Shown: positions 1 through 64,000 of the stretch, piece by piece
How the letters are laid out: each line of letters begins with the position of its first letter
How positions within the stretch are numbered: the stretch's first letter is position 1
Source of the DNA: Ferrimonas balearica DSM 9799
GTDB taxonomy: Bacteria; Pseudomonadota; Gammaproteobacteria; Enterobacterales; Shewanellaceae
NCBI RefSeq assembly: GCF_000148645.1
Contig: NC_014541.1
Coordinates: forward strand, 744,001 to 808,000
Direction of reading: 5' to 3'
DNA length: 64,000 bases
Notes under the pieces: generated by a model
Told to the model about the DNA's origin: nothing
Databases searched by the model: none
What the model saw: only the letters and a program-made list of their open reading frames with translations
Position numbers and translations under genes: made by a program

Positions 1-84
1 CTCCACTGGCATTACAACAGACTGGCCTAAGCCAGCAGGGGTGCCCAAGGGCACAGATGCACACCCAGCCAAGTGACACTGACT

Positions 85-1344
85 ATGCAATCAAACTCCC
101 TCTCCAAGAAGATCTTTATGGGTCTCTTCTCCGGTCTGGCGATCGGTGTGGTGATTCAGGCGTTTCTTTCCGATATCCCCTTTTTCAATGACACTCTGGT
201 TGGTCTGGCCTCCATGGCCGGCACCATGTTCGTCAACCTGATCATGATGCTGGTGGTCCCCCTGGTGTTTGTCTCCATCATCAGCGGCATTACCGAACTG
301 CCCAACGCCAACAGTCTGGGCCGACTGGGTGGCAAAACCTTCGGCCTGTACCTGGTGAATACCCTGATCGCGATCTCCGTGGCGCTGGGGGTGGCTCTGC
401 TGCTGCAACCGGGCCAGGGCGCGGACCTGCCCCATGTTGGTGAGCGCGCCATTACCGCCACTGAACTGCCCAGCATCAGCGGGCTGATTGTCGACATCAT
501 TCCGCGTAATCCCATCGAGGCCTTCGCCACCGGCAATATGCTGCAGATCATCTTTATGGCACTGCTGCTGGGCTTTGTGATCAAGCTGCTGGGCAAAGAG
601 ATGGAAGGGGTGGCTGAGGGCTTCCGTAAAGCCAACACCATCATGATGACCCTGATCACCCTGGTGATGAAGCTGGCTCCCTATGGTGTATTTGGCCTGA
701 TGCTCAATCTTGGCGCCACTCTGGAGTCCGATACCTTCCTGTCGGTCGCCGGTTACATCGGCTTGATCGTCAGCTTGCTGGTGGTGTGGCTGTTTGTGGT
801 GTATCCGATGGCGGTTGGGGCGCTGACCAACATCAGCGCGGCAGAGTTCCGTCGTAAAACCCGTGAGCAGGTGATGTTCTCCCTCTCCTGCGCCAGCTCC
901 AATGCCACCATTCCGGTGACCATGCGTACCCTGACCGAGAAACTCGGTGTGTCCAAGGCCACGGCCGGTTTCGGTGTGCCGCTGGGCGCCACCATGAACA
1001 TGAGCGGCGTGTCCATCTACATCACCATCGCAGCGGTGTTCCTGGCGAACGCCTACGACGTGCCGCTGGGCATGGAGCAACTGCCTGCCCTGGTGGCGTC
1101 CGTATTCCTGCTGTCCGTGGGTGCCGGTGGCGTACCGGGTGGTGGCGCGGTCATGATTGGCGTACTGATTCACCAGATGGGGCTGCCGGCGGAAACCGCA
1201 TTTGCCCTGGTGATCGCCGTAGACCGCATCATCGACATGTTCGTCACCTCCGCCAACGTGGTGGGCGATGCCGCCGTGGTGACCATCGTGGACAAGAGCG
1301 AAGGTGAGTGGCTCGAGGCTGAGGCCCGCCAGCCGATCTCCTGA
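85..1344 (+). CDS. DAACS-family dicarboxylate/amino acid:cation symporter
   Basis: Inner-membrane secondary transporter of the DAACS (SLC1/GltP-like) family, about 419 residues with the usual eight hydrophobic segments and two re-entrant loops. The first serine-rich hairpin reads SSNATIPVT. The Na+-site motif that is normally NMDGT reads NMSGV. The TM8 motif is DRIIDMFVTSANVVGD, so the position that is Arg397 in GltPh (binds acidic side chains) is Val while the flanking Asp and Asn are kept. That argues against glutamate or aspartate and for a neutral amino acid or another substrate; this is inference. An in-frame GTG lies at 73, but the ATG at 85 is the more natural start. Neither has a strong ribosome site. 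A terminator follows directly. Confidence 0.85.
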   Translation: MQSNSLSKKIFMGLFSGLAIGVVIQAFLSDIPFFNDTLVGLASMAGTMFVNLIMMLVVPLVFVSIISGITELPNANSLGRLGGKTFGLYLVNTLIAISVALGVALLLQPGQGADLPHVGERAITATELPSISGLIVDIIPRNPIEAFATGNMLQIIFMALLLGFVIKLLGKEMEGVAEGFRKANTIMMTLITLVMKLAPYGVFGLMLNLGATLESDTFLSVAGYIGLIVSLLVVWLFVVYPMAVGALTNISAAEFRRKTREQVMFSLSCASSNATIPVTMRTLTEKLGVSKATAGFGVPLGATMNMSGVSIYITIAAVFLANAYDVPLGMEQLPALVASVFLLSVGAGGVPGGGAVMIGVLIHQMGLPAETAFALVIAVDRIIDMFVTSANVVGDAAVVTIVDKSEGEWLEAEARQPIS

Positions 1345-1373
1345 GCGGCAACCCTGCCCCGCAGCATCAGAAC

Positions 1374-1401
1374 AGCGCCCGTATTGTACGGGCGCTTTTT
1401 T
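1374..1401 (+). terminator. Rho-independent terminator after the symporter
   Basis: A 10-bp perfect stem (AGCGCCCGTA/TACGGGCGCT) with a 3-nt loop is followed by six T. It ends the symporter transcript and separates it from fpr. Confidence 0.9.
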
Positions 1402-1577
1402 GTGGGACGCGGCTGGGCCACACCGGGCCCGGTTGCGTAGAGAAAGGTGTGGATTTGGCAATGATGAAATAAGGGTCTGACCAGGTTGACAAAGTGGCAA
1501 TTTGTGCAGGGTTTTTCTTTGTTAAAGACGGCGGTATGCTGCTTATCAGGTTCACTTTTTGACCACAGGGAGATGGG

Positions 1578-2321
1578 ATGAGCACGTGGGTTCAGGGTCG
1601 TGTTGTTGAGCGCATTGACTGGAATGACAAGCTGTTCAGCCTCAAGGTTGAGGCGGAGGTGCAGCCCTTTGTCGCCGGCCAATTTACCAAGTTAGCGTTA
1701 GAGCAGGGCGGAGAACGGGTGCAACGAGCTTACTCCTTTGTTAATCCGCCGGAAGCGGAGTACCTCGAGTTTCTTGCGGTGTCGGTGGAAGAGGGGCAAC
1801 TGTCGCCACGGCTGCAGGACCTGCAGGAGGGGGATAATCTGATGGTCAGCCCCCGGCCCAGTGGCTTCCTGACGCTGGACGAGGTGCCTGCGGGGCGGGA
1901 GTTGTGGATGTTTGCCACCGGCACGGCGGTGGGCCCCTTCCTGTCGATTCTGGGCAGCCCGGATTGCTGGGATCGCTACGAAACGTATGTGCTGGTCTAC
2001 GCCGTTCGGTACGAGCGCGACCTAGCCTACCTGGAGCAGATTAAAGCGCTGGCGGCTGAGCGTCCCGAGCGGTTCCGCTTTGTGCCGGTGGTCAGTCGAG
2101 AGGCGGTTGACGGTGCACTGCAGGGGCGGATCCCGGAGCTGCTGAGCAGCGGCGCCATTCAGGAAGCGGCAGGGATACCGATAGCGCCTGCCCGCAGCCA
2201 GACTCTGATCTGCGGCAACCCCGATATGATCCGCGACACGCTGGCGGTGCTTGAAGGGATGGGGCTGCGCAAGAACCTGCGCCGAACGCCAGGCCAGATC
2301 ACCATGGAGAAATACTGGTAA
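1578..2321 (+). CDS. fpr: Ferredoxin/flavodoxin--NADP+ reductase
   Basis: Cytosolic FAD enzyme that passes electrons between NADPH and ferredoxin or flavodoxin. It has 247 residues, the length of the bacterial subclass II FNRs. The FAD-binding motif RAYSFVN is near residues 50-56, the NADP domain begins around residue 105 with the glycine-rich stretch FATGTAVGPFL, and the C-terminus ends in the conserved aromatic EKYW. A GGGAGA ribosome site precedes the ATG by a few bases. It is transcribed alone. In relatives fpr supports oxidative-stress recovery and iron-sulfur enzymes. No SoxS or Fur site was recognised in the ~170 bp upstream. Confidence 0.95.
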   Translation: MSTWVQGRVVERIDWNDKLFSLKVEAEVQPFVAGQFTKLALEQGGERVQRAYSFVNPPEAEYLEFLAVSVEEGQLSPRLQDLQEGDNLMVSPRPSGFLTLDEVPAGRELWMFATGTAVGPFLSILGSPDCWDRYETYVLVYAVRYERDLAYLEQIKALAAERPERFRFVPVVSREAVDGALQGRIPELLSSGAIQEAAGIPIAPARSQTLICGNPDMIRDTLAVLEGMGLRKNLRRTPGQITMEKYW

Positions 2322-2350
2322 ATCCTCGCCCTCGCAACGCCCGCTGACCC

Positions 2351-2545
2351 TCAGCGGGCTTTAAACTGATTGCTGCCGGGCTGGTAGTAAAACCCCAGTT
2401 CGGCCAGCCTCGCTTCCAGCTCAATACTGCCCATCCCCAACTCAGCCGCCAGATCATTAATGTCTCCGTGGCCCAGGCGCAGACGCTCATTGACGATCCC
2501 CAGCAGAATGGCGGGATCCATCTCCTGTGCATTGAGTATGTCCAT
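2351..2545 (-). CDS. DUF4250 domain protein
   Basis: Small 64-residue protein matching the DUF4250 family in length and pattern (ILLGIVNERLRL near the N-terminus, a LAAELGM helix, a C-terminal GFYYQPGSNQF). The fold looks like a short helical, possibly HTH-like, unit; function is unknown. Two adjacent Met codons are possible starts. The GGGGAGG ribosome site sits only one base before the first ATG (2548), so the second (2545) has the better spacing. It is convergent with fpr, leaving a 29-bp gap. Confidence 0.7.
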   Translation of the reverse strand: MDILNAQEMDPAILLGIVNERLRLGHGDINDLAAELGMGSIELEARLAELGFYYQPGSNQFKAR

Positions 2546-2699
2546 CATGCCTCCCCTTCGCTTTGCGGGTTCCCTTAAGCGTAGTGGCCGCGGGGACCGG
2601 CTTCAGGGCTTCACATTGAGCTAACCTCAAGTTAATATTTCTTTATGGAATTTTATATTCCCTAAAGTTATTAAGGGTTTCCCCGCCCCGGAGTTTTCG

Positions 2700-4973
2700 A
2701 TGTCACAGCAGGAATTTTATCTCGACAGCAACGCCACCACCGTGGTGCTGCCGCCCATTGCCGATGCGGTGATGAAGGCACTGACTCAGGAGTTTGGTAA
2801 CCCCAGCTCCTCTCACGTTACCGGCATCCGGGCCAAGGCCCGGATGGAGCGGACCCGGGCGCTGGCCCGTCAGGTGATGGGGGCTCACAGCGGCCAGGTG
2901 ATCTTCACCAGTGGAGCCACAGAGGGGATCCAAACTGCGGTGATATCGGCCCTGCAAACCGCCAAAACCCGACCGATGCCTGAGGCGCCGTTGCTGCTGT
3001 ACGGCGCCACCGAACATAAGGCGGTGCCGGAAACCCTGAAGCACTGGGCCCGACTGTTTGATATTCCTGCCGAGGTGCGGGCCATTCCGGTGGATGGCCG
3101 TGGTCGCCTCGACCTGGACTTTATTGCTGGTCACATCGACCGTGCCCTGATGATCTGCACCATGGCGGCCAACAACGAAACCGGCTGCTTTCAGGATATG
3201 GCGGCGCTGGAGCGGGTGATCCGCAGTGGCAACCCTCAGGTGCCCTGGATGGTGGACTGCGTGCAGGCGTTGGGTAAGTTGCCTCTGGCTCTGGCGGAAA
3301 CCAGCATCGACTATGCGCCGTTCAGCGGCCACAAGCTCTATGCCCCAAAAGGGATTGGCTGGCTCTATGTGCGTGAAGGGGTGCCACTGACACCGGTGAT
3401 TGCCGGCGGCGGTCAGGAGAGTGGCCTGCGCAGCGGTACGGAGAACGGCGCAGGCATCGCGGCACTGGAGGTGCTGTTCGGTATGATGCTGAGCCAGGAT
3501 GGTGCGTTCGCGGACCACGCCACCCTGTTGGGTTACCGGGCCCAGTTGGTGAACACCTTGCGCGGCGTGTTCCCGGAACTGGTGTTTAATCAGGACCACG
3601 ACTGTTCGGTGCCTACCACCCTGAACTTCTCCGTTCCCGGCTTCTCCAGCAAAGAGCTGATGGACCTGTTTGATGCCGCGGGGATCCGGGTCAGCTCCGG
3701 TTCCGCCTGCTCCTCCAAGGTGACCCGCAGCTTTGTGCTGGATGCCATGGGACTGCCTGCCTGGCAGAGTGAGTCCGCCATCCGCTTGTCGTTTGGCCCG
3801 GCGATGACCCAGGCGGAGCTGGATGCGGTGTGTGAGCGTATCGACAGCGCCGTTGCCGCCCTGGCAACCAGCTGCCTGCTGGAGAGTGACCGGGATGCCG
3901 AGAAACATGGCTTAAAGGGCCTGATCCAGTTCAAGGCGGGCAGCAGTTGCTGCTGGCTCTATGTGGACCCGGACAGCAATCACTGTGTGGTGGTGGATCC
4001 GGTCGACAGCCTGAATCAACGCCTGGAGCGGTTGATCCGCTGTCAGGACCTGGTGCCGTTGGCCATCCTGGATACCCATGGCCACGCCGACCACGAATCC
4101 AGCGGTGTGGCGCTGCGAGAGGCGCTGTTTGACCGCATTCCGGCAGAGCTGATGGCGGTGGATGCGCTGGGTTGGCCCAACAGTTGCGGCACTCGCCGAA
4201 CTCTGGCCGATGGCCAGGTGATGCCGGCTCTGACCCTGGGCAACAGTGTGCTGGTGCGGGCGCCTCTGCCGGGCCACACCGACGATTCGGTGGCGTTGCT
4301 GCTCAGCCGCAACGCCTGCGATACCCTGCTGGCGGAGGACATCGATTTTGCCTTCTGTGGCGATACCGTACTGGCGGGGACGCTGGGGCGCACCAACTTC
4401 AGCAACAGTCAGCCGCTGTCGATGTACCACAGCCTGAATCAGCTTAGTGTCTGGCTGCACCCGGACAGCCTGATCTGCCCTTCCCATGATTATCACCATC
4501 AGTTCGCCACCTCGCTGGCGGCGGAGCTGCGTGAGGGCGGGCTGCTGGCTGAAGTGCTGTCCGGCGGCATGGGGGAGCACGCCTTTATGCTGGCCAAGGC
4601 CGAGCTGGACAGCGGCCTGTGTGATCAGGCGGGCAGTGAATTGATGTGTGGTGCCACCGTGGCGCAATCCGGTGGTGCCATTCCTGAGCTGAGAGCCGCC
4701 GAGTTGCAGCAGTGGCGCCGTGAAGGACGCCGCCTGTCGCTGCTGGACATTCGTGAGCCCCACGAGTTTGCCCTGAGTCCCACCTCGGACGCCGACAACG
4801 TGCCGCTGTCACGCCTGGTGGATTTTATCGGCCAGCAGCGCTACCGCCTCGACAGCGATCCCATGGTGCTGGTCTGCCGCAGCGGCAGCCGCAGTCTGCT
4901 GGCCTCGCAGAGCCTGCGCCGCCTTGGGGTCACCAATATCCACCATATCGCCGGTGGGCATGCGTTAAGTTAA
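2700..4973 (+). CDS. Three-domain sulfur protein: cysteine desulfurase-like + MBL-fold (persulfide dioxygenase-like) + rhodanese
   Basis: A single 757-residue cytosolic protein with three sulfur-related modules. Residues 1-385 are a class V PLP aminotransferase of the NifS/IscS type: PLP lysine in FSGHKLYAPKG (Lys212) and a persulfide-forming Cys in SSGSACSS (Cys337). Residues ~405-640 are a metallo-beta-lactamase fold with THGHADH (His460, His462, Asp464, His465), then GHTDDS, FCGDT and CPSHDYH, the ligand set of the ETHE1/glyoxalase II group. Residues ~665-757 are a rhodanese with CRSGSRS (Cys726). The architecture suggests Cys sulfur becomes a persulfide and is oxidised or transferred within one chain. 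Each domain call is strong; the combined reaction is inference. It is monocistronic, with an AT-rich promoter region and its own terminator. Confidence 0.85.
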   Translation: MSQQEFYLDSNATTVVLPPIADAVMKALTQEFGNPSSSHVTGIRAKARMERTRALARQVMGAHSGQVIFTSGATEGIQTAVISALQTAKTRPMPEAPLLLYGATEHKAVPETLKHWARLFDIPAEVRAIPVDGRGRLDLDFIAGHIDRALMICTMAANNETGCFQDMAALERVIRSGNPQVPWMVDCVQALGKLPLALAETSIDYAPFSGHKLYAPKGIGWLYVREGVPLTPVIAGGGQESGLRSGTENGAGIAALEVLFGMMLSQDGAFADHATLLGYRAQLVNTLRGVFPELVFNQDHDCSVPTTLNFSVPGFSSKELMDLFDAAGIRVSSGSACSSKVTRSFVLDAMGLPAWQSESAIRLSFGPAMTQAELDAVCERIDSAVAALATSCLLESDRDAEKHGLKGLIQFKAGSSCCWLYVDPDSNHCVVVDPVDSLNQRLERLIRCQDLVPLAILDTHGHADHESSGVALREALFDRIPAELMAVDALGWPNSCGTRRTLADGQVMPALTLGNSVLVRAPLPGHTDDSVALLLSRNACDTLLAEDIDFAFCGDTVLAGTLGRTNFSNSQPLSMYHSLNQLSVWLHPDSLICPSHDYHHQFATSLAAELREGGLLAEVLSGGMGEHAFMLAKAELDSGLCDQAGSELMCGATVAQSGGAIPELRAAELQQWRREGRRLSLLDIREPHEFALSPTSDADNVPLSRLVDFIGQQRYRLDSDPMVLVCRSGSRSLLASQSLRRLGVTNIHHIAGGHALS

Positions 4974-4980
4974 AGCCAGC

Positions 4981-5008
4981 AAAAAGGCGCCCATCGGGCG
5001 CCTTTTTT
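4981..5008. terminator. Bidirectional terminator between the sulfur fusion gene and ygfZ
   Basis: A 10-bp perfect stem (AAAGGCGCCC/GGGCGCCTTT) with an ATC loop is flanked by A and T runs, so it can end transcription of both convergent genes. Confidence 0.9.
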
Positions 5009-5022
5009 GATCGGCTTGAGCC

Positions 5023-5907
5023 TTATTGCTCAAACAGCGGGTAGGGGCGGGGCAGCAGGGTTTGCACCTCTTCACCGCGACGGAACGCGGTGTCCGGCTC
5101 CAGCTCTTTGCTCATCACCACGGCGATGTAACGCTGGCCACCCCAATCGGCTTCCGCCACCAGGGTGCCGGCACGGCGCCAGTTTTCACCCAGCTGCATC
5201 TGCAGGTCGCCTTCGGCCGGGGCACCGCACAGGGCGTACATGGCGCGCTTGTTGCCACCACGGAAGTGCATCCGCGCCACGGTTTCCTGGCCGATGTAGC
5301 AGCCCTTGTCGTACTGGATACCGCCGATGGCGTCCAGGTTCAGCATCTGCGGCACAAACTCCAGGCACTGTGCTTCGTCAAACCAGGGGCGTCCGGCTTC
5401 GATCTCGCTGGCGATCCACAGCGCTTCCGCCTCCTGCGGCAGTGCCGCCAGAGCCTCCGGCAGAGACGCGTCTGCCGCCATCACCACCACCGCACGCTCA
5501 CCATCGATCAGCGCAACCCCACCCTCGAGGGCACGGACGCTGCCTTCACCGGGCAGCAGCGCCAGGGCGTTCTGACCCAGCAGGCCATACACCTTGTAGT
5601 CGGCACTGGCGTCGCTGATCTCCACCTTGTTGAACACCGCGTATTTGTTCAGCGCGGGCAGGTCCTGGTTGAGCTGGCCCTTGGGCATCAGCATCAGGAC
5701 ACCGTCTTCAATTCGGGTCAGGCGGAAGGCGGTAATCAGTTTACCCTTGGGGTCACAGTGGCCGCCCCAGGTCCAGGCGTCAGGGGCCAGTTTAACCAGG
5801 TTGCAGGTCAGCTGACCCTGCAGGTAGGACTGGGTATCCGGGCCGACAGCGCGGATAACGCCGAGGTTGGAGAGGGGGACCAGAGTAGGAGTGATTTCAA
5901 TGGGCAT
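5023..5907 (-). CDS. ygfZ: tRNA-modifying / Fe-S cluster assembly folate-binding protein YgfZ
   Basis: Cytosolic folate-dependent protein of the GcvT-like family needed for activity of some Fe-S enzymes, including the tRNA methylthiotransferase MiaB. The family signature KGCYIGQE is present with its conserved Cys (about residue 205), followed by RMHFRGGNKRAMY. The length is 294 residues from the ATG at 5907. An in-frame GTG three codons upstream is also possible. It is slightly shorter than the E. coli protein. It is monocistronic and convergent with the cysteine-desulfurase fusion, so two iron-sulfur-linked genes sit side by side. Confidence 0.93.
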   Translation of the reverse strand: MPIEITPTLVPLSNLGVIRAVGPDTQSYLQGQLTCNLVKLAPDAWTWGGHCDPKGKLITAFRLTRIEDGVLMLMPKGQLNQDLPALNKYAVFNKVEISDASADYKVYGLLGQNALALLPGEGSVRALEGGVALIDGERAVVVMAADASLPEALAALPQEAEALWIASEIEAGRPWFDEAQCLEFVPQMLNLDAIGGIQYDKGCYIGQETVARMHFRGGNKRAMYALCGAPAEGDLQMQLGENWRRAGTLVAEADWGGQRYIAVVMSKELEPDTAFRRGEEVQTLLPRPYPLFEQ

Positions 5908-5984
5908 GAGGGTCACCGGGTTGAATACATTGGCTCGGATTGTACGCCTGTGGAGGCAAATAACCAGCCTCCACAGGCCAATAG

Positions 5985-6216
5985 TCAGGGGGACGTCGTA
6001 CCGATTCGGCCACGGTAGGCCAGGGTAAAAGCGATGTCGGTGCTGTTGTCCATATTGAAGATGCTCTCAATCATGGTGAATTCAATCGCGCCCCGCTTGA
6101 GGTGGTCGTGGTAAGCCAGCAGCAGCTCGTCAGCTTCACCGCTGAAGCCGTGGTACTCCAGCAGTGGGCTGTAGCCGGTGTCGGAATAACGGCCTTGATT
6201 GTGGTCAGTCCGGGTT
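5985..6216 (-). pseudogene. C-terminal remnant of a DUF3187-type gene
   Basis: Reading the minus strand down to the stop at 5985-5987 gives about 65 residues (EADELLLAYHDHLKRG, FTMIESIFNMDNSTDIAF, then AYRGRIG). In my recollection this resembles the C-terminal strands of DUF3187 outer-membrane-like proteins. No ATG, GTG or TTG precedes the similar part, and the frame closes at a stop near 6255 inside the GNAT gene. The gene therefore appears truncated, with the acetyltransferase abutting its broken end. The rest of the gene was not found within the window. The family assignment is from memory and moderately uncertain. Confidence 0.5.
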
Positions 6217-6721
6217 AAGCCGGAGTGCGATAGCGGTGAACGGTTTCCCCCGCATCCTCAAACTGGCACAACCAGACCATGCCCAGCCCTTCGATGATAC
6301 GGCGTGAAGCCCGGTTCTGTTCGACCACTTCGGCATAGATGGGGTCGAGGCCCAACACCTGCTGGCCATAGCGCAGTGCAGCTTCCGCCGCCTCCCGGCC
6401 AAGGCCCTGGCCCCAGTACTCCGGCAGCATGCGGTAACCCAGGTCCGCCCCTGCAAGGTGGGGTTCATACTTCAGGCCGCAAAAGCCAATGACTCGCTGG
6501 CTGGCCTTGTGCACCAGGGCATAACGGGCATAACCGTGGCGTTGGTACTCCGCCTGCCAGATCTCGCGGATAACGCGGCGGGCATCGTCCAGGTTCTGTA
6601 TGGCGCCGTCATCGCCGGTGTAGCGGGTGACTTCCGGGCCCGAGAACGCCAGCACGGCATCGGCATCGTCCGGGGTAAAGTGGCGCATCTGCAGGCGCGG
6701 GGTGTCGATCAGAATGGTCAT
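6215..6721 (-). CDS. GNAT family N-acetyltransferase (RimJ/RimL-like)
   Basis: Acetyl-CoA-dependent acetyltransferase of the RimJ/RimL/SpeG-like GNAT subgroup. It opens with the typical IDTPRLQMRHFTPDDADAV. The acetyl-CoA loop is RMLPEYWGQGLGREAAEAAL, and the end is EQNRASRRIIEGLGM. The substrate is unknown. From the ATG at 6721 it has 168 residues, the usual family size. Upstream in-frame ATGs at 6751 and 6772 exist but add residues not expected in the family, and no strong ribosome site decides between them. Its 3' end abuts the DUF3187-like remnant. Confidence 0.85.
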   Translation of the reverse strand: MTILIDTPRLQMRHFTPDDADAVLAFSGPEVTRYTGDDGAIQNLDDARRVIREIWQAEYQRHGYARYALVHKASQRVIGFCGLKYEPHLAGADLGYRMLPEYWGQGLGREAAEAALRYGQQVLGLDPIYAEVVEQNRASRRIIEGLGMVWLCQFEDAGETVHRYRTPA

Positions 6722-7060
6722 CAGCGGTCTGAGCAGGGTGTAAGGCTTCATGGGGTATTGCGAACTTATCAAAGATAATCGGGACTATCGATCCGGTGAC
6801 GGTTCTCAACCGCAGTATGGGGCTCGCTGTTCGGTATCTGTCGCTCGAATCCCCGGGCGCCATCGTGGCGCTGTTGGGGCAGAGGGGGGCGATGATGATG
6901 AGGGCTATCCGTTAAGTTCGTCACTTACATGTAAGCGATCCAAGAAAAATCCTTCAAAAATAATGGCTTGATTAAAATCTGCGACAATCCGTCGCACCTG
7001 AACAAAGCAAAAGGCTTTTAGTATCAGCTCCGTTTTTTCACGGATTTTGGATACGGCTTT
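6722..7060. other. Divergent intergenic region, GNAT / TonB receptor
   Basis: About 340 bases without a convincing gene. The right half (6905-7060) is AT-rich and should hold the receptor promoter. Stretches such as AAAATAATGGCTTGATTAAAATC around 6955-6978 are only loosely Fur-box-like; I could not align a convincing 19-bp Fur site. Confidence 0.4.
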
Positions 7061-9247
7061 ATGCAACTACAACGGACGTTCGCGCCCCTTTTCACCCCCT
7101 CAGTGCTCGCTCGGGCATTGTCCTGCCTGTTGGCTGCGGCGCCAGCTCTGGTCTATGCCGATGACGCCACCGAAACCCTGGTGGTGGTGGGCAGTCGCCA
7201 GGCGGCGGCAATCAGCGATGTTAGCGGCAGTGTGGCCGCCATCGACAGTGACACGTTGCGCCGCCAGATGGCGAGAAACCTGCAGGACGCCATCACGTTC
7301 GAGCCGGGCGTTGAAATGTCGGGCATTGGCAAGTTTGGTCTGGGGGCGTTCAATATCCGCGGCATGACCGATGACCGCGTCAAAGTCCTGATTGACGGCA
7401 TTGAGCAGCCCATCTTCTTCAATGCCGGTAAAAACGGTAACTCACCCCACATTGATGTGATCAACGAGTACGGCACCGGCATCGAGATCGATACCCTGAC
7501 CGCCATCGAGATCAACAAGAACGCCGCCTCGAGCCTCTTCGGCAGCGATGCCATCGGGGGGGCCGTGATGCTGCGCACCAAGCGGCCGGACGACCTGCTG
7601 CTTGGGCAACGCTCGGCGCTGGGGGTGATTCTTGGTTATAACGGCGCGAACCGGGAGTTTAAGTCGACGGTGGAGTCGGCGCATGACTTTGGCGCTTGGC
7701 AGGGGCTGGCGATATACACCTACCGGGATGGCCATGAAACCGAAACCCACGATGACGGGGCCGATGTGATTGGGGTTACCCGTGGGCAGGCGGACCCCGC
7801 CGCCTTCCGCAGCCATAACCTGCTGCTCAAAAGCGTCAGCCAGTTGAACAGCGACCATGAGTTATCGCTGACCGCGGAGCTGTATCAGCGTGATTACGAC
7901 ACCGACCTGCTGTCGATGGAGGGGTATGAGATCCCCAGTCGACGGCCCGGCGCCCTGCCCACCATCTACACCGATAACCGCATGGAGCAGCAACAACGGC
8001 GACTGCGCCTGACCGCAGAGCATCGCTGGCATGCGGACCTCGATTGGTTCGATCAAAGTCTTCTGCAACTGAGCTGGCAACAGGCTCAAAGTGACAATGA
8101 CAACTACCGAACCAAGAACATCGATTGTCTCGAAGGCTGTGTGCTGGTCAGGAACCGTGAGGACAGCAACCTGCAGCTGCATAGTCAGTTTGATAAAGAG
8201 ATTCTTTGGTCCAGCCTGGCTCAGCGACTCAGTTACGGGGTGTCGGTGATCCGCAGCGAGTTCGACTCCTTCTATGAGGACATTGAGCTGGCTACGGGGG
8301 AGCACCAGAGCAGCACCACCACCATGCCCAAAGCCCATGCCTGGCGCACGGGTCTCTTTGCCAAGCAGCAGCTGGAGTTGGACAACCTGCCCCTGCAGTG
8401 GGACATGGGGTTGCGTTACGACCACTACGAAGCCCGCCCCGACAGTGACCTGCCGGAGCACAACAGCGACGCGCTGACCTTCAATCTGGGGGCGCTGTAC
8501 CGAATGACCGCACAATGGTCAGGCTACGTTACGGTGAACACCGGGTACCGTGCCCCGTCGCTGTACGACCTTTACTACCGTCTGGACCTGCCCCACGTCA
8601 CCGTGGCCCCGAACCCGGATCTGGAGGCGGAACACAGCATCAACTACGAGCTGGGTCTGCGCTGGATTGGCGATAACGCCACGCTGGAATGGGCCACCTA
8701 CCTCAACGACTATCGCGACTTTATCGAGGTGGCGATCATTGAGCACGGCTACCCGGAGATCCGTCAGGCCGTTAACGTCGGCGAAGTGCGCATCTACGGC
8801 AGCGAACTGAAAGCCAACTGGCAACCGGCAGCACTGCCGGGCGTCTCCCTGCAAGGTGGGTTGGCCTGGTCGGAGGGTGAGAACCGACTCACAGGAGAGT
8901 CACTGGATACGGTGGCGCCCGTTAATGCCAGCCTGATGCTCGCCTACGATGCCCCCGGCGAGGCCTGGGGAGTGGCGCTGCAGAACAAGTATTCGGCGGA
9001 GAAATCCGGCAGCGACTGGGGCACCGAAGGCAATCTTACGGCCCCCTCCTATTTCGTGATGAACCTCACCAGTTACTGGCAGGCACGGTCTGACCTGCGG
9101 TTAAGTTTTGGCATCCACAACCTGACCGACGAGCAGTACTGGCTCTATGGCAACCTGACGGGACGCATTGAAGACCCCCAGCAGAACATCGATCGTTTCA
9201 GCCAGAGCGGGCGTTACGTCAGCGCCCAACTGCAGTACCAGCTCTGA
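7061..9247 (+). CDS. TonB-dependent outer-membrane receptor, haem/haemoglobin type
   Basis: 728-residue outer-membrane receptor. A signal peptide of ~33 residues ends at VYADDATE, followed by a TonB-box-like ETLVVVG. The plug domain (about 45-165) carries FNIRGMTDDRVKVLIDG and the motif INKNAASSLFGSDAIGGAV, typical of the haemoglobin/transferrin/lactoferrin receptor branch. The remaining ~560 residues form the beta-barrel, with the TonB_dep_Rec signature NTGYRAPSLYDLYY and the C-terminal HNLTDEQYW region. The ligand cannot be fixed from sequence; haem or a ferric complex is most likely. The next gene starts only 7 bp downstream, so the two are probably co-transcribed. Confidence 0.9.
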   Translation: MQLQRTFAPLFTPSVLARALSCLLAAAPALVYADDATETLVVVGSRQAAAISDVSGSVAAIDSDTLRRQMARNLQDAITFEPGVEMSGIGKFGLGAFNIRGMTDDRVKVLIDGIEQPIFFNAGKNGNSPHIDVINEYGTGIEIDTLTAIEINKNAASSLFGSDAIGGAVMLRTKRPDDLLLGQRSALGVILGYNGANREFKSTVESAHDFGAWQGLAIYTYRDGHETETHDDGADVIGVTRGQADPAAFRSHNLLLKSVSQLNSDHELSLTAELYQRDYDTDLLSMEGYEIPSRRPGALPTIYTDNRMEQQQRRLRLTAEHRWHADLDWFDQSLLQLSWQQAQSDNDNYRTKNIDCLEGCVLVRNREDSNLQLHSQFDKEILWSSLAQRLSYGVSVIRSEFDSFYEDIELATGEHQSSTTTMPKAHAWRTGLFAKQQLELDNLPLQWDMGLRYDHYEARPDSDLPEHNSDALTFNLGALYRMTAQWSGYVTVNTGYRAPSLYDLYYRLDLPHVTVAPNPDLEAEHSINYELGLRWIGDNATLEWATYLNDYRDFIEVAIIEHGYPEIRQAVNVGEVRIYGSELKANWQPAALPGVSLQGGLAWSEGENRLTGESLDTVAPVNASLMLAYDAPGEAWGVALQNKYSAEKSGSDWGTEGNLTAPSYFVMNLTSYWQARSDLRLSFGIHNLTDEQYWLYGNLTGRIEDPQQNIDRFSQSGRYVSAQLQYQL

Positions 9248-9254
9248 GGTGGCC

Positions 9255-10610
9255 ATGGCAAACCGAGAAGCAAAGGCACCGGCGCAGCCACGTCGCTGGA
9301 TAGCGCCACTGCAATGGACGGTCGTGACGCTGTTCCTGATGTTGCTGGTGTTGGGGTGGGGCTGGCCGGAGCAGGCCGACGGCGTGGTTCGCGCAGCGTT
9401 TTGGGGGCTGTTCTGGCCCCTGCTCACTGTGCTCACCCTGGTGTTGTTTGGTCCTCTGTTTTGTGGGGTTTGTCCGTTGGGCACGCTGGGCCGCTGGGTG
9501 AGCCGTCGGGGCCGGCAGGCGCGCTTGCCGAGGAGGTGGCTGTGGGCAGGCACCAGCCTGTTGACCCTGTTGCTGAGCTATTGGCTGGTGGACAGCATCA
9601 CCGGGGGCTATGGGCGGTTGCCGCTGGTCGCTACGCTGGTGTTCTTTACTGGTTACCTGTTGGTCTGTCTGGCGCTCTCCTGGGCCTATCGGGATGCCCC
9701 GTTCTGCCGCAGCGTTTGCCCCTTCGCGCTGCTGGCCAAAACCATGGGGCGGCTGGCACCGCTTCGGCCTTACCGAAGTGCGGCCCGGTGCGGTGACTGC
9801 TGCCATACCCGCTGCCTGAAAGCCTGTCCCTCCTGTCTGACTGTCCCCACCGATCGGGAGCGACTGCGCCACAACGACTGTAACCTGTGTCTGGCCTGCG
9901 TCAGTGCCTGCCGTGAGGTCAAACTGGCGCCCCGCTGGCCACGCACTCTGAAGGGGGCGGCGCGTCTCCAGGCGGTGGTCAATATGACGCCGGTGCAAGG
10001 GTGGGGCATCGTGTTGCTGTCCGCCTTAGTGGTGGTGGGCTCGCAGCTGGAACACCGCTGGGATCGAAGCGTTCTGCATCCACTGCTGCCCTGGAACCGA
10101 CTGGCCGAGTGGAGCGGAGGGGGCGCATCAGTATGGCTGATGCTGTTTACTCTCGGACTGACTCTGGCCTGGACCGGTCTGGCACTGTGGGGCGTGCAGC
10201 GGGCCAGTGGTCATCCCTGGCGCCAGCTTGGGCCCGCGATGGCGGCGACGGGATTGCCTCTGCTGCTTTGCCTGTTGCTCTCCCACGGACTGGTCGCATT
10301 TATCCTGCGCGGCGCACCGCAACTGTGGGCGGGGGTGACGGAACTGATGCCGGGCCAATGGGCACCGTGGCCCTGGACGCCATCCCGGGGCTCCCCGTGG
10401 ATGGTGGGTTTGGCGTCGCTGGTTTGGCTAGGCGTGGGCTGGAGCACGTTGTTGGCCTGGCGCCTGGCCGGTACCCTGATCCGGGGGGAGGCGTTCCGAT
10501 GGCAGCAAGTGAGTTTGTGGCTGGGGCTGAATGCCATGGTCTGGCTCTTTCTGCTGCTGCGGATGGTCGGCGTAGCGTTGCCGGCGGCGGGTCAGGCCGC
10601 GTGCCACTGA
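9255..10610 (+). CDS. Membrane-bound 4Fe-4S protein (NosR/NapH/CcoG-like)
   Basis: 451-residue polytopic inner-membrane protein. Hydrophobic segments flank two CxxxCP-type motifs (FCGVCPLGTLG near residue 75 and FCRSVCPFALLAK near 155). A soluble ferredoxin-like section follows, with CGDCCHTRCLKACPSC and the classical CNLCLACVSAC 4Fe-4S motif (about 175-220), then four or five further membrane segments. This is the layout of the NapH/NosR C-terminal family that moves electrons through the membrane. Downstream of a haem-type receptor it could supply electrons for reduction or release of imported iron; that role is inference. The TTG/ATG-rich frame opens earlier, but the ATG at 9255 is preceded by GAGGTGG and clears the receptor stop. 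Confidence 0.8.
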   Translation: MANREAKAPAQPRRWIAPLQWTVVTLFLMLLVLGWGWPEQADGVVRAAFWGLFWPLLTVLTLVLFGPLFCGVCPLGTLGRWVSRRGRQARLPRRWLWAGTSLLTLLLSYWLVDSITGGYGRLPLVATLVFFTGYLLVCLALSWAYRDAPFCRSVCPFALLAKTMGRLAPLRPYRSAARCGDCCHTRCLKACPSCLTVPTDRERLRHNDCNLCLACVSACREVKLAPRWPRTLKGAARLQAVVNMTPVQGWGIVLLSALVVVGSQLEHRWDRSVLHPLLPWNRLAEWSGGGASVWLMLFTLGLTLAWTGLALWGVQRASGHPWRQLGPAMAATGLPLLLCLLLSHGLVAFILRGAPQLWAGVTELMPGQWAPWPWTPSRGSPWMVGLASLVWLGVGWSTLLAWRLAGTLIRGEAFRWQQVSLWLGLNAMVWLFLLLRMVGVALPAAGQAACH

Positions 10611-10617
10611 GCCAAGA

Positions 10618-10646
10618 GAAAGGGCCGGTATCTGCCGGCCCTTTTC
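10618..10646. terminator. Bidirectional terminator between the Fe-S membrane protein and serA
   Basis: Stem AAAGGGCCGG/CCGGCCCTTT with a short loop, flanked by A-rich and T-rich tails on both sides of two convergent genes. Confidence 0.8.
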
Positions 10647-10648
10647 TG

Positions 10649-11878
10649 TCAGTGCAGCAGACGTGCCCGGATGGTGCCGGGGATGTTTTTCATCTGCTCC
10701 AGCGCCTGGTCGGCCTGGTTGGTGTCCACATCCATCACCACGTAACCGATCTCGGGGGTGGTTTGCAGGTACTGGGCGGAGATGTTGATCCCCTTCTCGG
10801 CAAACGCTTGGTTAATCTGGATAAGGATGCCGGGCTGGTTGCGGTGCACGTGCAGCAGGCGTGAGGTGCCGGAGTGGCCGGGCAGGGACACTTCCGGGAA
10901 GTTCACCGCCGACAGGGTGGAGCCGTTGTCGGAGTATTTCACCAGCTTGGAGGCCACTTCGAGGCCGATGTTGGCCTGGGCCTCCTGAGTGGAGCCCCCC
11001 ACGTGCGGAGTCAGGATGACGTTGTCGAACTCGGTCAGCGGGCTGACAAAGGGATCGTCATTGGATTTGGGTTCCACCGGGAATACGTCGATGGCGGCGC
11101 CGGCAAGATGGCCGCTGCGCAGGCTGTGGCACAGGGCATCAATCTCCACCACGGTACCGCGGGAGGCGTTGATCAGGATGCTGCCAGGCTTCATGGCGGC
11201 CAGCTCGCGCTCACTCATCAGGTTCTTGGTGGCAACGGTTTCCGGCACATGCAGGCTGACCACATCGGCCTCATTCAGCAGCGCGGTCAGGCTGCCCACC
11301 TGGTAGGCGTTGCCCAGCGGCAGCTTGTTCTCAATGTCGTAGAACTTCACCCGCATCCCCAGCCCTTCGGCCAGCACACCCAGTTGGGTGCCAATATGGC
11401 CGTAGCCGATGATGCCCAGTACTTTGCCCCGGGCTTCGTAGCTGTTGGAGGCGGATTTCAGCCAGGTGCCACGGTGAGCCAGAGCGTTTTTCTCCGGAAT
11501 GCCGCGCAGCAGCAGCAGGATTTCGCCCAGCACCAGTTCGGCCACCGAGCGGGTGTTGGAGAACGGCGCGTTAAAGACCGGAATGCCCGCCAGTTCGGCG
11601 GTACTGAGGCTGACCTGATTGGTGCCGATGCAGAAGCAGCCGATGGCCACTAGCTTTTCGGCGGCATTCAGTACGGTTTCGCTCAACTGGGTACGGGAAC
11701 GGATGCCAACAAAGTGAACATCGCGGATCTTTTCGATCAGCTCGGCTTCGGACAGCGAACCTTTCAGCGACTCCACCTGGGTGTAGCCGGCCTCGGCAAA
11801 CACTTTCTCCGCCTGCGGGTGTACCCCCTCAAGCAACAATACCTTGAGCTTGTTCTTATCGAATGACAGCTGATCCAT
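10649..11878 (-). CDS. serA: D-3-phosphoglycerate dehydrogenase
   Basis: Cytosolic NAD-dependent oxidation of 3-phosphoglycerate, first step of serine synthesis. It has 409 residues. The Rossmann motif is GIIGYGHIGTQLG (about 155-167). The catalytic set Arg (NASRGTVVE), Glu and His (LTPHVGGST) is present. A C-terminal ACT domain (from about 335) should mediate serine feedback inhibition. The start at 11878 gives the family N-terminus MDQLSFDKNKLKVLLLEG; the open frame extends 15 codons upstream without family similarity. Transcribed alone. Confidence 0.97.
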   Translation of the reverse strand: MDQLSFDKNKLKVLLLEGVHPQAEKVFAEAGYTQVESLKGSLSEAELIEKIRDVHFVGIRSRTQLSETVLNAAEKLVAIGCFCIGTNQVSLSTAELAGIPVFNAPFSNTRSVAELVLGEILLLLRGIPEKNALAHRGTWLKSASNSYEARGKVLGIIGYGHIGTQLGVLAEGLGMRVKFYDIENKLPLGNAYQVGSLTALLNEADVVSLHVPETVATKNLMSERELAAMKPGSILINASRGTVVEIDALCHSLRSGHLAGAAIDVFPVEPKSNDDPFVSPLTEFDNVILTPHVGGSTQEAQANIGLEVASKLVKYSDNGSTLSAVNFPEVSLPGHSGTSRLLHVHRNQPGILIQINQAFAEKGINISAQYLQTTPEIGYVVMDVDTNQADQALEQMKNIPGTIRARLLH

Positions 11879-11982
11879 GACTTCCCTAACGCGTCCTGAA
11901 AAATGGGGAAAACAGCATACCAAATGCCCTGCATAAGTGGCGAAAAAGCCTGCAGGGCGGAAGCATCAAGTCATTGGTTCTG

Positions 11983-12543
11983 TTAATAAGCCAGGCTGCG
12001 CCAGAACAGACCGAAGGCGGCGTCCTGGTAGCTGGGGTTGTCGGCCTTGTCCGGCTCGGCGATGAAAAAGGCCGCCGCACTCATAAACTGGCTGTGGCAC
12101 TGCTCCAGTGCCAGATCGGCCGGGATCGGGCGCAGCACCCCCTCGGCCTGACCCCGCTGCAGCAGGGCCGGGATAAAGGGCAGCAGTTCACTCATGGTCT
12201 GGTGGCGCAGAGCGCGATCCTCCATGCCCTGCAGTCCCGCCAACTGGAGAAACTGCAGGGCCCGGGGCTGAGCCTGGGCCCAGGCCAGCCCCCGTTGCCA
12301 GTACTGCTGGGCCTGGTGTTCCAGCGGGCCTTGCGGTGGCGCCGCGGCCATGGCGTCGGCCAGTTGCTGTTTGACCCGGCGGTAGAGCGCCGCCACCAAC
12401 TCCGCTTTGCTGGGGAAGTGGTGGAACAGCGTGCCGGTGGCCACCCCCGCCACCTTGGCGATCTGGGCGGTGGCGGTGGCGGCGATGCCCTGTTCCACAA
12501 ACAGGGTCAGCGCGGTGTCGAGGATCTGCTCGCGTTTGCTCAT
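11983..12543 (-). CDS. TetR family transcriptional regulator
   Basis: 186-residue repressor-type protein. The N-terminal HTH is TATAQIAKVAGVATGTLFHHFPSKAELVAAL (about 21-52), and the helical ligand-binding domain follows. Its ATG overlaps the end of the upstream aldehyde dehydrogenase gene almost exactly (gap of one base), so the two form an operon and the regulator probably controls it. The palindrome CGAC-N6-GTCG just upstream of the dehydrogenase is the likely operator. The ligand may be an aldehyde or lipophilic compound, by analogy only. Confidence 0.9.
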   Translation of the reverse strand: MSKREQILDTALTLFVEQGIAATATAQIAKVAGVATGTLFHHFPSKAELVAALYRRVKQQLADAMAAAPPQGPLEHQAQQYWQRGLAWAQAQPRALQFLQLAGLQGMEDRALRHQTMSELLPFIPALLQRGQAEGVLRPIPADLALEQCHSQFMSAAAFFIAEPDKADNPSYQDAAFGLFWRSLAY

Positions 12544-12544
12544 A

Positions 12545-14005
12545 TTACTTACGCAGGAAGAAGCCGAGCATCAGCTTATGGATGGCGTTGCCGTAGGGCG
12601 GGTGGACAAACTTGGCGCTGTTGAATTTGCCCCGCTTCAGCACGGTCTTCGCTTTGCTGAAGGTGAGGAACCCTTCATGGCCGTGGTAGTGGCCCATGCC
12701 GGAGGGACCAATACCGCCAAAGGGCGCATCCTCGGCGGCCACATGCAGCACCGTGTCGTTAATGCTGACGCCACCGGCGTGGGTCTGCTCCAGCACCCGC
12801 TGCTGCAGGGCTTCGTCAAAGCTCATCAGGTAGAGCGCCAGCGGACGGGGCCGATCCTGGATGTAGTCCAGAGCCTCGTCGATGCTGTCATAGGGCACCA
12901 GCGGCAGCAGCGGGCCAAAGATCTCCTCCTGCATCACCCGCATTTCGTCGGTGACGCCGGTCAGCATCACGGTGGCCAGGCGGTGGCCGTCGTCGTCACG
13001 GTAGGACTCGGTGGCGGGCAGGGCCTGGGCGCCCTTGGCCACGGCATCGTCGAGGGTCTCCACCAGACGCTGGTACTGACGGGCGTTGACCACCGAGGTG
13101 TAATCCTGGCTGGCCAGGCCCTTGGGATAGAAGCGGGCGAAACGGGTGCAGTAGGCGCTGACAAACTCGTCCACTTTGGCCCGGGGCAGCAGCACGTAAT
13201 CCGGAGAGGTGCAGATCTGGCCAGCGTTGAGGCATTTGCCCCAGATCATCCGCTCCACCGCAGTGTCGATCGCCATATCCGGGCCGATGATGGTGGGGGA
13301 TTTACCGCCCAGCTCCAGAGTCACCGGGGTGAGGTTGTCAGCGGCAGCGCGCATGACGTGCTTACCGACGGCGGTGGAACCGGTAAACAGCAGGTGGTCG
13401 AACGGCAGGGCACTGAAGGCCGCGGCGGCATCCGCTTCCCCTTCCACCACGGCGACTTCGTCTTCATCAAACGCGTCCGCCAGCAGGGCACGGATCGCCT
13501 TATTGGTGGCCGGGGTAAATTCGGACAGTTTGATCATCGCCCGGTTGCCGGCGGCCAGCACGGTGATCAGCGGGCCGATGGAGAGCATCACCGGGAAGTT
13601 CCAGGGCACCAGGATGCCAACCACGCCCAGCGGCTGGTAGTGCACGGTCACGCTGGCAGGGCTGAGCAGCAGTCCGGGGCTGCGCTTGGAGGGCTTCATC
13701 CAGCCGCCCAGGCGCTTCAGTGTGTAATCGATGTTGCCGACGCAGGGCATGATGTCGGACAGCAGGGTGTCGTACTGGGCACGGTGGCCAAAATCCTGGC
13801 TGAGGGCATCGCAGAGGGCGTCTTTGTGGTTCAGCAGGGCGGCCTTAAGCAGTTCCAGCTTGGCTTTGCGCTGCTCCAGCGAGGGCATGGGTTCAGCCCG
13901 ATAGGCTTCGCGCTGGCGGGTCAGCAGGGCCTTCATCTGGCCGGGATGGAAGTGCAGGGCGTCCTCCTGGACGGCGGAATCGGTGACGTGGGTCTGCTCG
14001 CTCAC
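12545..14005 (-). CDS. Aldehyde dehydrogenase, coniferyl-aldehyde dehydrogenase subfamily
   Basis: 486-residue NAD(P)-dependent aldehyde dehydrogenase. The cofactor region FTGSTAVGKHVM, the general-base Glu in TLELGGKSP and the nucleophilic Cys in GKCLNAGQICTSPDYVLLP are all present. That last signature and a hydrophobic C-terminal tail are typical of the coniferyl/fatty-aldehyde group (CalB, YwdH, AlkH-like), whose members often oxidise long-chain or aromatic aldehydes. The start is at 14005 (GTG, after AAGGAGC). Together with the TetR gene it makes a self-regulated two-gene unit for aldehyde detoxification; the substrate is not determinable. Confidence 0.9.
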   Translation of the reverse strand: MSEQTHVTDSAVQEDALHFHPGQMKALLTRQREAYRAEPMPSLEQRKAKLELLKAALLNHKDALCDALSQDFGHRAQYDTLLSDIMPCVGNIDYTLKRLGGWMKPSKRSPGLLLSPASVTVHYQPLGVVGILVPWNFPVMLSIGPLITVLAAGNRAMIKLSEFTPATNKAIRALLADAFDEDEVAVVEGEADAAAAFSALPFDHLLFTGSTAVGKHVMRAAADNLTPVTLELGGKSPTIIGPDMAIDTAVERMIWGKCLNAGQICTSPDYVLLPRAKVDEFVSAYCTRFARFYPKGLASQDYTSVVNARQYQRLVETLDDAVAKGAQALPATESYRDDDGHRLATVMLTGVTDEMRVMQEEIFGPLLPLVPYDSIDEALDYIQDRPRPLALYLMSFDEALQQRVLEQTHAGGVSINDTVLHVAAEDAPFGGIGPSGMGHYHGHEGFLTFSKAKTVLKRGKFNSAKFVHPPYGNAIHKLMLGFFLRK

Positions 14006-14032
14006 GGAAGCTCCTTGTGCTCAAATAATACT

Positions 14033-14046
14033 CGACTGATTGGTCG
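14033..14046. promoter_or_regulatory. Candidate TetR operator upstream of the aldehyde dehydrogenase
   Basis: Interrupted palindrome CGAC-TGATTG-GTCG, 28 bp before the dehydrogenase start and adjacent to a TATTAT-like -10 on the minus strand. TetR-type operators often have this CGAC/GTCG spacing. It is the only palindrome seen in the gap. Confidence 0.5.
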
Positions 14047-14062
14047 GTCTAAAGGTAGCGAA

Positions 14063-14089
14063 CAAAAAACGGCACCGCAAGGTGCCGTT
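14063..14089 (-). terminator. Terminator of the glutathione peroxidase gene
   Basis: On the minus strand AACGGCACC/GGTGCCGTT with a four-base loop runs into T6, 11 bases after the peroxidase stop. Confidence 0.85.
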
Positions 14090-14099
14090 GATATTTTGC

Positions 14100-14636
14100 T
14101 CAGGAGCCGTTCAGCAACGACTCAATGGCCCCGGTGATCTCCGGATCGCTCGGGTCGGTTTTCGGGGACCAGTAGTCCACCAGTTTGCCGTCCTGATCCA
14201 CCAGGTATTTGTAGAAATTCCACTTCGGTGCGCCGCCCTGGCGGGCCAGTTCGGCAAAGATGGGGTCGGCGTCGGAGCCACGAACCGCTGCCGGGGTCAG
14301 CATGGTGAAGCTGACGCCGTAGTTGCGGTAACAGACTTCGGCGGTTTCCGCTTCGTCATCCGCTTCCTGGAAGAAGTCGTCAGAGGGCATACCAATCACC
14401 ACCAGGCCATCCGCACCGTACTGTTGGTGCAGGGCCTCAAGCTCTTTGAACTGGGGGGTGAAGCCACAGTGGCTGGCGGTATTGACCAGCAGTACCGCCT
14501 TGTTGGCGGTCAGTTCGCACAGGTTCACACTCTCTTTGGAGTGCAGGCGGCGCTTTTCGGTGTCGAGCCAGGCCGGACACTGGGCAGCAGAGACGCTGGC
14601 ACTGGCCAGCAGCAGGAGAGGGAGTAGCGGTTTCAT
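14100..14636 (-). CDS. Glutathione peroxidase family protein, exported
   Basis: 178-residue thiol peroxidase of the glutathione-peroxidase fold. It begins with a signal peptide (MKPLLPLLLLASASVSAAQ), so it should act in the periplasm. The active-site region is NTASHCGFTPQF with peroxidatic Cys. KWNFYKYLVDQDG supplies the conserved Trp-Asn, and the Gln of the tetrad is expected in the degenerate VIGMPSDDFF segment, where the usual FPCNQF is not kept. Loss of that Gln-bearing motif is unusual for the family. A start six codons upstream is possible, but the ATG at 14636 gives a clean signal peptide. Confidence 0.85.
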   Translation of the reverse strand: MKPLLPLLLLASASVSAAQCPAWLDTEKRRLHSKESVNLCELTANKAVLLVNTASHCGFTPQFKELEALHQQYGADGLVVIGMPSDDFFQEADDEAETAEVCYRNYGVSFTMLTPAAVRGSDADPIFAELARQGGAPKWNFYKYLVDQDGKLVDYWSPKTDPSDPEITGAIESLLNGS

Positions 14637-14716
14637 GGTGAGGCTCCTTGCCAATCGTCGATTCCGTTACAACGTGCCCGGCGCTGAACACGATCACCGC
14701 CGGGCCACTGATCCGC

Positions 14717-15376
14717 TTAAGCGGTGATGGTTTTGACCCCTTCGGCGGTGCCCAGCAGCAGCACATCGGCGCCGCGCATGGCGAACAGACCGTTGGTGAC
14801 CACACCCACCAGGTTGTTCAGCTCCGCTTCCAGTTTCTTCGGCTCGGTGATGCGCCAGCTGTGCACGTCCAGGATCTGGCAACCGTTGTCGGTGATGCAG
14901 CCTTCACGGTACACCGGGTCACCCCCCAGCTTAACGATGGCGCGGGCCACCGCAGAGCGGGCCATCGGGATCACTTCCACCGGCAGCGGGAACTCACCCA
15001 GGGTATTAACCAGCTTGCTCTCGTCGGCGATGCAGATGAACTTCTGCGCCACCGAGGCCACGATCTTTTCGCGGGTCAGGGCGGCGCCGCCCCCTTTGAT
15101 CATCGCCATCTGGTGATCGATCTCATCCGCGCCATCCACGTAGATGGACAGGTCGCTGACGCTGTTCATGTCGAACACCTCGATGCCCAGCGCTTTGAGG
15201 CGCTCGGTAGAGGCTTCAGAGCTGGAAACGGCACCGCGGATCTGGTCGCGGATGGTGCCCAGGGCGTCGATAAAGTGGTTTACGGTACTGCCGGTGCCAA
15301 CACCGACAATGCTGTCGCGTTCTACGTAGTCCAGCGCAGCCAGGGCCGCGGCTTTTTTCAGAGCGTCTTGAGACAT
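14717..15376 (-). CDS. rpiA: Ribose-5-phosphate isomerase A
   Basis: Cytosolic interconversion of ribose-5-phosphate and ribulose-5-phosphate in the pentose-phosphate pathway. 219 residues, exactly the E. coli length. The phosphate loop [13 protein letters not shown] (about 24-36), the active-site stretch YVDGADEID and the [11 protein letters not shown] segment containing the catalytic region are all present. Monocistronic; the gap to the peroxidase gene is ~60 bp. Confidence 0.97.
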
Positions 15377-15456
15377 GAGGGTTCTCCAGAGGGCGTTTTT
15401 TTGCCGCGATTATAGAAGGGTTGGGCGGCGCTGTCGCCACCGCTGCGAGCGGACAC

Positions 15457-15484
15457 AAAAAAGCCAAGGCCGAAGCCTTGGCAA
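15457..15484 (-). terminator. Terminator of the small heat-shock gene
   Basis: On the minus strand GCCAAGGC-TTCG-GCCTTGGC is followed by TTTTTTG, downstream of the sHSP stop at 15515. Confidence 0.85.
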
Positions 15485-15514
15485 AAAACAACAAGAACAG
15501 GGAGGGGAGCGTGT

Positions 15515-15964
15515 TTATGACGCTTTGGCTTCAATCACCTTCGGCGCGCTGTCGCCGATGCTGATCTTGCGCGGCTTGAGGGCTTCCGGGATCTCGCGCT
15601 CCAGCTCAACGTGGAGCAGACCGTTTTGCAGGTCAGCGCCCACCACTTTGACGTGGTCGGCCAGTCGGAAGCGGCGCTTAAAGTTGCGCTCGGCAATGCC
15701 CTGATGCAGGAATTGGCGCGGGGCATCGCCCTTGGCCTTGGTGCCTTCGATGCGCAGGGTGTCACCCTCCACTTCAATGTCCAGCTCATCTTGGCTGAAA
15801 CCGGCTACGGCCATGGTGATTCGGTATTTGTCCTGTTCCACCAGTTCGATGTTATAGGGAGGGAAGCCTCCTTGTTCGGCACGCATCGCTTCGTCCATCA
15901 CCTTGGCGAAACGGTCAAAACCGATGGCGGATTTGTACAGGGGGGTCAGATCGATAGTACGCAT
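15515..15964 (-). CDS. ibpA: Small heat-shock protein, IbpA/IbpB type
   Basis: 149-residue Hsp20 holdase that binds unfolding proteins for later refolding by DnaK/ClpB. The N-terminus MRTIDLTPLYKSAIGFDRF is the IbpA/B signature. The alpha-crystallin domain spans about residues 35-130, with GIAERNFKRRF and GLLHVELEREIPE. The C-terminal I-x-I motif (KISI) is present. It is controlled by a sigma-32 promoter (16032-16061) and has an unusual 5' leader with a duplicated ribosome-site repeat. Confidence 0.95.
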   Translation of the reverse strand: MRTIDLTPLYKSAIGFDRFAKVMDEAMRAEQGGFPPYNIELVEQDKYRITMAVAGFSQDELDIEVEGDTLRIEGTKAKGDAPRQFLHQGIAERNFKRRFRLADHVKVVGADLQNGLLHVELEREIPEALKPRKISIGDSAPKVIEAKAS

Positions 15965-16031
15965 TATGTGTGTCCTCTATTGAGCAACAAAATTGAGAAT
16001 TACGGGCCTCCATTGAGCACCCGTGCCAGAG
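15965..16031 (-). promoter_or_regulatory. ibpA: sHSP 5' leader with duplicated SD-containing repeat, possible RNA thermometer
   Basis: On the minus strand the untranslated leader carries two near-identical 13-mers, TGCTCAATGGAGG and TGCTCAATAGAGG, about 40 nt apart. The second supplies the ribosome site ahead of the ATG. ROSE thermometers of ibp genes place a TTGCT stretch opposite the SD; the same TTGCT precedes the SD here. A thermometer function is inference; no fold was computed. Confidence 0.45.
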
Positions 16032-16061
16032 ATCTGGGGCCGGCAAAATCGGTTTCAAGGG
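16032..16061 (-). promoter_or_regulatory. Sigma-32 (heat-shock) promoter of ibpA
   Basis: On the minus strand CCCTTGAAA, a 13-nt spacer, then CCCCAGAT closely matches the RpoH consensus (CTTGAAA and CCCCATnT). It lies ~67 bp upstream of the sHSP start. Confidence 0.85.
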
Positions 16062-16197
16062 GCACAGGCAAAAAAATGCATGGGCGGATCCGCGTAAGGG
16101 AAGGTAAAGAGGGGGCCGCTCGGTTTTACAATGGCCGGGGGGCTTGTTAGCGTGTCGACACAAAAAAGTGATCATGGACAACAATAGGGATAAACCC

Positions 16198-17757
16198 ATG
16201 ACCCAAACCTCCTCCTCTACGGAACCTTCACCGTCAGGTGTTCTCGGCTTTATCGAACGGATTGGTAAAGCCATTCCCGACCCCGTCATCATCTTTATGA
16301 GCCTGCTGGCACTGAGCTTTGTGCTGACCGCTTTTATTGGCGGGCTCACCTTTGAAACCCCGGGCACCGATGGGGGGGCGGTGGTGCACACCATCAAGGA
16401 CATGACCGACGCTGAGCATGTGCGCTGGATGTTCGACAATGCCCTGCTGAAAAACTGGCTGGGCTTTGGTGGCGGCGTACTGGGGGTGATCCTGATTGTG
16501 ATGCTGGGGGTTGGGGTGGCTGAGCATTCCGGCCTGCTGACCGCGGTGATCAAGAAACTCGGCACCCGTTTGAGTGATCGTTTCCTGGCCCCGGCGGTGG
16601 TGTTCCTCGGCATCATGAGCTCCATCGCCACCGACGCCGGCTATCTGGTGCTGGTGCCGCTGGCGGGCCTGCTTTACGCCGGTTTGGGCAAGAACCCGTT
16701 GATCGGTATGGCGGCCGCGTTCGCCGGGGTGTCGGCGGGGTTCAGTGCCAACCTGATCCCCGCCACGCCGGTGGATGTGATCATCGGCCTGAACGCCCAG
16801 GTGTTTGCCGAATCCCAGGGGGTGCCATTTGAGACTGCCGATGGGCGCACCCTGACCCCGGCCACCATGCACTACTACTTTATCTTCGTCTCCACCTTTG
16901 CCCTGGCGGGCCTGGGGGCGTGGGTGACCCAACGCTTTGTGGCGCCGCGGCTGGAAAAGATGGATTACCAGCTGCCGGAGGGGATGGACCTGTCCGATTT
17001 CTCCGTGACCCCGGCCGAATCCCGTGGCCTGAAGGCCGCCTTCTGGGGCCTGCTGGTGGCGCTGGGACTGGTGGCGGCACTGGCGCTGGGTCCGTTGGCG
17101 CCCTACGTCGACGAGAGTGGCCGTACCGTCACCCCCTACCTCAATAACGTCATCCTGCTGATTGCACTGGTGTTTACCGTGGTTGGTGTGGCCTTTGGCA
17201 CCGCCACCGGCCAGTTCCGGTCGCTTAAGGATGTGGTGCAGGCGATGGTGAAGCAGATGAACACCATGGGCTACATCCTGGTGCTGACCTTCTTCTGCTA
17301 CAACTTCCTCGGTTTGCTGGGTTACTCCGGGCTGGGCACCTACGTCACCTACCTCGGGGCCAGTTTCCTCGAAGCGCTGGGGCTGCAGGAGTTTCCGATC
17401 CTGCTGATCATCGGCTTTATCTTCACCACCGCTCTGATCAACCTGTTTGTGGGCGGCCTGACCTCCAAGTGGATGCTGCTGGGGCCGATCTTTGTGCCGA
17501 TGCTGTATCAGGTGAATCCGCAGATGACGCCGGATCTGGTGGCGGCGGCTTACCGGGTGGCGGATTCCTCCACCAACATCATCACCCCGATGATGAGCTA
17601 CGCCGGGGTGATTCTGGCCTTTATGCGCAAGTACAAGCCGGACCTCAGCTTTGGCGACATGATCGCCATGATGGTGCCTTACTCCGTGGTGTTCCTGATC
17701 GCCTGGACTGGCCTGCTGGTGGGCTTCTTCGCCTTGGGCATCCCGCTCGGGTTCTGA
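16198..17757 (+). CDS. AbgT family transporter
   Basis: 519-residue inner-membrane transporter of the AbgT family (p-aminobenzoyl-glutamate uptake in E. coli AbgT; sulfonamide efflux in MtrF/YdaH). Family landmarks: FIERIGKAIPDPVIIF at the N-terminus, SSIATDAGYLVLVPL, and the C-terminal NLFVGGLTSKWMLLGPIFVPM and ADSSTNIITPMMSY. The ATG at 16198 has AGGGA at good spacing; an earlier ATG at 16174 is possible. No abgAB neighbours, so the substrate is open. Confidence 0.9.
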   Translation: MTQTSSSTEPSPSGVLGFIERIGKAIPDPVIIFMSLLALSFVLTAFIGGLTFETPGTDGGAVVHTIKDMTDAEHVRWMFDNALLKNWLGFGGGVLGVILIVMLGVGVAEHSGLLTAVIKKLGTRLSDRFLAPAVVFLGIMSSIATDAGYLVLVPLAGLLYAGLGKNPLIGMAAAFAGVSAGFSANLIPATPVDVIIGLNAQVFAESQGVPFETADGRTLTPATMHYYFIFVSTFALAGLGAWVTQRFVAPRLEKMDYQLPEGMDLSDFSVTPAESRGLKAAFWGLLVALGLVAALALGPLAPYVDESGRTVTPYLNNVILLIALVFTVVGVAFGTATGQFRSLKDVVQAMVKQMNTMGYILVLTFFCYNFLGLLGYSGLGTYVTYLGASFLEALGLQEFPILLIIGFIFTTALINLFVGGLTSKWMLLGPIFVPMLYQVNPQMTPDLVAAAYRVADSSTNIITPMMSYAGVILAFMRKYKPDLSFGDMIAMMVPYSVVFLIAWTGLLVGFFALGIPLGF

Positions 17758-17789
17758 GTCTGGATAGCGGTTCTTTTCCGGAATAACGG

Positions 17790-17814
17790 GGCGGCCAAAG
17801 GGCCGCCTTTTTTT
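17790..17814 (+). terminator. Terminator of the AbgT transporter gene
   Basis: GGCGGCC/GGCCGCC stem followed by T7, 30 bp after the stop codon. Confidence 0.9.
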
Positions 17815-18001
17815 CGCCCTGAGCAAAAATATGTGCCTGAGTAACTGTTCTGAAAGCAAAAAACAGAAGGGTTCGAGTCGAAGGCGGAAATTTGGGTGCC
17901 CGGTCGCACTTTTTCCGCACCGGCCTAGGCAAACTGGCGTTCAGTTACGAAAATGCTAATAACGAGTTTCAGATACCCGCAGTCGCGGACGAGGAGACGG
18001 G

Positions 18002-18241
18002 ATGGAGATGGCAACGGTTTGGGAGTGGGTAGGGTACGCGGCATCCATTGTGGTGGCCTACTCCCTGATGATGTCCGACATCAAGAAACTGCGTTGGTGG
18101 AACCTGGTGGGCGCGGCGCTGTTTGTCGCTTATGGCCTGGCCATCAGTGCCTACCCGGTTGCGCTGGTAAACGGCTTTATTGTGTTCATTGATGCTTACT
18201 ATCTGGTGAAGATCTACCAGCACGAAGCCAGTCAGGTCTAG
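18002..18241 (+). CDS. YgjV-like small inner-membrane protein
   Basis: 79-residue protein with three predicted hydrophobic segments (VGYAASIVVAYSLMM, LVGAALFVAYGLAIS, VALVNGFIVFIDAYYLV). The short polar joint MSDIKKLRWWNLVGA resembles the YgjV/bacterial inner membrane protein family. Function unknown. Starts at ATG 18002 after GGAGACGGG; a second ATG two codons later is possible. The 190 bp between the AbgT terminator and this gene show no other gene. Confidence 0.75.
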   Translation: MEMATVWEWVGYAASIVVAYSLMMSDIKKLRWWNLVGAALFVAYGLAISAYPVALVNGFIVFIDAYYLVKIYQHEASQV

Positions 18242-18251
18242 GCGCAATGCA

Positions 18252-18878
18252 TCAGGCGTCGTGAACAAAGGCGCCGTGACGGAGGAAGTGGTTGGTCTGG
18301 CGCGCCACCGGTTCTGACAGCAGCATGCTGGTGTGCGTCACCGGCAGCACCACATGATCGCTCATCCCTTCGATACGGGTTTCCGGCAGCAGCACGGTGC
18401 CATCGTGTTCGGTATCGGGGGGCATGCCCCCCAGCAGCTGGCCAAAACCAAAGCCGGCATTGCCGGCCAGGCTGCCCAGCCGCGCCGGGTTTTCCCAGCG
18501 GCGGGGGCCATCGGAGAACAGACCGTTGTGACCGGCGTTGCCGATCACTCCGGCGATGTGCCAGCGGGCCAGGCGATCCGCCAGTAGGGCGCCCTGCAGC
18601 GGGCTGCCCAGTGTGACCACCCGGCTGCCTTGCGGCAGGGCGCGGCTCTGGGCGTAGCGGTGGAGCAATACGCCGCCAAGGCTATGGCCAACCAGATAGG
18701 CCGGACCCTCGGGCCGGGCCTGGTCGAGACGGTGGAACAGGGCCTCGGTATCGATGCTGACGCTGTTGTAGCTGAGGCACTCGGTCTGCCAGCCGAGCCG
18801 GTTCAGGCGCCGGGCCAGCGGCCACATCACCAGCTCGTGCATGTACAACCCATGCAGCAGAATCACCTTATCCGCCAT
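18252..18878 (-). CDS. Alpha/beta hydrolase (PGAP1/lipase-like)
   Basis: 208-residue serine hydrolase. The oxyanion region VILLHGLYMHE is near the N-terminus. The nucleophile elbow is GHSLGG (about residue 78), and the late His in HTSMLLSEPVARQTNHFLRHG is a candidate catalytic base. Asp in SDGPRR or DTEHDGTV would complete the triad. No signal peptide. The ATG at 18878 is preceded by an ideal GGAGGGG; the frame is open 19 codons further. Substrate unknown; the short lipase/acyl-esterase form is common in Shewanella-type genomes. Confidence 0.85.
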   Translation of the reverse strand: MADKVILLHGLYMHELVMWPLARRLNRLGWQTECLSYNSVSIDTEALFHRLDQARPEGPAYLVGHSLGGVLLHRYAQSRALPQGSRVVTLGSPLQGALLADRLARWHIAGVIGNAGHNGLFSDGPRRWENPARLGSLAGNAGFGFGQLLGGMPPDTEHDGTVLLPETRIEGMSDHVVLPVTHTSMLLSEPVARQTNHFLRHGAFVHDA

Positions 18879-18948
18879 AACCCCTCCGTTCGACCGTCCG
18901 CCTGAGCCTACCAGTGGGCAGGCCAAATCGTCCATGACTTTGCGTGAC

Positions 18949-19506
18949 TTACACGCTGAACAGGGTCACCAGACCAAAGGCCGCGAACAGTGCGGCACTG
19001 CCGCGATGGATCCAGGCCATCGGCAGCTTGTCTGCGGACAGCTTACCCGCCAGTACCACCGGCACATTGGCCAGCAGCATGCCGATGGTGGTACCGGTGA
19101 TCACCATCCACATGGCATCGTACTTGGCGGCCAGCAAGACCGTGGCGATCTGGGTTTTGTCGCCGATCTCGGCCAGGAAGAACAGGATGAAGGTGGCTAC
19201 AAAGGGGCCAAAGCGGTAGAGCGGACTCTCCTCGGCTTCCACTTTATCGGGGATCAGCATCCAGGCGGCCATGGCCAGGAACGAACCGGCCAGCAGGTAA
19301 CGGCCGAGATCGCCATTAAGCCACTCGCCCAGCCAGGCGCCAAAGTAGGCCGCGGCGGCGTGATTCAGCAGGGTGGCGGCAAGAATGCCCAGGCAGATCA
19401 CCAGCGGTTTATGGAACCGGGTGGCCAGGATAAAGGCCAGCAGCTGGGTTTTGTCGCCAATTTCGGCGATCGCCACCGCCAGGGTGGAGGAGAACAGAGC
19501 TTCCAT
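18949..19506 (-). CDS. mneA: Manganese exporter, TMEM165/GDT1 family
   Basis: 185-residue inner-membrane protein with the two inverted EIGDKTQ motifs of the UPF0016/GDT1 family (IAEIGDKTQLLAF near residue 14 and LAEIGDKTQIATV near 113) and six predicted membrane segments. Bacterial members such as Vibrio MneA expel Mn2+. The yybP-ykoY riboswitch upstream supports manganese as substrate. The ATG at 19506 lacks a strong SD, which fits translation being set by the leader RNA structure. Confidence 0.93.
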   Translation of the reverse strand: MEALFSSTLAVAIAEIGDKTQLLAFILATRFHKPLVICLGILAATLLNHAAAAYFGAWLGEWLNGDLGRYLLAGSFLAMAAWMLIPDKVEAEESPLYRFGPFVATFILFFLAEIGDKTQIATVLLAAKYDAMWMVITGTTIGMLLANVPVVLAGKLSADKLPMAWIHRGSAALFAAFGLVTLFSV

Positions 19507-19521
19507 TTTTCAGAGTCGGAC

Positions 19522-19595
19522 GGGGCGGCATGACCAATTCAACGGCACAATGACACGCGCCGCCCCGAACGTCTGTTGGGCGGGCCATTGTGCCG
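19522..19595 (-). promoter_or_regulatory. mneA: Alternative hairpins forming the expression platform of the mneA riboswitch
   Basis: Two perfect inverted repeats interlock: CGGCACAATG/CATTGTGCCG (19543-19552 with 19586-19595) and GGGGCGGC/GCCGCCCC (19522-19529 with 19559-19566). One arm of the second lies inside the first, so both cannot form together as simple hairpins. The outer arm of the first overlaps the 3' strand of the aptamer. Confidence 0.6.
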
Positions 19596-19725
19596 CGAGT
19601 CTTGCCAAGTCCGGAGGCGGGCAGGGGAGAACCCTGGGCCGGGACCGCGACCACCATGCTCTGCGGAGCAATTATGTTGATGGCCGCCAACGTGAAAGGA
19701 GAGGCTACTCCCCCGAGGCGGCGCC
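19585..19725 (-). ncRNA. yybP-ykoY manganese riboswitch
   Basis: On the minus strand the leader contains the conserved GGGGGAGTAGCC entry, a CATCAACATA stretch, GCATGGTGGTC and the closing CTTGGCAAGACTCGCGG, the ordered landmarks of the yybP-ykoY (Mn2+) aptamer (E. coli mntP and alx). It lies ~80 nt upstream of a manganese-exporter start, the expected gene partner. In this class Mn2+ binding turns expression on. Boundaries are approximate. Confidence 0.85.
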
Positions 19726-19860
19726 ATTATAGACAGGCTGGTGTTGGCGGAGCAACCGTTTCAGAAATTGTGAAGTGGGATGAAAAAGTGTGAGCGAAAG
19801 CACTTGCGGCGGGGAGGCACCTTGGCATAGCCTGAGTGGGCATTTTACGAGAGATGATTC

Positions 19861-19905
19861 ATGCACCACCAAGCGTATTATTACGCTCGATTTTGCCAGC
19901 CCTGA
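19861..19905 (+). CDS. Tyrosine-rich leader peptide upstream of tyrP
   Basis: A 14-codon ORF reading MHHQAYYYARFCQP, with three consecutive Tyr codons (TAT TAT TAC, 19876-19884) and a Phe. It is preceded by a GAGAG stretch nine bases before the ATG. Its stop codon lies inside the 5' arm of a long hairpin. Clustered codons for the amino acid transported by the downstream product are the hallmark of attenuator leader peptides; no such Tyr leader is known to me for tyrP, whose E. coli copy is TyrR-controlled. Confidence 0.5.
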   Translation: MHHQAYYYARFCQP

Positions 19906-19988
19906 TGGCATCGTCGAGTGTGAGTTAACCCCCACAGCCACGACGCCATTAGGGCTAATTGAAACCGACCGACGGTCGGGGATCAATT
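19898..19988 (+). promoter_or_regulatory. tyrP: Two tandem hairpins in the tyrP leader
   Basis: Hairpin 1 pairs AGCCCTGATGGC (19898-19909) with GCCATTAGGGCT (19945-19956; one G-U pair) and continues inward (GTCG/CGAC, TGTG/CACA). Hairpin 2 pairs AATTGA...CCGACC with GGTCGG...TCAATT (19957-19988). Neither has a U tract, so intrinsic termination is not evident; control could be translational or Rho-linked. Confidence 0.5.
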
Positions 19989-20088
19989 GGCAAGACGGTG
20001 TGGTGGCGGACGCGCAACCTTCTCTCCCCTTCTCCCCAATATTCCCTGCCCTGACGTCAGACGTTTACCCATAACGAACGACGACAAT

Positions 20089-21273
20089 ATGACACGCAGT
20101 AAATTGATTGGTGCCACCCTCATTGTGGCGGGAACTTCTATTGGGGCAGGCATGCTGGCCCTGCCCATCTCCACCGCCGCCATTGGCTTCTGGCCCGCAC
20201 TGGCCCTGATGACCGCCGTTTGGGCGCTGTCCGGCTACTGCGCCCTGCTGGTGATGGAAGTGAATCTGAAAGTGGGTTCGGACGTGAACCTGCACGGCAT
20301 GACCGGCCAGGTGCTGGGGCCAATGGCCCAGGGCATCGGTGCCTTTGCCATGCTGGCCCTGTTGTACGCCCTGACGGCGGCCTACCTGACCGGTGGCGCT
20401 TCGCTCCTCAGCCTGAAACTGGCTCCCTGGCTCACTCTGCCTCCGGCGGTGGCCACCGCCATCTTTACCGTGCTGGTGGGGGGCGTAGTGCTGTTGGGCA
20501 TGGCGTCAGTAGACCGGCTGGTGCGGGTGCTGTTCGGCCTGAAAATGGTCGCGCTGGTGGCCGTACTGCTGACCCTGCTGCCCCAGGCCGAGGGCGCCAA
20601 CCTGATGGTGAACCTGGCCAAAGCCGCTCAGGATGGCGGTGTTTGGGTGGCAGCGCTTCCGGTGATGATCACCTCGTTCGGTTTCCACGTCTGCATCCCG
20701 CCGCTGGTGCGCTACCTCGATGGCGACGTGAAAACCCTGCGCACCGCGCTGCTGGTGGGGTCCGCCCTGCCGCTGGCCTGCTACAGCCTGTGGCTGCTGG
20801 CCGCTTTGGGCCCGCTGAGCCCCTCCGAGCAAAGTGCGCTGGGTCAGGGCGATGCGCTGGCTGGCCTGGTTAAGGCGCTAAGCCCGGAGTCCGGCTGGCT
20901 GGGCCAGGTGCTGACCGCCTTTGCTGACCTCGCTCTGCTGACCTCCTTCCTCGGCGTCACCCTGAGCCTGTTCGACTACCTGGCGGAGCTGTGCCGTCGC
21001 GACCGCACCGTATCCGGCCGCGGCCAGACCTGGCTGCTGACCTTCCTGCCACCGCTGGCTCTGGCCATCTACCTGCCGGAGGGGTTTGTCGCGGTGTTGG
21101 GGTTTGCTGCACTGCCGCTGGTGGTGCTGATGGTGCTGCTGCCGGTGGCCATGGCCCATCGTCTGCGCGGCCAGAGTGAGGGGTACCAGGTGGCCGGTGG
21201 TCGTCCGGCGCTGGCGTTGGCGCTGGTGGGTGGACTGACCGTTATGGGCGCCCAGCTGGCCACAGCAATGTAA
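20089..21273 (+). CDS. tyrP: Aromatic amino acid permease, TyrP/Mtr-like (HAAAP family)
   Basis: 394-residue inner-membrane proton symporter of the HAAAP family. The N-terminal GATLIVAGTSIGAGMLALP, the central ITSFGFHVCIPPLVRYLDGD and the end FADLALLTSFLGVTLSLFDYLAEL match TyrP closely, so tyrosine uptake is the best guess; tryptophan or phenylalanine is possible. The ATG at 20089 starts the family N-terminus, but no clear SD precedes it and the frame is open ~34 codons upstream without similarity. The 230-bp region before it contains the Tyr-rich leader peptide and two hairpins. Confidence 0.9.
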   Translation: MTRSKLIGATLIVAGTSIGAGMLALPISTAAIGFWPALALMTAVWALSGYCALLVMEVNLKVGSDVNLHGMTGQVLGPMAQGIGAFAMLALLYALTAAYLTGGASLLSLKLAPWLTLPPAVATAIFTVLVGGVVLLGMASVDRLVRVLFGLKMVALVAVLLTLLPQAEGANLMVNLAKAAQDGGVWVAALPVMITSFGFHVCIPPLVRYLDGDVKTLRTALLVGSALPLACYSLWLLAALGPLSPSEQSALGQGDALAGLVKALSPESGWLGQVLTAFADLALLTSFLGVTLSLFDYLAELCRRDRTVSGRGQTWLLTFLPPLALAIYLPEGFVAVLGFAALPLVVLMVLLPVAMAHRLRGQSEGYQVAGGRPALALALVGGLTVMGAQLATAM

Positions 21274-21322
21274 TCAGATGTGTCTGGCTGGTTAACCACA
21301 TATTGATCTTCGTGTTACTCTC

Positions 21323-21348
21323 GCGGGCGCGACGGGTGTCGTGCCCGC
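21323..21348 (+). other. Hairpin in the 5' leader of the S46 peptidase gene
   Basis: GCGGGCGCGAC pairs with GTCGTGCCCGC (one G-U) around a GGGT loop, ending 20 nt before the start codon. There is no U tract. It may stabilise the mRNA or mark the end of the tyrP transcript. Confidence 0.4.
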
Positions 21349-21367
21349 AAGGAACTCGGAGATCATA

Positions 21368-23527
21368 ATGAAAAAATGGATGAGTACATTGGCTCTGCTG
21401 TTGCCGCTGGGCGCCAGTGCCAATGAGGGGATGTGGCAGCCCCATCAACTGCCGGCATTGGCGGACGAACTGAAGGCGTTGGGCCTGGAGATGGACGCCA
21501 ACAGCATGACCGACCTGACCGCTTTCCCGATGAATGCGGTGATCAACTTCGGTGGCTGTACCGCGTCATTTGTGTCGCCCAAAGGCCTGCTGGTGACCAA
21601 CCACCACTGTGGTTACGGCGCCATTCAGTACCACTCCACCGAGGAAGACAACATCCTCGAAACCGGTTTCCTGGCCAAGACCCTGGCCGATGAGAAGCTG
21701 CCGGTTCCCGGCTACAAAATCTGGATCACCGAGTCCATTACCCCGGTCACTGACCAGGTGGTGGGCGCGGTGGACCCGGCCCTCACCGGCGCCGCTTACG
21801 CTGAAGCCATTGATGGCCGCACCAAAGCCCTGGTGGCCGAGTGTGAAGCCGAGCCCAATACCCGCTGCGACGTCTACAACTTCCATCACGGTGCCCAGTA
21901 CTTCCTGATCAAGGAGCTGGAGATCAAGGATGTGCGTCTGAGCTACACCCCGGCCCTGAGCGTGGGCAAGTACGGCGGTGACATCGACAACTGGATGTGG
22001 CCGCGCCACACCGGTGACTTTGCCTTCTTCCGCGCCTATGTGGGCCCGGACGGCAAGCCGGCCGAGTACAGCGAAGACAACGTCCCTTACACCCCGAAGC
22101 GTTTCCTCAAGGTGTCCGCTGCCGGCCTCAGTGATGGCGATTTCGTGATGGTGGCAGGCTACCCGGGCCGCACCAACCGTTACCGCACCGCCGAAGAGGT
22201 GCAGACCTACTTCGAGACCGTCTACCCCCAGGCCAAGGTGCTGCGCGAAGAGCTGATCGATCTGATCAAAACCCACTCTGAGCCGGGTTCCAACGCCCGC
22301 ATCAAGTACGAAGGCACTCTTGCCGGTCTGGCCAACTACGCCAAAAACTACCAGAGCATGATCGAAGGCTACGCCAAAACCGGCATGCTGGCGGCCAAGC
22401 AGCAGGAGCAGGATGCCCTGTTGGCCTGGATCCGTGGTGAAGGGGATCGCGCTGCCAAATATGGTGACGTGATGAACCAGCTCGACCGACTGGTGGCCGA
22501 AGAGTGGGCCCACGCTGAGAAGGACCTGATCCTCGGTTACCTGCGCTACAACCAGATGACCAATGTGGCCCAGCGTCTCTACCGCCTGGCCAACGAGAAG
22601 CAGAAGCCGGATCTCGAGCGTGAGTCCGGCTATCAGGAGCGCGACTGGGATGGCATTAAGGCCGGACTGGAGCGGATGGATCGTCGCTTCGACGCCGAAG
22701 TGGATAAGATGATCCTGCACCACCTGCTGCTGCGTTACGCGGCACTGCCGGCCTCCGAGCGTGAGCCGGTGCTGGACCGCGTATTTGGCCTCGGTGCCGA
22801 GGTGGATGCCGACAAGCTGAAAACCAAGCTGGACAGCATGTACGCCACCACCGAACTGACCGATGCTGAGGCTCGTCTGGCCTGGTTCGACAAAGCGCCG
22901 GAGGCGTTTGAGCAGAGCAACGATCCCTTTATCCGTTTTGCCGTGGCCAACTATGACACCGTGATGGCGAACGAGAAGAAGGAGAAGGATCTGGCAGGGC
23001 AGCTGATGAAGGTGCGTCCGGATTACATGGCGGCCATCATCGCCTTTAACCAGTCTCAGGGTCACCCGGTGTACGCGGATGCCAACTCCAGCCTGCGTCT
23101 GACCTACGGCACCGTGGGCGGCTACAGCCCGCAGGATGGTCTGGTGGCCACGCCGTTCACCACCATGGAAGGGCTGGCCAAGAAAGCCACCGGCGTGGTG
23201 CCCTTTGATGCCCCGACCAAACAGCTGGAGCTGATTGCCGAAGGCCGCTTTGGTGAGTTTGCGGACAAGGCGGTGGGTTCGGTACCGGTGAACTTCCTCT
23301 CCAACCTCGACACCACCGGCGGTAACTCTGGCTCCCCGACCCTGAATGGTCGTGCGGAACTGGTGGGCCTGCTGTTTGATGGCGTATACGAGAGCATCAC
23401 CGGTGACTGGGCCTACAACCCGGAACTGAATCGTTCCATTCACGTCGACAGCCGTTACATGCTGTGGGTGATGAAGTACCTCGACGGTGCTGAAAACCTG
23501 CTGGATGAGATGGAGATCGTCGACTGA
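21368..23527 (+). CDS. S46 family dipeptidyl-peptidase (DPP7-like), exported
   Basis: 719-residue periplasmic serine peptidase of family S46 (DPP7/DPP11). Signal peptide MKKWMSTLALLLPLGASA. Catalytic His in LLVTNHHCGYGAIQ (about residue 82), Asp in the GDIDNWMWPRHTGDF region (about 210-220), and Ser in TTGGNSGSPTLNG (about residue 656). The residue that sets P1 preference is in LLFDGVYES: Gly here corresponds to DPP7 (hydrophobic P1), whereas DPP11 has Arg. It removes dipeptides from peptide N-termini, feeding amino-acid uptake. SD GGAG precedes the ATG. Confidence 0.95.
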   Translation: MKKWMSTLALLLPLGASANEGMWQPHQLPALADELKALGLEMDANSMTDLTAFPMNAVINFGGCTASFVSPKGLLVTNHHCGYGAIQYHSTEEDNILETGFLAKTLADEKLPVPGYKIWITESITPVTDQVVGAVDPALTGAAYAEAIDGRTKALVAECEAEPNTRCDVYNFHHGAQYFLIKELEIKDVRLSYTPALSVGKYGGDIDNWMWPRHTGDFAFFRAYVGPDGKPAEYSEDNVPYTPKRFLKVSAAGLSDGDFVMVAGYPGRTNRYRTAEEVQTYFETVYPQAKVLREELIDLIKTHSEPGSNARIKYEGTLAGLANYAKNYQSMIEGYAKTGMLAAKQQEQDALLAWIRGEGDRAAKYGDVMNQLDRLVAEEWAHAEKDLILGYLRYNQMTNVAQRLYRLANEKQKPDLERESGYQERDWDGIKAGLERMDRRFDAEVDKMILHHLLLRYAALPASEREPVLDRVFGLGAEVDADKLKTKLDSMYATTELTDAEARLAWFDKAPEAFEQSNDPFIRFAVANYDTVMANEKKEKDLAGQLMKVRPDYMAAIIAFNQSQGHPVYADANSSLRLTYGTVGGYSPQDGLVATPFTTMEGLAKKATGVVPFDAPTKQLELIAEGRFGEFADKAVGSVPVNFLSNLDTTGGNSGSPTLNGRAELVGLLFDGVYESITGDWAYNPELNRSIHVDSRYMLWVMKYLDGAENLLDEMEIVD

Positions 23528-23625
23528 ATCCCGTCGGGATTCGGCGCTGGCTGAATAAAGAAGCGGCAGTCGGGAGGCTGTCGCTTGCATTCGCTACCAG
23601 CAGTTGCATAAAGTAAACGCCTGAC

Positions 23626-23700
23626 GCGGCTATCGTATAATGGCCATTACCCAAGCTTCCCAAGCTTGTGATGTGGGTTCGATTCCCACTAGCCGCTCCA
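23626..23700 (+). tRNA. tRNA-Gly(CCC)
   Basis: 75 bases including encoded CCA. Acceptor GCGGCTA pairs with TAGCCGC, followed by discriminator T and CCA. The anticodon stem CAAGC/GCTTG encloses TTCCCAA, giving anticodon CCC (reads GGG). The T arm is GTGGGTTCGATTCCCAC. A promoter-like TTGCAT-N17-ATAAAG lies at 23585-23613. Confidence 0.95.
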
Positions 23701-23706
23701 GATTCG

Positions 23707-23741
23707 CAAAAAAAACCGACTCAACAGAGTCGGTTTTTTTG
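23707..23741. terminator. Bidirectional terminator between tRNA-Gly and menB
   Basis: ACCGACTC/GAGTCGGT stem with loop AACA, preceded by A8 and followed by T7. It serves the plus-strand tRNA and the minus-strand menB. Confidence 0.95.
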
Positions 23742-23758
23742 TGCCTGTGGCCAGCCCC

Positions 23759-24661
23759 TCAGTAGTGCCAGGGGAACTTACCAAACTCCTTCGGACGCTT
23801 CTCCAGGAAGGCGTCACGGCCCTCCTGAGCCTCCTCGGTGCCGTAGGCCAGGCGGGTGGCTTCGCCGGCAAACAGCTGCTGGCCGACCAGGCCATCGTCC
23901 GGCAGGTTGAAGCCGTACTTCAGCATTCGCATGGCGGTGGGGGACTTGGAGTTGATCGCCGCACCCCAGCGCAGGGCTTCCTCTTCCAGCTCAAAGTGGG
24001 GCACCACTTTGTTGACCATGCCCATCTCAAACGCTTCCTGTGCACTGTAATCAAAGCCGCAGAAGAAGATTTCGCGGGCGCGCTTCTGGCCAATCATCTT
24101 GGCCAGGTAGGCGGAGCCGTAGCCGGAGTCAAAGCTGGCCACGTCCGGGTCGGTCTGTTTGAACACCGCGTGCTCTTGCGAAGCCAGGGTCAGATCGCAC
24201 ACCACGTGCAGGCTGTGGCCGCCGCCAACCGCCCAACCGGGCACCAGCGCAATCACCACTTTGGGCATAAAGCGGATCAGGCGCTGCACTTCAAGGATGT
24301 GCAGGCGACCCATACGGGCCAGATCCGCGGTACCGGCTTCGGCGCCTTCGTATTTGTAGCCATCCTTGCCACGGATGCGCTGGTCGCCGCCGGAGGAGAA
24401 GGACCACTGGCCCTTTTGCGACGGACCGTTGCCGGTGATCAGCACACAGCCAACGTCAGACCACTGACGAGCGTGGTCGAGGGCGGTGAACAGCTCATCC
24501 ACGGTCTTGGGGCGGAATGCGTTGAGGCAATCCGGGCGGTTAAAGGCGATGCGCACGGTACCCTGGTCTTTGGCACGGTGGTAGGTGATGTCTTCGAAGT
24601 CGAAACCCGGGACCTGGTCCCACAGATCAGGATTGAAGATGTGGCGCTTGGTGTCAGTCAT
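23759..24661 (-). CDS. menB: 1,4-dihydroxy-2-naphthoyl-CoA synthase
   Basis: Cytosolic crotonase-fold enzyme that cyclises o-succinylbenzoyl-CoA in menaquinone synthesis. 300 residues. The crotonase oxyanion motifs FSSGGDQRIRG and VPGWAVGGGHSLHVVCDL are present, as is the catalytic DPDVASFDSGYGSAYLAK stretch and the C-terminal AYGTEEAQEGRDAFLEKR. The start MTDTKRH (24661) has GGA upstream; a start four codons earlier is possible. It is not next to other men genes. Menaquinone supply fits the nearby cymA quinol dehydrogenase. Confidence 0.97.
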   Translation of the reverse strand: MTDTKRHIFNPDLWDQVPGFDFEDITYHRAKDQGTVRIAFNRPDCLNAFRPKTVDELFTALDHARQWSDVGCVLITGNGPSQKGQWSFSSGGDQRIRGKDGYKYEGAEAGTADLARMGRLHILEVQRLIRFMPKVVIALVPGWAVGGGHSLHVVCDLTLASQEHAVFKQTDPDVASFDSGYGSAYLAKMIGQKRAREIFFCGFDYSAQEAFEMGMVNKVVPHFELEEEALRWGAAINSKSPTAMRMLKYGFNLPDDGLVGQQLFAGEATRLAYGTEEAQEGRDAFLEKRPKEFGKFPWHY

Positions 24662-24876
24662 GATTCCAGCCAATGGCAGTTAGGATGCCCAAAAGGCTAG
24701 GGAGTTGGCGGTTTGGCGTCAACACTGCCGAATGGGTATCGGGCGCTGGATCGTACCGTTGACCGGTCAGGAACTGTCTTTTGACCAGACAGTTACAGTA
24801 CTATGACAGCCTGAGTGAACCGGGGTGTTGCTATGGCATCCGGAGAATCATTAAAGCGGTACTACAGGGGAAGTGC

Positions 24877-26523
24877 ATGTTCGAACGGTGGGTAGTCAAA
24901 CCGCTGGAGCGGGTTAAGATCCGCACCAAATTGGTGGGCGTCTTTATCTTTGGGATGGGGCTGATTGGCGGCGCCTTTGCCCTGATGCTGGTGGCCCAGA
25001 TGCAGGTGGCCAGCCATTTTCAGGCAGAGATGGCCGCGCAAAAAGCCGCACAGAACGGCGTCTACGCCCTCAATAACGGCTTTAAGACTCAGGTGCAGGA
25101 GTGGAAGAACCTGCTGCTTCGGGGTCGGGTCCCCACCGATTACTGGCGCAAGGTGGAGGTCCACCAGGCTCAGCTGCAGGGTGATGCCGACAAACTGGCG
25201 CAGGAGTTGACGGCACTGGGAATGAACACTGAAGCCAGTGAGATTGCCCGTTTCCGGCGTGACCATGCCGCCCTGTTTGCCGGATACCAACGCGGCGCCC
25301 AGGCCCTGGCTGAGGGCGCGGCGCTGACCGAGGTGGATGCCAGTGTGCGCGGCCTGGATCGGGCCCCGACTCAGGCACTGTTGAGCCTGGCTGAGGCGAT
25401 GGAGGCCAAGCGCGAGGCTAACCTGGCGGCGGTGGCTGTGGCGGTGAAAGAGACGCTGTTGGTGGGGGGCTCGGTGATCGGTGTCCTGATGGTGCTGTTT
25501 GTCTGGGGCGGGCGCACCCTGGCCATGCGTGCTGTGGTGCTGCCCACAGAACAGATCCGTCGTTTCCTGGGGCGCCTCGCCGAAGGGGACTTCCGTACCA
25601 CCCTGACCCTGGATCGGGGCGATGAGATGGGCGATCTGGCCCGTCATGCCAATGCCCTGCAGCAGCAACTCAGTAGCCTGCTGAAGTCGGTCGAACACAG
25701 TGGCCATGCGGTCAGCCTGGCCTGTGAAGAGCTGGAGCGGGTTGGTGAGCAGAACGTGGCGCGGGCGCAGATCCAGCGGGATCAGACTCACCAGGTGGCG
25801 TCCGCCATGTCACAGATGACCACGTCGGTGGTGGAGGTGGCCCGCCATGCTCAGCACGCTGCTGACCAGGTGGCCCTGTCGGACCAGAAGTCCAGTGACG
25901 GTCAGGCGATCCTCAACCAGACCATCGGCGATCTGGAGACGCTGGATCAGACCCTGAATCAGGCTGGAGAGGCGGTGTCGCGTCTGGCCAGTGAGAGCCT
26001 GGAGATTGGTGGCATTCTGGATGTGATCCGCAACATTGCCGACCAGACCAACCTGTTGGCATTGAACGCCGCCATTGAAGCGGCCCGGGCGGGTGAACAG
26101 GGCCGGGGCTTTGCCGTGGTGGCGGACGAGGTACGCAGCCTGTCGCTTCGGACTCAGGAGGCCACCGGTGAGATCCAGCAGATGATCGATAAATTGCAGG
26201 CGGGCGCCCAGGATGCAGTGGACGCCATGGGCGCCGGCCAGGCGGGCAGTCAGCGTGGCCTGAATCAGACCCGGGAAGCGGGCCAGACCCTGGCGGAGAT
26301 CAGTCAGCAACTGAGTGAACTCAATGGCATGAACGCCCAGATCGCCACTGCAGCGGAAGAGCAGAGCAAGGTGTCTGAGGAGATCAACCACGCGGTGGGC
26401 CAGATCCGTGAACTGGGTGACCAGGTGGCGGACGATGCCAAGACCGGACAGGCTGTGGCCAGCGGCCTGCACGACAACGCTGAGCGTCTGGAATCCCAGC
26501 TGCGGCGTTTCCAGCTGGCTTAA
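24877..26523 (+). CDS. Methyl-accepting chemotaxis protein
   Basis: 548-residue inner-membrane chemoreceptor. TM1 is at about residues 20-38. The periplasmic helical segment (40-200) has repeated Ala/Gln-rich helices without a recognisable ligand pocket. TM2 (about 210-232) leads into a HAMP domain ([20 protein letters not shown]) and a methyl-accepting signalling domain with the hairpin [39 protein letters not shown]. The frame is open 32 codons upstream; the ATG at 24877 has AGGGG six bases before it. Ligand unknown. Confidence 0.95.
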
Positions 26524-26921
26524 ACGCGGGCGTTCAGCAGCGCCTGCAACAGGGGACGGTCGGCTGGCGCCAGACCGTCCATCGCCACCTGCTCTGGCTG
26601 GCACCACTGGATGGCATCGTGGCTGTCGGTCAGGGTGATGTTCTGTGGCGTCCAGTAGCAGCAATAGCCGTACAGGCGCACCACCTTATCGCCGTAGTCA
26701 TGGGTGTGGGTGGCGATGTGCGCCTGCACGGACACCTCAATTCCCAACTCCTCCTCAAGCTCGCGCTCAAGCGCGTGCTGATGACTTTCACCCTGTTCAA
26801 TTTTGCCGCCGGGAAACTCCCACCAGCCGGATTGATCGCGGTCAGGGTGGCGGCGGGCGATCAGCAGCTGGTCCTGGTGCATCAGCAGGGCAGCCACCAC
26901 CTCAATCGGTTTTGCGGACAT
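26520..26921 (-). CDS. MutT/NudG-type Nudix hydrolase
   Basis: 133-residue nucleotide pyrophosphohydrolase. The Nudix box runs [24 protein letters not shown], inside WWEFPGG...; all GX5EX7REUXEEXGU positions are kept. The length and the opening [19 protein letters not shown] suit MutT (8-oxo-dGTP) or NudG (oxidised pyrimidine dNTP); sequence alone does not separate them. The ATG at 26921 gives the family N-terminus. The frame continues 29 codons further without similarity. The stop shares bases with the chemoreceptor stop (convergent). Confidence 0.9.
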
Positions 26922-27085
26922 CGTTAAACTCACGGACGTTTGTAAATAGTCACTAATATTCTGAGCCAGCCGGGGTATTTGGAGAATGTTGCGATTTGGT
27001 TGCGTCATTCTGTCCCGGCATCGGGCATGGCGGGGATTTTATCCCGATATTGTGTCGTTTTAACCCCTTGGATCGAGTTGAAGCT

Positions 27086-27199
27086 TTGACACAAGACTGT
27101 CATGTTGAGCTCAACCCGGGTGGTTGCACCCGGTACCGACCCAACCAGTCTGGTCGGGTTGTGGGGGACCTGATACCCGGCTTCGGCCGGGTTTTTTTT
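27086..27199 (+). ncRNA. Candidate small RNA ending in a strong terminator
   Basis: Three successive hairpins lie on the plus strand: CCGGGTG/CACCCGG (27115-27132), ACCC-ACCA/TGGT-GGGT (about 27139-27160), and a terminator ACCCGGC-TTCG-GCCGGGT with T8 (27175-27199). No plus-strand protein gene lies upstream since 26523. A TTGACA is present at 27086 but no matching -10 was found, so the true start is unknown. Confidence 0.4.
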
Positions 27200-27203
27200 G
27201 CCT

Positions 27204-27240
27204 CAAAACCAACAACGGCGCGTCCAGAGACGCGCCGTTG
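27204..27240 (-). terminator. Terminator of cymA
   Basis: On the minus strand CAACGGCGCGTC/GACGCGCCGTTG (12-bp stem) is followed by TTGGTTTT, 18 bp after the cymA stop. Confidence 0.75.
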
Positions 27241-27258
27241 CTGTTTCACCGGGCCTGC

Positions 27259-27840
27259 TTATTTACTGGCAGACTGGTGGGCTTTCGGATAGGGGTGAGC
27301 GACACCGCGGTGGCAATCCACACAGGTCTTGCGCTCATCTTCCGGTTTCGCGTAGTTGCGCTCGTGCATGCGACGGGCGATCGGCTTCATGGACTCCGGC
27401 GGGTTCTCAATCACGTGGTTGTGACAGTTGCGGCAAGTGGAGGAGTCGATCTTACGCAGGTATTCCAGAGCCAGGTCTGCCTGCTCGCGACGGTTGGCAT
27501 CGAGCCATTCCTGGGTGTTGAAGCCATCGATGGTCAGGTAGCCCCAGATGTCCTTGGACACGATGATCTTCTTCATCAGGTAGTTCAGGGGTTCCTGAGC
27601 GATGTGACATTGCTGACACTGAACCACCATACCAGCACGGTTGTTACCGTGGGCAGAAGCCAGAACTTCATCCTTGAGAGAATGACGGCTGTGGCAGGTC
27701 ATACAGAACTCATCGGTGCTGGTGGCGTGCAGAGTCTGCTGGGTGACAAAGTAGCCAGCGACACCAACGATGATGCCCACAGCAATGAGAGTAAAAACGG
27801 AGTATTTGACGCTGGGTTTAAACAGGTTTCGCCAGTTCAT
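27259..27840 (-). CDS. cymA: Tetraheme c-type cytochrome CymA-like (NapC/NirT family)
   Basis: 193-residue inner-membrane menaquinol dehydrogenase. An N-terminal anchor (SVFTLIAVGIIVGVAGYFV, about 14-32) is followed by a periplasmic domain with four haem motifs: CMTCH, CQQCH, CRNCH, CVDCH. The N-terminus MNWRNLFKPS, the block KDIWGYLTIDGFNTQEWLDANRREQ and the end RKTCVDCHRGVAHPYPK closely match Shewanella CymA. In Shewanella CymA is the hub passing electrons from menaquinol to periplasmic reductases for Fe(III), nitrate, fumarate and others. No partner reductase adjoins it, as for Shewanella cymA. GAGGTAACT precedes the ATG. Confidence 0.93.
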   Translation of the reverse strand: MNWRNLFKPSVKYSVFTLIAVGIIVGVAGYFVTQQTLHATSTDEFCMTCHSRHSLKDEVLASAHGNNRAGMVVQCQQCHIAQEPLNYLMKKIIVSKDIWGYLTIDGFNTQEWLDANRREQADLALEYLRKIDSSTCRNCHNHVIENPPESMKPIARRMHERNYAKPEDERKTCVDCHRGVAHPYPKAHQSASK

Positions 27841-27959
27841 AGTTACCTCGAGGGATTGTTTTGCCAGACTGGATCCGCACTCTCGATAGAGACAATTGTA
27901 GTTCCAGCTGATGCATTCCCTGTTTCTATACTTTTATCCTGCGCAAGAGGATAACGGTT

Positions 27960-28166
27960 ATGACTCATACCTACAAACTCATTGAATTGACCGGTTCGTC
28001 CACGGTGGGCACCGATGACGCCATAAAAAACGCCATTGCCACGGCATCCCAGTCGCTGCACCGGCTGCGTTGGTTTGAGGTGGTGGAGACCCGAGGCCAC
28101 ATTGAAGCGGGGCAGGTGGCACATTGGCAGGTCACCATCAAAGTGGGGTTTACCCTGGACGAGTGA
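27960..28166 (+). CDS. Dodecin family flavin-binding protein
   Basis: 68-residue dodecin, a cytosolic dodecamer that stores and buffers flavins. Family signature: [31 protein letters not shown] and [14 protein letters not shown]. The flavin-stacking Trp (in RWFEV) and the Gln of GQVAHWQV are both present. It starts 120 bp from divergent cymA. Its stop codon is immediately followed by the converging stop of queG (no gap). In relatives dodecins buffer free FMN/FAD under stress. Confidence 0.9.
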
Positions 28167-29306
28167 TCAGGCGTCCCGGGGCAATCCTTTCTCCACCACC
28201 CGGATAAGGCGCTGCTGCTGGCGATTGGCGACGGGGTCCTGGCTGGCTTTGTCCGCCTGTTGCGCCAGCGCCCAGTGGATGTGTTCATCCACCATCTCGT
28301 CCACCCGCCCCAAGCCTGCTTTCAGTGCCGCCACGGTAGCGTCGCTGTGGGGCGCGTTGCCCAGTGCCACCGCCAGGTTACGCTGCCAGCGTCGATAGCC
28401 GATGCGGCGGATGGGGGAGCCCTCGGTGGCTTTGAGGAAGTGGGCCTCGTCCCACTGCCACAAGGTCAGCAGGTCGGGTTGTTGCAGGTCCGGCCGGGTA
28501 TGGAAGTCCGCTTCCCGGGTCAGTGGGGCGACGCGGTTCCAGGGGCACACCAGCTGGCAATCGTCACAGCCATAGATGCGATTGCCCATGGGGGCACGTA
28601 ACGGCTCCGGGATCGGCCCGTCCAGCTCAATGGTGAGGTAGGAGATGCAACGGCGGCCATCAACCACATAGGGTTCGACGATGGCGCCGGTGGGGCAACT
28701 GGTGATGCAGGCGGTGCAGTGGCCACAGTCGCCCTGGTGGGGCTGGTCCACCGGCAGCGGCAGGTTGATCAGTAACTCGCCCAGGAAAAACCAGCTTCCC
28801 GCCTTGCGATTCAATAGTAGTGAGTGTTTGCCAACCCAGCCCAGCCCGGCATTACGGGCCAGAGGCCGCTCCAACAGGGGGGCGGAATCGACAAAGGGGC
28901 GAAACGCCAGTTCCGGCAGTTCGGCGTGGATGCGCTGACCCAGCTGCTTCAGGCGGTTGCGCATCAGTTTGTGGTAATCACGCCCCCCGGCATAGCGCGA
29001 GATATAGCCCTTCTCCGGCGCTTTGAGGGTTTGGGCAAAGCCGGCGTCGGGCGGCAGGTAATCCAGTGCCACGCTGATCACCCGCAAGGTGCCGGGGTGT
29101 AACTCATCGGGACGCACCCGCATCTGGCCATGGCGGGCCATGTAATCCATCTCACCGTGGTAGTGGTTATCGAGCCAGCGCTGCAGGTGGGGCCACTCGG
29201 CCTGCAGATCGACATCGGCGATGCCGACGGCACAGAAGCCCATCTCCAGGGCGAGGGATTTAATGTGGGCCGCAATGGCGGCCCAGTCGGGGTTGGTCAC
29301 GCTCAT
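28167..29306 (-). CDS. queG: Epoxyqueuosine reductase
   Basis: 379-residue cobalamin-dependent Fe-S enzyme for the last step of queuosine biosynthesis in tRNA. The N-terminal domain (1-160) contains the RYAGGRDYHKLMR signature. Two 4Fe-4S clusters follow: CGHCTACITSCPTGAI (about 190-205) and CDDCQLVCPWN (about 243-253). The C-terminal HEAT-like tail covers 290-379. Length matches E. coli QueG. It is transcribed from just beside the ECF-sigma operon on the same strand but with a separate start. Confidence 0.96.
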   Translation of the reverse strand: MSVTNPDWAAIAAHIKSLALEMGFCAVGIADVDLQAEWPHLQRWLDNHYHGEMDYMARHGQMRVRPDELHPGTLRVISVALDYLPPDAGFAQTLKAPEKGYISRYAGGRDYHKLMRNRLKQLGQRIHAELPELAFRPFVDSAPLLERPLARNAGLGWVGKHSLLLNRKAGSWFFLGELLINLPLPVDQPHQGDCGHCTACITSCPTGAIVEPYVVDGRRCISYLTIELDGPIPEPLRAPMGNRIYGCDDCQLVCPWNRVAPLTREADFHTRPDLQQPDLLTLWQWDEAHFLKATEGSPIRRIGYRRWQRNLAVALGNAPHSDATVAALKAGLGRVDEMVDEHIHWALAQQADKASQDPVANRQQQRLIRVVEKGLPRDA

Positions 29307-29342
29307 GGGCGCAAGGGTAGCACTGCCGCTGTCACGGCCCCA

Positions 29343-30293
29343 TCACTTTTTCAGTTGCAGGTCGCCGCTGACGGTGTTGAGTCGCACCCGCGCCTGGCCC
29401 TGGCCGAGGCGGAGATCGAGGTTTTCATTACTGACGTAGCGTCCGCGGCTGGGTTCGTCGTCGCTCCAGCCATTGCGGATGCTGCCCCCCGGGCCGGTAT
29501 CGGCGGTGACCTGGGCATCAATGGCGCCCTGATGACGCAGGCTGATGTCGCCACTGACGGTTTCCAGGGCGATCTCACCGCCGCTGTCCAGCTGGGCCAG
29601 TTCGATGGTGAGCTCGCCGCTGACGGTACCGCCCCGAAGCTGGTCGATGTTGCTCAGGCGGGCATCGATATCGCCGGAGACGCTCTCCAGGTTGACCTGG
29701 CTGGCGTCACTTTTCAGGTTGATGTCGCCGCTGACGGTGTGAACCCGCAGAGCGCTGCCGCTGAGGTTGCCCTCCACGTCACCGCTGACCGTCTCCAGGT
29801 TGGCTTCGCCGGTCAGGTTGCGTGCTTCGATGTCGCCGCTGACGGTCTCAATCTGGCTGCGCCCCTGGATGCTATTCAGCATAAAGTCACCACTGACGCT
29901 CTCCATCCGGATTTCACCCAGCTCATTGGCCTCGGTGTCGGCGCTGATGGTGCTGTACTGCAGTGCGTTGTTACGGGGGTAGCGAATGGTCAGCCTGGCA
30001 CCGCGATCGCCGCTGCCGTCCCATTGCTTTTCCATGGAGGAGGGCAGGCGCAGGATCACCACCACCTCATCGCCACGGGTGGCAAACTCAAAGGACTCGG
30101 TGTCTTCATCCAGGCTGCCCTGAACCGACACCTGGCCGTCGTCGCTGGCCATCAGGGTGACTTCACCCCGGGGGATCTCAACCCGCAGGCGCTGATCCGG
30201 TTGGATCGGCTCACTGCGGTCAATGGATTCGGCCGCCATCAGCGGGGCGATGAGCGCGATGCTCAGCGCGATACCGGTGAGAAATCGTTTCAT
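29343..30293 (-). CDS. DUF4097-type exported beta-repeat protein
   Basis: 316-residue protein with a signal peptide (cleavage near APLMAAES) and a beta-helix-like domain of the DUF4097/adhesin-like family. From about residue 130 there are repeats beginning VSGD (seven VSGD and one VSGE), spaced 18 residues for five turns and then 19-22, with ET/ES before each turn; the repeat ends in VSGDLQLKK at the C-terminus. It is the last gene of the ECF-sigma operon (12 bp after the anti-sigma-like gene) and is probably its main output or sensor. Periplasmic location is likely; function is unknown. Confidence 0.75.
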   Translation of the reverse strand: MKRFLTGIALSIALIAPLMAAESIDRSEPIQPDQRLRVEIPRGEVTLMASDDGQVSVQGSLDEDTESFEFATRGDEVVVILRLPSSMEKQWDGSGDRGARLTIRYPRNNALQYSTISADTEANELGEIRMESVSGDFMLNSIQGRSQIETVSGDIEARNLTGEANLETVSGDVEGNLSGSALRVHTVSGDINLKSDASQVNLESVSGDIDARLSNIDQLRGGTVSGELTIELAQLDSGGEIALETVSGDISLRHQGAIDAQVTADTGPGGSIRNGWSDDEPSRGRYVSNENLDLRLGQGQARVRLNTVSGDLQLKK

Positions 30294-30304
30294 CCTTATC
30301 TTCC

Positions 30305-30799
30305 TTACAGTTGTTGCAGCCGACGATGTTGCTGCTGTTGTTGTTCAATCAGGTCCAGCTCTTTCTGCTGCACCCACAGCCACAGTTCTAACAGGGCCGG
30401 GTTAAAGGGGTCCTGGCGCAGTGCCTGCAACAGCTCCTGACTGGCCTGTTTCAGGGTTTGCTCACCCTCACTGGATTTGCCCTCCTGCTCGCCGACCTGG
30501 AAAAAGGGTTGGCGGGCATTGGCCAGTCGGGCCTCATGCTGACGGGCCATCACCTCCAGCATTGCCACCATCGCCTGCGGGTCCTGGCCCGGCTTGTGGC
30601 CAACCCAGTAGCCGCCTCCCAGCCCCAGAAGGGTGCCGAGCAGCAGAGGCGTCAGCCAGCCGGCGACCCGCTGCCAGGTGGGTTTGGGCTCAGAGCGGGG
30701 GCGATCCAAGCCGCGTTCAATGCCGGGCCAGAGGTCGCGCTGGACCGGCAGCTCATCACTGAGATTGCGGGCCAGCGATTCAATGGGGTCGTGGCTCAT
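30305..30799 (-). CDS. Probable anti-sigma factor, membrane-anchored
   Basis: 164-residue protein between an ECF sigma gene and a DUF4097 gene. A soluble N-terminus (1-45) is followed by one hydrophobic segment (VAGWLTPLLLGTLLGLGGGYWVG, about 44-66) and a Gln-rich periplasmic helical part. The N-terminal zinc motif (HxxxCxxC) of many anti-sigma factors is absent. Its start overlaps the sigma stop by four bases, typical of sigma/anti-sigma pairs. The assignment rests on context plus topology. Confidence 0.65.
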   Translation of the reverse strand: MSHDPIESLARNLSDELPVQRDLWPGIERGLDRPRSEPKPTWQRVAGWLTPLLLGTLLGLGGGYWVGHKPGQDPQAMVAMLEVMARQHEARLANARQPFFQVGEQEGKSSEGEQTLKQASQELLQALRQDPFNPALLELWLWVQQKELDLIEQQQQQHRRLQQL

Positions 30800-31347
30800 G
30801 ACAGCATCTCCTTAAGCAGTTCGCGGGCACGGTGATATTGCGCTTTGCTGGTGCCCGTGCGGATCTTCAACAGGGTGGCGATCTCGTTGTGCTGGTAGCC
30901 CTCGATGGCATACAGCACAAACACCTGGCGGGCCCGCGTGGGCAGGCGCGGCAGCAAACGGTCGAGTCCTTCAAGGTTGGGGTCGGCCTGGGCGGGCTCC
31001 TCGACGCCATCCAGTGGCAGTACCTTCTGCCACCAAGGCTGTTTCTGTTGCTCATTCAGCACCAGATTGACCGTCAGCCGATGCAGCCAGGTGGTAAAGC
31101 TGGACTCAAACCGGAACTGAGGCAGCTTCTGCCAGACCCGGATATACACCTCCTGCACCGCATCTTCCGCCTTGGCCGGGTGGCCCAGCAGGCGCAGGCA
31201 CAATGCATAGGTGCGTCGGTGGTGGCGCTGGTACACGCGGGAAAAGGCGTTGCGATCCCCCTGTTGGGCACGGTGCAGTTCGGCCTGTTCGATCTCGTTG
31301 GGTGGGTCCGTTGGCGCCAGCACGGTGGGCTCCTTTCTCGGTGGCAT
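30796..31347 (-). CDS. ECF-family RNA polymerase sigma factor
   Basis: 183-residue sigma-70 group 4 factor. Region 2 runs about 25-95 (FSRVYQRHHRRTYALCLRLLGHPAKAEDAVQEVYIRVW); region 4 is about 130-180 with LPTRARQVFVLYAIEGYQHNEIATLLKIRTGTSKAQYHRARELL. It differs clearly from RpoE, which lies elsewhere in the window. First gene of a three-gene operon with an anti-sigma-like and a DUF4097 protein, so an envelope signal is the natural guess. No confident autoregulatory promoter was identified. Confidence 0.9.
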   Translation of the reverse strand: MPPRKEPTVLAPTDPPNEIEQAELHRAQQGDRNAFSRVYQRHHRRTYALCLRLLGHPAKAEDAVQEVYIRVWQKLPQFRFESSFTTWLHRLTVNLVLNEQQKQPWWQKVLPLDGVEEPAQADPNLEGLDRLLPRLPTRARQVFVLYAIEGYQHNEIATLLKIRTGTSKAQYHRARELLKEMLS

Positions 31348-31529
31348 GTCATCTTTGACAAAGTGAGGGCAACAAAGGGTTTACATCACCATGAAAAAAA
31401 ACTGAACACCAGTTAAATGGCGCCGAAATTTCGGTCAAAGAGTGACCGTTCTCCCAGAAAATGGCGGTGGCCTTTGGCATCCTTCCCGGCTCGCTTTTTT
31501 GATGTACCAGACGGCCAGGGACTGCAGCC
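31348..31529. promoter_or_regulatory. Divergent promoter region of the ECF operon and the kinase-like gene
   Basis: Contains a perfect 12-bp palindrome CCGAAATTTCGG (31423-31434) and an inverted repeat AACTG/CAGTT (31400-31404, 31410-31414), both AT-rich and suitable as operators. Bound factor unknown. Confidence 0.4.
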
Positions 31530-32972
31530 ATGAAATCCATTCGAGCCACGATATTGACGGGGTTTACCCTGTTGGTCCTTCTGACCAACGGACTCGGATT
31601 GCTGGGTTCCTATCTGGTCGCCAAAGAGGAGCAGCAAGCCCTTGTCGATGCCTCGCTGGCACAACGTGCCCGGGTGATGCTGCGACTGATGGAAGAGTAC
31701 CCCTCGGTGGGGGACAAAAACCTGGTGGACTGGGCGGTGGCGGCGTTGGTTCGGCTGGGCATGGATCAGGAGCCGGACTGGGCCCTGAGCGATGCCACCA
31801 TGGAGGGCAACCAGACCATGTGGGTGCAGGTCTGGATCAATGGCCGTTGCTATGCGCCTTTCGATGATGCCCTGTGCGATCCCGACAACAGCCTGACCCT
31901 CTACGACAGCGGCTTTGGCACTCAAGCCTTCGCCGGTGAAACCTGGCGGACCTTCTCGGTTTACTCGGTCCATCAGAACGCCTGGGTGCAGACCGCGTTC
32001 CCCAAATCCATCGCCAGTGATCTGCTGGCCCAGCGCATGCGTGAAGCCTGGGGCATGCAGATGCTGATCCTGACGCCACTGACGCTGCTGTTCTCGGCAT
32101 TGATTGTTGCCATGGCGCTGCGCCCCCTGCGTGACCTGGCCGGAAAGGTCAGCGATGACAAGGAAACCCTGCCCAGCCCGGAAAGTGTGAATTCGGAACT
32201 GAAGCCCATCGTCACGGAACTGCGTGCCCTGCGTCAGCGCGCGGTGGAGATGCGTCAGCAGCAAACCCGGCTCGGTAACCTGATGGCCCAACGTTGTCAG
32301 GCTCAGGTGGACGGGGTCACCATGGCGATCTCCGAAGGCCCGATGGGGCAACGCCGGGCCCGTTTCCATCTGGAAAAGCTGGAACGTCAGCTGTTGCAGG
32401 CGCGCTTATGGCTGTTACTCTCCCGCCCCGGTGAACCGGAAGCCCATCAGTTGGACCTGTACCGCAAAGCGTCACTGAGCGTGGCCCGCCATTATGGTCT
32501 GGCCCGGCGGCGTGGCAGCCGACTGGTGCTGCGCGGCATGGACCGGGGGTTGCTGGTGCGGATACCGGAAGTGGCAGCGCGAGCGCTGTTGGACGCGCTG
32601 ATCGATAATGCGCTGCGGTTTTCCCCACCGGACAGTGAAGTGCTGGTCAGCCTGCGCCGTGGCAGTGATGGTCGCGCCTGGTTGACGGTATCGGATTCCG
32701 GCCCGGGCCTGACGCCTCAGCAGTGGGCGCAAGCGCCGGACCTCAGTCAGGCGGAAGCCTGGTATCGGACCGGTTTGGGGCTGGGAATTGTCAGTACGGT
32801 GGCAAACCGATTCGGCGTTCAGGTTGAGCTGGGGCGCAGCGAACTCTATGGCGGTGCCAAGTTCCGGCTCGGGTTCGTGGTGGAGCCGCAGGCACAATAC
32901 GAGAGTACGGCAACCCAGGCCGAGGCTGAGGCTTTTGCTACCGCGCCGTCTCAGTCTGAACCGGTGATCTAA
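31530..32972 (+). CDS. Histidine-kinase-like sensor without a recognisable H-box
   Basis: 480-residue inner-membrane protein. TM1 is at about residues 10-30, a periplasmic region covers 32-170, and TM2 (about 175-197) is followed by a HAMP-like joint. A helical dimerisation region (220-300) lacks the expected HE/D-R-TPL phosphoacceptor motif. An HATPase region follows with N-box DALIDNALRFSPPDSEV, G1 DSGPGL and G2 GLGLGIVSTVANRFG. ATP-binding features are intact while the phosphoryl-acceptor His is not evident. It is orphaned, with no response regulator beside it. Could be a regulator or phosphatase-type sensor rather than an active kinase; inference. Confidence 0.75.
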   Translation: MKSIRATILTGFTLLVLLTNGLGLLGSYLVAKEEQQALVDASLAQRARVMLRLMEEYPSVGDKNLVDWAVAALVRLGMDQEPDWALSDATMEGNQTMWVQVWINGRCYAPFDDALCDPDNSLTLYDSGFGTQAFAGETWRTFSVYSVHQNAWVQTAFPKSIASDLLAQRMREAWGMQMLILTPLTLLFSALIVAMALRPLRDLAGKVSDDKETLPSPESVNSELKPIVTELRALRQRAVEMRQQQTRLGNLMAQRCQAQVDGVTMAISEGPMGQRRARFHLEKLERQLLQARLWLLLSRPGEPEAHQLDLYRKASLSVARHYGLARRRGSRLVLRGMDRGLLVRIPEVAARALLDALIDNALRFSPPDSEVLVSLRRGSDGRAWLTVSDSGPGLTPQQWAQAPDLSQAEAWYRTGLGLGIVSTVANRFGVQVELGRSELYGGAKFRLGFVVEPQAQYESTATQAEAEAFATAPSQSEPVI

Positions 32973-33180
32973 CGCCGTTATACCGCTCACGTTGGCGAAC
33001 GCCCCCTGCGCTTCCCCCGTCGCCATCAATGGGGTGGCCAGTTGGGCGTCAGTGTGCCATCGTCGTCCTTGAGTCATTGGCGGGTCTCGTCGCTTATCCT
33101 TGTTATGCTTACGATTGAGCGCGGACCCGCAATCCAGTCGGGTGCGTTGCGCACCCCGTAACAACCGCAGAGGAAACCCC

Positions 33181-33795
33181 ATGCAACCGGTGTTTTTTGC
33201 CCTGATGTCCCGCATGCAGAATGTGCATCGCTGGGGCAAGTCCAATCCGACCCGGGCTGAGAATGTGGCGGAGCACAGTTTCCAGGTGGCAATGTTTGCC
33301 CATTGCCTGGGCCTGATCCGCAATGAAGTCTTTACCGACGCCCCCAAAGTGGACCAGAACCATCTGGCGGTGGTGGCGATGTTCCATGATGCCGCCGAAG
33401 TGGTGACTGAAGACGTCAACAGCGGCATCAAGTACGGTGACCCGCGAATGCTGGAACTGTGCCGGGAGATGGAGTCGATCGCCTCCCATATGCTGATTGG
33501 CACTCTGCCGAAGAACCTGCAATCCCACTATGCGCCGTTGATTCTGCATGGCGAAGACAAGGAGACCGCCCGTTTTGTCAAAGCGGCGGACCTGCTGTCG
33601 GCGTACACCAAGGCTCTGGTGGAGCTGCGGGCCGGCAATAAGGAGTTTGAGGGAACTGAGCGCAAGGTGATGGCCGCACTGCAGCCCTACCGTGATGAGA
33701 TGCCTGAGGTGGAGTGGTTCCTGACTCACCTGGTACCGGCGTTCCAGATGACCATTGACGATCTGGTGGAAGCGGCGTTCGCTCAGCCCCAGTGA
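33181..33795 (+). CDS. yfbR: 5'-deoxynucleotidase YfbR
   Basis: 204-residue HD-domain phosphohydrolase that removes 5'-phosphate from dNMPs, including dUMP. Metal ligands: His in AEHSFQVAMFAH, HD in VAMFHDAAEVVTED, and the late Asp in KAADLLSAYTKAL. The N-terminus FFALMSRMQNVHRWGKS is the YfbR signature. Standalone; AGAGG before ATG. Confidence 0.95.
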   Translation: MQPVFFALMSRMQNVHRWGKSNPTRAENVAEHSFQVAMFAHCLGLIRNEVFTDAPKVDQNHLAVVAMFHDAAEVVTEDVNSGIKYGDPRMLELCREMESIASHMLIGTLPKNLQSHYAPLILHGEDKETARFVKAADLLSAYTKALVELRAGNKEFEGTERKVMAALQPYRDEMPEVEWFLTHLVPAFQMTIDDLVEAAFAQPQ

Positions 33796-33897
33796 GTGGG
33801 GATCGGGTTCTGTGATCCCGATCCTGCCTGACAGGCTGACATCTGGTTAAAAATCGAATAGCTTTGTCATACTCAATCGGTATCTTTGAAGGCCAGT

Positions 33898-34803
33898 ATG
33901 AACAAGCTTCCCAGCCTGAAAAACCTCTACTACCTGGTGCAGCTGCATCGGGAGCAGAACTTTAACCGCGCCGCCAAGGCCTGCCACGTCAGCCAGTCCA
34001 CCCTCTCGTCCGGTATCCAGAACCTGGAAGAGCAGCTGGGTGGCCAGTTGATTGAGCGTGACCATAAATCCTTTATGTTCACCGCGCTGGGCGAAGATGT
34101 GGTGACCCGGGCCCGCAATCTGCTGGCGGAGGTCCAGGAGATGACCGATCTGGCCCGCAGTGCTGGTGAACCGATGGCCGGCACCATTCGTCTCGGCTGT
34201 ATCCCAACTATCGCCCCGTTCCTGTTGAACCGCGTGGTCAAGGAAGCGGGCAAGCAGTTCCCCAGCCTCTCCCTGCTGCTGCGGGAAGACACCACTGAAA
34301 ACCTGATTGCGGCGCTGGGCAATGGCGAGCTGGATCTGCTGTTGCTGGCTCTGCCGGTGGACACCAGCGGTTTCCACAGCATGAAGGTGGGTCAGGACCC
34401 GTTTAAGATGGTGGGCCACCCGGAACAGATGGCAATGGGCGAAGTGAAGTACGAGTCCCTGCCGGACCACAGTATCTTCCTGCTGCAGCGTGAGCACTGC
34501 ATTACCGGCCACGCCATCAGTGCCTGTGAGATGAAGAACAGCACCAAGGTGAACCCGTTTGCGGCAACCAGCCTGCACACTCTGGTGCAGATGGTGGATT
34601 CCAAGTTGGGCACCACCTTCCTGCCGCAGATGGCGATCGATTCCGGCATTCTTAACGGCACTGAGCTGGAGATCTACCAGCCGCCGGGTGAAGCACCGTA
34701 TCGGGATATCGGCCTGGTGTGGCGTCAGACCTCAAGCCGTCTGCGTACCTTCAGGACGTTGGGGCAGATGATTCAGGGATTGCTGCCGGCAGCGTCAGAG
34801 TGA
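33898..34803 (+). CDS. oxyR: LysR-type peroxide sensor OxyR
   Basis: 301-residue transcription factor activating catalase and peroxiredoxin genes upon H2O2. The N-terminal winged HTH reads NFNRAAKACHVSQSTLSSGIQNLEEQLG. The effector domain carries the redox pair in REHCITGHAISAC: two cysteines nine residues apart, as Cys199/Cys208 of E. coli. Start ATG at 33898. Its final ~53 bp overlap the convergent cyclase gene. Confidence 0.93.
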   Translation: MNKLPSLKNLYYLVQLHREQNFNRAAKACHVSQSTLSSGIQNLEEQLGGQLIERDHKSFMFTALGEDVVTRARNLLAEVQEMTDLARSAGEPMAGTIRLGCIPTIAPFLLNRVVKEAGKQFPSLSLLLREDTTENLIAALGNGELDLLLLALPVDTSGFHSMKVGQDPFKMVGHPEQMAMGEVKYESLPDHSIFLLQREHCITGHAISACEMKNSTKVNPFAATSLHTLVQMVDSKLGTTFLPQMAIDSGILNGTELEIYQPPGEAPYRDIGLVWRQTSSRLRTFRTLGQMIQGLLPAASE

Positions 34804-35854
34804 TGGCGTAAACCTCCACCTCCTGCTGCTTCCCTTTCAGGCGCATGGGTCCGAGGGCTTCGATATCGAACTCCTCGGACTCGCTCACCATGGCGCGAAC
34901 CCGTCCGGAGATCAGCAGATCCCGCTTCAGCGGTCCGCACTGATCCTGCAGACGAGCCAGAGTATTGAGGACGTCAGAGAAGTAACTGATCTCCTGCTTA
35001 TCCACCCCCACCACGGCCGCCATCACCTTGCCACCGTGCAGTGCGCCCTTAAAGCGCGGCAGAAAACCGTACTGCTCAATAAAGTAGTGACGGTTCCACT
35101 CCAGATTCTGAACAAAGTCGAAGTACAGCCCCAGTGAGCGGGTTTGGTCCTGGCCCGGTTTGATCTTCCAGCTGACGATCACCGCATCGCCGATATAGCG
35201 ATAGATCTCACCTCCATGACGCTGCACGGTGCCGGAGAGCAGATCAAAGCAATCCTGCACCAGGCGGCTGAAGCGGTAGTCACCCAGCGCTTCCGCATGG
35301 GGGGTGGAGCCCACCATATCGAGGAACAGGAACAGTCGCTCCTCCTGGCGCGGGCGGTGGTATTTGCCCAGCCCCATATTGACCAGGTTGCGACGGCCTA
35401 CCAGCAGGATCATCTGCTCCAGGAAGGCCAGCCACAGTCGCACCAGCACCAGGTACACCACCAGGATCTGGGTCGAGGCGGAGTTGAGGATGGACTGGGT
35501 CAGCTGTTCATAACGCAGGTCGAGATTGGGATCCGGTGCCCAGGTGTTGAGCCAGAGGGTGATTTTGATCAGCACCAGGGCGCCGATCATCAGGAACATC
35601 CCCTTAAACAGCACCACCATCAGGTAGCTCATGCGACGGATCGGGCTGACCGAGGTAATCAGGTTGGAGAGCCAGTGCAGACAGCCAAGAATGGTACCAA
35701 GGTAGATCGACAGGGTGGTCATATCCGCACCCGTTACCGCCCAGTCCGGAGCAACCGGGCTGAGGGCATAGCGGAAGATGACAAATGCGGCCATCGCCAG
35801 GGTCCAGGCGATTACCGCGAACAGAAGTTTTTGTAGCTCTTGGCCTGCTTGCAA
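34751..35854 (-). CDS. Membrane-bound class III adenylate/guanylate cyclase
   Basis: 367-residue protein with four or five hydrophobic segments in the first ~170 residues (e.g. LLFAVIAWTLAMAAFVIF, LMVVLFKGMFLMIGALVLI, ILVVYLVLVRLWLAFL). A class III nucleotide cyclase domain follows (about 185-340). LFLFLDMVGST gives the first metal Asp and GGEIYRYIGDAVIVSW the second; the domain ends with a short C-terminal tail. Product (cAMP or cGMP) cannot be read from motifs alone. Its 3' end overlaps oxyR. Confidence 0.85.
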   Translation of the reverse strand: MQAGQELQKLLFAVIAWTLAMAAFVIFRYALSPVAPDWAVTGADMTTLSIYLGTILGCLHWLSNLITSVSPIRRMSYLMVVLFKGMFLMIGALVLIKITLWLNTWAPDPNLDLRYEQLTQSILNSASTQILVVYLVLVRLWLAFLEQMILLVGRRNLVNMGLGKYHRPRQEERLFLFLDMVGSTPHAEALGDYRFSRLVQDCFDLLSGTVQRHGGEIYRYIGDAVIVSWKIKPGQDQTRSLGLYFDFVQNLEWNRHYFIEQYGFLPRFKGALHGGKVMAAVVGVDKQEISYFSDVLNTLARLQDQCGPLKRDLLISGRVRAMVSESEEFDIEALGPMRLKGKQQEVEVYAITLTLPAAIPESSAPTS

Positions 35855-35991
35855 GATTCGTTACTGCGCAAAAGTCGATAAAACGGGGACGAGATGTACC
35901 GCCCAAACGGTACAGGGCGCAGATTGTAATCAATATCCAGAACCGCCTCCAGTGATCTCGAACAAAAATCGGTGGGGTTCAGTGTGAGGGA

Positions 35992-36660
35992 TCACAAGTA
36001 ATGCTGGGCCAGCAATTCGGCGGTAAAGCGGCTGCGCAGATAAAAACCACGGGGCAGAGTCTGGATCTTGTGGCCGTCGGGACCAATGGCTTCGGTCAGT
36101 ACACGACGATTGGCCGCCTTGGGACGCAATTGAAGAATCTCGCCCTGGTGAGCGGTGATCTGCTCCACCTGGCCAAGCGCCACCTGTTCCATCAGCTCTT
36201 CCCAGTCCCGCCGCAGGGTGGCTTCCTGATCCGGGTCCGGTTGCCACAGCAGCGGCATGCCGACTCGTCGTTCCGCTACCGGAATGGTGCGGCTGCCCTC
36301 CACCGGGATCCACAACACTCGGCTGAGTTTGTGGCACACCACGGAGTCCTGCCAGCGCAGACCGCGCAGGTCGGTCAGTGGGCAGACACAGATGTAGGTG
36401 GATTCGAGGGGTTTGCCCTGCTCATCGATCGGCAGACTTTTCAGTTCAACGCCAAGGTGGGGAAAGTCGGGTTCCGGCCGTGAGCCAGCGGAAGCACCGA
36501 GCCACAACTCCAGTAACTGGCCGCCCCAGCCTTTGTGGCGTTTCAGGTCCGCCGGTACGGTAACGCCGAGTTGTGCGGCGATCTCGCCCAGGGTGAGCCC
36601 GGCCATGGCGTAGGCACGATCCATCAGTTGGTCGAGAGATTGGGGGGAGGAGTGAGGCAT
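35992..36660 (-). CDS. mutH: DNA mismatch repair endonuclease MutH
   Basis: 222-residue nickase that cleaves the unmethylated strand at hemimethylated GATC sites after MutS/MutL. The active site is [13 protein letters not shown] (D...E.K, about 70-84), the N-terminus [20 protein letters not shown] is typical, and the C-terminal [13 protein letters not shown] is conserved. Presence implies a Dam-like methylation system. Divergent from rppH across a 630-bp region that itself has many GATC sites. Confidence 0.95.
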
Positions 36661-37291
36661 CCCGCCAGTCTACCCGAAGCGGATCGAGTAGGGCCATAAC
36701 GTGCTGAGCAAAAAAAGCGCAAACGCGACAATGGCAAGTTATCTACAGCGGTGTATCGCACCTAAGTGCATGATCAATCAGATCAAAATATTATTTAGTG
36801 TGCACAGTCGAAGCATTGAGCCGGATTTATCCTTGGGATCCAATGGAATTACCAACAGGGTTATGCACAGGTTGGTGGGATAACTTGGTGTTTGGGGGGC
36901 TTATCAGAGATCGTTGCCCCTTACAATCCCCAATATTTGCCTTGTTCTGTGGACAAAAACGACGGAAAAGTCGGCGATATGAATTTGTTCCTCCGGTTGG
37001 GCGATCTTTAAGCGATCTGTCGCTTTTTCCCTTGGGGATGAATTTAGAATGTTTCTAAGTCATTGAAAGTAAATGGTGTCGTTACGTTCCGGCCAAGATC
37101 GTACCTGATGCTTTTTAGCGCTATTCGCTGGATATCTCTGCAAATACCAAAGTTACAAACACCGTTATCCACAGAGTTGGTGGATATCTTCTGTTTATAA
37201 CTGGCCGTCACACCCTGAGATGCTGCTGTTTGCCGCCGCCTACCCTTTGTGGAACAATCGCAATAAGTTAGGAATTCAACCGGATGAACGC
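36661..37291. promoter_or_regulatory. mutH/rppH intergenic region with DnaA-box-like and GATC cluster
   Basis: ~630 bp without a credible gene, AT-richer than neighbours. DnaA-box matches: TTATGCACA (36861-36869), TTATCCACA (37165-37173), TTGTCCACA on the minus strand (36948-36956) and a one-off TTATCTACA (36739-36747). Eight GATC sites fall between 36682 and 37100 (about two expected by chance). An AT-rich stretch GATCAAAATATTATTTA lies at 36781-36797. Confidence 0.5.
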
Positions 37292-37834
37292 GTGATCGAC
37301 AACGATGGCTTCCGTGCCAATGTCGGGATCATCATCTGTAATCGTCAAGGTCAGGTGCTTTGGGCCAGACGATTCGGCCAGCACTCTTGGCAGTTCCCTC
37401 AGGGGGGTGTCAATGAGGGCGAGAGTCCGGAACAGACGATGTTTCGTGAGCTCTATGAAGAGGTAGGGCTAAAGAAAGAAGATGTACGGATCCTGGCGCG
37501 CAGCCGCAGTTGGTTGCGCTATCGCTTGCCCAAGCGCCTGGTCCGTCAGGACAGTAAGCCTCTGTGCATTGGCCAGAAGCAGAAATGGTTTCTGCTGCAA
37601 CTCACGGCCAAGGAGTCGCAGATCAATCTGTCGGCCTGTGGCCGCCCAGAATTTGATGACTGGCGTTGGGTCAGCTATTGGTATCCGGTGCGCCAGGTGG
37701 TGTCGTTTAAGCGCGATGTCTACCGCAAGGTGATGAAAGAGTTTGCTCCTGTGGTGCTGCCGATGCAGGCTGGGGAGAAACAGCAGGAACGTTCCAATCA
37801 ACCCCGCCATCGGCGTCGGCGTCGGAAAAGATGA
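37292..37834 (+). CDS. rppH: RNA pyrophosphohydrolase
   Basis: Nudix enzyme that converts 5'-triphosphate mRNA ends to monophosphate, triggering decay. From the GTG at 37292 it has 180 residues and starts [17 protein letters not shown], the RppH N-terminus. The Nudix box is [23 protein letters not shown], and [28 protein letters not shown] is the C-terminal signature. An upstream in-frame ATG at 37220 would add 24 non-conserved residues. The C-terminus is Arg-rich ([12 protein letters not shown]). It overlaps ptsP by four bases. Confidence 0.93.
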
Positions 37835-40065
37835 TCAGTACTCTGCGACACATAGTGCAGCGGGTGTCGCAGGCCAATACTGTCGAGCAGGCAATGGCAG
37901 AGTTGGTCCAGTTGACCCGCAATGCCATGGACACCGATTGTTGCTCCCTCTATCTGGTGGAGTCTGACTCCCTGTTGCTCTCCGCCACCGAAGGGCTCTC
38001 CGTCAGTGCCGTTGGCCACTCCCGTCTGGCCTGGGGCGAGGGCATAGTCGGCCTGGTGGCCCAGCGGGAAGAACCGATCAATCTGGCGGATGCGCCCAGC
38101 CATAAAGCCTTCAAATTATTGCCCGAGGTCCAGGAAGAAGCCTTCCGGGCCTTTTTGGCTGTGCCTGTCATTCACCGCCGCGAAGCGCTGGGTGTCCTGG
38201 TGGTGCAGCAGAAGATCGCTCGCCAGTTCTCCGAAGAGGAGGAGTCGTTCCTGGTGACGCTGGCATCACAGCTGGCCCCACAACTGCGTGAGCGGGCGCT
38301 GAACCGCGATCAGGATCCACAATCCTGGATCTTCCCCGGCCTGGTGGCCGCCGAAGGGATCGCGATTGCGCCGGCTCGTCTGGCCCGACCCAAGCTTGAT
38401 CTGGTTCAGCCGGCGATTGAAACGGATGATCCGGAGCGGGAGTGGCAGCGTCTGGACCAGGCCCTGCTGGTGACCAGCGAGGAGCTGGCGGAGCTGGGGG
38501 GACGCCTCAGTGATGAGGTGGCGTCAGAATTGGGGCTGCTGTTTGACTGTTATCAGGCCCTGCTGGCTGACCCTCAGTTAAGGCAATCGCTTCAGGCCTG
38601 TGTCGCCGAAGGCTGGATGGCGGAAACCGCGGTCTCCAAGGTGGTCTGTCAGTACGTGGGCCAGTTTGAGTCCATGGGCGATGAGTATTTTCGTGAACGG
38701 GCCGCCGACATCCGTGAACTGGGCCAGCGCCTGCTTGACCAGTTAGCCCGTCCGGGCCTCGCCTCCTCGGCGCCTGAGCAGCCGGTGATTCTGGTGGCGA
38801 AGGAGATCACAGCGCCGATGCTGGCGGAGATCCCACGGGATAAACTGGCCGGCATCATCAGCATGAAAGGCGGGGTGAACTCTCACGCCGCCATTCTGGC
38901 TCGCGCCATGGGCCTGCCAGCGCTGGTGGCGGTCGAAGGGGTCCGAATCGAGGACCTGGCCGACAAAACCCTGGTAGTGGATGGCCTGGAGGGGCGGCTT
39001 TGGATCGACCCCACCGACGAAGTGGTGCGGGCGTTTCGTTCGCTGGAACGGGGCCTGGAAGCGCGCTCAGAGCGATTCCGTCGCCAGTTGGCACGGCCCT
39101 GCATCAGCGCCGATGGCGAAGCGGTGACACTGCTGCTCAATGCCGGCCTGGCCACCGAGGAGCGGGTGCTGTGCAAACCCGGCATCAGTGGGGTGGGCCT
39201 GTATCGTACCGAAGCGCTGTTTATGGCGTTTAATCAGTTCCCCACCGAACAGCAGCAGGAGCGGGTGTATCGCCGTCTGCTCAGTGGCGCCGAGGGCAAG
39301 TCGGTTACCGTGCGCACGTTGGATGTGGGTGGCGACAAGCCGCTGCCCTATCTGCCCATCCGTGAAGACAATCCCTTTTTGGGCTGGCGGGGGGTACGCC
39401 TGTCGCTGGACCATCCGGACCTGTTCCTGTCCCAGATCCGTGCCCTGCTGCGGGCCAGCCAGGGCTACGATAATCTCAAAATCATGGTGCCCATGGTGTC
39501 GCGGCTGGATGAGATCCAAAGCTGCCGCCGCCTGCTCGAACAGGCGGTTGCCGAGCTGTCGGAAGAGTGGGGCAGGGCGGTGATACCACCGCCGTTGGGG
39601 ATTATGGTGGAGGTGCCGGCGGCGCTGTTCCAGTTGGGTAACTGGTGGCCGTGGCTTGATTTCGCCTCAGTGGGCAGTAACGACCTGACCCAATACCTGC
39701 TGGCGGTGGACCGCAATAACGCTCAGGTCAGTGCCAGTTTCGACAGCTTCCACCCCGCTGTGGTGGCAGCACTGGACCAGATCGCCCGTGCCTCGCAGGG
39801 ACGTGAACTGGGCCTGTGCGGTGAGCTGGCGGGGGAGGTGCTCGGCGCCCTGATGCTGCTGACCCTCGGCTATCGCCAGCTCAGTATGAACACCCAGTCG
39901 CTGGGCGCCATTCACTACCTGGTGGAGAATCTCGACCTCTCAGCACTGGCCCCTCTGCGCATGGTGCTGCTGGCGCAACGGGATGGTGAAGCGGTGCGTC
40001 ACTGCCTGACCGAACACCTGCAGGCAGCCGGGCTGAACGAACTGCTGCCGAAGACTGGCCGATGA
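37831..40065 (+). CDS. ptsP: Phosphoenolpyruvate-protein phosphotransferase PtsP (EI-Ntr)
   Basis: 744-residue nitrogen-PTS enzyme I. The GAF domain is at about 15-155. The EI phosphotransfer domain holds the phosphohistidine in [15 protein letters not shown] (about residue 352). The PEP-binding TIM barrel includes [23 protein letters not shown] and [17 protein letters not shown]. It phosphorylates NPr to govern K+ and nitrogen metabolism. Co-transcribed with rppH, as in E. coli. Confidence 0.95.
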
Positions 40066-40137
40066 CATCGAGCCAGCAACTCTCTATTCTAGGGGCCCGT
40101 TCGCCCCATCTTGTTAGAACACGAAGGTTTCGACCCC

Positions 40138-40932
40138 ATGTCTGAACAGTTTTTTACCTTTCCCCAGATCGATCCGGTGATCGTTGAACTGGGCCCGCTG
40201 GCGCTGCGCTGGTATGGCCTGATGTACCTGCTGGGTTTCCTGGCCGCCATGTGGCTGCTGAACCGACACGCCGATAAGCCCGGCTCCGGCTGGACTCGCG
40301 AGCAGGTGTCGGACCTGCTGTTCTACTGCTTCCTCGGGGTGGTGCTGGGTGGCCGCCTGGGTTACGTCCTGTTCTACGGCTGGCAATGGCTGCTGGAGGA
40401 TCCGCTCTACCTGTTCCGCATCAGTGAAGGGGGGATGTCCTTCCACGGCGGCCTGCTTGGGGTGATCGCCGCCATGGTGTTTATCGCCCATCGCCAGAAG
40501 CGCACCTTCTGGCAGGTGGCCGATCTGGTCGCACCGACCGTGCCGATCGGGCTGGGTTTGGGCCGCATCGGTAACTTTATTAATGGCGAGCTGTGGGGCC
40601 GCACCACCGACGTGCCCTGGGGCATCGTCTTCCCCAGCGGCGGACCGCTGCCACGTCACCCCTCTCAGCTGTACGAAGCGGTACTGGAAGGACTGGTGCT
40701 GTTCCTGGTACTGCAATGGTTTATGAAGCGCACCGACAAGCCGGGCGCGGTGGCGGGGCTGTTCCTGGTGGGGTACGGCATCTCCCGCTTCCTGGTGGAG
40801 TTTGTGCGCGAGCCGGACGCCCATATGAGCCTCTACTGGGGCTTCTCCATGGGCCAGTTGCTGACCATTCCCATGCTGATTTTTGGCGCCTACCTGATGG
40901 TGCGCCCTGTTGTTAAGGAGACCGCTCGATGA
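40138..40932 (+). CDS. lgt: Prolipoprotein diacylglyceryl transferase
   Basis: 264-residue inner-membrane enzyme that attaches diacylglycerol from phosphatidylglycerol to the lipobox Cys of prolipoproteins. Seven predicted membrane segments. Signature [18 protein letters not shown] is present, with HGG in [10 protein letters not shown] and RHPSQLYEA. Start ATG 40138. The final ATGA overlaps thyA. Confidence 0.96.
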
Positions 40933-41762
40933 AAGCCTACCTGGACCTGCTGAACCACGTGATGACCAATGGCGTGGACCGGGATGATCGCACCGGTACC
41001 GGCACCCGTTCGGTGTTTGGCCACCAGATGCGTTTTGACCTGGGCGAAGGGTTTCCGATGCTCACCACCAAAAAGTTGCACTGGAAGTCCATTGTCCACG
41101 AGATGCTGTGGTTCTTAAGCGGTGACACCAATGTCCGTTACCTGCAGGAGAATGGGGTACGCATCTGGAATGAGTGGGCCACCGAGGAGGGGGAACTGGG
41201 GCCGGTTTATGGCGTTCAGTGGCGTCACTGGAAAACCCCGGATGGCCAGGAGATTGACCAGATCGCCAAGGTGATTGAGGACCTCAAGGTGCGCCCCAAC
41301 AGCCGCCGTATCATCGTGTCCGCGTGGAACCCGGCGGATCTGCCGGACGAAACCTGCTCCCCCGCAGCCAATGCAGAAGCCGGTAAGATGGCGCTGGCGC
41401 CCTGCCACGCCTTTATCCAGTTCTATGTGGCGAACGGTAAGCTCTCCTGCATGCTGACCCAGCGTTCAGTGGATTGTTTCCTCGGCCTGGCGTTCAACAT
41501 CCCCAGCTACGCGCTGCTGACCCATATGGTGGCGCAGCAGACCGGTCTGGAGGTGGGGGAATTCATCTGGAGCGGGGGCGACGTGCACATTTACAAGAAC
41601 CACTTCGAACAGGTGGCCACGCAGCTGCAACGTCAGCCGGGTGCCTTGCCGAAGCTGGAGATCCTGCGCCGTCCGGACAGCATCTTTGACTACCGTTTCG
41701 AAGACTTCGCCCTGCACGATTACCAGGCGCAACCTCACATTCCGGCCCCGGTCGCGATCTGA
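40929..41762 (+). CDS. thyA: Thymidylate synthase
   Basis: 277-residue enzyme converting dUMP to dTMP with methylene-THF. The catalytic Cys is in [12 protein letters not shown] (about residue 159), with [15 protein letters not shown] upstream and [23 protein letters not shown] after it. The insertion [17 protein letters not shown] makes it longer than the 264-residue E. coli form. C-terminal APVAI is canonical. Overlaps lgt by ATGA; the lgt-thyA pair is conserved. Confidence 0.97.
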
Positions 41763-41770
41763 TCCCCATC

Positions 41771-41820
41771 ACGAACGCTTCGGGATTTTCGGTCCCAGGC
41801 GTTCGTACAAGCGAATTTTT
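41771..41820 (+). terminator. Possible terminator after thyA
   Basis: ACGAACGC pairs with GCGTTCGT (41771-41778, 41799-41806) around an inner GGGA/TCCC stem, with a T5 tract ten bases after. The spacing is unusual for an intrinsic terminator. Confidence 0.4.
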
Positions 41821-41833
41821 GTCTTGCCTCAGG

Positions 41834-41877
41834 CCCATTACACTTCCTATTGGTTGGATTAGGAGAAGTGTAATGGG
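41834..41877 (+). promoter_or_regulatory. Long hairpin enclosing a start-like SD-ATG (twin A)
   Basis: CCCATTACACTTC (41834-41846) is perfectly complementary to GAAGTGTAATGGG (41865-41877), with an 18-nt loop that ends in AGGA. The ATG (41873) sits in the 3' arm. The open frame from this ATG runs 108 codons to 42199 but has no protein-like features I recognise, so I do not call a CDS. A possible GCGGC/GCCGC-T5 hairpin lies inside it near 41943-41960. Confidence 0.6.
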
Positions 41878-42320
41878 ACTGACACTGGACACGTTTTCCC
41901 CGCGGACAACTGCCCGCACTCCCATCCTGCTCCGTTGCGGAGGCGGCCCACACGCCGCTTTTTCCACCATTCCGTTGAGCGACTCCGGCGTGGCTTCTCA
42001 CTCCTCTCCTGTGGTTTCGCCGTCGTTTCATCGGGCATTCCGCCTCAATGCCAGCGCAAGCCGGAAGCGATTCGCCATTTCTCCGGTTGATCTGCATGTT
42101 CCAAAATCGGTCAAATGTTATCGCATTGGCTTGCAAAGTGTTGCCCACAAAGCATTTTCTGGAATATTTTTGGGGGTCGCCTATTGCAGAACTATGTAAT
42201 CCGAACGCATATTGCGGCGCAGCTCGCAAACTCCACAACTTGCGACGTGAACTGGCTCACAATTCGATAATCCCGAACTAAGTCGGCGATAGAAACGAAT
42301 TTCTCATTGGTTGCGAGGCG

Positions 42321-42356
42321 ACTACACTCATTCTGTTAAATTCGGAGGAGTGTAAT
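42321..42356 (+). promoter_or_regulatory. nhaA: Hairpin enclosing the nhaA start (twin B)
   Basis: ACTACACTC (42321-42329) pairs with GAGTGTAAT (42348-42356; one mismatch), with an 18-nt loop containing the start of the GGAGG ribosome site and the ATG at the 3' arm's end. It shares TGTAATG and loop length with twin A. Confidence 0.6.
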
Positions 42357-43533
42357 GAAGCACGCAATTAAAGACTTCCTGAGCCAGGAGTCGTCCGGCG
42401 GTATCATCCTGATGATCGTCGTGGCGGTTGCTATGGCTCTCGCCAATTCACCGCTGGATGCCATGTACGATGCCTTCCTGAACACCCCGGTTCAGGTGCG
42501 AGTCGGTGCATTGGACATCGATAAGCCGATGTTGCTTTGGATCAACGACGGCTTAATGGCGTTGTTCTTTATGCTGATTGGTCTGGAAGTGAAGCGTGAG
42601 CTGATGCAAGGCGCGCTGTCCAGCCCCAGCAAAGCCGCCCTGCCCAGCTTTGCCGCCATCGGCGGTATGGTTGCACCGGCCCTGGTGTTCCTGGCGTTCA
42701 ACTTTGACGACACCACCGCTCGCAACGGTTGGGCCATTCCGGCCGCCACCGACATTGCGTTTGCGCTGGGTGTTCTGGCCCTGCTGGGCAGCCGTGTACC
42801 GGCCACCCTTAAGGTGTTCCTGCTGGCTCTGGCAATCATTGATGACCTGCTGGCCATCCTGATCATCGCCCTGTTCTACAGCGACTCCCTCTCCACCACC
42901 AGCCTCGCGGTTGCCGCCGTCGCCATCATCGGTCTGATGATGCTGAACCGTCGCGGAGTGCGGGACCTGATGCCCTATATGCTGATCGGTCTGGTGTTGT
43001 GGGTGGCGGTACTGAAGTCTGGCGTGCATGCCACCCTCGCCGGTGTGGTGCTGGCCTTTACCATCCCGCTGAAAAAGGATGAGCACGGTCACTGCCCGAG
43101 TGAGCATCTTGAGCATACCCTGCACCCGTGGAGCACCTTCCTGATCCTGCCGGTGTTTGCCTTTGCCAACGCTGGGGTAAGCCTGGATGGCCTGGGTCTG
43201 TCCGACCTGACCTCGCCGCTGCCGATGGGCATCGCCCTGGGCCTGCTGCTGGGTAAACCGCTGGGCATCATGCTGTTCAGCTGGCTGGCTGTGGTGCTGC
43301 GTGTTGCCACGCTGCCGGAAGGTCTGCGCTGGATTCACCTGTTCGGTGTGTCGCTGCTGTGCGGTATCGGCTTCACCATGGCGATGTTCGTTGCCTCCCT
43401 GGCATTCGAAGCGGGCCTGCTGAACTACGGTGACCTCTCTCGCCTCGGCATCCTGATTGGCTCCGGTCTGGCTGCGGTACTGGGTTACCTGGTGCTGAAG
43501 AAGACGCTGCCGGATCCCGCGCGCTCCGCCTGA
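42355..43533 (+). CDS. nhaA: Na+/H+ antiporter NhaA
   Basis: 392-residue inner-membrane antiporter, E. coli NhaA length, expelling Na+ for H+ and central to pH and sodium tolerance. The catalytic Asp pair is in AIIDDLLAI (about 162-164), with [21 protein letters not shown] before it and [14 protein letters not shown] after. Strong SD GGAGG before the ATG. Preceded by ~590 bp without a supported gene and by the twin hairpins. Followed by a small exported protein and nhaR in the same direction, likely an operon. Confidence 0.97.
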
Positions 43534-43564
43534 CGGTTCACAACAATAAGATGAGTGAGGGATT

Positions 43565-43948
43565 ATGAAAAAAGCGATTGGTGCCTTCTTGGCATTGGCG
43601 ATAAGCCCGTCCGTACTGGCCGATGACCTCAACCTGGCGATGTGCCAGGAGGAGCCCAAAAGCCAGACCTGCCTGGCCTACCTGGAGGGTGCCGTAGACG
43701 GCGCCCTGGCGTTGGGGGCAATGATGAAGGTTCCGGCGTTGGACACCAGTTCCTACGCTGAGCGGGCACTGAAGTACCGTTCCGGTCGACGTTTCCAGCA
43801 GGCCAATAAGGCCTTCTGTGAAAATCGACTGCCGGAGCGGGACCAGATGGTACTGGCACTGGATGAGCTGGTTGAACAGGGTCTGTTGACCAGCCAGGAA
43901 GAGCTTCAGCAGGCGTTAGTGGCACTGTTCCACTGCCAGGCGAAGTAA
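43565..43948 (+). CDS. Exported Rap1a/Tai-like protein in the nhaA-nhaR operon
   Basis: 127-residue protein with signal peptide MKKAIGAFLALAISPSVLA. Cysteines are spaced as in the Rap1a/Tai immunity domain: CLAYLEGAVDGAL near the start, FCENRLPERDQMVLALDELVEQ, and a final ALFHC. The domain blocks peptidoglycan-amidase effectors in some bacteria, but many exported members have no known role. Located between nhaA and nhaR with 31-bp and 1-bp gaps, an unusual partner for a sodium antiporter. The family call is moderately sure. Confidence 0.6.
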   Translation: MKKAIGAFLALAISPSVLADDLNLAMCQEEPKSQTCLAYLEGAVDGALALGAMMKVPALDTSSYAERALKYRSGRRFQQANKAFCENRLPERDQMVLALDELVEQGLLTSQEELQQALVALFHCQAK

Positions 43949-43949
43949 T

Positions 43950-44858
43950 ATGGCGCACCTCAACTACAACCACCTGTACTACTTCTGGATGGTGAGAAAG
44001 AAAGGCTCGGTGGCGAAAGCCGCCGACGCCCTGTTCCTCACCCCCCAGACGGTTACCGGCCAGATCCGCCAATTGGAGCGGCGTTTGGGTGGCAAGCTGT
44101 TCAAACGCCAGGGCCGGGCTTTGGTGGCCTCGGAGTTGGGGGAAGTGGTGTTCCGCTATGCGGATAAGATGTACAGCCTCTCCTACGAGATGCTGGACCT
44201 GCTGAACTACACCAAAGACAGCGCCATTCTGTTTGAGGTGGGGATCTCCGACGCATTGTCGAAATCGGTGGCCAGCCGGCTGCTGTTGTCGGTGATGCCC
44301 GACGGCGACAACCTCCACCTCAACTGTTACGAGTCCACCGATGAAAATCTGGTGGACCGCCTGTCGCAGCATAAGCTCGATGTGGTGCTTTCCGGCAGTG
44401 ATGCGGAAAGCCTGAAGCTGCCCGAGATCCTCAGCAAGAAGCTGGGACAGTGTGGCATCAGCTTTATCAGCAAAGCGCCACTGGAGGGGGACTTTCCGGT
44501 CAATCTCGGCAAGGCCAAGCTGCTTATCCCGCACCGTAAAACGGCGCTGGGTCAGCAGATGTTGCGCTGGTTCGATGAGATCGGCCTGGAGCCCCGCATC
44601 ACCGGTGAGTTTGACGACTCAGCGATGATGAAAGCCTTTGGTCACTACACCGACAGTGTGTTTGTGATCCCCTCACTTTACCGCGATGAGATGCTGGCCC
44701 AGGGTTTCCACCTGATTGGCGAGACCGAAGAGGTTCAGGAGGAGTACTACGTGATGTTTGCTGAGCGGATGATTCAGCATCCGGCAGTACGTAGCCTGCT
44801 CGAGACCGATTTTGGTGAGTTCTTCCGCGGCGAAGAGGCGCCCGCTTTTCCGCTTTAA
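43950..44858 (+). CDS. nhaR: LysR-type activator NhaR
   Basis: 302-residue LysR regulator. The start MAHLNYNHLYYFWMVRKKGSVAKAADALFLTPQTVTGQIRQLE matches NhaR, which activates nhaA in response to Na+. Effector domain 90-295. ATG at 43950 follows the exported-protein stop directly. Confidence 0.93.
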   Translation: MAHLNYNHLYYFWMVRKKGSVAKAADALFLTPQTVTGQIRQLERRLGGKLFKRQGRALVASELGEVVFRYADKMYSLSYEMLDLLNYTKDSAILFEVGISDALSKSVASRLLLSVMPDGDNLHLNCYESTDENLVDRLSQHKLDVVLSGSDAESLKLPEILSKKLGQCGISFISKAPLEGDFPVNLGKAKLLIPHRKTALGQQMLRWFDEIGLEPRITGEFDDSAMMKAFGHYTDSVFVIPSLYRDEMLAQGFHLIGETEEVQEEYYVMFAERMIQHPAVRSLLETDFGEFFRGEEAPAFPL

Positions 44859-44920
44859 CCTTGCTCATGGGCTGGCCTTGATGGGATGATGGCCAGTCCT
44901 GCATAGTGTTTCGCGGTATC

Positions 44921-46144
44921 ATGCACTCTCAAACCTCCTCTCAACCACGGCCTCCGTACGTGGTGCTTATCGCCCTGTTGGGCGCACTGGCCGGGCTGAC
45001 GCCTTTGGCCATCGACATGTACCTGCCTTCCATCCCCACCATGGCCGGTGAGTTCTCCGTGCCTGTGGAAGTGATGCAATACACCGTCAGTTTCTATCTG
45101 CTCGGCTTCGCCTTTGGCCAACTTCTGTATGGACCCCTGACCGACAGCCTCGGCCGCATGCCGATCCTGATAGGTGGGTTGGGCCTGTTTGCCGTAGCCA
45201 GCGTTGCTTGCGCCCTGGCACAAACCGTGGAACAGCTGATCGTCGCCCGGGTGTTACAGGCGGCCGGGGGCGCGGCGGGCTCGGTGATCGTGATGGCCCT
45301 GCTGCGGGACCTGTTTGAGCGTGACCAGTTTGCCCGCGCCATGAGCTTCGGCATGTTGGTGATGAACCTGGCCCCCTTGGCCGCGCCGGTTCTGGGGGGC
45401 TACCTGCTGCTGTTTTTCGGCTGGCACAGCATCTTCTGGGTTCTGGCTATTGTTGCGGCAGTGCTGGCCATCAGCATCGGTCTGGTGATCGGCGAGACCC
45501 TGCCGAAATCCGCCCGAGCGCCGCTCAAGCTGAGCAGTGCGCTGGCCACCTACGGTCGCATCCTCAAACATCGCCGTTGCATGGGGTACCAGCTGATTGG
45601 CATCGGCGCCTCCGCCGCGCTGTTTGCGTTTATCACCGGCTCCCCCTTTGTCTATATCCAGTACTATCAGGTGCCGCCGGAACAGTTTGGTTACTACTTT
45701 GGCGCCAATATCCTGATGATGATGACCCTGACCAGCCTCAATGCCCGCTACGTGGCCCGGTTGGGATCGGTAAAAATGCTGGGGATAGGTTTGGCCATCG
45801 GTGTTACCGGGGCAATGTTGCTGATTCTGGGGCAGTGGCTGGCCATCGAGAGCGTCTGGGTAGTGGTGCTTCCGGTGGTGATGATCATGGGGCCGATGGG
45901 CCTGATCTCCGCGAATGCTGCCGCGCTGAGTCTGGATGAGTTCGACGGGGCGGCCGGTTCCGTGTCCGCGCTCGGTGGCTTTATGCGTTTTCTGGCCGGG
46001 GCGCTGATTGGTGGCCTGATGGGGCTGGTGCACAGTGATTCCCCCTGGACCCTGGTTGGCGCAATGAGTTCCTGCCTGATTGGTTCCGGCCTCGTCTATC
46101 TGTGGATGGTTCGTGGTAGGATGGCGGCGCAAGGAACGTCCTGA
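44921..46144 (+). CDS. Bcr/CflA family MFS drug efflux transporter
   Basis: 407-residue proton-driven exporter of 12 predicted membrane segments. Family landmarks: LTPLAIDMYLPSIP, GQLLYGPLTDSLGRMPIL, RVLQAAGGAAGSVIVMALLRDLF and APVLGGYLL. Drug substrate not inferable. The ATG at 44921 is preferred over an upstream start at 44906; no strong SD is evident. The stop overlaps the following gene region. Confidence 0.93.
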   Translation: MHSQTSSQPRPPYVVLIALLGALAGLTPLAIDMYLPSIPTMAGEFSVPVEVMQYTVSFYLLGFAFGQLLYGPLTDSLGRMPILIGGLGLFAVASVACALAQTVEQLIVARVLQAAGGAAGSVIVMALLRDLFERDQFARAMSFGMLVMNLAPLAAPVLGGYLLLFFGWHSIFWVLAIVAAVLAISIGLVIGETLPKSARAPLKLSSALATYGRILKHRRCMGYQLIGIGASAALFAFITGSPFVYIQYYQVPPEQFGYYFGANILMMMTLTSLNARYVARLGSVKMLGIGLAIGVTGAMLLILGQWLAIESVWVVVLPVVMIMGPMGLISANAAALSLDEFDGAAGSVSALGGFMRFLAGALIGGLMGLVHSDSPWTLVGAMSSCLIGSGLVYLWMVRGRMAAQGTS

Positions 46145-46155
46145 TGGAGAGAACA

Positions 46156-46413
46156 ATGACAACCGAGGAATTCGAGGTGATCAAACGCCTAAAGTGGGCG
46201 TGTCGCCGCGGCATGTTGGAGCTGGATGTATTGCTGGAACCCTTCGTTGAGCGTCATTTCCTGGGTTTGAGCCCGGCGCAGCAACAGGCGTTTGAGCGGT
46301 TGCTTAAGGAAGATGACCCGGATCTGTTTGCCTGGTTTATGGGCCACGCCCCCTGTCCTGACCCGGAGCTGGCCGATATGGTGGCGCTGATCCTTGAGCG
46401 CAATCAGCCCTGA
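46156..46413 (+). CDS. sdhE: FAD assembly factor SdhE
   Basis: 85-residue protein promoting covalent flavinylation of succinate dehydrogenase/fumarate reductase. The RGxxE signature is in RRGMLELDVLLE. End [12 protein letters not shown]. The ATG at 46156 has GGAGA before it; an in-frame ATG at 46144 also exists. Overlaps ygfX by ~20 bp, as in the E. coli ygfYX pair. Confidence 0.92.
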   Translation: MTTEEFEVIKRLKWACRRGMLELDVLLEPFVERHFLGLSPAQQQAFERLLKEDDPDLFAWFMGHAPCPDPELADMVALILERNQP

Positions 46414-46876
46414 ACGACCTGGCCAACCGCGCCAGCGTTACCAGTTCTATCCAACGGCGTCCCATCTGGGGCGCCGTTGGCGTATTGGCGGCCTGGGCTT
46501 GTTGATCTTGAGTGTGGCGTGGCAACCCACAGGAATGATGCCGTGGCTTTCGGTTTTAAAGCTGGTTGTGATTGTGAGCTTGCTGGTGCTGTGCTGGCGC
46601 CATCGTGGTTTACCGGCGGTACCGGCTTTTGCCCTGGATGAGCGGGGCAGGGCGCACTGGCTGGCGGATGGGACGGCGTTTCAGGTGTTGCCAGCCTCGC
46701 GATTGATGCCGGGGGTGGCGTTACTGGTGTGGCGGCAGGATGGCAGGCGGCAGTGGGGCTGGCAGTTTGAGGACAGTTACGACAGAGCCGGCTGGCGCCG
46801 GCTCTGTCGCTTGCTGCTGATGATTCAGCGCGGTGACAGGATGGTGGGGCCGGACTCCGGCAGCAGTTCCGGGTAA
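46394..46876 (+). CDS. ygfX: YgfX (CptA-like) membrane protein
   Basis: 160-residue protein next to sdhE, matching the YgfX/CptA family in position and layout: two close hydrophobic segments ([13 protein letters not shown] and [16 protein letters not shown], about 31-70) and a soluble tail. Start is TTG at 46394 inside sdhE. In E. coli it was described as a toxin-like modulator of cell division proteins, a claim still debated. The last 52 bp overlap the 3' end of nadB on the other strand. Confidence 0.8.
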
Positions 46877-48435
46877 TCCAGGGTGTAGTGCAGGCCCCGG
46901 CTCTCCTTGCGTGCCATGGCACAGCGTACAATCAGCTCGGCCACCTGCACCAGGTTACGCAGCTCCAGCAGGTCATTGCTGACCTTAAAACCGCTGTAGT
47001 ACTCGTGGATCTCAGACTTCAGCATCTCAACCCGGCGCAGGGCCCGCTGCAGACGTTTGTCGGTGCGGACAATGCCCACGTAGTCCCACATAAACAGGCG
47101 CAGCTCGTGCCAGTTGTGGGCAATGACCACGTGTTCGTCGGAGTTGATCACCTGGCTCTCATCCCACAGTGGCAGCGGGGGCAGCTCTTCGGATTTGGCC
47201 TCAGCGAGGCCGGCTTTCATCTGACGTGCCGCCGCACGAGCGAACACCAGGCACTCCAGCAGCGAGTTACTGGCCATGCGGTTGGCACCGTGCAGGCCGG
47301 TGTAGGCCACTTCGCCAATGGCGTACAGGCCCGGCAGGTCGGTTTGGCCATCCAGGTCGGTCATCACGCCACCGCAGGTGTAGTGGGCGGCGGGCACCAC
47401 CGGGATCGGCTCTTTCGTGATGTCGATGCCCAGTTCCAGGCAGCGCTCGTGGATGGTGGGGAAGTGGTGCTGAATGAACTCCGCCGATTTGTGGCTGATG
47501 TCCAGATACATGCAGTCGGCACCCAGGCGCTTCATCTCGTAGTCGATGGCGCGGGCCACCACATCGCGGGGGGCCAGTTCGGCGCGCTCATCAAAGTCGG
47601 GCATAAAGCGGGTGCCATCAGGACGACGCAGCAGGGCGCCTTCGCCGCGCAACGCTTCGGTCAACAGGAAGTTGCGGGCGTCCGGATGGTACAGGCAGGT
47701 GGGGTGAAACTGGTTGAACTCCATATTGGCCACCCGGCAGCCAGCCCGCCATGCCATGGCGATGCCATCGCCAGAGGCGATGTCCGGGTTCGAGGTGTAC
47801 TGGTACACCTTAGAGGCGCCACCGGTGGCCAGTGCCACAAAACGGGCGCGCACCGTTTCCACCTGTTCTTTGTCGCGATTCCAGACGTAGGCACCCAGTA
47901 CGCGATTGTCGCCTTCCAGCCCCAGCTTTTCGGCGGTGATCAGGTCCACGGCATTGAACCGTTCCAGTACCGTAATGTTGGGGTGGGCCAGCGCCTGCGC
48001 CTGAAGGGTTTGCTGTACCTCTTTACCGGTGGCGTCTGCGGCATGGAGGATGCGACGATGGCTGTGGCCACCTTCGCGGGTGAGGTGGTAGCGGGACTGT
48101 CCTTCGCTGTCGGTTTCCTGATCGAAGTCGGCCCCTTTGCGGATCAGCCACTCCAGAGCCGCGCGCGCTTCCCGGGCGGTGAACTCCACCGCCTTTTCAT
48201 CGCACAAACCGGCACCGGCCACCAGGGTGTCAGCGACGTGGGACTCGATGGTGTCCTGTTCGTCAAAGACCGCGGCGATGCCACCCTGGGCGTAGTAGGT
48301 CGAGCCCTCTTTCAGTTTTCCTTTGGCGATAACAATCACCTTGGCCTGGCTAGCCATTTTCAGCGCCAGGGTCAGTCCTGCCGCGCCGCTGCCGATCACC
48401 AGGAGATCGGCGTGGTGTTCAAGCCCTTGATTCAT
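46825..48435 (-). CDS. nadB: L-aspartate oxidase
   Basis: 536-residue flavoprotein oxidising aspartate to iminoaspartate, the first step of NAD synthesis. FAD-binding start [18 protein letters not shown], active region [20 protein letters not shown] and [26 protein letters not shown], and [20 protein letters not shown]. Divergent from rpoE, as in E. coli. Confidence 0.96.
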
Positions 48436-48543
48436 CCGTTATCATGCGTTGGAAAGTCAATTGGCCTATGGTACTCCCAGCGGGGGCAAAGGCCCACCCC
48501 CCAAGGGGCGAACGACTTTGTGATCGGGATCGGAAAAATTTAC

Positions 48544-48570
48544 GAACTTTTACGAATTGGCGCAGTCTGA
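48544..48570 (+). promoter_or_regulatory. Sigma-E promoter of rpoE (autoregulation)
   Basis: GAACTT (48544-48549), a 16-nt spacer, then TCTGA (48566-48570), matching the E. coli sigma-E consensus at the same location upstream of rpoE. Confidence 0.85.
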
Positions 48571-48634
48571 ATAGGTGCGCTTAAGACGAGTGAAAGAAAA
48601 ATCAGCAAGTTATGTTTTAGGAGTGAGCTCTCGA

Positions 48635-49213
48635 GTGAGTGAGCCGATTAGTGATCAGCAACTGGTCGAGCGCGTACAGCGGGGGGATAAACAGGCGTTT
48701 AATCTCCTCGTGGTTAAGTACCAGCATAAGGTAGCCAATCTGATTGGTCGGTACGTGAAAAACCCGGGGGACGTGGCGGATGTGGCGCAGGAAGCCTTTA
48801 TCAAAGCCTACCGCTCGTTGCCGAATTTCCGGGGTGAAAGTGCTTTCTATACCTGGCTGTACCGAATCGCGGTCAATACCGCAAAGAATTACCTGGTGTC
48901 CCAGGGTCGTCGGCCGCCTGCCAACGACGTGGATGCCGAAGAAGCGGAATTTTATGACGGTGCCGATGCTCTAAGAGAGTCGGCAACGCCAGAAAGGCAG
49001 CTGCTGTCCGATGAGATCAAACGCACCGTGTTTGCCACCATCGAAAGCCTGCCGCAGGAACTGAAAGTGGCGATCACCCTTCGGGAAATCGAAGGCATGA
49101 GTTATGAGGAGATCGCCGCCGTTATGGATTGTCCGGTAGGGACGGTGCGTTCACGGATTTTCCGTGCACGTGAAGCGATCGACAAAAAGATCCAGCCTTT
49201 GCTGGAGCGGTAA
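48635..49213 (+). CDS. rpoE: RNA polymerase sigma factor RpoE (sigma-E)
   Basis: 192-residue extracytoplasmic sigma factor for outer-membrane stress. From GTG 48635 it starts VSEPISDQQLVERVQRGDKQAFNLL, collinear with E. coli. Region 2 includes VAQEAFIKAYRSLPNFRG and AFYTWLYRIAVNTAKNYLV; region 4 includes LREIEGMSYEEIAAVMDCPVGTVRSRIFRAR. First gene of rpoE-rseABC; own sigma-E promoter upstream. Confidence 0.96.
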   Translation: MSEPISDQQLVERVQRGDKQAFNLLVVKYQHKVANLIGRYVKNPGDVADVAQEAFIKAYRSLPNFRGESAFYTWLYRIAVNTAKNYLVSQGRRPPANDVDAEEAEFYDGADALRESATPERQLLSDEIKRTVFATIESLPQELKVAITLREIEGMSYEEIAAVMDCPVGTVRSRIFRAREAIDKKIQPLLER

Positions 49214-49231
49214 TTGAACCTAAGGTGAGCA

Positions 49232-49807
49232 ATGACTGAACGTAAGGAAAAGCTGTCAGCATGGATGGACGATCAGCCGGTTGAAGGTCTGTACCAAGAC
49301 CTGCTGGCGGACGCTGAACTGAGCGAACGCTGGCACCGATACCACCTGATCGGTGATGCCATGCGTAACGAATTGCCGGAGTCTCTGCAGCTCGACATTG
49401 CCGCCAACGTGGCCAATGCGCTGGAGTCAGAGCCCGCCATTCTCGCGCCTCAGTCCCGTCGTCGCTTTGCCATCCCTGGCAAGGTGGTGGAGCTGGGCCA
49501 GCGCTTTGGTCAGTACGCCATCGCCGCTACCGTTGCCGCGGTTGCCGTGGTCGGCGTTCAGCAGTACAACGCCCAGGAGGCGGTGACGCCCCTGCCGGTG
49601 CTGGAAACCATGCCGATGCTGGGCGCGCCGAGTCCGGCCAGCTACCAGGTTCCGGGTATGGGTCAGCCGCAACAGCAAGCGGTGGATAAGGAGCGTGAGG
49701 CGATTGAACAGCAACGTCGTGCTAACGCCTTCCTGCGCGATCATCTGTTGCAACAGCGCCTCAATGGCAGTAATGCTATCGATACCGCCGCCCGTGAGGA
49801 CCAGTAA
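49232..49807 (+). CDS. rseA: Anti-sigma-E factor RseA
   Basis: 191-residue inner-membrane protein binding RpoE. The cytosolic N-terminus MTERKEKLSAWMDDQ and WHRYHLIGDAMRNELP match the RseA family. One membrane segment (YAIAATVAAVAVVGVQQY, about 91-108). The periplasmic tail is Gln-rich and should be the target of DegS/RseP and of RseB binding. Confidence 0.94.
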   Translation: MTERKEKLSAWMDDQPVEGLYQDLLADAELSERWHRYHLIGDAMRNELPESLQLDIAANVANALESEPAILAPQSRRRFAIPGKVVELGQRFGQYAIAATVAAVAVVGVQQYNAQEAVTPLPVLETMPMLGAPSPASYQVPGMGQPQQQAVDKEREAIEQQRRANAFLRDHLLQQRLNGSNAIDTAAREDQ

Positions 49808-49812
49808 ACCCA

Positions 49813-50778
49813 GTGCGAGCCCTTCTTTCTGTTGTTCTGTTGGCGGCCACCATGGCCGCCAACGCACAAGAGGCCGTGAGTGCCCAAGCCTGGCTTGAGC
49901 GCATGGCGTCTGCCCTCAATACCCAACCGTTCCAACTCTCCTTTGTTCAGCTTCAACGTGATCAGATCCGCGCCCTGCGCTATCTCCACGGCGTGGTGGA
50001 TGGCGAAGAGGTGGCCTATCTCGACCACCTGAATGGCCCCGCCAAGAGCGTGGTTCGCGTTGGTGAGCAGGTGACGTACCTGGAGCACGACGTGGCGCCT
50101 TACTCGGTCGCTGCCGCCCGCATTCGCGGCTGGCTGCCACCGGTGTTTGGTGGTCAGATTGAGCGCCTGGTGCCCCATTACCAATTTGTTCTGGCCGGTC
50201 GTAACCGGGTGGCAGGACGCACCGCCCAGCTGATTCGGGTGGTGCCCAACGACAGCTTCCGGTACCAGTACCGGGTCTGGCTTGATCTGGAAACCGCACT
50301 GCCACTGCGGGTTGACCTGCTCGACACCGACAACAACCTGCTGGAACAACTGCTGGTGATCGAACTGCATAAGTTTGACCAACCGCTGCCGGCCCTGGCG
50401 GAGCTCAAAGGCCGCAAGTGGCCGGATGTGGTTTTGCCGCCGCACCAGAAAGACACCCCGCGCTGGCAGTTTGGCTGGCTGCCCCACGGCTTTGAGATGA
50501 CCCATTACGATCGCCATATGCTGCTGGGCCTGAATGAGCCGGTGGAGTACCTGTCGCTGTCCGATGGGTTGGCTGAACTGTCGGTGTATATCGGCCGGGT
50601 CGGCCAGGTGGAACTGCCCACCCACCTGACCACCACCAATGGCCTGGCTCTGGCGACCGCCATTCACGGCGACGTGGAAGTGGTGGTGGTGGGCAAGATG
50701 CCGGTGGATACCCTCAGTAATGTGGCCAACAACATCTATCCGGTGCAGGGCACCGAGCAGGGTGGCGACAGTGATTGA
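49813..50778 (+). CDS. rseB: Sigma-E regulator RseB
   Basis: 321-residue periplasmic protein with signal peptide. It binds RseA and mislocalised LPS, blocking DegS cleavage. GTG start at 49813, five bases after rseA. Two lipid-binding-like domains cover about 25-200 and 215-318. Overlaps rseC by eight bases. Confidence 0.94.
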   Translation: MRALLSVVLLAATMAANAQEAVSAQAWLERMASALNTQPFQLSFVQLQRDQIRALRYLHGVVDGEEVAYLDHLNGPAKSVVRVGEQVTYLEHDVAPYSVAAARIRGWLPPVFGGQIERLVPHYQFVLAGRNRVAGRTAQLIRVVPNDSFRYQYRVWLDLETALPLRVDLLDTDNNLLEQLLVIELHKFDQPLPALAELKGRKWPDVVLPPHQKDTPRWQFGWLPHGFEMTHYDRHMLLGLNEPVEYLSLSDGLAELSVYIGRVGQVELPTHLTTTNGLALATAIHGDVEVVVVGKMPVDTLSNVANNIYPVQGTEQGGDSD

Positions 50779-51208
50779 GGCCATTGGCACGGTGGTTCGC
50801 TGCGAGACCGGCAAGGTTTGGCTGAGCTGGCAGAGCCAGTCCGCCTGCGGCCACTGTGAGCAGGGCGATGAATGCGGTACCGGTGTGGTGGCCAAGGCGC
50901 TGAAGCCGAAGCAGAACACACTGGCGCTGCCCTGTGACCGCCAATACCCGCCCGGGACGCAACTGCGCCTGGGCATCGCCGAGTCGGATCTGCTGTCCGC
51001 CTCGGCGCTGGTCTACCTTTCTCCTTTAGTGGGTCTGCTCTTGGGTGCTGCTCTTGGGCAAGCCCTGTCCGGACAGGAGGGCTGGACCATTCTGGCCGCT
51101 TTGGCTGGCGCTGCCGTTGGCAGTGGCTGGGCCCGAAAGCGGGCGAGAAACCGGCCTCAGCAGATCACCATCCTGGGCGTACTCGGTGTGCCGGTGGGCA
51201 ATACGTAG
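50771..51208 (+). CDS. rseC: SoxR-reducing/sigma-E regulatory protein RseC
   Basis: 145-residue membrane protein of the RseC/MucC family. A Cys-rich N-terminus (SACGHCEQGDECGTG) is followed by two membrane segments (ASALVYLSPLVGLLLGAALG and ILAALAGAAVGSGW). RseC helps reduce SoxR and has links to the RNF complex. GTG start within rseB. Confidence 0.9.
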   Translation: MIEAIGTVVRCETGKVWLSWQSQSACGHCEQGDECGTGVVAKALKPKQNTLALPCDRQYPPGTQLRLGIAESDLLSASALVYLSPLVGLLLGAALGQALSGQEGWTILAALAGAAVGSGWARKRARNRPQQITILGVLGVPVGNT

Positions 51209-51280
51209 CCCACCGTCTGAAAATCCGCTAAAATCGCCCCCCTTATACCGAATCACGACATATGCGAAGCAGCGGAACCG

Positions 51281-53074
51281 ATGAAGCACATCCGAAATTT
51301 CTCCATCATTGCTCACATTGACCACGGCAAGTCCACCTTGTCCGATCGCCTGATCCAGGTGTGTGGCGGCCTGACCGAGCGGGAGATGGCGGCTCAGGTT
51401 CTGGATTCTATGGATCTGGAACGTGAGCGTGGCATCACCATCAAGGCCCAGAGCGTAACCCTTAACTATCAGGCCCAGGATGGAGAAACCTACCAGCTTA
51501 ACTTCATTGATACCCCCGGACACGTGGACTTCAGCTACGAAGTTTCCCGTTCTCTGGCGGCCTGTGAAGGTGCACTGCTGGTGGTGGATGCCGGTCAGGG
51601 CGTAGAAGCCCAGACCCTGGCAAACTGCTACACCGCCATCGATATGGATCTGGAAGTACTGCCGATCCTGAACAAGATCGACCTGCCCCAGGCTGACCCG
51701 GATCGCGTGGCTCAGGAGATCGAAGACATCGTTGGTCTGGACGCCATGGACGCGGTGCGTTGCTCCGCCAAAACCGGCATCGGCATCGATGAGGTGCTGG
51801 AGTGCATCGTGAAGAGCATCCCGAGCCCGGAAGGGGACCCGGAAGCGCCGCTGCAGGCCCTGATCATCGACTCCTGGTTCGATAACTACCTTGGCGTGGT
51901 TTCCCTGGTGCGAATCAAAAACGGTTCGCTCAAAAAGAACGACAAGATCAAGGTGATGAGCACCGGTCAGGTGTGGGGCGTTGATCGCCTCGGTATCTTC
52001 ACCCCGAAACAGAAAGACACCACTGAGCTGAAGTGCGGCGAAGTAGGCTGGGTGGTGTGCGGCATCAAAGAGATCCACGGCGCCCCGGTGGGTGACACCC
52101 TGACCCTGGCCAAAGGTGGCGCAGAAGCGCCGCTGCCGGGCTTCCAGAAAGTGAAGCCGCAGGTGTATGCCGGTCTGTTCCCGATCTCCTCCGACGATTA
52201 CGAAGATTTCCGTGACGCGCTGGCCAAGCTGTCCCTGAACGACGCCTCCCTGTTCTATGAGCCGGAAACCTCTGCGGCGCTGGGCTTCGGCTTCCGCTGT
52301 GGCTTCCTGGGCATGCTGCACATGGAGATCATCCAGGAGCGTCTGGAGCGTGAATACAACCTGGATCTGATCACCACCGCACCGACCGTGGTGTACCAGG
52401 TGACCCAGACCGACGGCCAGACCGTGATGGTGGATAACCCCTCCGCACTGCCGCCGCTGAACAACATCGAAACCATCGCGGAGCCGATCGTTGAAGCCAA
52501 CATCCTGGTGCCCCAGGAGTTCCTGGGCAACGTGATCACCCTCTGTGTTGAGAAGCGTGGCGTTCAGAAAGACATGACCTACCACGGCAAGCAGGTGGCG
52601 GTCCGCTACGAGCTGCCGATGGCGGAAGTGGTACTGGACTTCTTTGACCGTCTGAAATCCACCAGCCGTGGCTTTGCCTCACTGGATTACAACTTCACCC
52701 GCTTCCAGGAAGAGGACATGGTGCGTGTGGACGTGCTGATCAACGGCGACCGCGTCGATGCGCTGGCGATGATCACCCACAAGGACAACGCCCAGTTCCG
52801 TGGCCGTCAGCTGGTGGAGAAGATGCGTGAGCTGATCCCGCGCCAGATGTTCGATATCGCCATTCAGGCGGCCATCGGCAACCACGTGATCGCCCGTTCT
52901 ACCGTGAAAGCCCTGCGTAAAGACGTGACTGCCAAGTGTTACGGCGGTGACGTCAGCCGTAAGAAGAAACTGCTGCAGAAGCAGAAAGAGGGTAAGAAAC
53001 GGATGAAGCAGGTGGGTAACGTGGAAGTACCGCAAGAGGCGTTCCTCGCCATCCTCAAAGTAGGAGACAACTGA
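51281..53074 (+). CDS. lepA: Elongation factor 4
   Basis: 597-residue back-translocating GTPase. G1 [10 protein letters not shown]2 [10 protein letters not shown]3 DTPGHVDF, G4 NKID, and the LepA-specific C-terminal domain with [18 protein letters not shown]. 73 bp after rseC, so probably co-transcribed with the downstream genes. Confidence 0.97.
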
Positions 53075-53077
53075 TAG

Positions 53078-53992
53078 ATGGCCACCCTGTTTTCGCACCT
53101 GCTGGTGCTTGTGACCCTGGCGACCGGATTGGTCTGGGCCTTTGATCACTTTGTGCTGTTACCCAAGCGTCGCGCCAAAGTCGCGGACGCTGAGCAGGTC
53201 AATAAGCTGAGCGACGACGCGCGCTTCAGCATGCTTCGCGAAGGCCCGGTGGCCGAAAACTGCCGCGCCGTTTTCCCGGTTCTGGCGTTTGTGCTGGTGC
53301 TGCGCTCGTTCCTGTATGAGCCGTTCCAGATCCCGTCCGGCTCCATGATGCCGACGCTGCTGGTGGGTGACTTTATCCTGGTGGAGAAGTACGCCTACGG
53401 CCTGCGGGATCCGGTGTGGCGCCACAAGTTCCTGGAAACCGGTGAACCCAAGCGTGGTGACGTGGCGGTATTTAAGTACCCCGGCGACACCAAGGTGGAT
53501 TACATCAAGCGCATCGTTGGCCTGCCCGGCGATCGCATCGTCTACCGCAATAAGCGCCTCTACGTGCAGCCGGCCTGCACCGCAGGCATGAGCCCCTGCC
53601 CTGAGCTTCAGGAAGTGGCCGTGGTGCCGGAAAGCGTGGGAGATTTCTACCAGGGCGGCATTCCGCTGGAGCGTTACAGCGAGGCCCTTGGTCCGGTGAA
53701 TCACGACATCCTTGTGAACCCGATGCGTTCTGAGCCGGTTCAGGCCTACTACCATCAGCGCGGTGCCCGCACCGGTGAATGGGTGGTGCCGGAAGGCCAA
53801 TACTTTGCCATGGGCGATAACCGTGACAACAGCACCGACAGCCGCTTCTGGGGCTTCGTTGACGAGTCTCTGCTGGTGGGTAAAGCCGTGGTTATCTGGA
53901 TCTCCTTCGAGCGCGATCGCGCCCCGGACAGCTGGCTGCCCAGCTGGGTACCGACCGGCGTCCGTTTTGAACGAGTGGGTGGTCTGCAGTGA
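53078..53992 (+). CDS. lepB: Signal peptidase I
   Basis: 304-residue inner-membrane serine/lysine peptidase that removes signal peptides. Two N-terminal hydrophobic segments, nucleophile Ser in [10 protein letters not shown] (about residue 90), general base Lys in [12 protein letters not shown] (about residue 146), and [12 protein letters not shown]. Overlaps rnc by ATGA-like 4 bases. Confidence 0.97.
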
Positions 53993-54663
53993 ACAATCAA
54001 AAGCTGACCCGGCTGCAGGACGCACTGGGCTATCAGTTTAAGGACATTGCCCTGCTGAACCAGGCGCTGACTCACCGCAGTGCGGCTTCCCAGCACAATG
54101 AGCGGTTGGAGTACCTCGGTGATGCGGTGCTCTCCTTCGTGATCGCCGAAGCGCTGTATCTGCGTTTCCCCAAGGTGGCCGAAGGCGATATGACCCGGAT
54201 GCGGGCGTCACTGGTTAAGGGCGTGACCCTGGCCGAACTGGGCCGGGAACTGGCCCTGGGCGATGTGATCAAGCTGGGCCCGGGCGAACTCAAATCCGGC
54301 GGTTTCCGCCGTGAGTCGATCCTGGCCGATGCGGTGGAAGCGATTCTGGGCGCGGTGTATCTCGATGGTGGCATCGAAGTGTGTAAACCGCTGATCCTGC
54401 GCCTGTACCAGGCCCGCCTCGATATCATCGAACCGGGCATCCGTCAGAAAGACCCGAAAACCCGTCTGCAGGAGCATCTGCAGGCGCGTAAGCAACCGCT
54501 GCCGGAATACGAAGTGGTGTCCGTGGAAGGGGACGCTCACAACCAACGATTTACCGTGCGCTGCAGTGTCAGCGCCCTGGCCGAACCGATGATCGGTAAC
54601 GGCAGTTCCCGTCGTAAAGCGGAGCAGGACGCCGCCAGCCGGGTATTGGAGCAACTCTCTTGA
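53989..54663 (+). CDS. rnc: Ribonuclease III
   Basis: 224-residue dsRNA endonuclease. Signature [20 protein letters not shown] (about 37-56) with [16 protein letters not shown], and a C-terminal dsRBD. Starts in the lepB stop and overlaps era by one base. Confidence 0.97.
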
Positions 54664-55568
54664 TGACTGATACCACCTACTGCGGCTTTGTCGCCATTGT
54701 GGGCCGACCCAACGTGGGCAAGTCCACCCTGCTGAACCGTCTGCTGGGCCAGAAGGTGTCCATCACCTCCCGTAAGCCTCAGACCACCCGCCACCGCATC
54801 ATGGGGATCCACACCGAAGGGGCTTACCAGACCATCTTCGTTGATACCCCCGGCCTGCACGTGGAGGAGAAGCGCGCCATCAACCGCCTGATGAACCGCG
54901 CGGCCGCCTCCAGCATCGGTGACGTTGAGATGGTGATCATGATGGTGGAAGGCACCAAGTGGACCGCCGACGATCAGATGGTACTGAATAAGATCCGCCG
55001 TGGTGCCGAAACCCGCAAAACCGTTCTGGTGATCAACAAAGTTGACCAGATCAAGGAAAAAGCGGACCTGATCCCGCACCTGCAGTGGCTGCAGGAGCAG
55101 TTCCCCTTCGACGCCATCATTCCGATGTCCGCCGGCAAGGGTGACGACATTCAGCCGCTGATCACCATGGCTCAGAAAGAGCTGCCGGAGTGCATCCACT
55201 ACTTCCCGGAAGACTACGTCACTGATCGCAGCCAGCGCTTTATGGCGGCGGAGATCGTGCGTGAAAAGCTGATGCGCTTCCTCGGTGACGAACTGCCGTA
55301 CTCCATCAACGTGGAGATCGAGCAGTTTCAGGTCGATGAGAAGGGCACTTACCACATCAATGCGCTGATCTTGGTGGAACGTTCCGGCCAGAAGCGCATG
55401 GTGATCGGTAACAAGGGCGAGAAGATCCGCACCATCGGTCGCGAAGCCCGTATGGATATGGAAAAACTGTTCGACACCAAGGTCTACCTGGAAACCTGGG
55501 TTAAGGTGAAATCCGGTTGGGCCGATGACGAACGGGCACTGCGAAGCCTGGGGTATGGCGACGACTGA
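54663..55568 (+). CDS. era: GTPase Era
   Basis: 301-residue ribosome-assembly GTPase. G1 [10 protein letters not shown]3 DTPGLH, G4 NKVD, and a C-terminal KH domain with [15 protein letters not shown]. The start ATG shares its A with the rnc stop. Confidence 0.97.
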
Positions 55569-56280
55569 ACCCCTGCACCGGGCCTATCTGCTGCACGCCC
55601 GGCCATATCGGGAGTCGAGCCTGTTGCTCGACCTGCTCTCCGAGACGCATGGCCGGGTCGCTGCGGTGGCCCGGGTCGGCGGCAAAACCGGCGGGGCCAG
55701 GAAGGCCCAGCTGCAACCCTTCCGCCCCCTGATGATCAGCCTGTCCGGCCGTTCCACCCTCCGCACCCTGGCTCAACTCGAAGCCCCAACCCTGCCCATG
55801 CCGCTTAATGGCCAACGCCTGTTTGCCGGGCTCTACCTGAACGAACTGTGCCAACGCTTGTTGCGCGAATGGCAACCGCTGGATGGCCTGTTTGACCACT
55901 ACCATGAAGCCCTGCTCGGCCTGGCCGGGGAGACGCCGATGGAGCCCCACCTGAGGGAGTTTGAGCGGGCGCTGCTGGACCTGCTTGGGGTGCTGCCACC
56001 GCCGGGTGAGGATGCGGATGGGGTGGCGCTGATGGCGGAGGCACGCTACGCCTGGCAGCCACAACAGGGCTGGGTGTTGCGGGGAGCCGCCGGCAGCGGC
56101 TACAGTGGCGACAGCCTGCTGCAATGGCAGCAACAGCGGTTGCAGACACCGCAAGCGATGAACGAGATCAAACGGGCCGTGCGTGAACTGCTTCGTCCCC
56201 TGCTGGGGGATAAGCCATTGCACAGCCGGACGCTTTTTTTACAGCAACGAGGACGTAATGAGCATTCTTCTGGGCGTTAA
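55555..56280 (+). CDS. recO: DNA repair protein RecO
   Basis: 241-residue RecFOR-pathway mediator. N-terminal OB fold ([34 protein letters not shown]) and helical C-terminus. The ATG lies 14 bp inside era, as in many genomes. Overlaps pdxJ by 23 bp. Confidence 0.93.
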
Positions 56281-56992
56281 TATCGATCACATTGCCACCC
56301 TGCGCCAGGCGCGTGGTACCGACTACCCCGACCCGGTGCACGCCGCTGCGGTGGCGGAACACGCGGGGGCCGATGGCATCACCATCCACCTGCGCGAAGA
56401 TCGCCGCCACATCATCGACCGCGATGTTGAAGTGCTGGCGAAAACCCTGAAGACCCGCATGAACCTCGAGATGGCGGTGACCGAAGAGATGCTGGCCATC
56501 GCTGAGCGGATCCGTCCGGAATACGTCTGCCTGGTGCCGGAGAAGCGCGAAGAGCTGACCACCGAAGGTGGCCTCGATGTGGTGGGCCAGCAGGCCAAAA
56601 TCAGCGAGGCGGTGACCCGCCTGCGCCAGGCCGGCATCAAGGTGTCTCTGTTTATCGATGCGGACCCGCGCCAGATTGACGCCACGGTGGCCACCGGGGC
56701 GCCCTACATCGAAATTCACACCGGCCACTACGCCGACGCTGAGGATGAGATCAGCCGCGACAAAGAGCTGGTGCGCATCCGTGAAGCGGCGAGCTATGCC
56801 CATGAGCGTGGCCTGGTGGTCAATGCCGGTCACGGTCTGCATTACCACAACGTGAAGCCCATCGCTGCCATCCCGGAGCTGTATGAGCTCAATATCGGCC
56901 ACGCCATCATTGCCCGTGCTGCCATCGACGGTCTGGATCTGGCGGTGCGCGACATGAAGCAGCTGATGCTGGATGCCCGCCAGGGACGCTGA
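56258..56992 (+). CDS. pdxJ: Pyridoxine 5'-phosphate synthase
   Basis: 244-residue TIM barrel making PNP from DXP and aminoacetone phosphate. Motifs [37 protein letters not shown] and [12 protein letters not shown]. Start set at ATG 56258 by family length. Confidence 0.97.
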
Positions 56993-56994
56993 AG

Positions 56995-57372
56995 ATGATC
57001 ATTGGCCTCGGCACAGACATCGTCGAGATTGCGCGCATCGAGGCCCAGTTTGAACGACTGGGCGCTCGGTTTGCAGAACGCATCCTGACCCCGGCAGAGC
57101 GGGAGGAGCTGGCCCGCAGCAAAGAGCCCGCCCGCCTGTTGGCCAAGCGTTTTGCGGTCAAGGAAGCGGCGGCCAAGGCGCTGGGCACCGGCATCGGCCG
57201 AGGGGTGTCATTTCAGCATATTGAGTTGCAGCATAACGAGTGGGGCGCACCGCAGCTGGTCTTCAGTGACGGCGCGCTGGCCCGCTTTACCAGCCTGGGC
57301 GGGCAGGGGATGCACATCAGCTTGTCTGACGAACAGCACTACGCGACAGCGACGGTGGTGTTGGAGTCTTAA
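56995..57372 (+). CDS. acpS: Holo-ACP synthase
   Basis: 125-residue phosphopantetheinyl transferase activating acyl carrier protein. Metal Asp in IGLGTDIVEIARIE and Glu in AKRFAVKEAAAKALGTGI. The stop overlaps the converging small OMP-like gene. Confidence 0.96.
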   Translation: MIIGLGTDIVEIARIEAQFERLGARFAERILTPAEREELARSKEPARLLAKRFAVKEAAAKALGTGIGRGVSFQHIELQHNEWGAPQLVFSDGALARFTSLGGQGMHISLSDEQHYATATVVLES

Positions 57373-57707
57373 AACCGGTAGCGGGCGATCAGTGAGAGGG
57401 CCATCTGGTCACCCCGGTTGCGGTCCTGCTGGTGACGAACGTCCAGCGATAAGCGCGCCCGTCCCATTTGATAGCCCCCCTCTACCCGGGTTTGCTGACT
57501 CGGCTCCCAGTCACTGGTGACAAACCAGTGGCTGTCCGGTTGTCCCCACCTCAACTCCCACAGATTCTCATCCGCAGGCGCCATGGCAGGGGGCAGTTCC
57601 ACAGGGGGCTCGGTGGTTATCGGCAGATCATTGGCTTCTGCGGTGGGCACCAGAAAGACAGCAACAACAAGCGGCCAGCCGCAGAGGAGACGACTTGGCC
57701 GTTGCAT
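57369..57707 (-). CDS. Small exported protein with beta-barrel-like C-terminus
   Basis: 112-residue protein of unknown family. Signal peptide MQRPSRLLCGWPLVVAVFLVPTAEA, then a Pro/Glu-rich stretch (PITTEPPVELPPAMAP). The last 60 residues alternate polar and hydrophobic residues (FVTSDWEP, RARLSLDVRHQQ, ALSLIARYRF) and end in Phe, the usual C-terminal residue of outer-membrane barrels. Four strands at most, so not a full barrel on its own. Stop overlaps acpS. Confidence 0.6.
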   Translation of the reverse strand: MQRPSRLLCGWPLVVAVFLVPTAEANDLPITTEPPVELPPAMAPADENLWELRWGQPDSHWFVTSDWEPSQQTRVEGGYQMGRARLSLDVRHQQDRNRGDQMALSLIARYRF

Positions 57708-57756
57708 GGCTCAATCCTTTTTCGCAGCGCGGAGGCTAAGCGTAGTCGCTCGTTGT

Positions 57757-59022
57757 TCAGTTTGCCGGTAAAAATCGCACGGATTTTACCCGGTTTTCCG
57801 CCACTTCCATCACCTCGAGGCCATGACCATCCAGCTCCAGCTGGGTGTGCGGGGCCGGAATGTCTTCGAACCGTTCCAGGATCAGGCCATTGAGGGTTTT
57901 GGGGCCATCGGTGGGCAGGGTCCAGTGGGTTTCCCGGTTGAGGTCACGCACGGTGATGCTGGCGTCCACCAGCAGGCTGCCATCCTCCTGGCGGCTGATG
58001 TCGTCGCTGGGCGGACCCTGAAGACCGGTAGTAAAGTCGCCGACAATCTCCTCGAGGATGTCTTCCAGCGTCACCAGCCCCTGGATATCGCCGTACTCAT
58101 CCACCACCAGGCCGATGCGCTCACGGGCCCGCTGGAACTTCAGCAGCTGCACGTTCAGTGGTGTGCCCTCGGGGATAAAGTAGATCTCGCGGACCGCACG
58201 CAGCAGGGTGCTCTTGCCGGTCTGCTTCTGCTCCTTGGTAAACAGCCTCAGCACATCGCTCAAGTGGATAAAGCCGACAACGTCGTCGATGTTGTCACGG
58301 TACAGCAGCACCCGGGTGTGGGGGCTGTGGGTCAGCTGACGAATGATGGCGCGGTAGTCGTCGTTGATGTCGATGGCGAAGATCTCCGCCCGGGGGATCA
58401 TGATCTCCTCCACGGTGACCTTCTCCAGGTCGAGAATGGAAACCAGCATCTCCCGGTGACGGCGGGGGATCAGCCCACCGGCCTCATGCACCACGGAGCG
58501 AAGCTCGTCGCTGCTGAGGTGGTCATCATTGGGGTTGTGGTGGCTGACGCCCATCAAGCGGAGCAGGCCATTACTGATGTGGTTGACCATCCAGACCAGC
58601 GGGTAGAACAGCGACATCAAAGGCCGCAGTACCATGGAGTTGGGGTAAGCCAGTTTCTCCGGATAGTGGGCCGCCAGGGTCTTGGGCGTCACTTCGGCAA
58701 AGATCAGGATGATAAAGGTCAGGGCACCGGTGGCGACTGCCGGGCCCCAGTCGCCATACCAGCGCTGGCAGATGATGGTGGCCAGTGAGGCCGCGGCGAT
58801 ATTGACGATGTTGTTGCCGATCAGGATCAGGCCGATCAGCCGGTCCGGGCGCTGCAGCAGGCGGTCGGCGCGCTGGGCGGCCTTATGACCTTTCTGGGCC
58901 AGGTGGCGGAGGCGGTACCGGTTCAGCGACATCATCGCGGTTTCGGTGCCAGAGAAGAATGCGGAGATCAGAATGAGGAGGGCCAGCGTCAGTAACAAAC
59001 TGCCCGTGGATATGTCGTCCAA
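57757..59022 (-). CDS. CNNM/CorC-HlyC family transporter-like protein (YfjD/YtfL type)
   Basis: 421-residue inner-membrane protein: DUF21/CNNM membrane domain (about 5-190) with FFSGTETAMMSLNRYRLRHLA, two CBS domains (about 205-330, beginning VTVEEIMIPRAEIFAI), and a CorC_HlyC C-terminus (about 345-421). Relatives affect Mg2+/Co2+ or polyamine homeostasis. Start appears to be TTG at 59022. Confidence 0.9.
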   Translation of the reverse strand: MDDISTGSLLLTLALLILISAFFSGTETAMMSLNRYRLRHLAQKGHKAAQRADRLLQRPDRLIGLILIGNNIVNIAAASLATIICQRWYGDWGPAVATGALTFIILIFAEVTPKTLAAHYPEKLAYPNSMVLRPLMSLFYPLVWMVNHISNGLLRLMGVSHHNPNDDHLSSDELRSVVHEAGGLIPRRHREMLVSILDLEKVTVEEIMIPRAEIFAIDINDDYRAIIRQLTHSPHTRVLLYRDNIDDVVGFIHLSDVLRLFTKEQKQTGKSTLLRAVREIYFIPEGTPLNVQLLKFQRARERIGLVVDEYGDIQGLVTLEDILEEIVGDFTTGLQGPPSDDISRQEDGSLLVDASITVRDLNRETHWTLPTDGPKTLNGLILERFEDIPAPHTQLELDGHGLEVMEVAENRVKSVRFLPAN

Positions 59023-59098
59023 CGTGAGGTCTCTTTAGCCGTTCGGATCCCTAATTAAACGGCTGAGGCGCGCCCTGTCAAGGGCGCGCCCATGACAC

Positions 59099-59887
59099 TT
59101 AGGTCAGGATCAGCTCACGCACGATGCGGGAACCGAAATAGGCGATGGACAACAGCACGGCACCGCTGAGGGTAAAGGCCACCGCAGAGCGGATGCGCAT
59201 CCCCTTCATATGGTGTCGGGCCAGCATCACCGCGTACACCGCCCAGGCCACCATCGACAGAATCGCCTTGTGGCCCTTACCGTCACCGAGGAAGTTCTCG
59301 AGGAACACCCAACCGGTGATCAGGCCCAGAGTCAGCAGGATAAAGCCGATCCAAACCAGGTGGTAAAGCTGCTTCTCCACCGTCATCAGCGGCGGCAGAG
59401 ACGGGTTCAGCATCAACTGGCGCTGCTTCAGGCGACGGTCGATGCCCGCCAGTTGCAGAGCATAGAGCGCTGCCAGCAGCAATACGGCGTAGGAGAGCAG
59501 GGCCAGCACCACGTGGGTCAGTACCATCGGCTCCGCTTCAAAGTGGGTGATGTACTTGGGCGGCAGCAGCCACAATCCGACCACCGCCAGAATGGCGCAG
59601 AGGTACACCGCCGGAGCCACCACCAGCACCTTCAGGCGCGGCATCATTACGGTGATCGACAGGGTGATGATCCACACCAGCAAGGAGAGGGTGTTGGTCA
59701 GACTGAAGTTCTGACCATTCTTCATCAGAATGGCGTCCCCCAGTACCAGAGCGTGGGCCACCACGGCGGCACCAGCAGAGAGGGTGATCAGCTTGCGGTT
59801 GGGGCCGTCTGGGGCCAACAGCCGGGAAGCCAACAGATAGAATGCGATGGCGTATCCGAGGATCGCCACTACCGCGAATAACTCCAT
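59099..59887 (-). CDS. CcsA-family cytochrome c assembly-like membrane protein (YpjD)
   Basis: 262-residue protein of eight hydrophobic segments, matching the inner membrane protein YpjD/CcsA family found next to ffh in many gammaproteobacteria. The WxWD haem-handling motif of CcsA proper is not present, so a haem role is unproven. Confidence 0.85.
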   Translation of the reverse strand: MELFAVVAILGYAIAFYLLASRLLAPDGPNRKLITLSAGAAVVAHALVLGDAILMKNGQNFSLTNTLSLLVWIITLSITVMMPRLKVLVVAPAVYLCAILAVVGLWLLPPKYITHFEAEPMVLTHVVLALLSYAVLLLAALYALQLAGIDRRLKQRQLMLNPSLPPLMTVEKQLYHLVWIGFILLTLGLITGWVFLENFLGDGKGHKAILSMVAWAVYAVMLARHHMKGMRIRSAVAFTLSGAVLLSIAYFGSRIVRELILT

Positions 59888-60011
59888 GTTGTCCCTTCTT
59901 CGCAGTTAGAGCGCTGAAAATTAAGGCCGCGCAGAGCACCTTGCGCTAGCTTACCACGGCCTCGGGGCGGCGCGCATCGGGGCGCGCGGTCAAGATGTGA
60001 TCTGGGCTTGA

Positions 60012-60041
60012 TTGAGTTTAACTTCACCGCCTCGCTATAAT
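60012..60041 (+). promoter_or_regulatory. Promoter of ffh
   Basis: TTGAGT (60012-60017), 18-nt spacer, TATAAT (60036-60041), 31 bp before the ffh start. Confidence 0.7.
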
Positions 60042-60072
60042 GCGCCCTCATTTGTACAACTGTGGTGCGGCG

Positions 60073-61440
60073 ATGTTCCAGAATCTTTCCGAGCGCTTGA
60101 ACCAGACGCTGAAAAACATCAGCGGCCGAGGTCGTCTGACCGAGGACAACATCAAAGACACACTGCGCGAAGTGCGCATGGCGCTGTTGGAAGCGGACGT
60201 GGCCCTGCCGGTGGTGCGCGAGTTCATCAACAAGGTGCGCGAACGTGCCGTGGGCACCGAGGTGTCCAAGAGCCTGACCCCGGGCCAGGCCTTTATTAAG
60301 ATCGTTCGCACCGAGATGGAAGCGGCAATGGGTGAGGCCAACGAGGCACTCAACCTGGCTGCTCAGCCGCCGGCGGTGATCATGATGGCGGGTCTGCAGG
60401 GTGCGGGTAAAACCACCTCTGTGGGCAAGCTGGCGAAATTCCTGAAGGAGCGCCACAAGAAATCGGTGCTGGTGGTCAGTGCCGACGTCTACCGTCCCGC
60501 TGCGATCAAGCAGCTGGAGACTCTGGCTTCCGATATTGGCGTGGAGTTCTTCCCCTCCACTGTAGAGCAGAAGCCGGTGGCGATTGCCACCGCGGCCATC
60601 GACCACGCCAAGCGCAAGTTCTTCGATGTGGTGATTGTCGATACCGCGGGCCGTCTGCACGTGGACAGCGACATGATGGAGGAGATCAAAGCCCTCCACG
60701 CTGCCATCAACCCGGTGGAAACCCTGTTTACCGTCGACGCCATGACCGGTCAGGATGCCGCCAACACCGCTAAGGCGTTTAACGATGCCCTGCCGCTGAC
60801 TGGTGTGATTCTGACCAAGGTGGATGGCGACGCCCGTGGGGGTGCTGCGCTCTCTATCCGTCACATCACCGGTAAGCCGATCAAGTTCCTGGGTGTGGGT
60901 GAGAAGACCGATGCACTGGAACCGTTCCACCCTGACCGTGTGGCCAGCCGCATTCTGGGTATGGGCGACGTGCTCTCCCTGATTGAGGAGGTGGAAGCCA
61001 AAGTTGACCGTCAACAGGCGGAGAAACTGGCGACCAAGCTGAAGAAAGGTGAAGGTTTCGACCTGAACGACTTCCGCGATCAGCTTCAGCAGATGCACAA
61101 TATGGGCGGCATGATGGGCATGCTGGAGAAACTGCCCGGCATGAACCAGCTGCCGGCGGATGCCCTGGCTCAGGTTCAGGACAATAAAATCACCCGCCAG
61201 ATGGAAGCGATCATCAACTCGATGACGCCGAAAGAGCGTGCCCGCCCCGATCTGATCAAGGGCAGCCGGAAAAAGCGCATCGCCGCAGGCTCCGGTACCC
61301 AGCTGCAGGATGTGAACCGTCTGCTTAAGCAGTTCACCCAGATGCAGAAAATGATGAAGAAGATGAAGGGCGGTGGTCTGAAGAAGATGATGCGCAGCAT
61401 GGGCGGCATGATGCCCCCCGGAATGAAATTTCCGCGTTAA
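60073..61440 (+). CDS. ffh: Signal recognition particle protein Ffh
   Basis: 455-residue SRP GTPase. NG domain G1 GLQGAGKTTS, G3 DTAGR, G4 TKVDGD, then a Met-rich M domain (from about 325) ending MGGMMPPGMKFPR. Start ATG 60073. Confidence 0.97.
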   Translation: MFQNLSERLNQTLKNISGRGRLTEDNIKDTLREVRMALLEADVALPVVREFINKVRERAVGTEVSKSLTPGQAFIKIVRTEMEAAMGEANEALNLAAQPPAVIMMAGLQGAGKTTSVGKLAKFLKERHKKSVLVVSADVYRPAAIKQLETLASDIGVEFFPSTVEQKPVAIATAAIDHAKRKFFDVVIVDTAGRLHVDSDMMEEIKALHAAINPVETLFTVDAMTGQDAANTAKAFNDALPLTGVILTKVDGDARGGAALSIRHITGKPIKFLGVGEKTDALEPFHPDRVASRILGMGDVLSLIEEVEAKVDRQQAEKLATKLKKGEGFDLNDFRDQLQQMHNMGGMMGMLEKLPGMNQLPADALAQVQDNKITRQMEAIINSMTPKERARPDLIKGSRKKRIAAGSGTQLQDVNRLLKQFTQMQKMMKKMKGGGLKKMMRSMGGMMPPGMKFPR

Positions 61441-61520
61441 GACCCAGCTTTAGCGACGGCCTGACTAGACTCTGATTTGGGTTTTGGCACGCCGGGGCGA
61501 TCACTTTCTAGCCCGCAAGG

Positions 61521-61548
61521 TTGCATTGAGCCTAGGTTCAGGTAAAAT
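61521..61548 (+). promoter_or_regulatory. Promoter of the rpsP operon
   Basis: TTGCAT (61521-61526), 16-nt spacer, TAAAAT (61543-61548), followed by a ~77-nt leader before rpsP. Confidence 0.6.
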
Positions 61549-61624
61549 CGGCGGGCTTTCTACCTTGGGGCCATTTCGGCCCCAGTTTTATTGCTTGCAA
61601 ACACCATTAGAGGATGTAAACCGT

Positions 61625-61876
61625 ATGGTAACCATTCGTTTGGCTCGTGGCGGCGCGAAAAAGCGTCCCTTCTACTCCGTTGTAGTTGCGGACAGCCGTA
61701 ACGCCCGTGACGGCCGTTTCATTGAAAAAGTGGGTTTCTTTAACCCGATCGCTGCTGGTCAAGAAGAGAAGCTGCGTATTGATCTGGAGCGCGTAGAGCA
61801 CTGGATCAACAACGGCGCCGCTGTTTCTGACCGCGTTGCTACCCTGATCAAGGACGCCCGCAAAGCGGCTGCCTAA
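61625..61876 (+). CDS. rpsP: 30S ribosomal protein S16
   Basis: 83 residues, family start [25 protein letters not shown]. Heads the conserved rpsP-rimM-trmD-rplS operon. Confidence 0.97.
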
Positions 61877-61900
61877 GTCAGGATTGGGTAGGTAAGGTTG

Positions 61901-62428
61901 ATGTCCAACAAGGAACTGATCGTCGTCGGCCGTTTGGGTTCGGCGTACGGTATCCGTGGTTGGCTGAAGGTCAACGCCTTTACCGACTCACTCGAAGGCA
62001 TTTTTGAGTACTCCCCCTGGCTGGTTCTCCATCAGGGTGAATGGCAAGAGATGAAGGTTGCCGATTGGCGCCGTCATAACAACGGCATCATCTGCCGACT
62101 GGCTGGGGTCGAAGACCGCAACCAGGCGGAGCAGTATATCAACTGCGATGTCGCCATCTTGCCTGCGCAGCTGGAAGCGCTGCCGGAAGATGAGTTCTAC
62201 TGGCGTGATCTTGTCGGCTGTACAGTGGTGAACACCCAAGGCTACGACATGGGTAAGGTGACCGGCTTGCTGGAAACCGGCTCCAATGACGTGCTGGAAG
62301 TGGAAGCCAAGAGTAACGATGCTTTCGGCAAACGGGAGCGTTTGATTCCGTTTGTGACCGAGCAGTTCATCCTTGAGGTGGACACGCTGGGTAAAAAAAT
62401 TGTTGTCGACTGGGACCCCAGTTTCTAA
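61901..62428 (+). CDS. rimM: Ribosome maturation factor RimM
   Basis: 175 residues binding S19 during 30S assembly. N-terminal [17 protein letters not shown] and C-terminal PRC-barrel ([18 protein letters not shown]). ATG 61901; the frame also has TTG just upstream. Confidence 0.96.
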
Positions 62429-62445
62429 GTAGCGAGGAAAATCCC

Positions 62446-63192
62446 ATGTGGCTAGGGGTAGTGACCCTCTTCCCTGAGATGTTCCGCGCCATCACCGATT
62501 TTGGGGTGACGGGTCGGGCCGTAAAAAACGGCCTCATTCAGGTACACACGTGGAATCCCCGGGATTTCACAACGGATCGCCATCGCACCGTGGACGATCG
62601 CCCTTACGGCGGCGGACCCGGAATGCTGATGATGGTGGAACCACTGCGCAAGGCCATCCGCGCTGCCAAGGCAGAAGCGGGGGAGGGAGCTAAGGTTATC
62701 TACCTGTCTCCCCAGGGCCGCAAGCTGACTCAGCCTGGTGTTGAACAGCTGGCGACCTACGAGCGCGTGGTGCTGGTGTGTGGACGGTACGAAGGTATCG
62801 ACGAGCGCATCATCCAAAGCGAAGTAGATGAGGAGTGGTCCGTTGGTGACTACGTACTCAGTGGCGGTGAACTGCCGGCCATGAACCTGATCGACGCGGT
62901 ATCTCGTTTGGTACCCGGCGTATTGGGCAAAGCGGCCTCAGCAGAGCAGGACTCCTTTTCGGATGGCCTGCTGGACTGTCCACACTACACTCGTCCGGAA
63001 GTTCTGGACGGGGCTGCAGTACCCGAGGTCTTATTGAGCGGCAACCATGAATTGATCCGGAAATGGCGCCTGAAGCAGTCCCTTGGACGCACCTGGGCGC
63101 GACGACCGGAACTGTTAAATAACCTAGCTCTGACTGACGAGCAGGCCAAGTTGCTTGCTGAGTTCGTGACCGAACAAAAGATCGAACGTTAG
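62446..63192 (+). CDS. trmD: tRNA (guanine37-N1)-methyltransferase
   Basis: 248-residue SPOUT methyltransferase. Trefoil-knot motifs [23 protein letters not shown] and [13 protein letters not shown]. Confidence 0.97.
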
Positions 63193-63225
63193 AGTTTTCA
63201 GTATATCTAGGATGAGAGTTTAATT

Positions 63226-63573
63226 ATGAGCAACATCATCAAGCAGATTGAACAAGAGCAGATGAAGAGCGACGTTCCGGCCTTTGGCCCGGGTGACACT
63301 GTCGTTGTTCAAGTTCGTGTAACCGAAGGCGACAAAACTCGTCTGCAGGCTTTCGAAGGCGTGGTAATCGCTAAGCGTAACCGCGGTCTGCACTCTGCGT
63401 TCACTGTTCGTAAGATCTCTAATGGTGAAGGCGTAGAGCGTGCGTTCCAGACTCACTCTCCGCTGGTAGAAAGCATCACCGTTAAGCGCCGCGGCCGTGT
63501 ACGTCGTGCCAAACTGTACTTCCTGCGCGAGCGCAGCGGTAAGTCTGCACGTATCCGTGAGCGTCTGAACTAA
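63226..63573 (+). CDS. rplS: 50S ribosomal protein L19
   Basis: 115 residues, E. coli length, with [26 protein letters not shown] and [15 protein letters not shown]. Ends the rpsP operon; terminator follows. Confidence 0.97.
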
Positions 63574-63601
63574 GCACTGCTTAGTCCATCGCAAGCACAC
63601 T

Positions 63602-63636
63602 CAAGCCCGCCTTTATGGCGGGCTTGTTCGTTTCTG
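63602..63636 (+). terminator. Terminator after rplS
   Basis: CAAGCCCGCC/GGCGGGCTTG stem with a T-containing tail (GTTCGTTTCT). Confidence 0.8.
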
Positions 63637-63670
63637 TCTTATAAAAAATAGCAATTTCGTTTGTTTCGGT

Positions 63671-63699
63671 TTGAATTGCCCGCCAATTGCCGGTTTACA
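63671..63699 (+). promoter_or_regulatory. Possible promoter of aroF
   Basis: TTGAAT, 17-nt spacer, TTTACA at 63694-63699. I could not align a complete TyrR box (TGTAAA-N6-TTTACA), although TTTACA itself is half of one. Confidence 0.35.
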
Positions 63700-63775
63700 A
63701 CAGTTGTCAGTGTGGCACTCTGTCTGAAGACCGCGATATTGCGGCGTGTGCATGGTAAGAAGACGGAGACAGACT

Positions 63776-64000
63776 ATGCAGAAGGACAGCATCAACAACA
63801 TCCATATCGACTCGGAACGAGTCCTCATCACCCCGGCTGAACTGAAAGCCGAGCTGCCGCTGTCCGATCACGCCTATCGATATATCCTCGACGCCCGCCA
63901 AACCGTGGCGGACATCGTCCACAAGCGCGACAACCGCATCCTGGTGGTGGCTGGCCCCTGCTCGATTCACGATGTGGAGGCCGCGAAGGAGTACGCGCTG
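63776..64000 (+). CDS. aroF: 3-deoxy-7-phosphoheptulonate synthase (AroF type), partial
   Basis: The first 75 residues of DAHP synthase, truncated by the window edge. MQKDSINNIHIDSERVLITP and LVVAGPCSIHD match the tyrosine-sensitive AroF isozyme, which starts the aromatic amino acid pathway. The gene runs off the right end; feedback type is from N-terminal similarity only. Confidence 0.85.
   Translation, partial: MQKDSINNIHIDSERVLITPAELKAELPLSDHAYRYILDARQTVADIVHKRDNRILVVAGPCSIHDVEAAKEYAL

Follow-up and report, generated by a model that had tools for sequence, protein, structure and literature searches.

A conserved and apparently undescribed translated leader before TyrP-like permease genes in Ferrimonas and a sister genus, possibly read by the ribosome at codons 10–11

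Upstream of a gene for an aromatic amino acid permease in Ferrimonas balearica lies a very short reading frame containing consecutive Tyr codons, followed by tandem hairpins, an arrangement that raises the question whether a ribosome translating this frame controls the permease gene and, if so, at which codons it is read. The first-pass annotation of this DNA had proposed an amino-acid-sensing leader. The locus was analyzed within a window of 64,000 nucleotides (the whole stretch of DNA under study, to which all positions refer) that belongs to a genome of one contig (4,279,159 bases); its features are collected in Table 1. The elements described in the annotation are all present: the 14-codon frame with three consecutive Tyr codons, a stop codon that falls within the 5′ arm of a strong hairpin (P2), a second hairpin (P3) that directly adjoins the first, and a permease gene downstream. 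The top NCBIfam match of the permease is TyrP at 329 bits, below the equivalog cut-off of 482 bits, and "TyrP-like" is therefore the correct label. Between the hairpins and the permease start is a gap of ~100 nt with a C-rich tract, and, in agreement with the annotation, which had seen no U-tract terminator, no intrinsic terminator is predicted on the plus strand of positions 19700–20200.

A TGTGA...TCACT match, corresponding to the CRP-like site of Table 1, is also found upstream in several Ferrimonas homologues. The neighboring TTGCGG/CATAGCCT pair is presumably the promoter; a consensus scan of the leader region for sigma-70 promoters gave no match at its threshold. Farther upstream, on the minus strand, a manganese (yybP-ykoY) riboswitch is found at 19607–19718 (46.4 bits, gathering score 45), upstream of a divergent GDT1-family cation antiporter gene (18949–19506, minus strand).

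Table 1. Positions of the leader, its RNA segments and neighboring signals in the window.
Feature	Position	Strand	Basis or remark
CRP-like site TGTGA-N6-CACTT	19789–19805	+	sequence
Promoter-like pair TTGCGG and CATAGCCT, beside the CRP-like site	19804–19809 and 19826–19833	+	sequence
Shine-Dalgarno-like GAGAG of the leader ORF	19849–19853	+	GAGAG or similar purine-rich stretch 5′ of the start in most homologues
Leader ORF MHHQAYYYARFCQP, 14 codons	19861–19905	+	ATG at 19861, TGA at 19903–19905
Three Tyr codons TAT TAT TAC, residues 6–8	19876–19884	+	sequence
Segment A TTACGCTCGA, pairs with A′	19881–19890	+	cognate versus swapped duplex energies
Codon pair CGA-TTT (Arg10-Phe11), proposed ribosome pause site	19888–19893	+	invariance among leaders
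P1 5′ arm TTTTGCC	19891–19897	+	3/7 pairs changed on both sides
P2 5′ arm AGCCCTGATGGC, holds the stop codon	19898–19909	+	98.9% of cells paired; 3/11 pairs changed on both sides
Segment A′ TCGAGTGTGA, between the P2 arms	19914–19923	+	cognate versus swapped energies; paired changes in tyrP2
P2 3′ arm GCCATTAGGGCT	19945–19956	+	pairs with 19898–19909
P3 hairpin AATTGA..CCGACC..GGTCGG..TCAATT	19957–19988	+	changes on both sides in 3/6 lower and 4/5 upper pairs
P1 3′ arm GGCAAGA	19989–19995	+	GGC can lengthen P3 instead when P1/P2 are open
C-rich, G-poor tract, candidate rut site for Rho	20010–20070	+	C minus G in the top 0.05% of 50-nt windows of the 64 kb
TyrP-like aromatic amino acid permease gene	20089–21273	+	Pfam Trp_Tyr_perm, E 7.8e-97

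Comparison of genomes indicates that the leader before tyrP is a real and conserved element. DNA similarity places it ahead of tyrP in 13 of the 14 Ferrimonas genomes, the fourteenth (G007) having only a distant permease homologue; one of the 13, F. senticii, has a tandem pair of tyrP genes, both preceded by a leader and structure of their own. A covariance model built from the Ferrimonas homologues (R1) matches before a tyrP homologue in a second genus of the same family, and a broader model (R2) finds 34 of the 69 genomes of the sister genus, which we take to be Shewanella, at E < 1e-4, with the matches at that level lying upstream of tyrP genes. Covariance-model scans of the order (296 genomes) and of the class (369 genomes) gave nothing convincing outside the family, the weak matches having E 0.02–0.5. 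The matches beyond Ferrimonas that were inspected in a pattern scan of named genomes look like chance, several of them apparently lying within coding sequence, as also appears to be the case for L205, a weak match elsewhere in G065. At one locus of the sister genus (L207, in G088) the leader is cleanly missing while the promoter and the permease start are kept, which is consistent with a removable regulatory module. The homologues are not independent counts. Two observations stand apart from this distribution: at L137 (G169, a single genome of another family) tyrP is preceded by a short ORF resembling the leader, MSQKRYCQPWWLG*, which contains CGA-TAT, and by a hairpin that matches, an arrangement absent from the four relatives inspected and of uncertain homology; and L180, from a record titled Marinobacter nauticus DP3N21-5, has a leader of Ferrimonas type and is probably mislabelled.

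The leader family appears to be undescribed. Rfam 15 gives no match at gathering for positions 19855–20000 (the best permissive match has E 0.69 and is below its gathering score), and no description was found in the literature searched, which did not cover the aromatic-regulon comparison of Panina et al. (2001), where an earlier prediction is possible. Excerpts of TyrR regulon studies (PMC5343134, PMC3223726) mention no tyrP leader, and none is described in the main text, supplementary tables aside, of a survey of Shewanella cis-RNAs (PMC2659441). The remark in the first-pass annotation that tyrP of E. coli is known only for control by TyrR is not quite accurate, as GcvB modestly reduces a tyrP translational fusion (PMC11878033).

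The RNA of positions 19855–20000 is predicted to fold with z = −6.4, and none of 200 shuffles is as stable. Beyond the two hairpins noted in the annotation, a further helix, P1 (19891–19897/19989–19995), encloses P2 and P3 to form a three-way junction. In 32 sequences from both genera 95.9% of cells are paired in P1, P2 and P3, both partners have changed in 13 of the 29 pairs, and the covariation score of 0.235 exceeds those of all 500 shuffles and all slid controls, in an alignment that was fitted to the structure model and thus leans towards it. For A:A′, cognate duplexes average −10.0 kcal/mol and swapped duplexes −7.0 kcal/mol (Wilcoxon p 1.4e-7) among 37 collapsed leaders, which are not phylogenetically independent; in the group of leaders before the paralogous permease gene tyrP2, A:A′ pairing is kept through two-sided changes (CCTATCT/AGATAGG, TTATCT/AGATAA, TATCCC/GGGATA). 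Base pairing in P1–P3 and in A:A′ is well supported by this comparison. Ferrimonas and the tyrP2 group have a strong A:A′, long-leader Shewanella a moderate one, and the RFS* subgroup a weak one or none; because A:A′ and P2 interleave, they would form either a pseudoknot or alternative helices. Positions 19872–19887 in Ferrimonas can also form a small hairpin from the Tyr codons (GCGTA-TTAT-TACGC type), the 5′ arm of which is shifted in some relatives, and which may compete with A:A′.

Translation of the leader is likewise well supported by comparison, in which the spacing from start to codon pair and the identity of the codons are both conserved. The Arg codon is CGA in 49 of 49 tyrP1 leaders, compared with ~8% of the Arg codons of the 64-kb window and of the tyrP genes, and the Phe codon is TTT in 48 of the 49 (TAT in one). 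Several synonyms are used at the Pro and Ile codons that flank CGA-TTT, indicating that the region is not merely unchanged through recent descent. In 52 of 58 leaders a start codon lies exactly nine codons 5′ of the CGA (tyrP1) or of the corresponding TAT (tyrP2), the next commonest offset occurring in 12 leaders; ATG, GTG and TTG interchange at this same position, and the spacing is fixed despite unrelated N-termini. The start codon is thus kept among relatives, and with the start nine codons upstream the pair constitutes residues 10–11, which are Arg-Phe in tyrP1 and usually Tyr-Leu in tyrP2. An aromatic residue stands three positions before the Arg in 39 of 48 leaders. The stop codon is found 3, 5 or 9–12 codons past the Arg codon (leader lengths across relatives are ~11–21 codons), a variability that suggests an event before the stop is reached. 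That the nascent length is fixed, that a rare codon is invariant and that the stop is free to move together argue for codons 10–11 as the place where the ribosome is read. In the sister genus, the related leaders of the tyrP2 paralogue (L102–L110) have Tyr runs (MHCYLPYYYYLLPQWHR and MRITTAYYPYL, for example at L109 and L110) and carry Tyr10-Leu11 where tyrP1 has Arg10-Phe11.

Selection on the peptide at codons 10–11 cannot be fully separated from constraint on the RNA: CGA-TTT is situated at the edge of A and P1, and part of its invariance could stem from RNA pairing. That CGA-TTT is kept solely for pairing with the P3 5′ arm (AATTG) was rejected by inspection of L073, L098 and L060, which lose the complement and keep CGA-TTT.

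The main rival to a ribosome read at codons 10–11 is classical attenuation by tRNA charging, in which a shortage of Tyr-tRNA would stall the ribosome on the Tyr codons and alter the hairpins so that tyrP is expressed. It draws on the fact that the TAY-TAY-TAY run of the leader is the only one in the 64 kb, in all frames and on both strands. Close relatives within Ferrimonas and the leaders of the paralogous tyrP2 (YYPYL*, YYYYLLPQWHR*) have, moreover, retained Tyr runs, by virtue of which the leader may still have some link to Tyr, and one Ferrimonas clade can form a hairpin over the Tyr codons. In tyrP1, however, the run is not kept: 19 of 49 leaders have no Tyr codon at all (for example, LKLMSLFCKRFS and MSLTITFIARFCQPQWHGER), yet Arg-Phe and the structure remain. 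The effect of a ribosome on folding was computed by masking a footprint of 15 nt on each side of the P-site codon start, with footprint size and fold energies as assumptions of the model. With the ribosome masked on the Tyr codons, P2 and P3 are predicted to be nearly intact (−49.3 kcal/mol); P1 is predicted to open together with most or all of P2, and P3 to gain three pairs, when the P site is at Phe11, Cys12 or the last codon. Charging attenuation needs neither an invariant CGA codon nor a fixed spacing, and no U-tract terminator is found; we therefore regard it as unlikely. Of the earlier proposal of an amino-acid-sensing leader, what is supported is that a regulatory leader lies upstream of tyrP, is translated and is coupled to RNA structure; Tyr codons as the sensing element, in the form proposed, are not supported.

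It is quite improbable that control is instead exerted at the level of initiation, such that ribosome load on the leader would determine translation or mRNA stability of tyrP, and the spacing would be set by the footprint of an initiating ribosome beside A:A′ and not by the nascent chain. The start codon does lie ~20 nt 5′ of segment A, a distance at which an initiating ribosome would just abut A:A′, but the spacing holds to the exact codon in 52 of 58 leaders, in the RFS* subgroup with its little A:A′ too, and the predicted fold shows no pairing between the leader and the start region of tyrP. Sequestration of the tyrP Shine-Dalgarno sequence was also considered and is without support in that fold. 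Least probable of all is a riboswitch in which the pseudoknotted junction is a small-molecule aptamer and the ORF is secondary, since, for all its compact junction lacking unpaired bases at the branch, its pseudoknot-like A:A′ and its strong covariation, outside the ORF few of the unpaired nucleotides are invariant, the sequences of loops and internal loops vary, A:A′ is missing in the RFS* subgroup, and the invariance of the codons and of the spacing from start to codon 10 requires translation as its explanation.

As for the output, the C>G bias of the tract before the permease gene is kept in all Ferrimonas homologues, is modest in the sister genus, and is missing in much of the RFS* subgroup. 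A C-rich, G-poor tract combined with the lack of a predicted intrinsic terminator makes Rho-dependent termination the most likely output, and the mention in the first-pass annotation of Rho or stalling as means of control is plausible in light of a translated leader and structure with no intrinsic terminator.

The explanation we prefer, to which we give a probability of roughly 0.5, is that pausing or arrest of the leader ribosome at codons 10–11 switches the helices and so governs early, probably Rho-dependent, termination before tyrP. A ribosome would start at 19861 and, under some condition that is probably the level of an aromatic amino acid, would pause or arrest when Arg10(CGA)-Phe11(TTT) occupies the decoding and peptidyl-transfer centre and the nascent chain has reached 10–12 residues. 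Its footprint would break A:A′, P1 and P2, and P3 would lengthen. In the absence of a pause the ribosome would run to the stop codon, the place of which is immaterial, and leave, upon which P1-P2-P3 would re-form with or without the A:A′ pseudoknot. Which of the two folds is present would decide whether the C-rich tract ahead of tyrP serves for early termination, probably by Rho. In this mechanism the effect of the footprint on folding is a computed one; ribosome arrest, the signal sensed and the part played by Rho are inferred, and the response may be either induction or repression. Against it stand the position of the candidate rut site, which lies beyond the structure and not at the stop codon as in tnaC and complicates the coupling of pause to Rho, the weak or absent A:A′ of the RFS* subgroup, and a C-rich bias that is modest in the sister genus and missing in much of the RFS* subgroup.

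A more far-reaching version, which is tentative and has the odds against it, is that the leaders represent a new family of very short arrest peptides (a chain of ~10–12 residues with an aromatic usually at position 7 and Arg10-Phe11 or Tyr10-Leu11) that senses a free aromatic amino acid in the ribosome, tyrP1 and tyrP2 being the RF and YL specificities of one sensor that is coupled to a pseudoknotted three-way junction and not to a terminator. If reading at codons 10–11 is correct, the element would be a leader responsive to an amino acid, with the ribosome being read within a very short peptide, and it would exist naturally in an Arg-Phe and a Tyr-Leu form, one for each of two paralogous permeases. 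The RF/YL pair would then make ligand selection by a nascent peptide directly testable in cultivable Shewanella and Ferrimonas, and aromatic amino acid uptake would have an extra layer of control beyond TyrR.

Among known systems, TnaC of the E. coli tnaCAB operon combines arrest induced by free Trp with Rho-dependent attenuation. The tyrP leader resembles it in encoding a short peptide ahead of the gene for an aromatic amino acid permease, in lacking an intrinsic terminator, in having Pro as its last codon in the F. balearica version, and in its C-rich tract as a candidate Rho site. However, in TnaC the ribosome arrests at the stop codon while Pro24 occupies the P site (PMC8429421), whereas among tyrP leaders the stop shifts by up to 9 codons and the invariant residues are Arg10-Phe11; the tyrP leader also has a large conserved RNA structure and lacks a TnaC-like Trp/Asp pattern. 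TnaC-style arrest at Pro-stop was accordingly rejected as a common feature, the stop being 3, 5 or 9–12 codons after the Arg. With trpL, pheL, hisL and the leu leader it shares an ORF with clustered relevant codons, and its helices may likewise be alternatives, P1/P2 against a lengthened P3 under the computed footprint. Unlike attenuators of the trpL type, it has no U-tract terminator, its Tyr codons are not conserved, the gene controlled is a permease, and A:A′ is interleaved with P2 instead of following a 1:2, 2:3, 3:4 order; conserved codons and an intrinsic terminator, two defining features of a tRNA-charging attenuator, are thus both lacking. In the copper system of Bordetella, arrest on the upstream ORF CruR is linked to termination by Rho ahead of a transporter gene (PMC9426467). 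The likeness here is one of general principle, an arrest ORF and Rho control before a transporter, both of which are inferred for the tyrP leader; CruR belongs to the DUF2946 proteins and carries a CXXC sensor and an RAPP arrest motif, whereas the tyrP leader, at ~11–21 codons, has neither motif. Short leaders of the Erm type, which sense antibiotics and control resistance genes, undergo drug-induced arrest at a fixed short nascent length of ~8–10 residues, and it is this fixed short nascent length that the arrest proposed for the tyrP leader would have in common with them.
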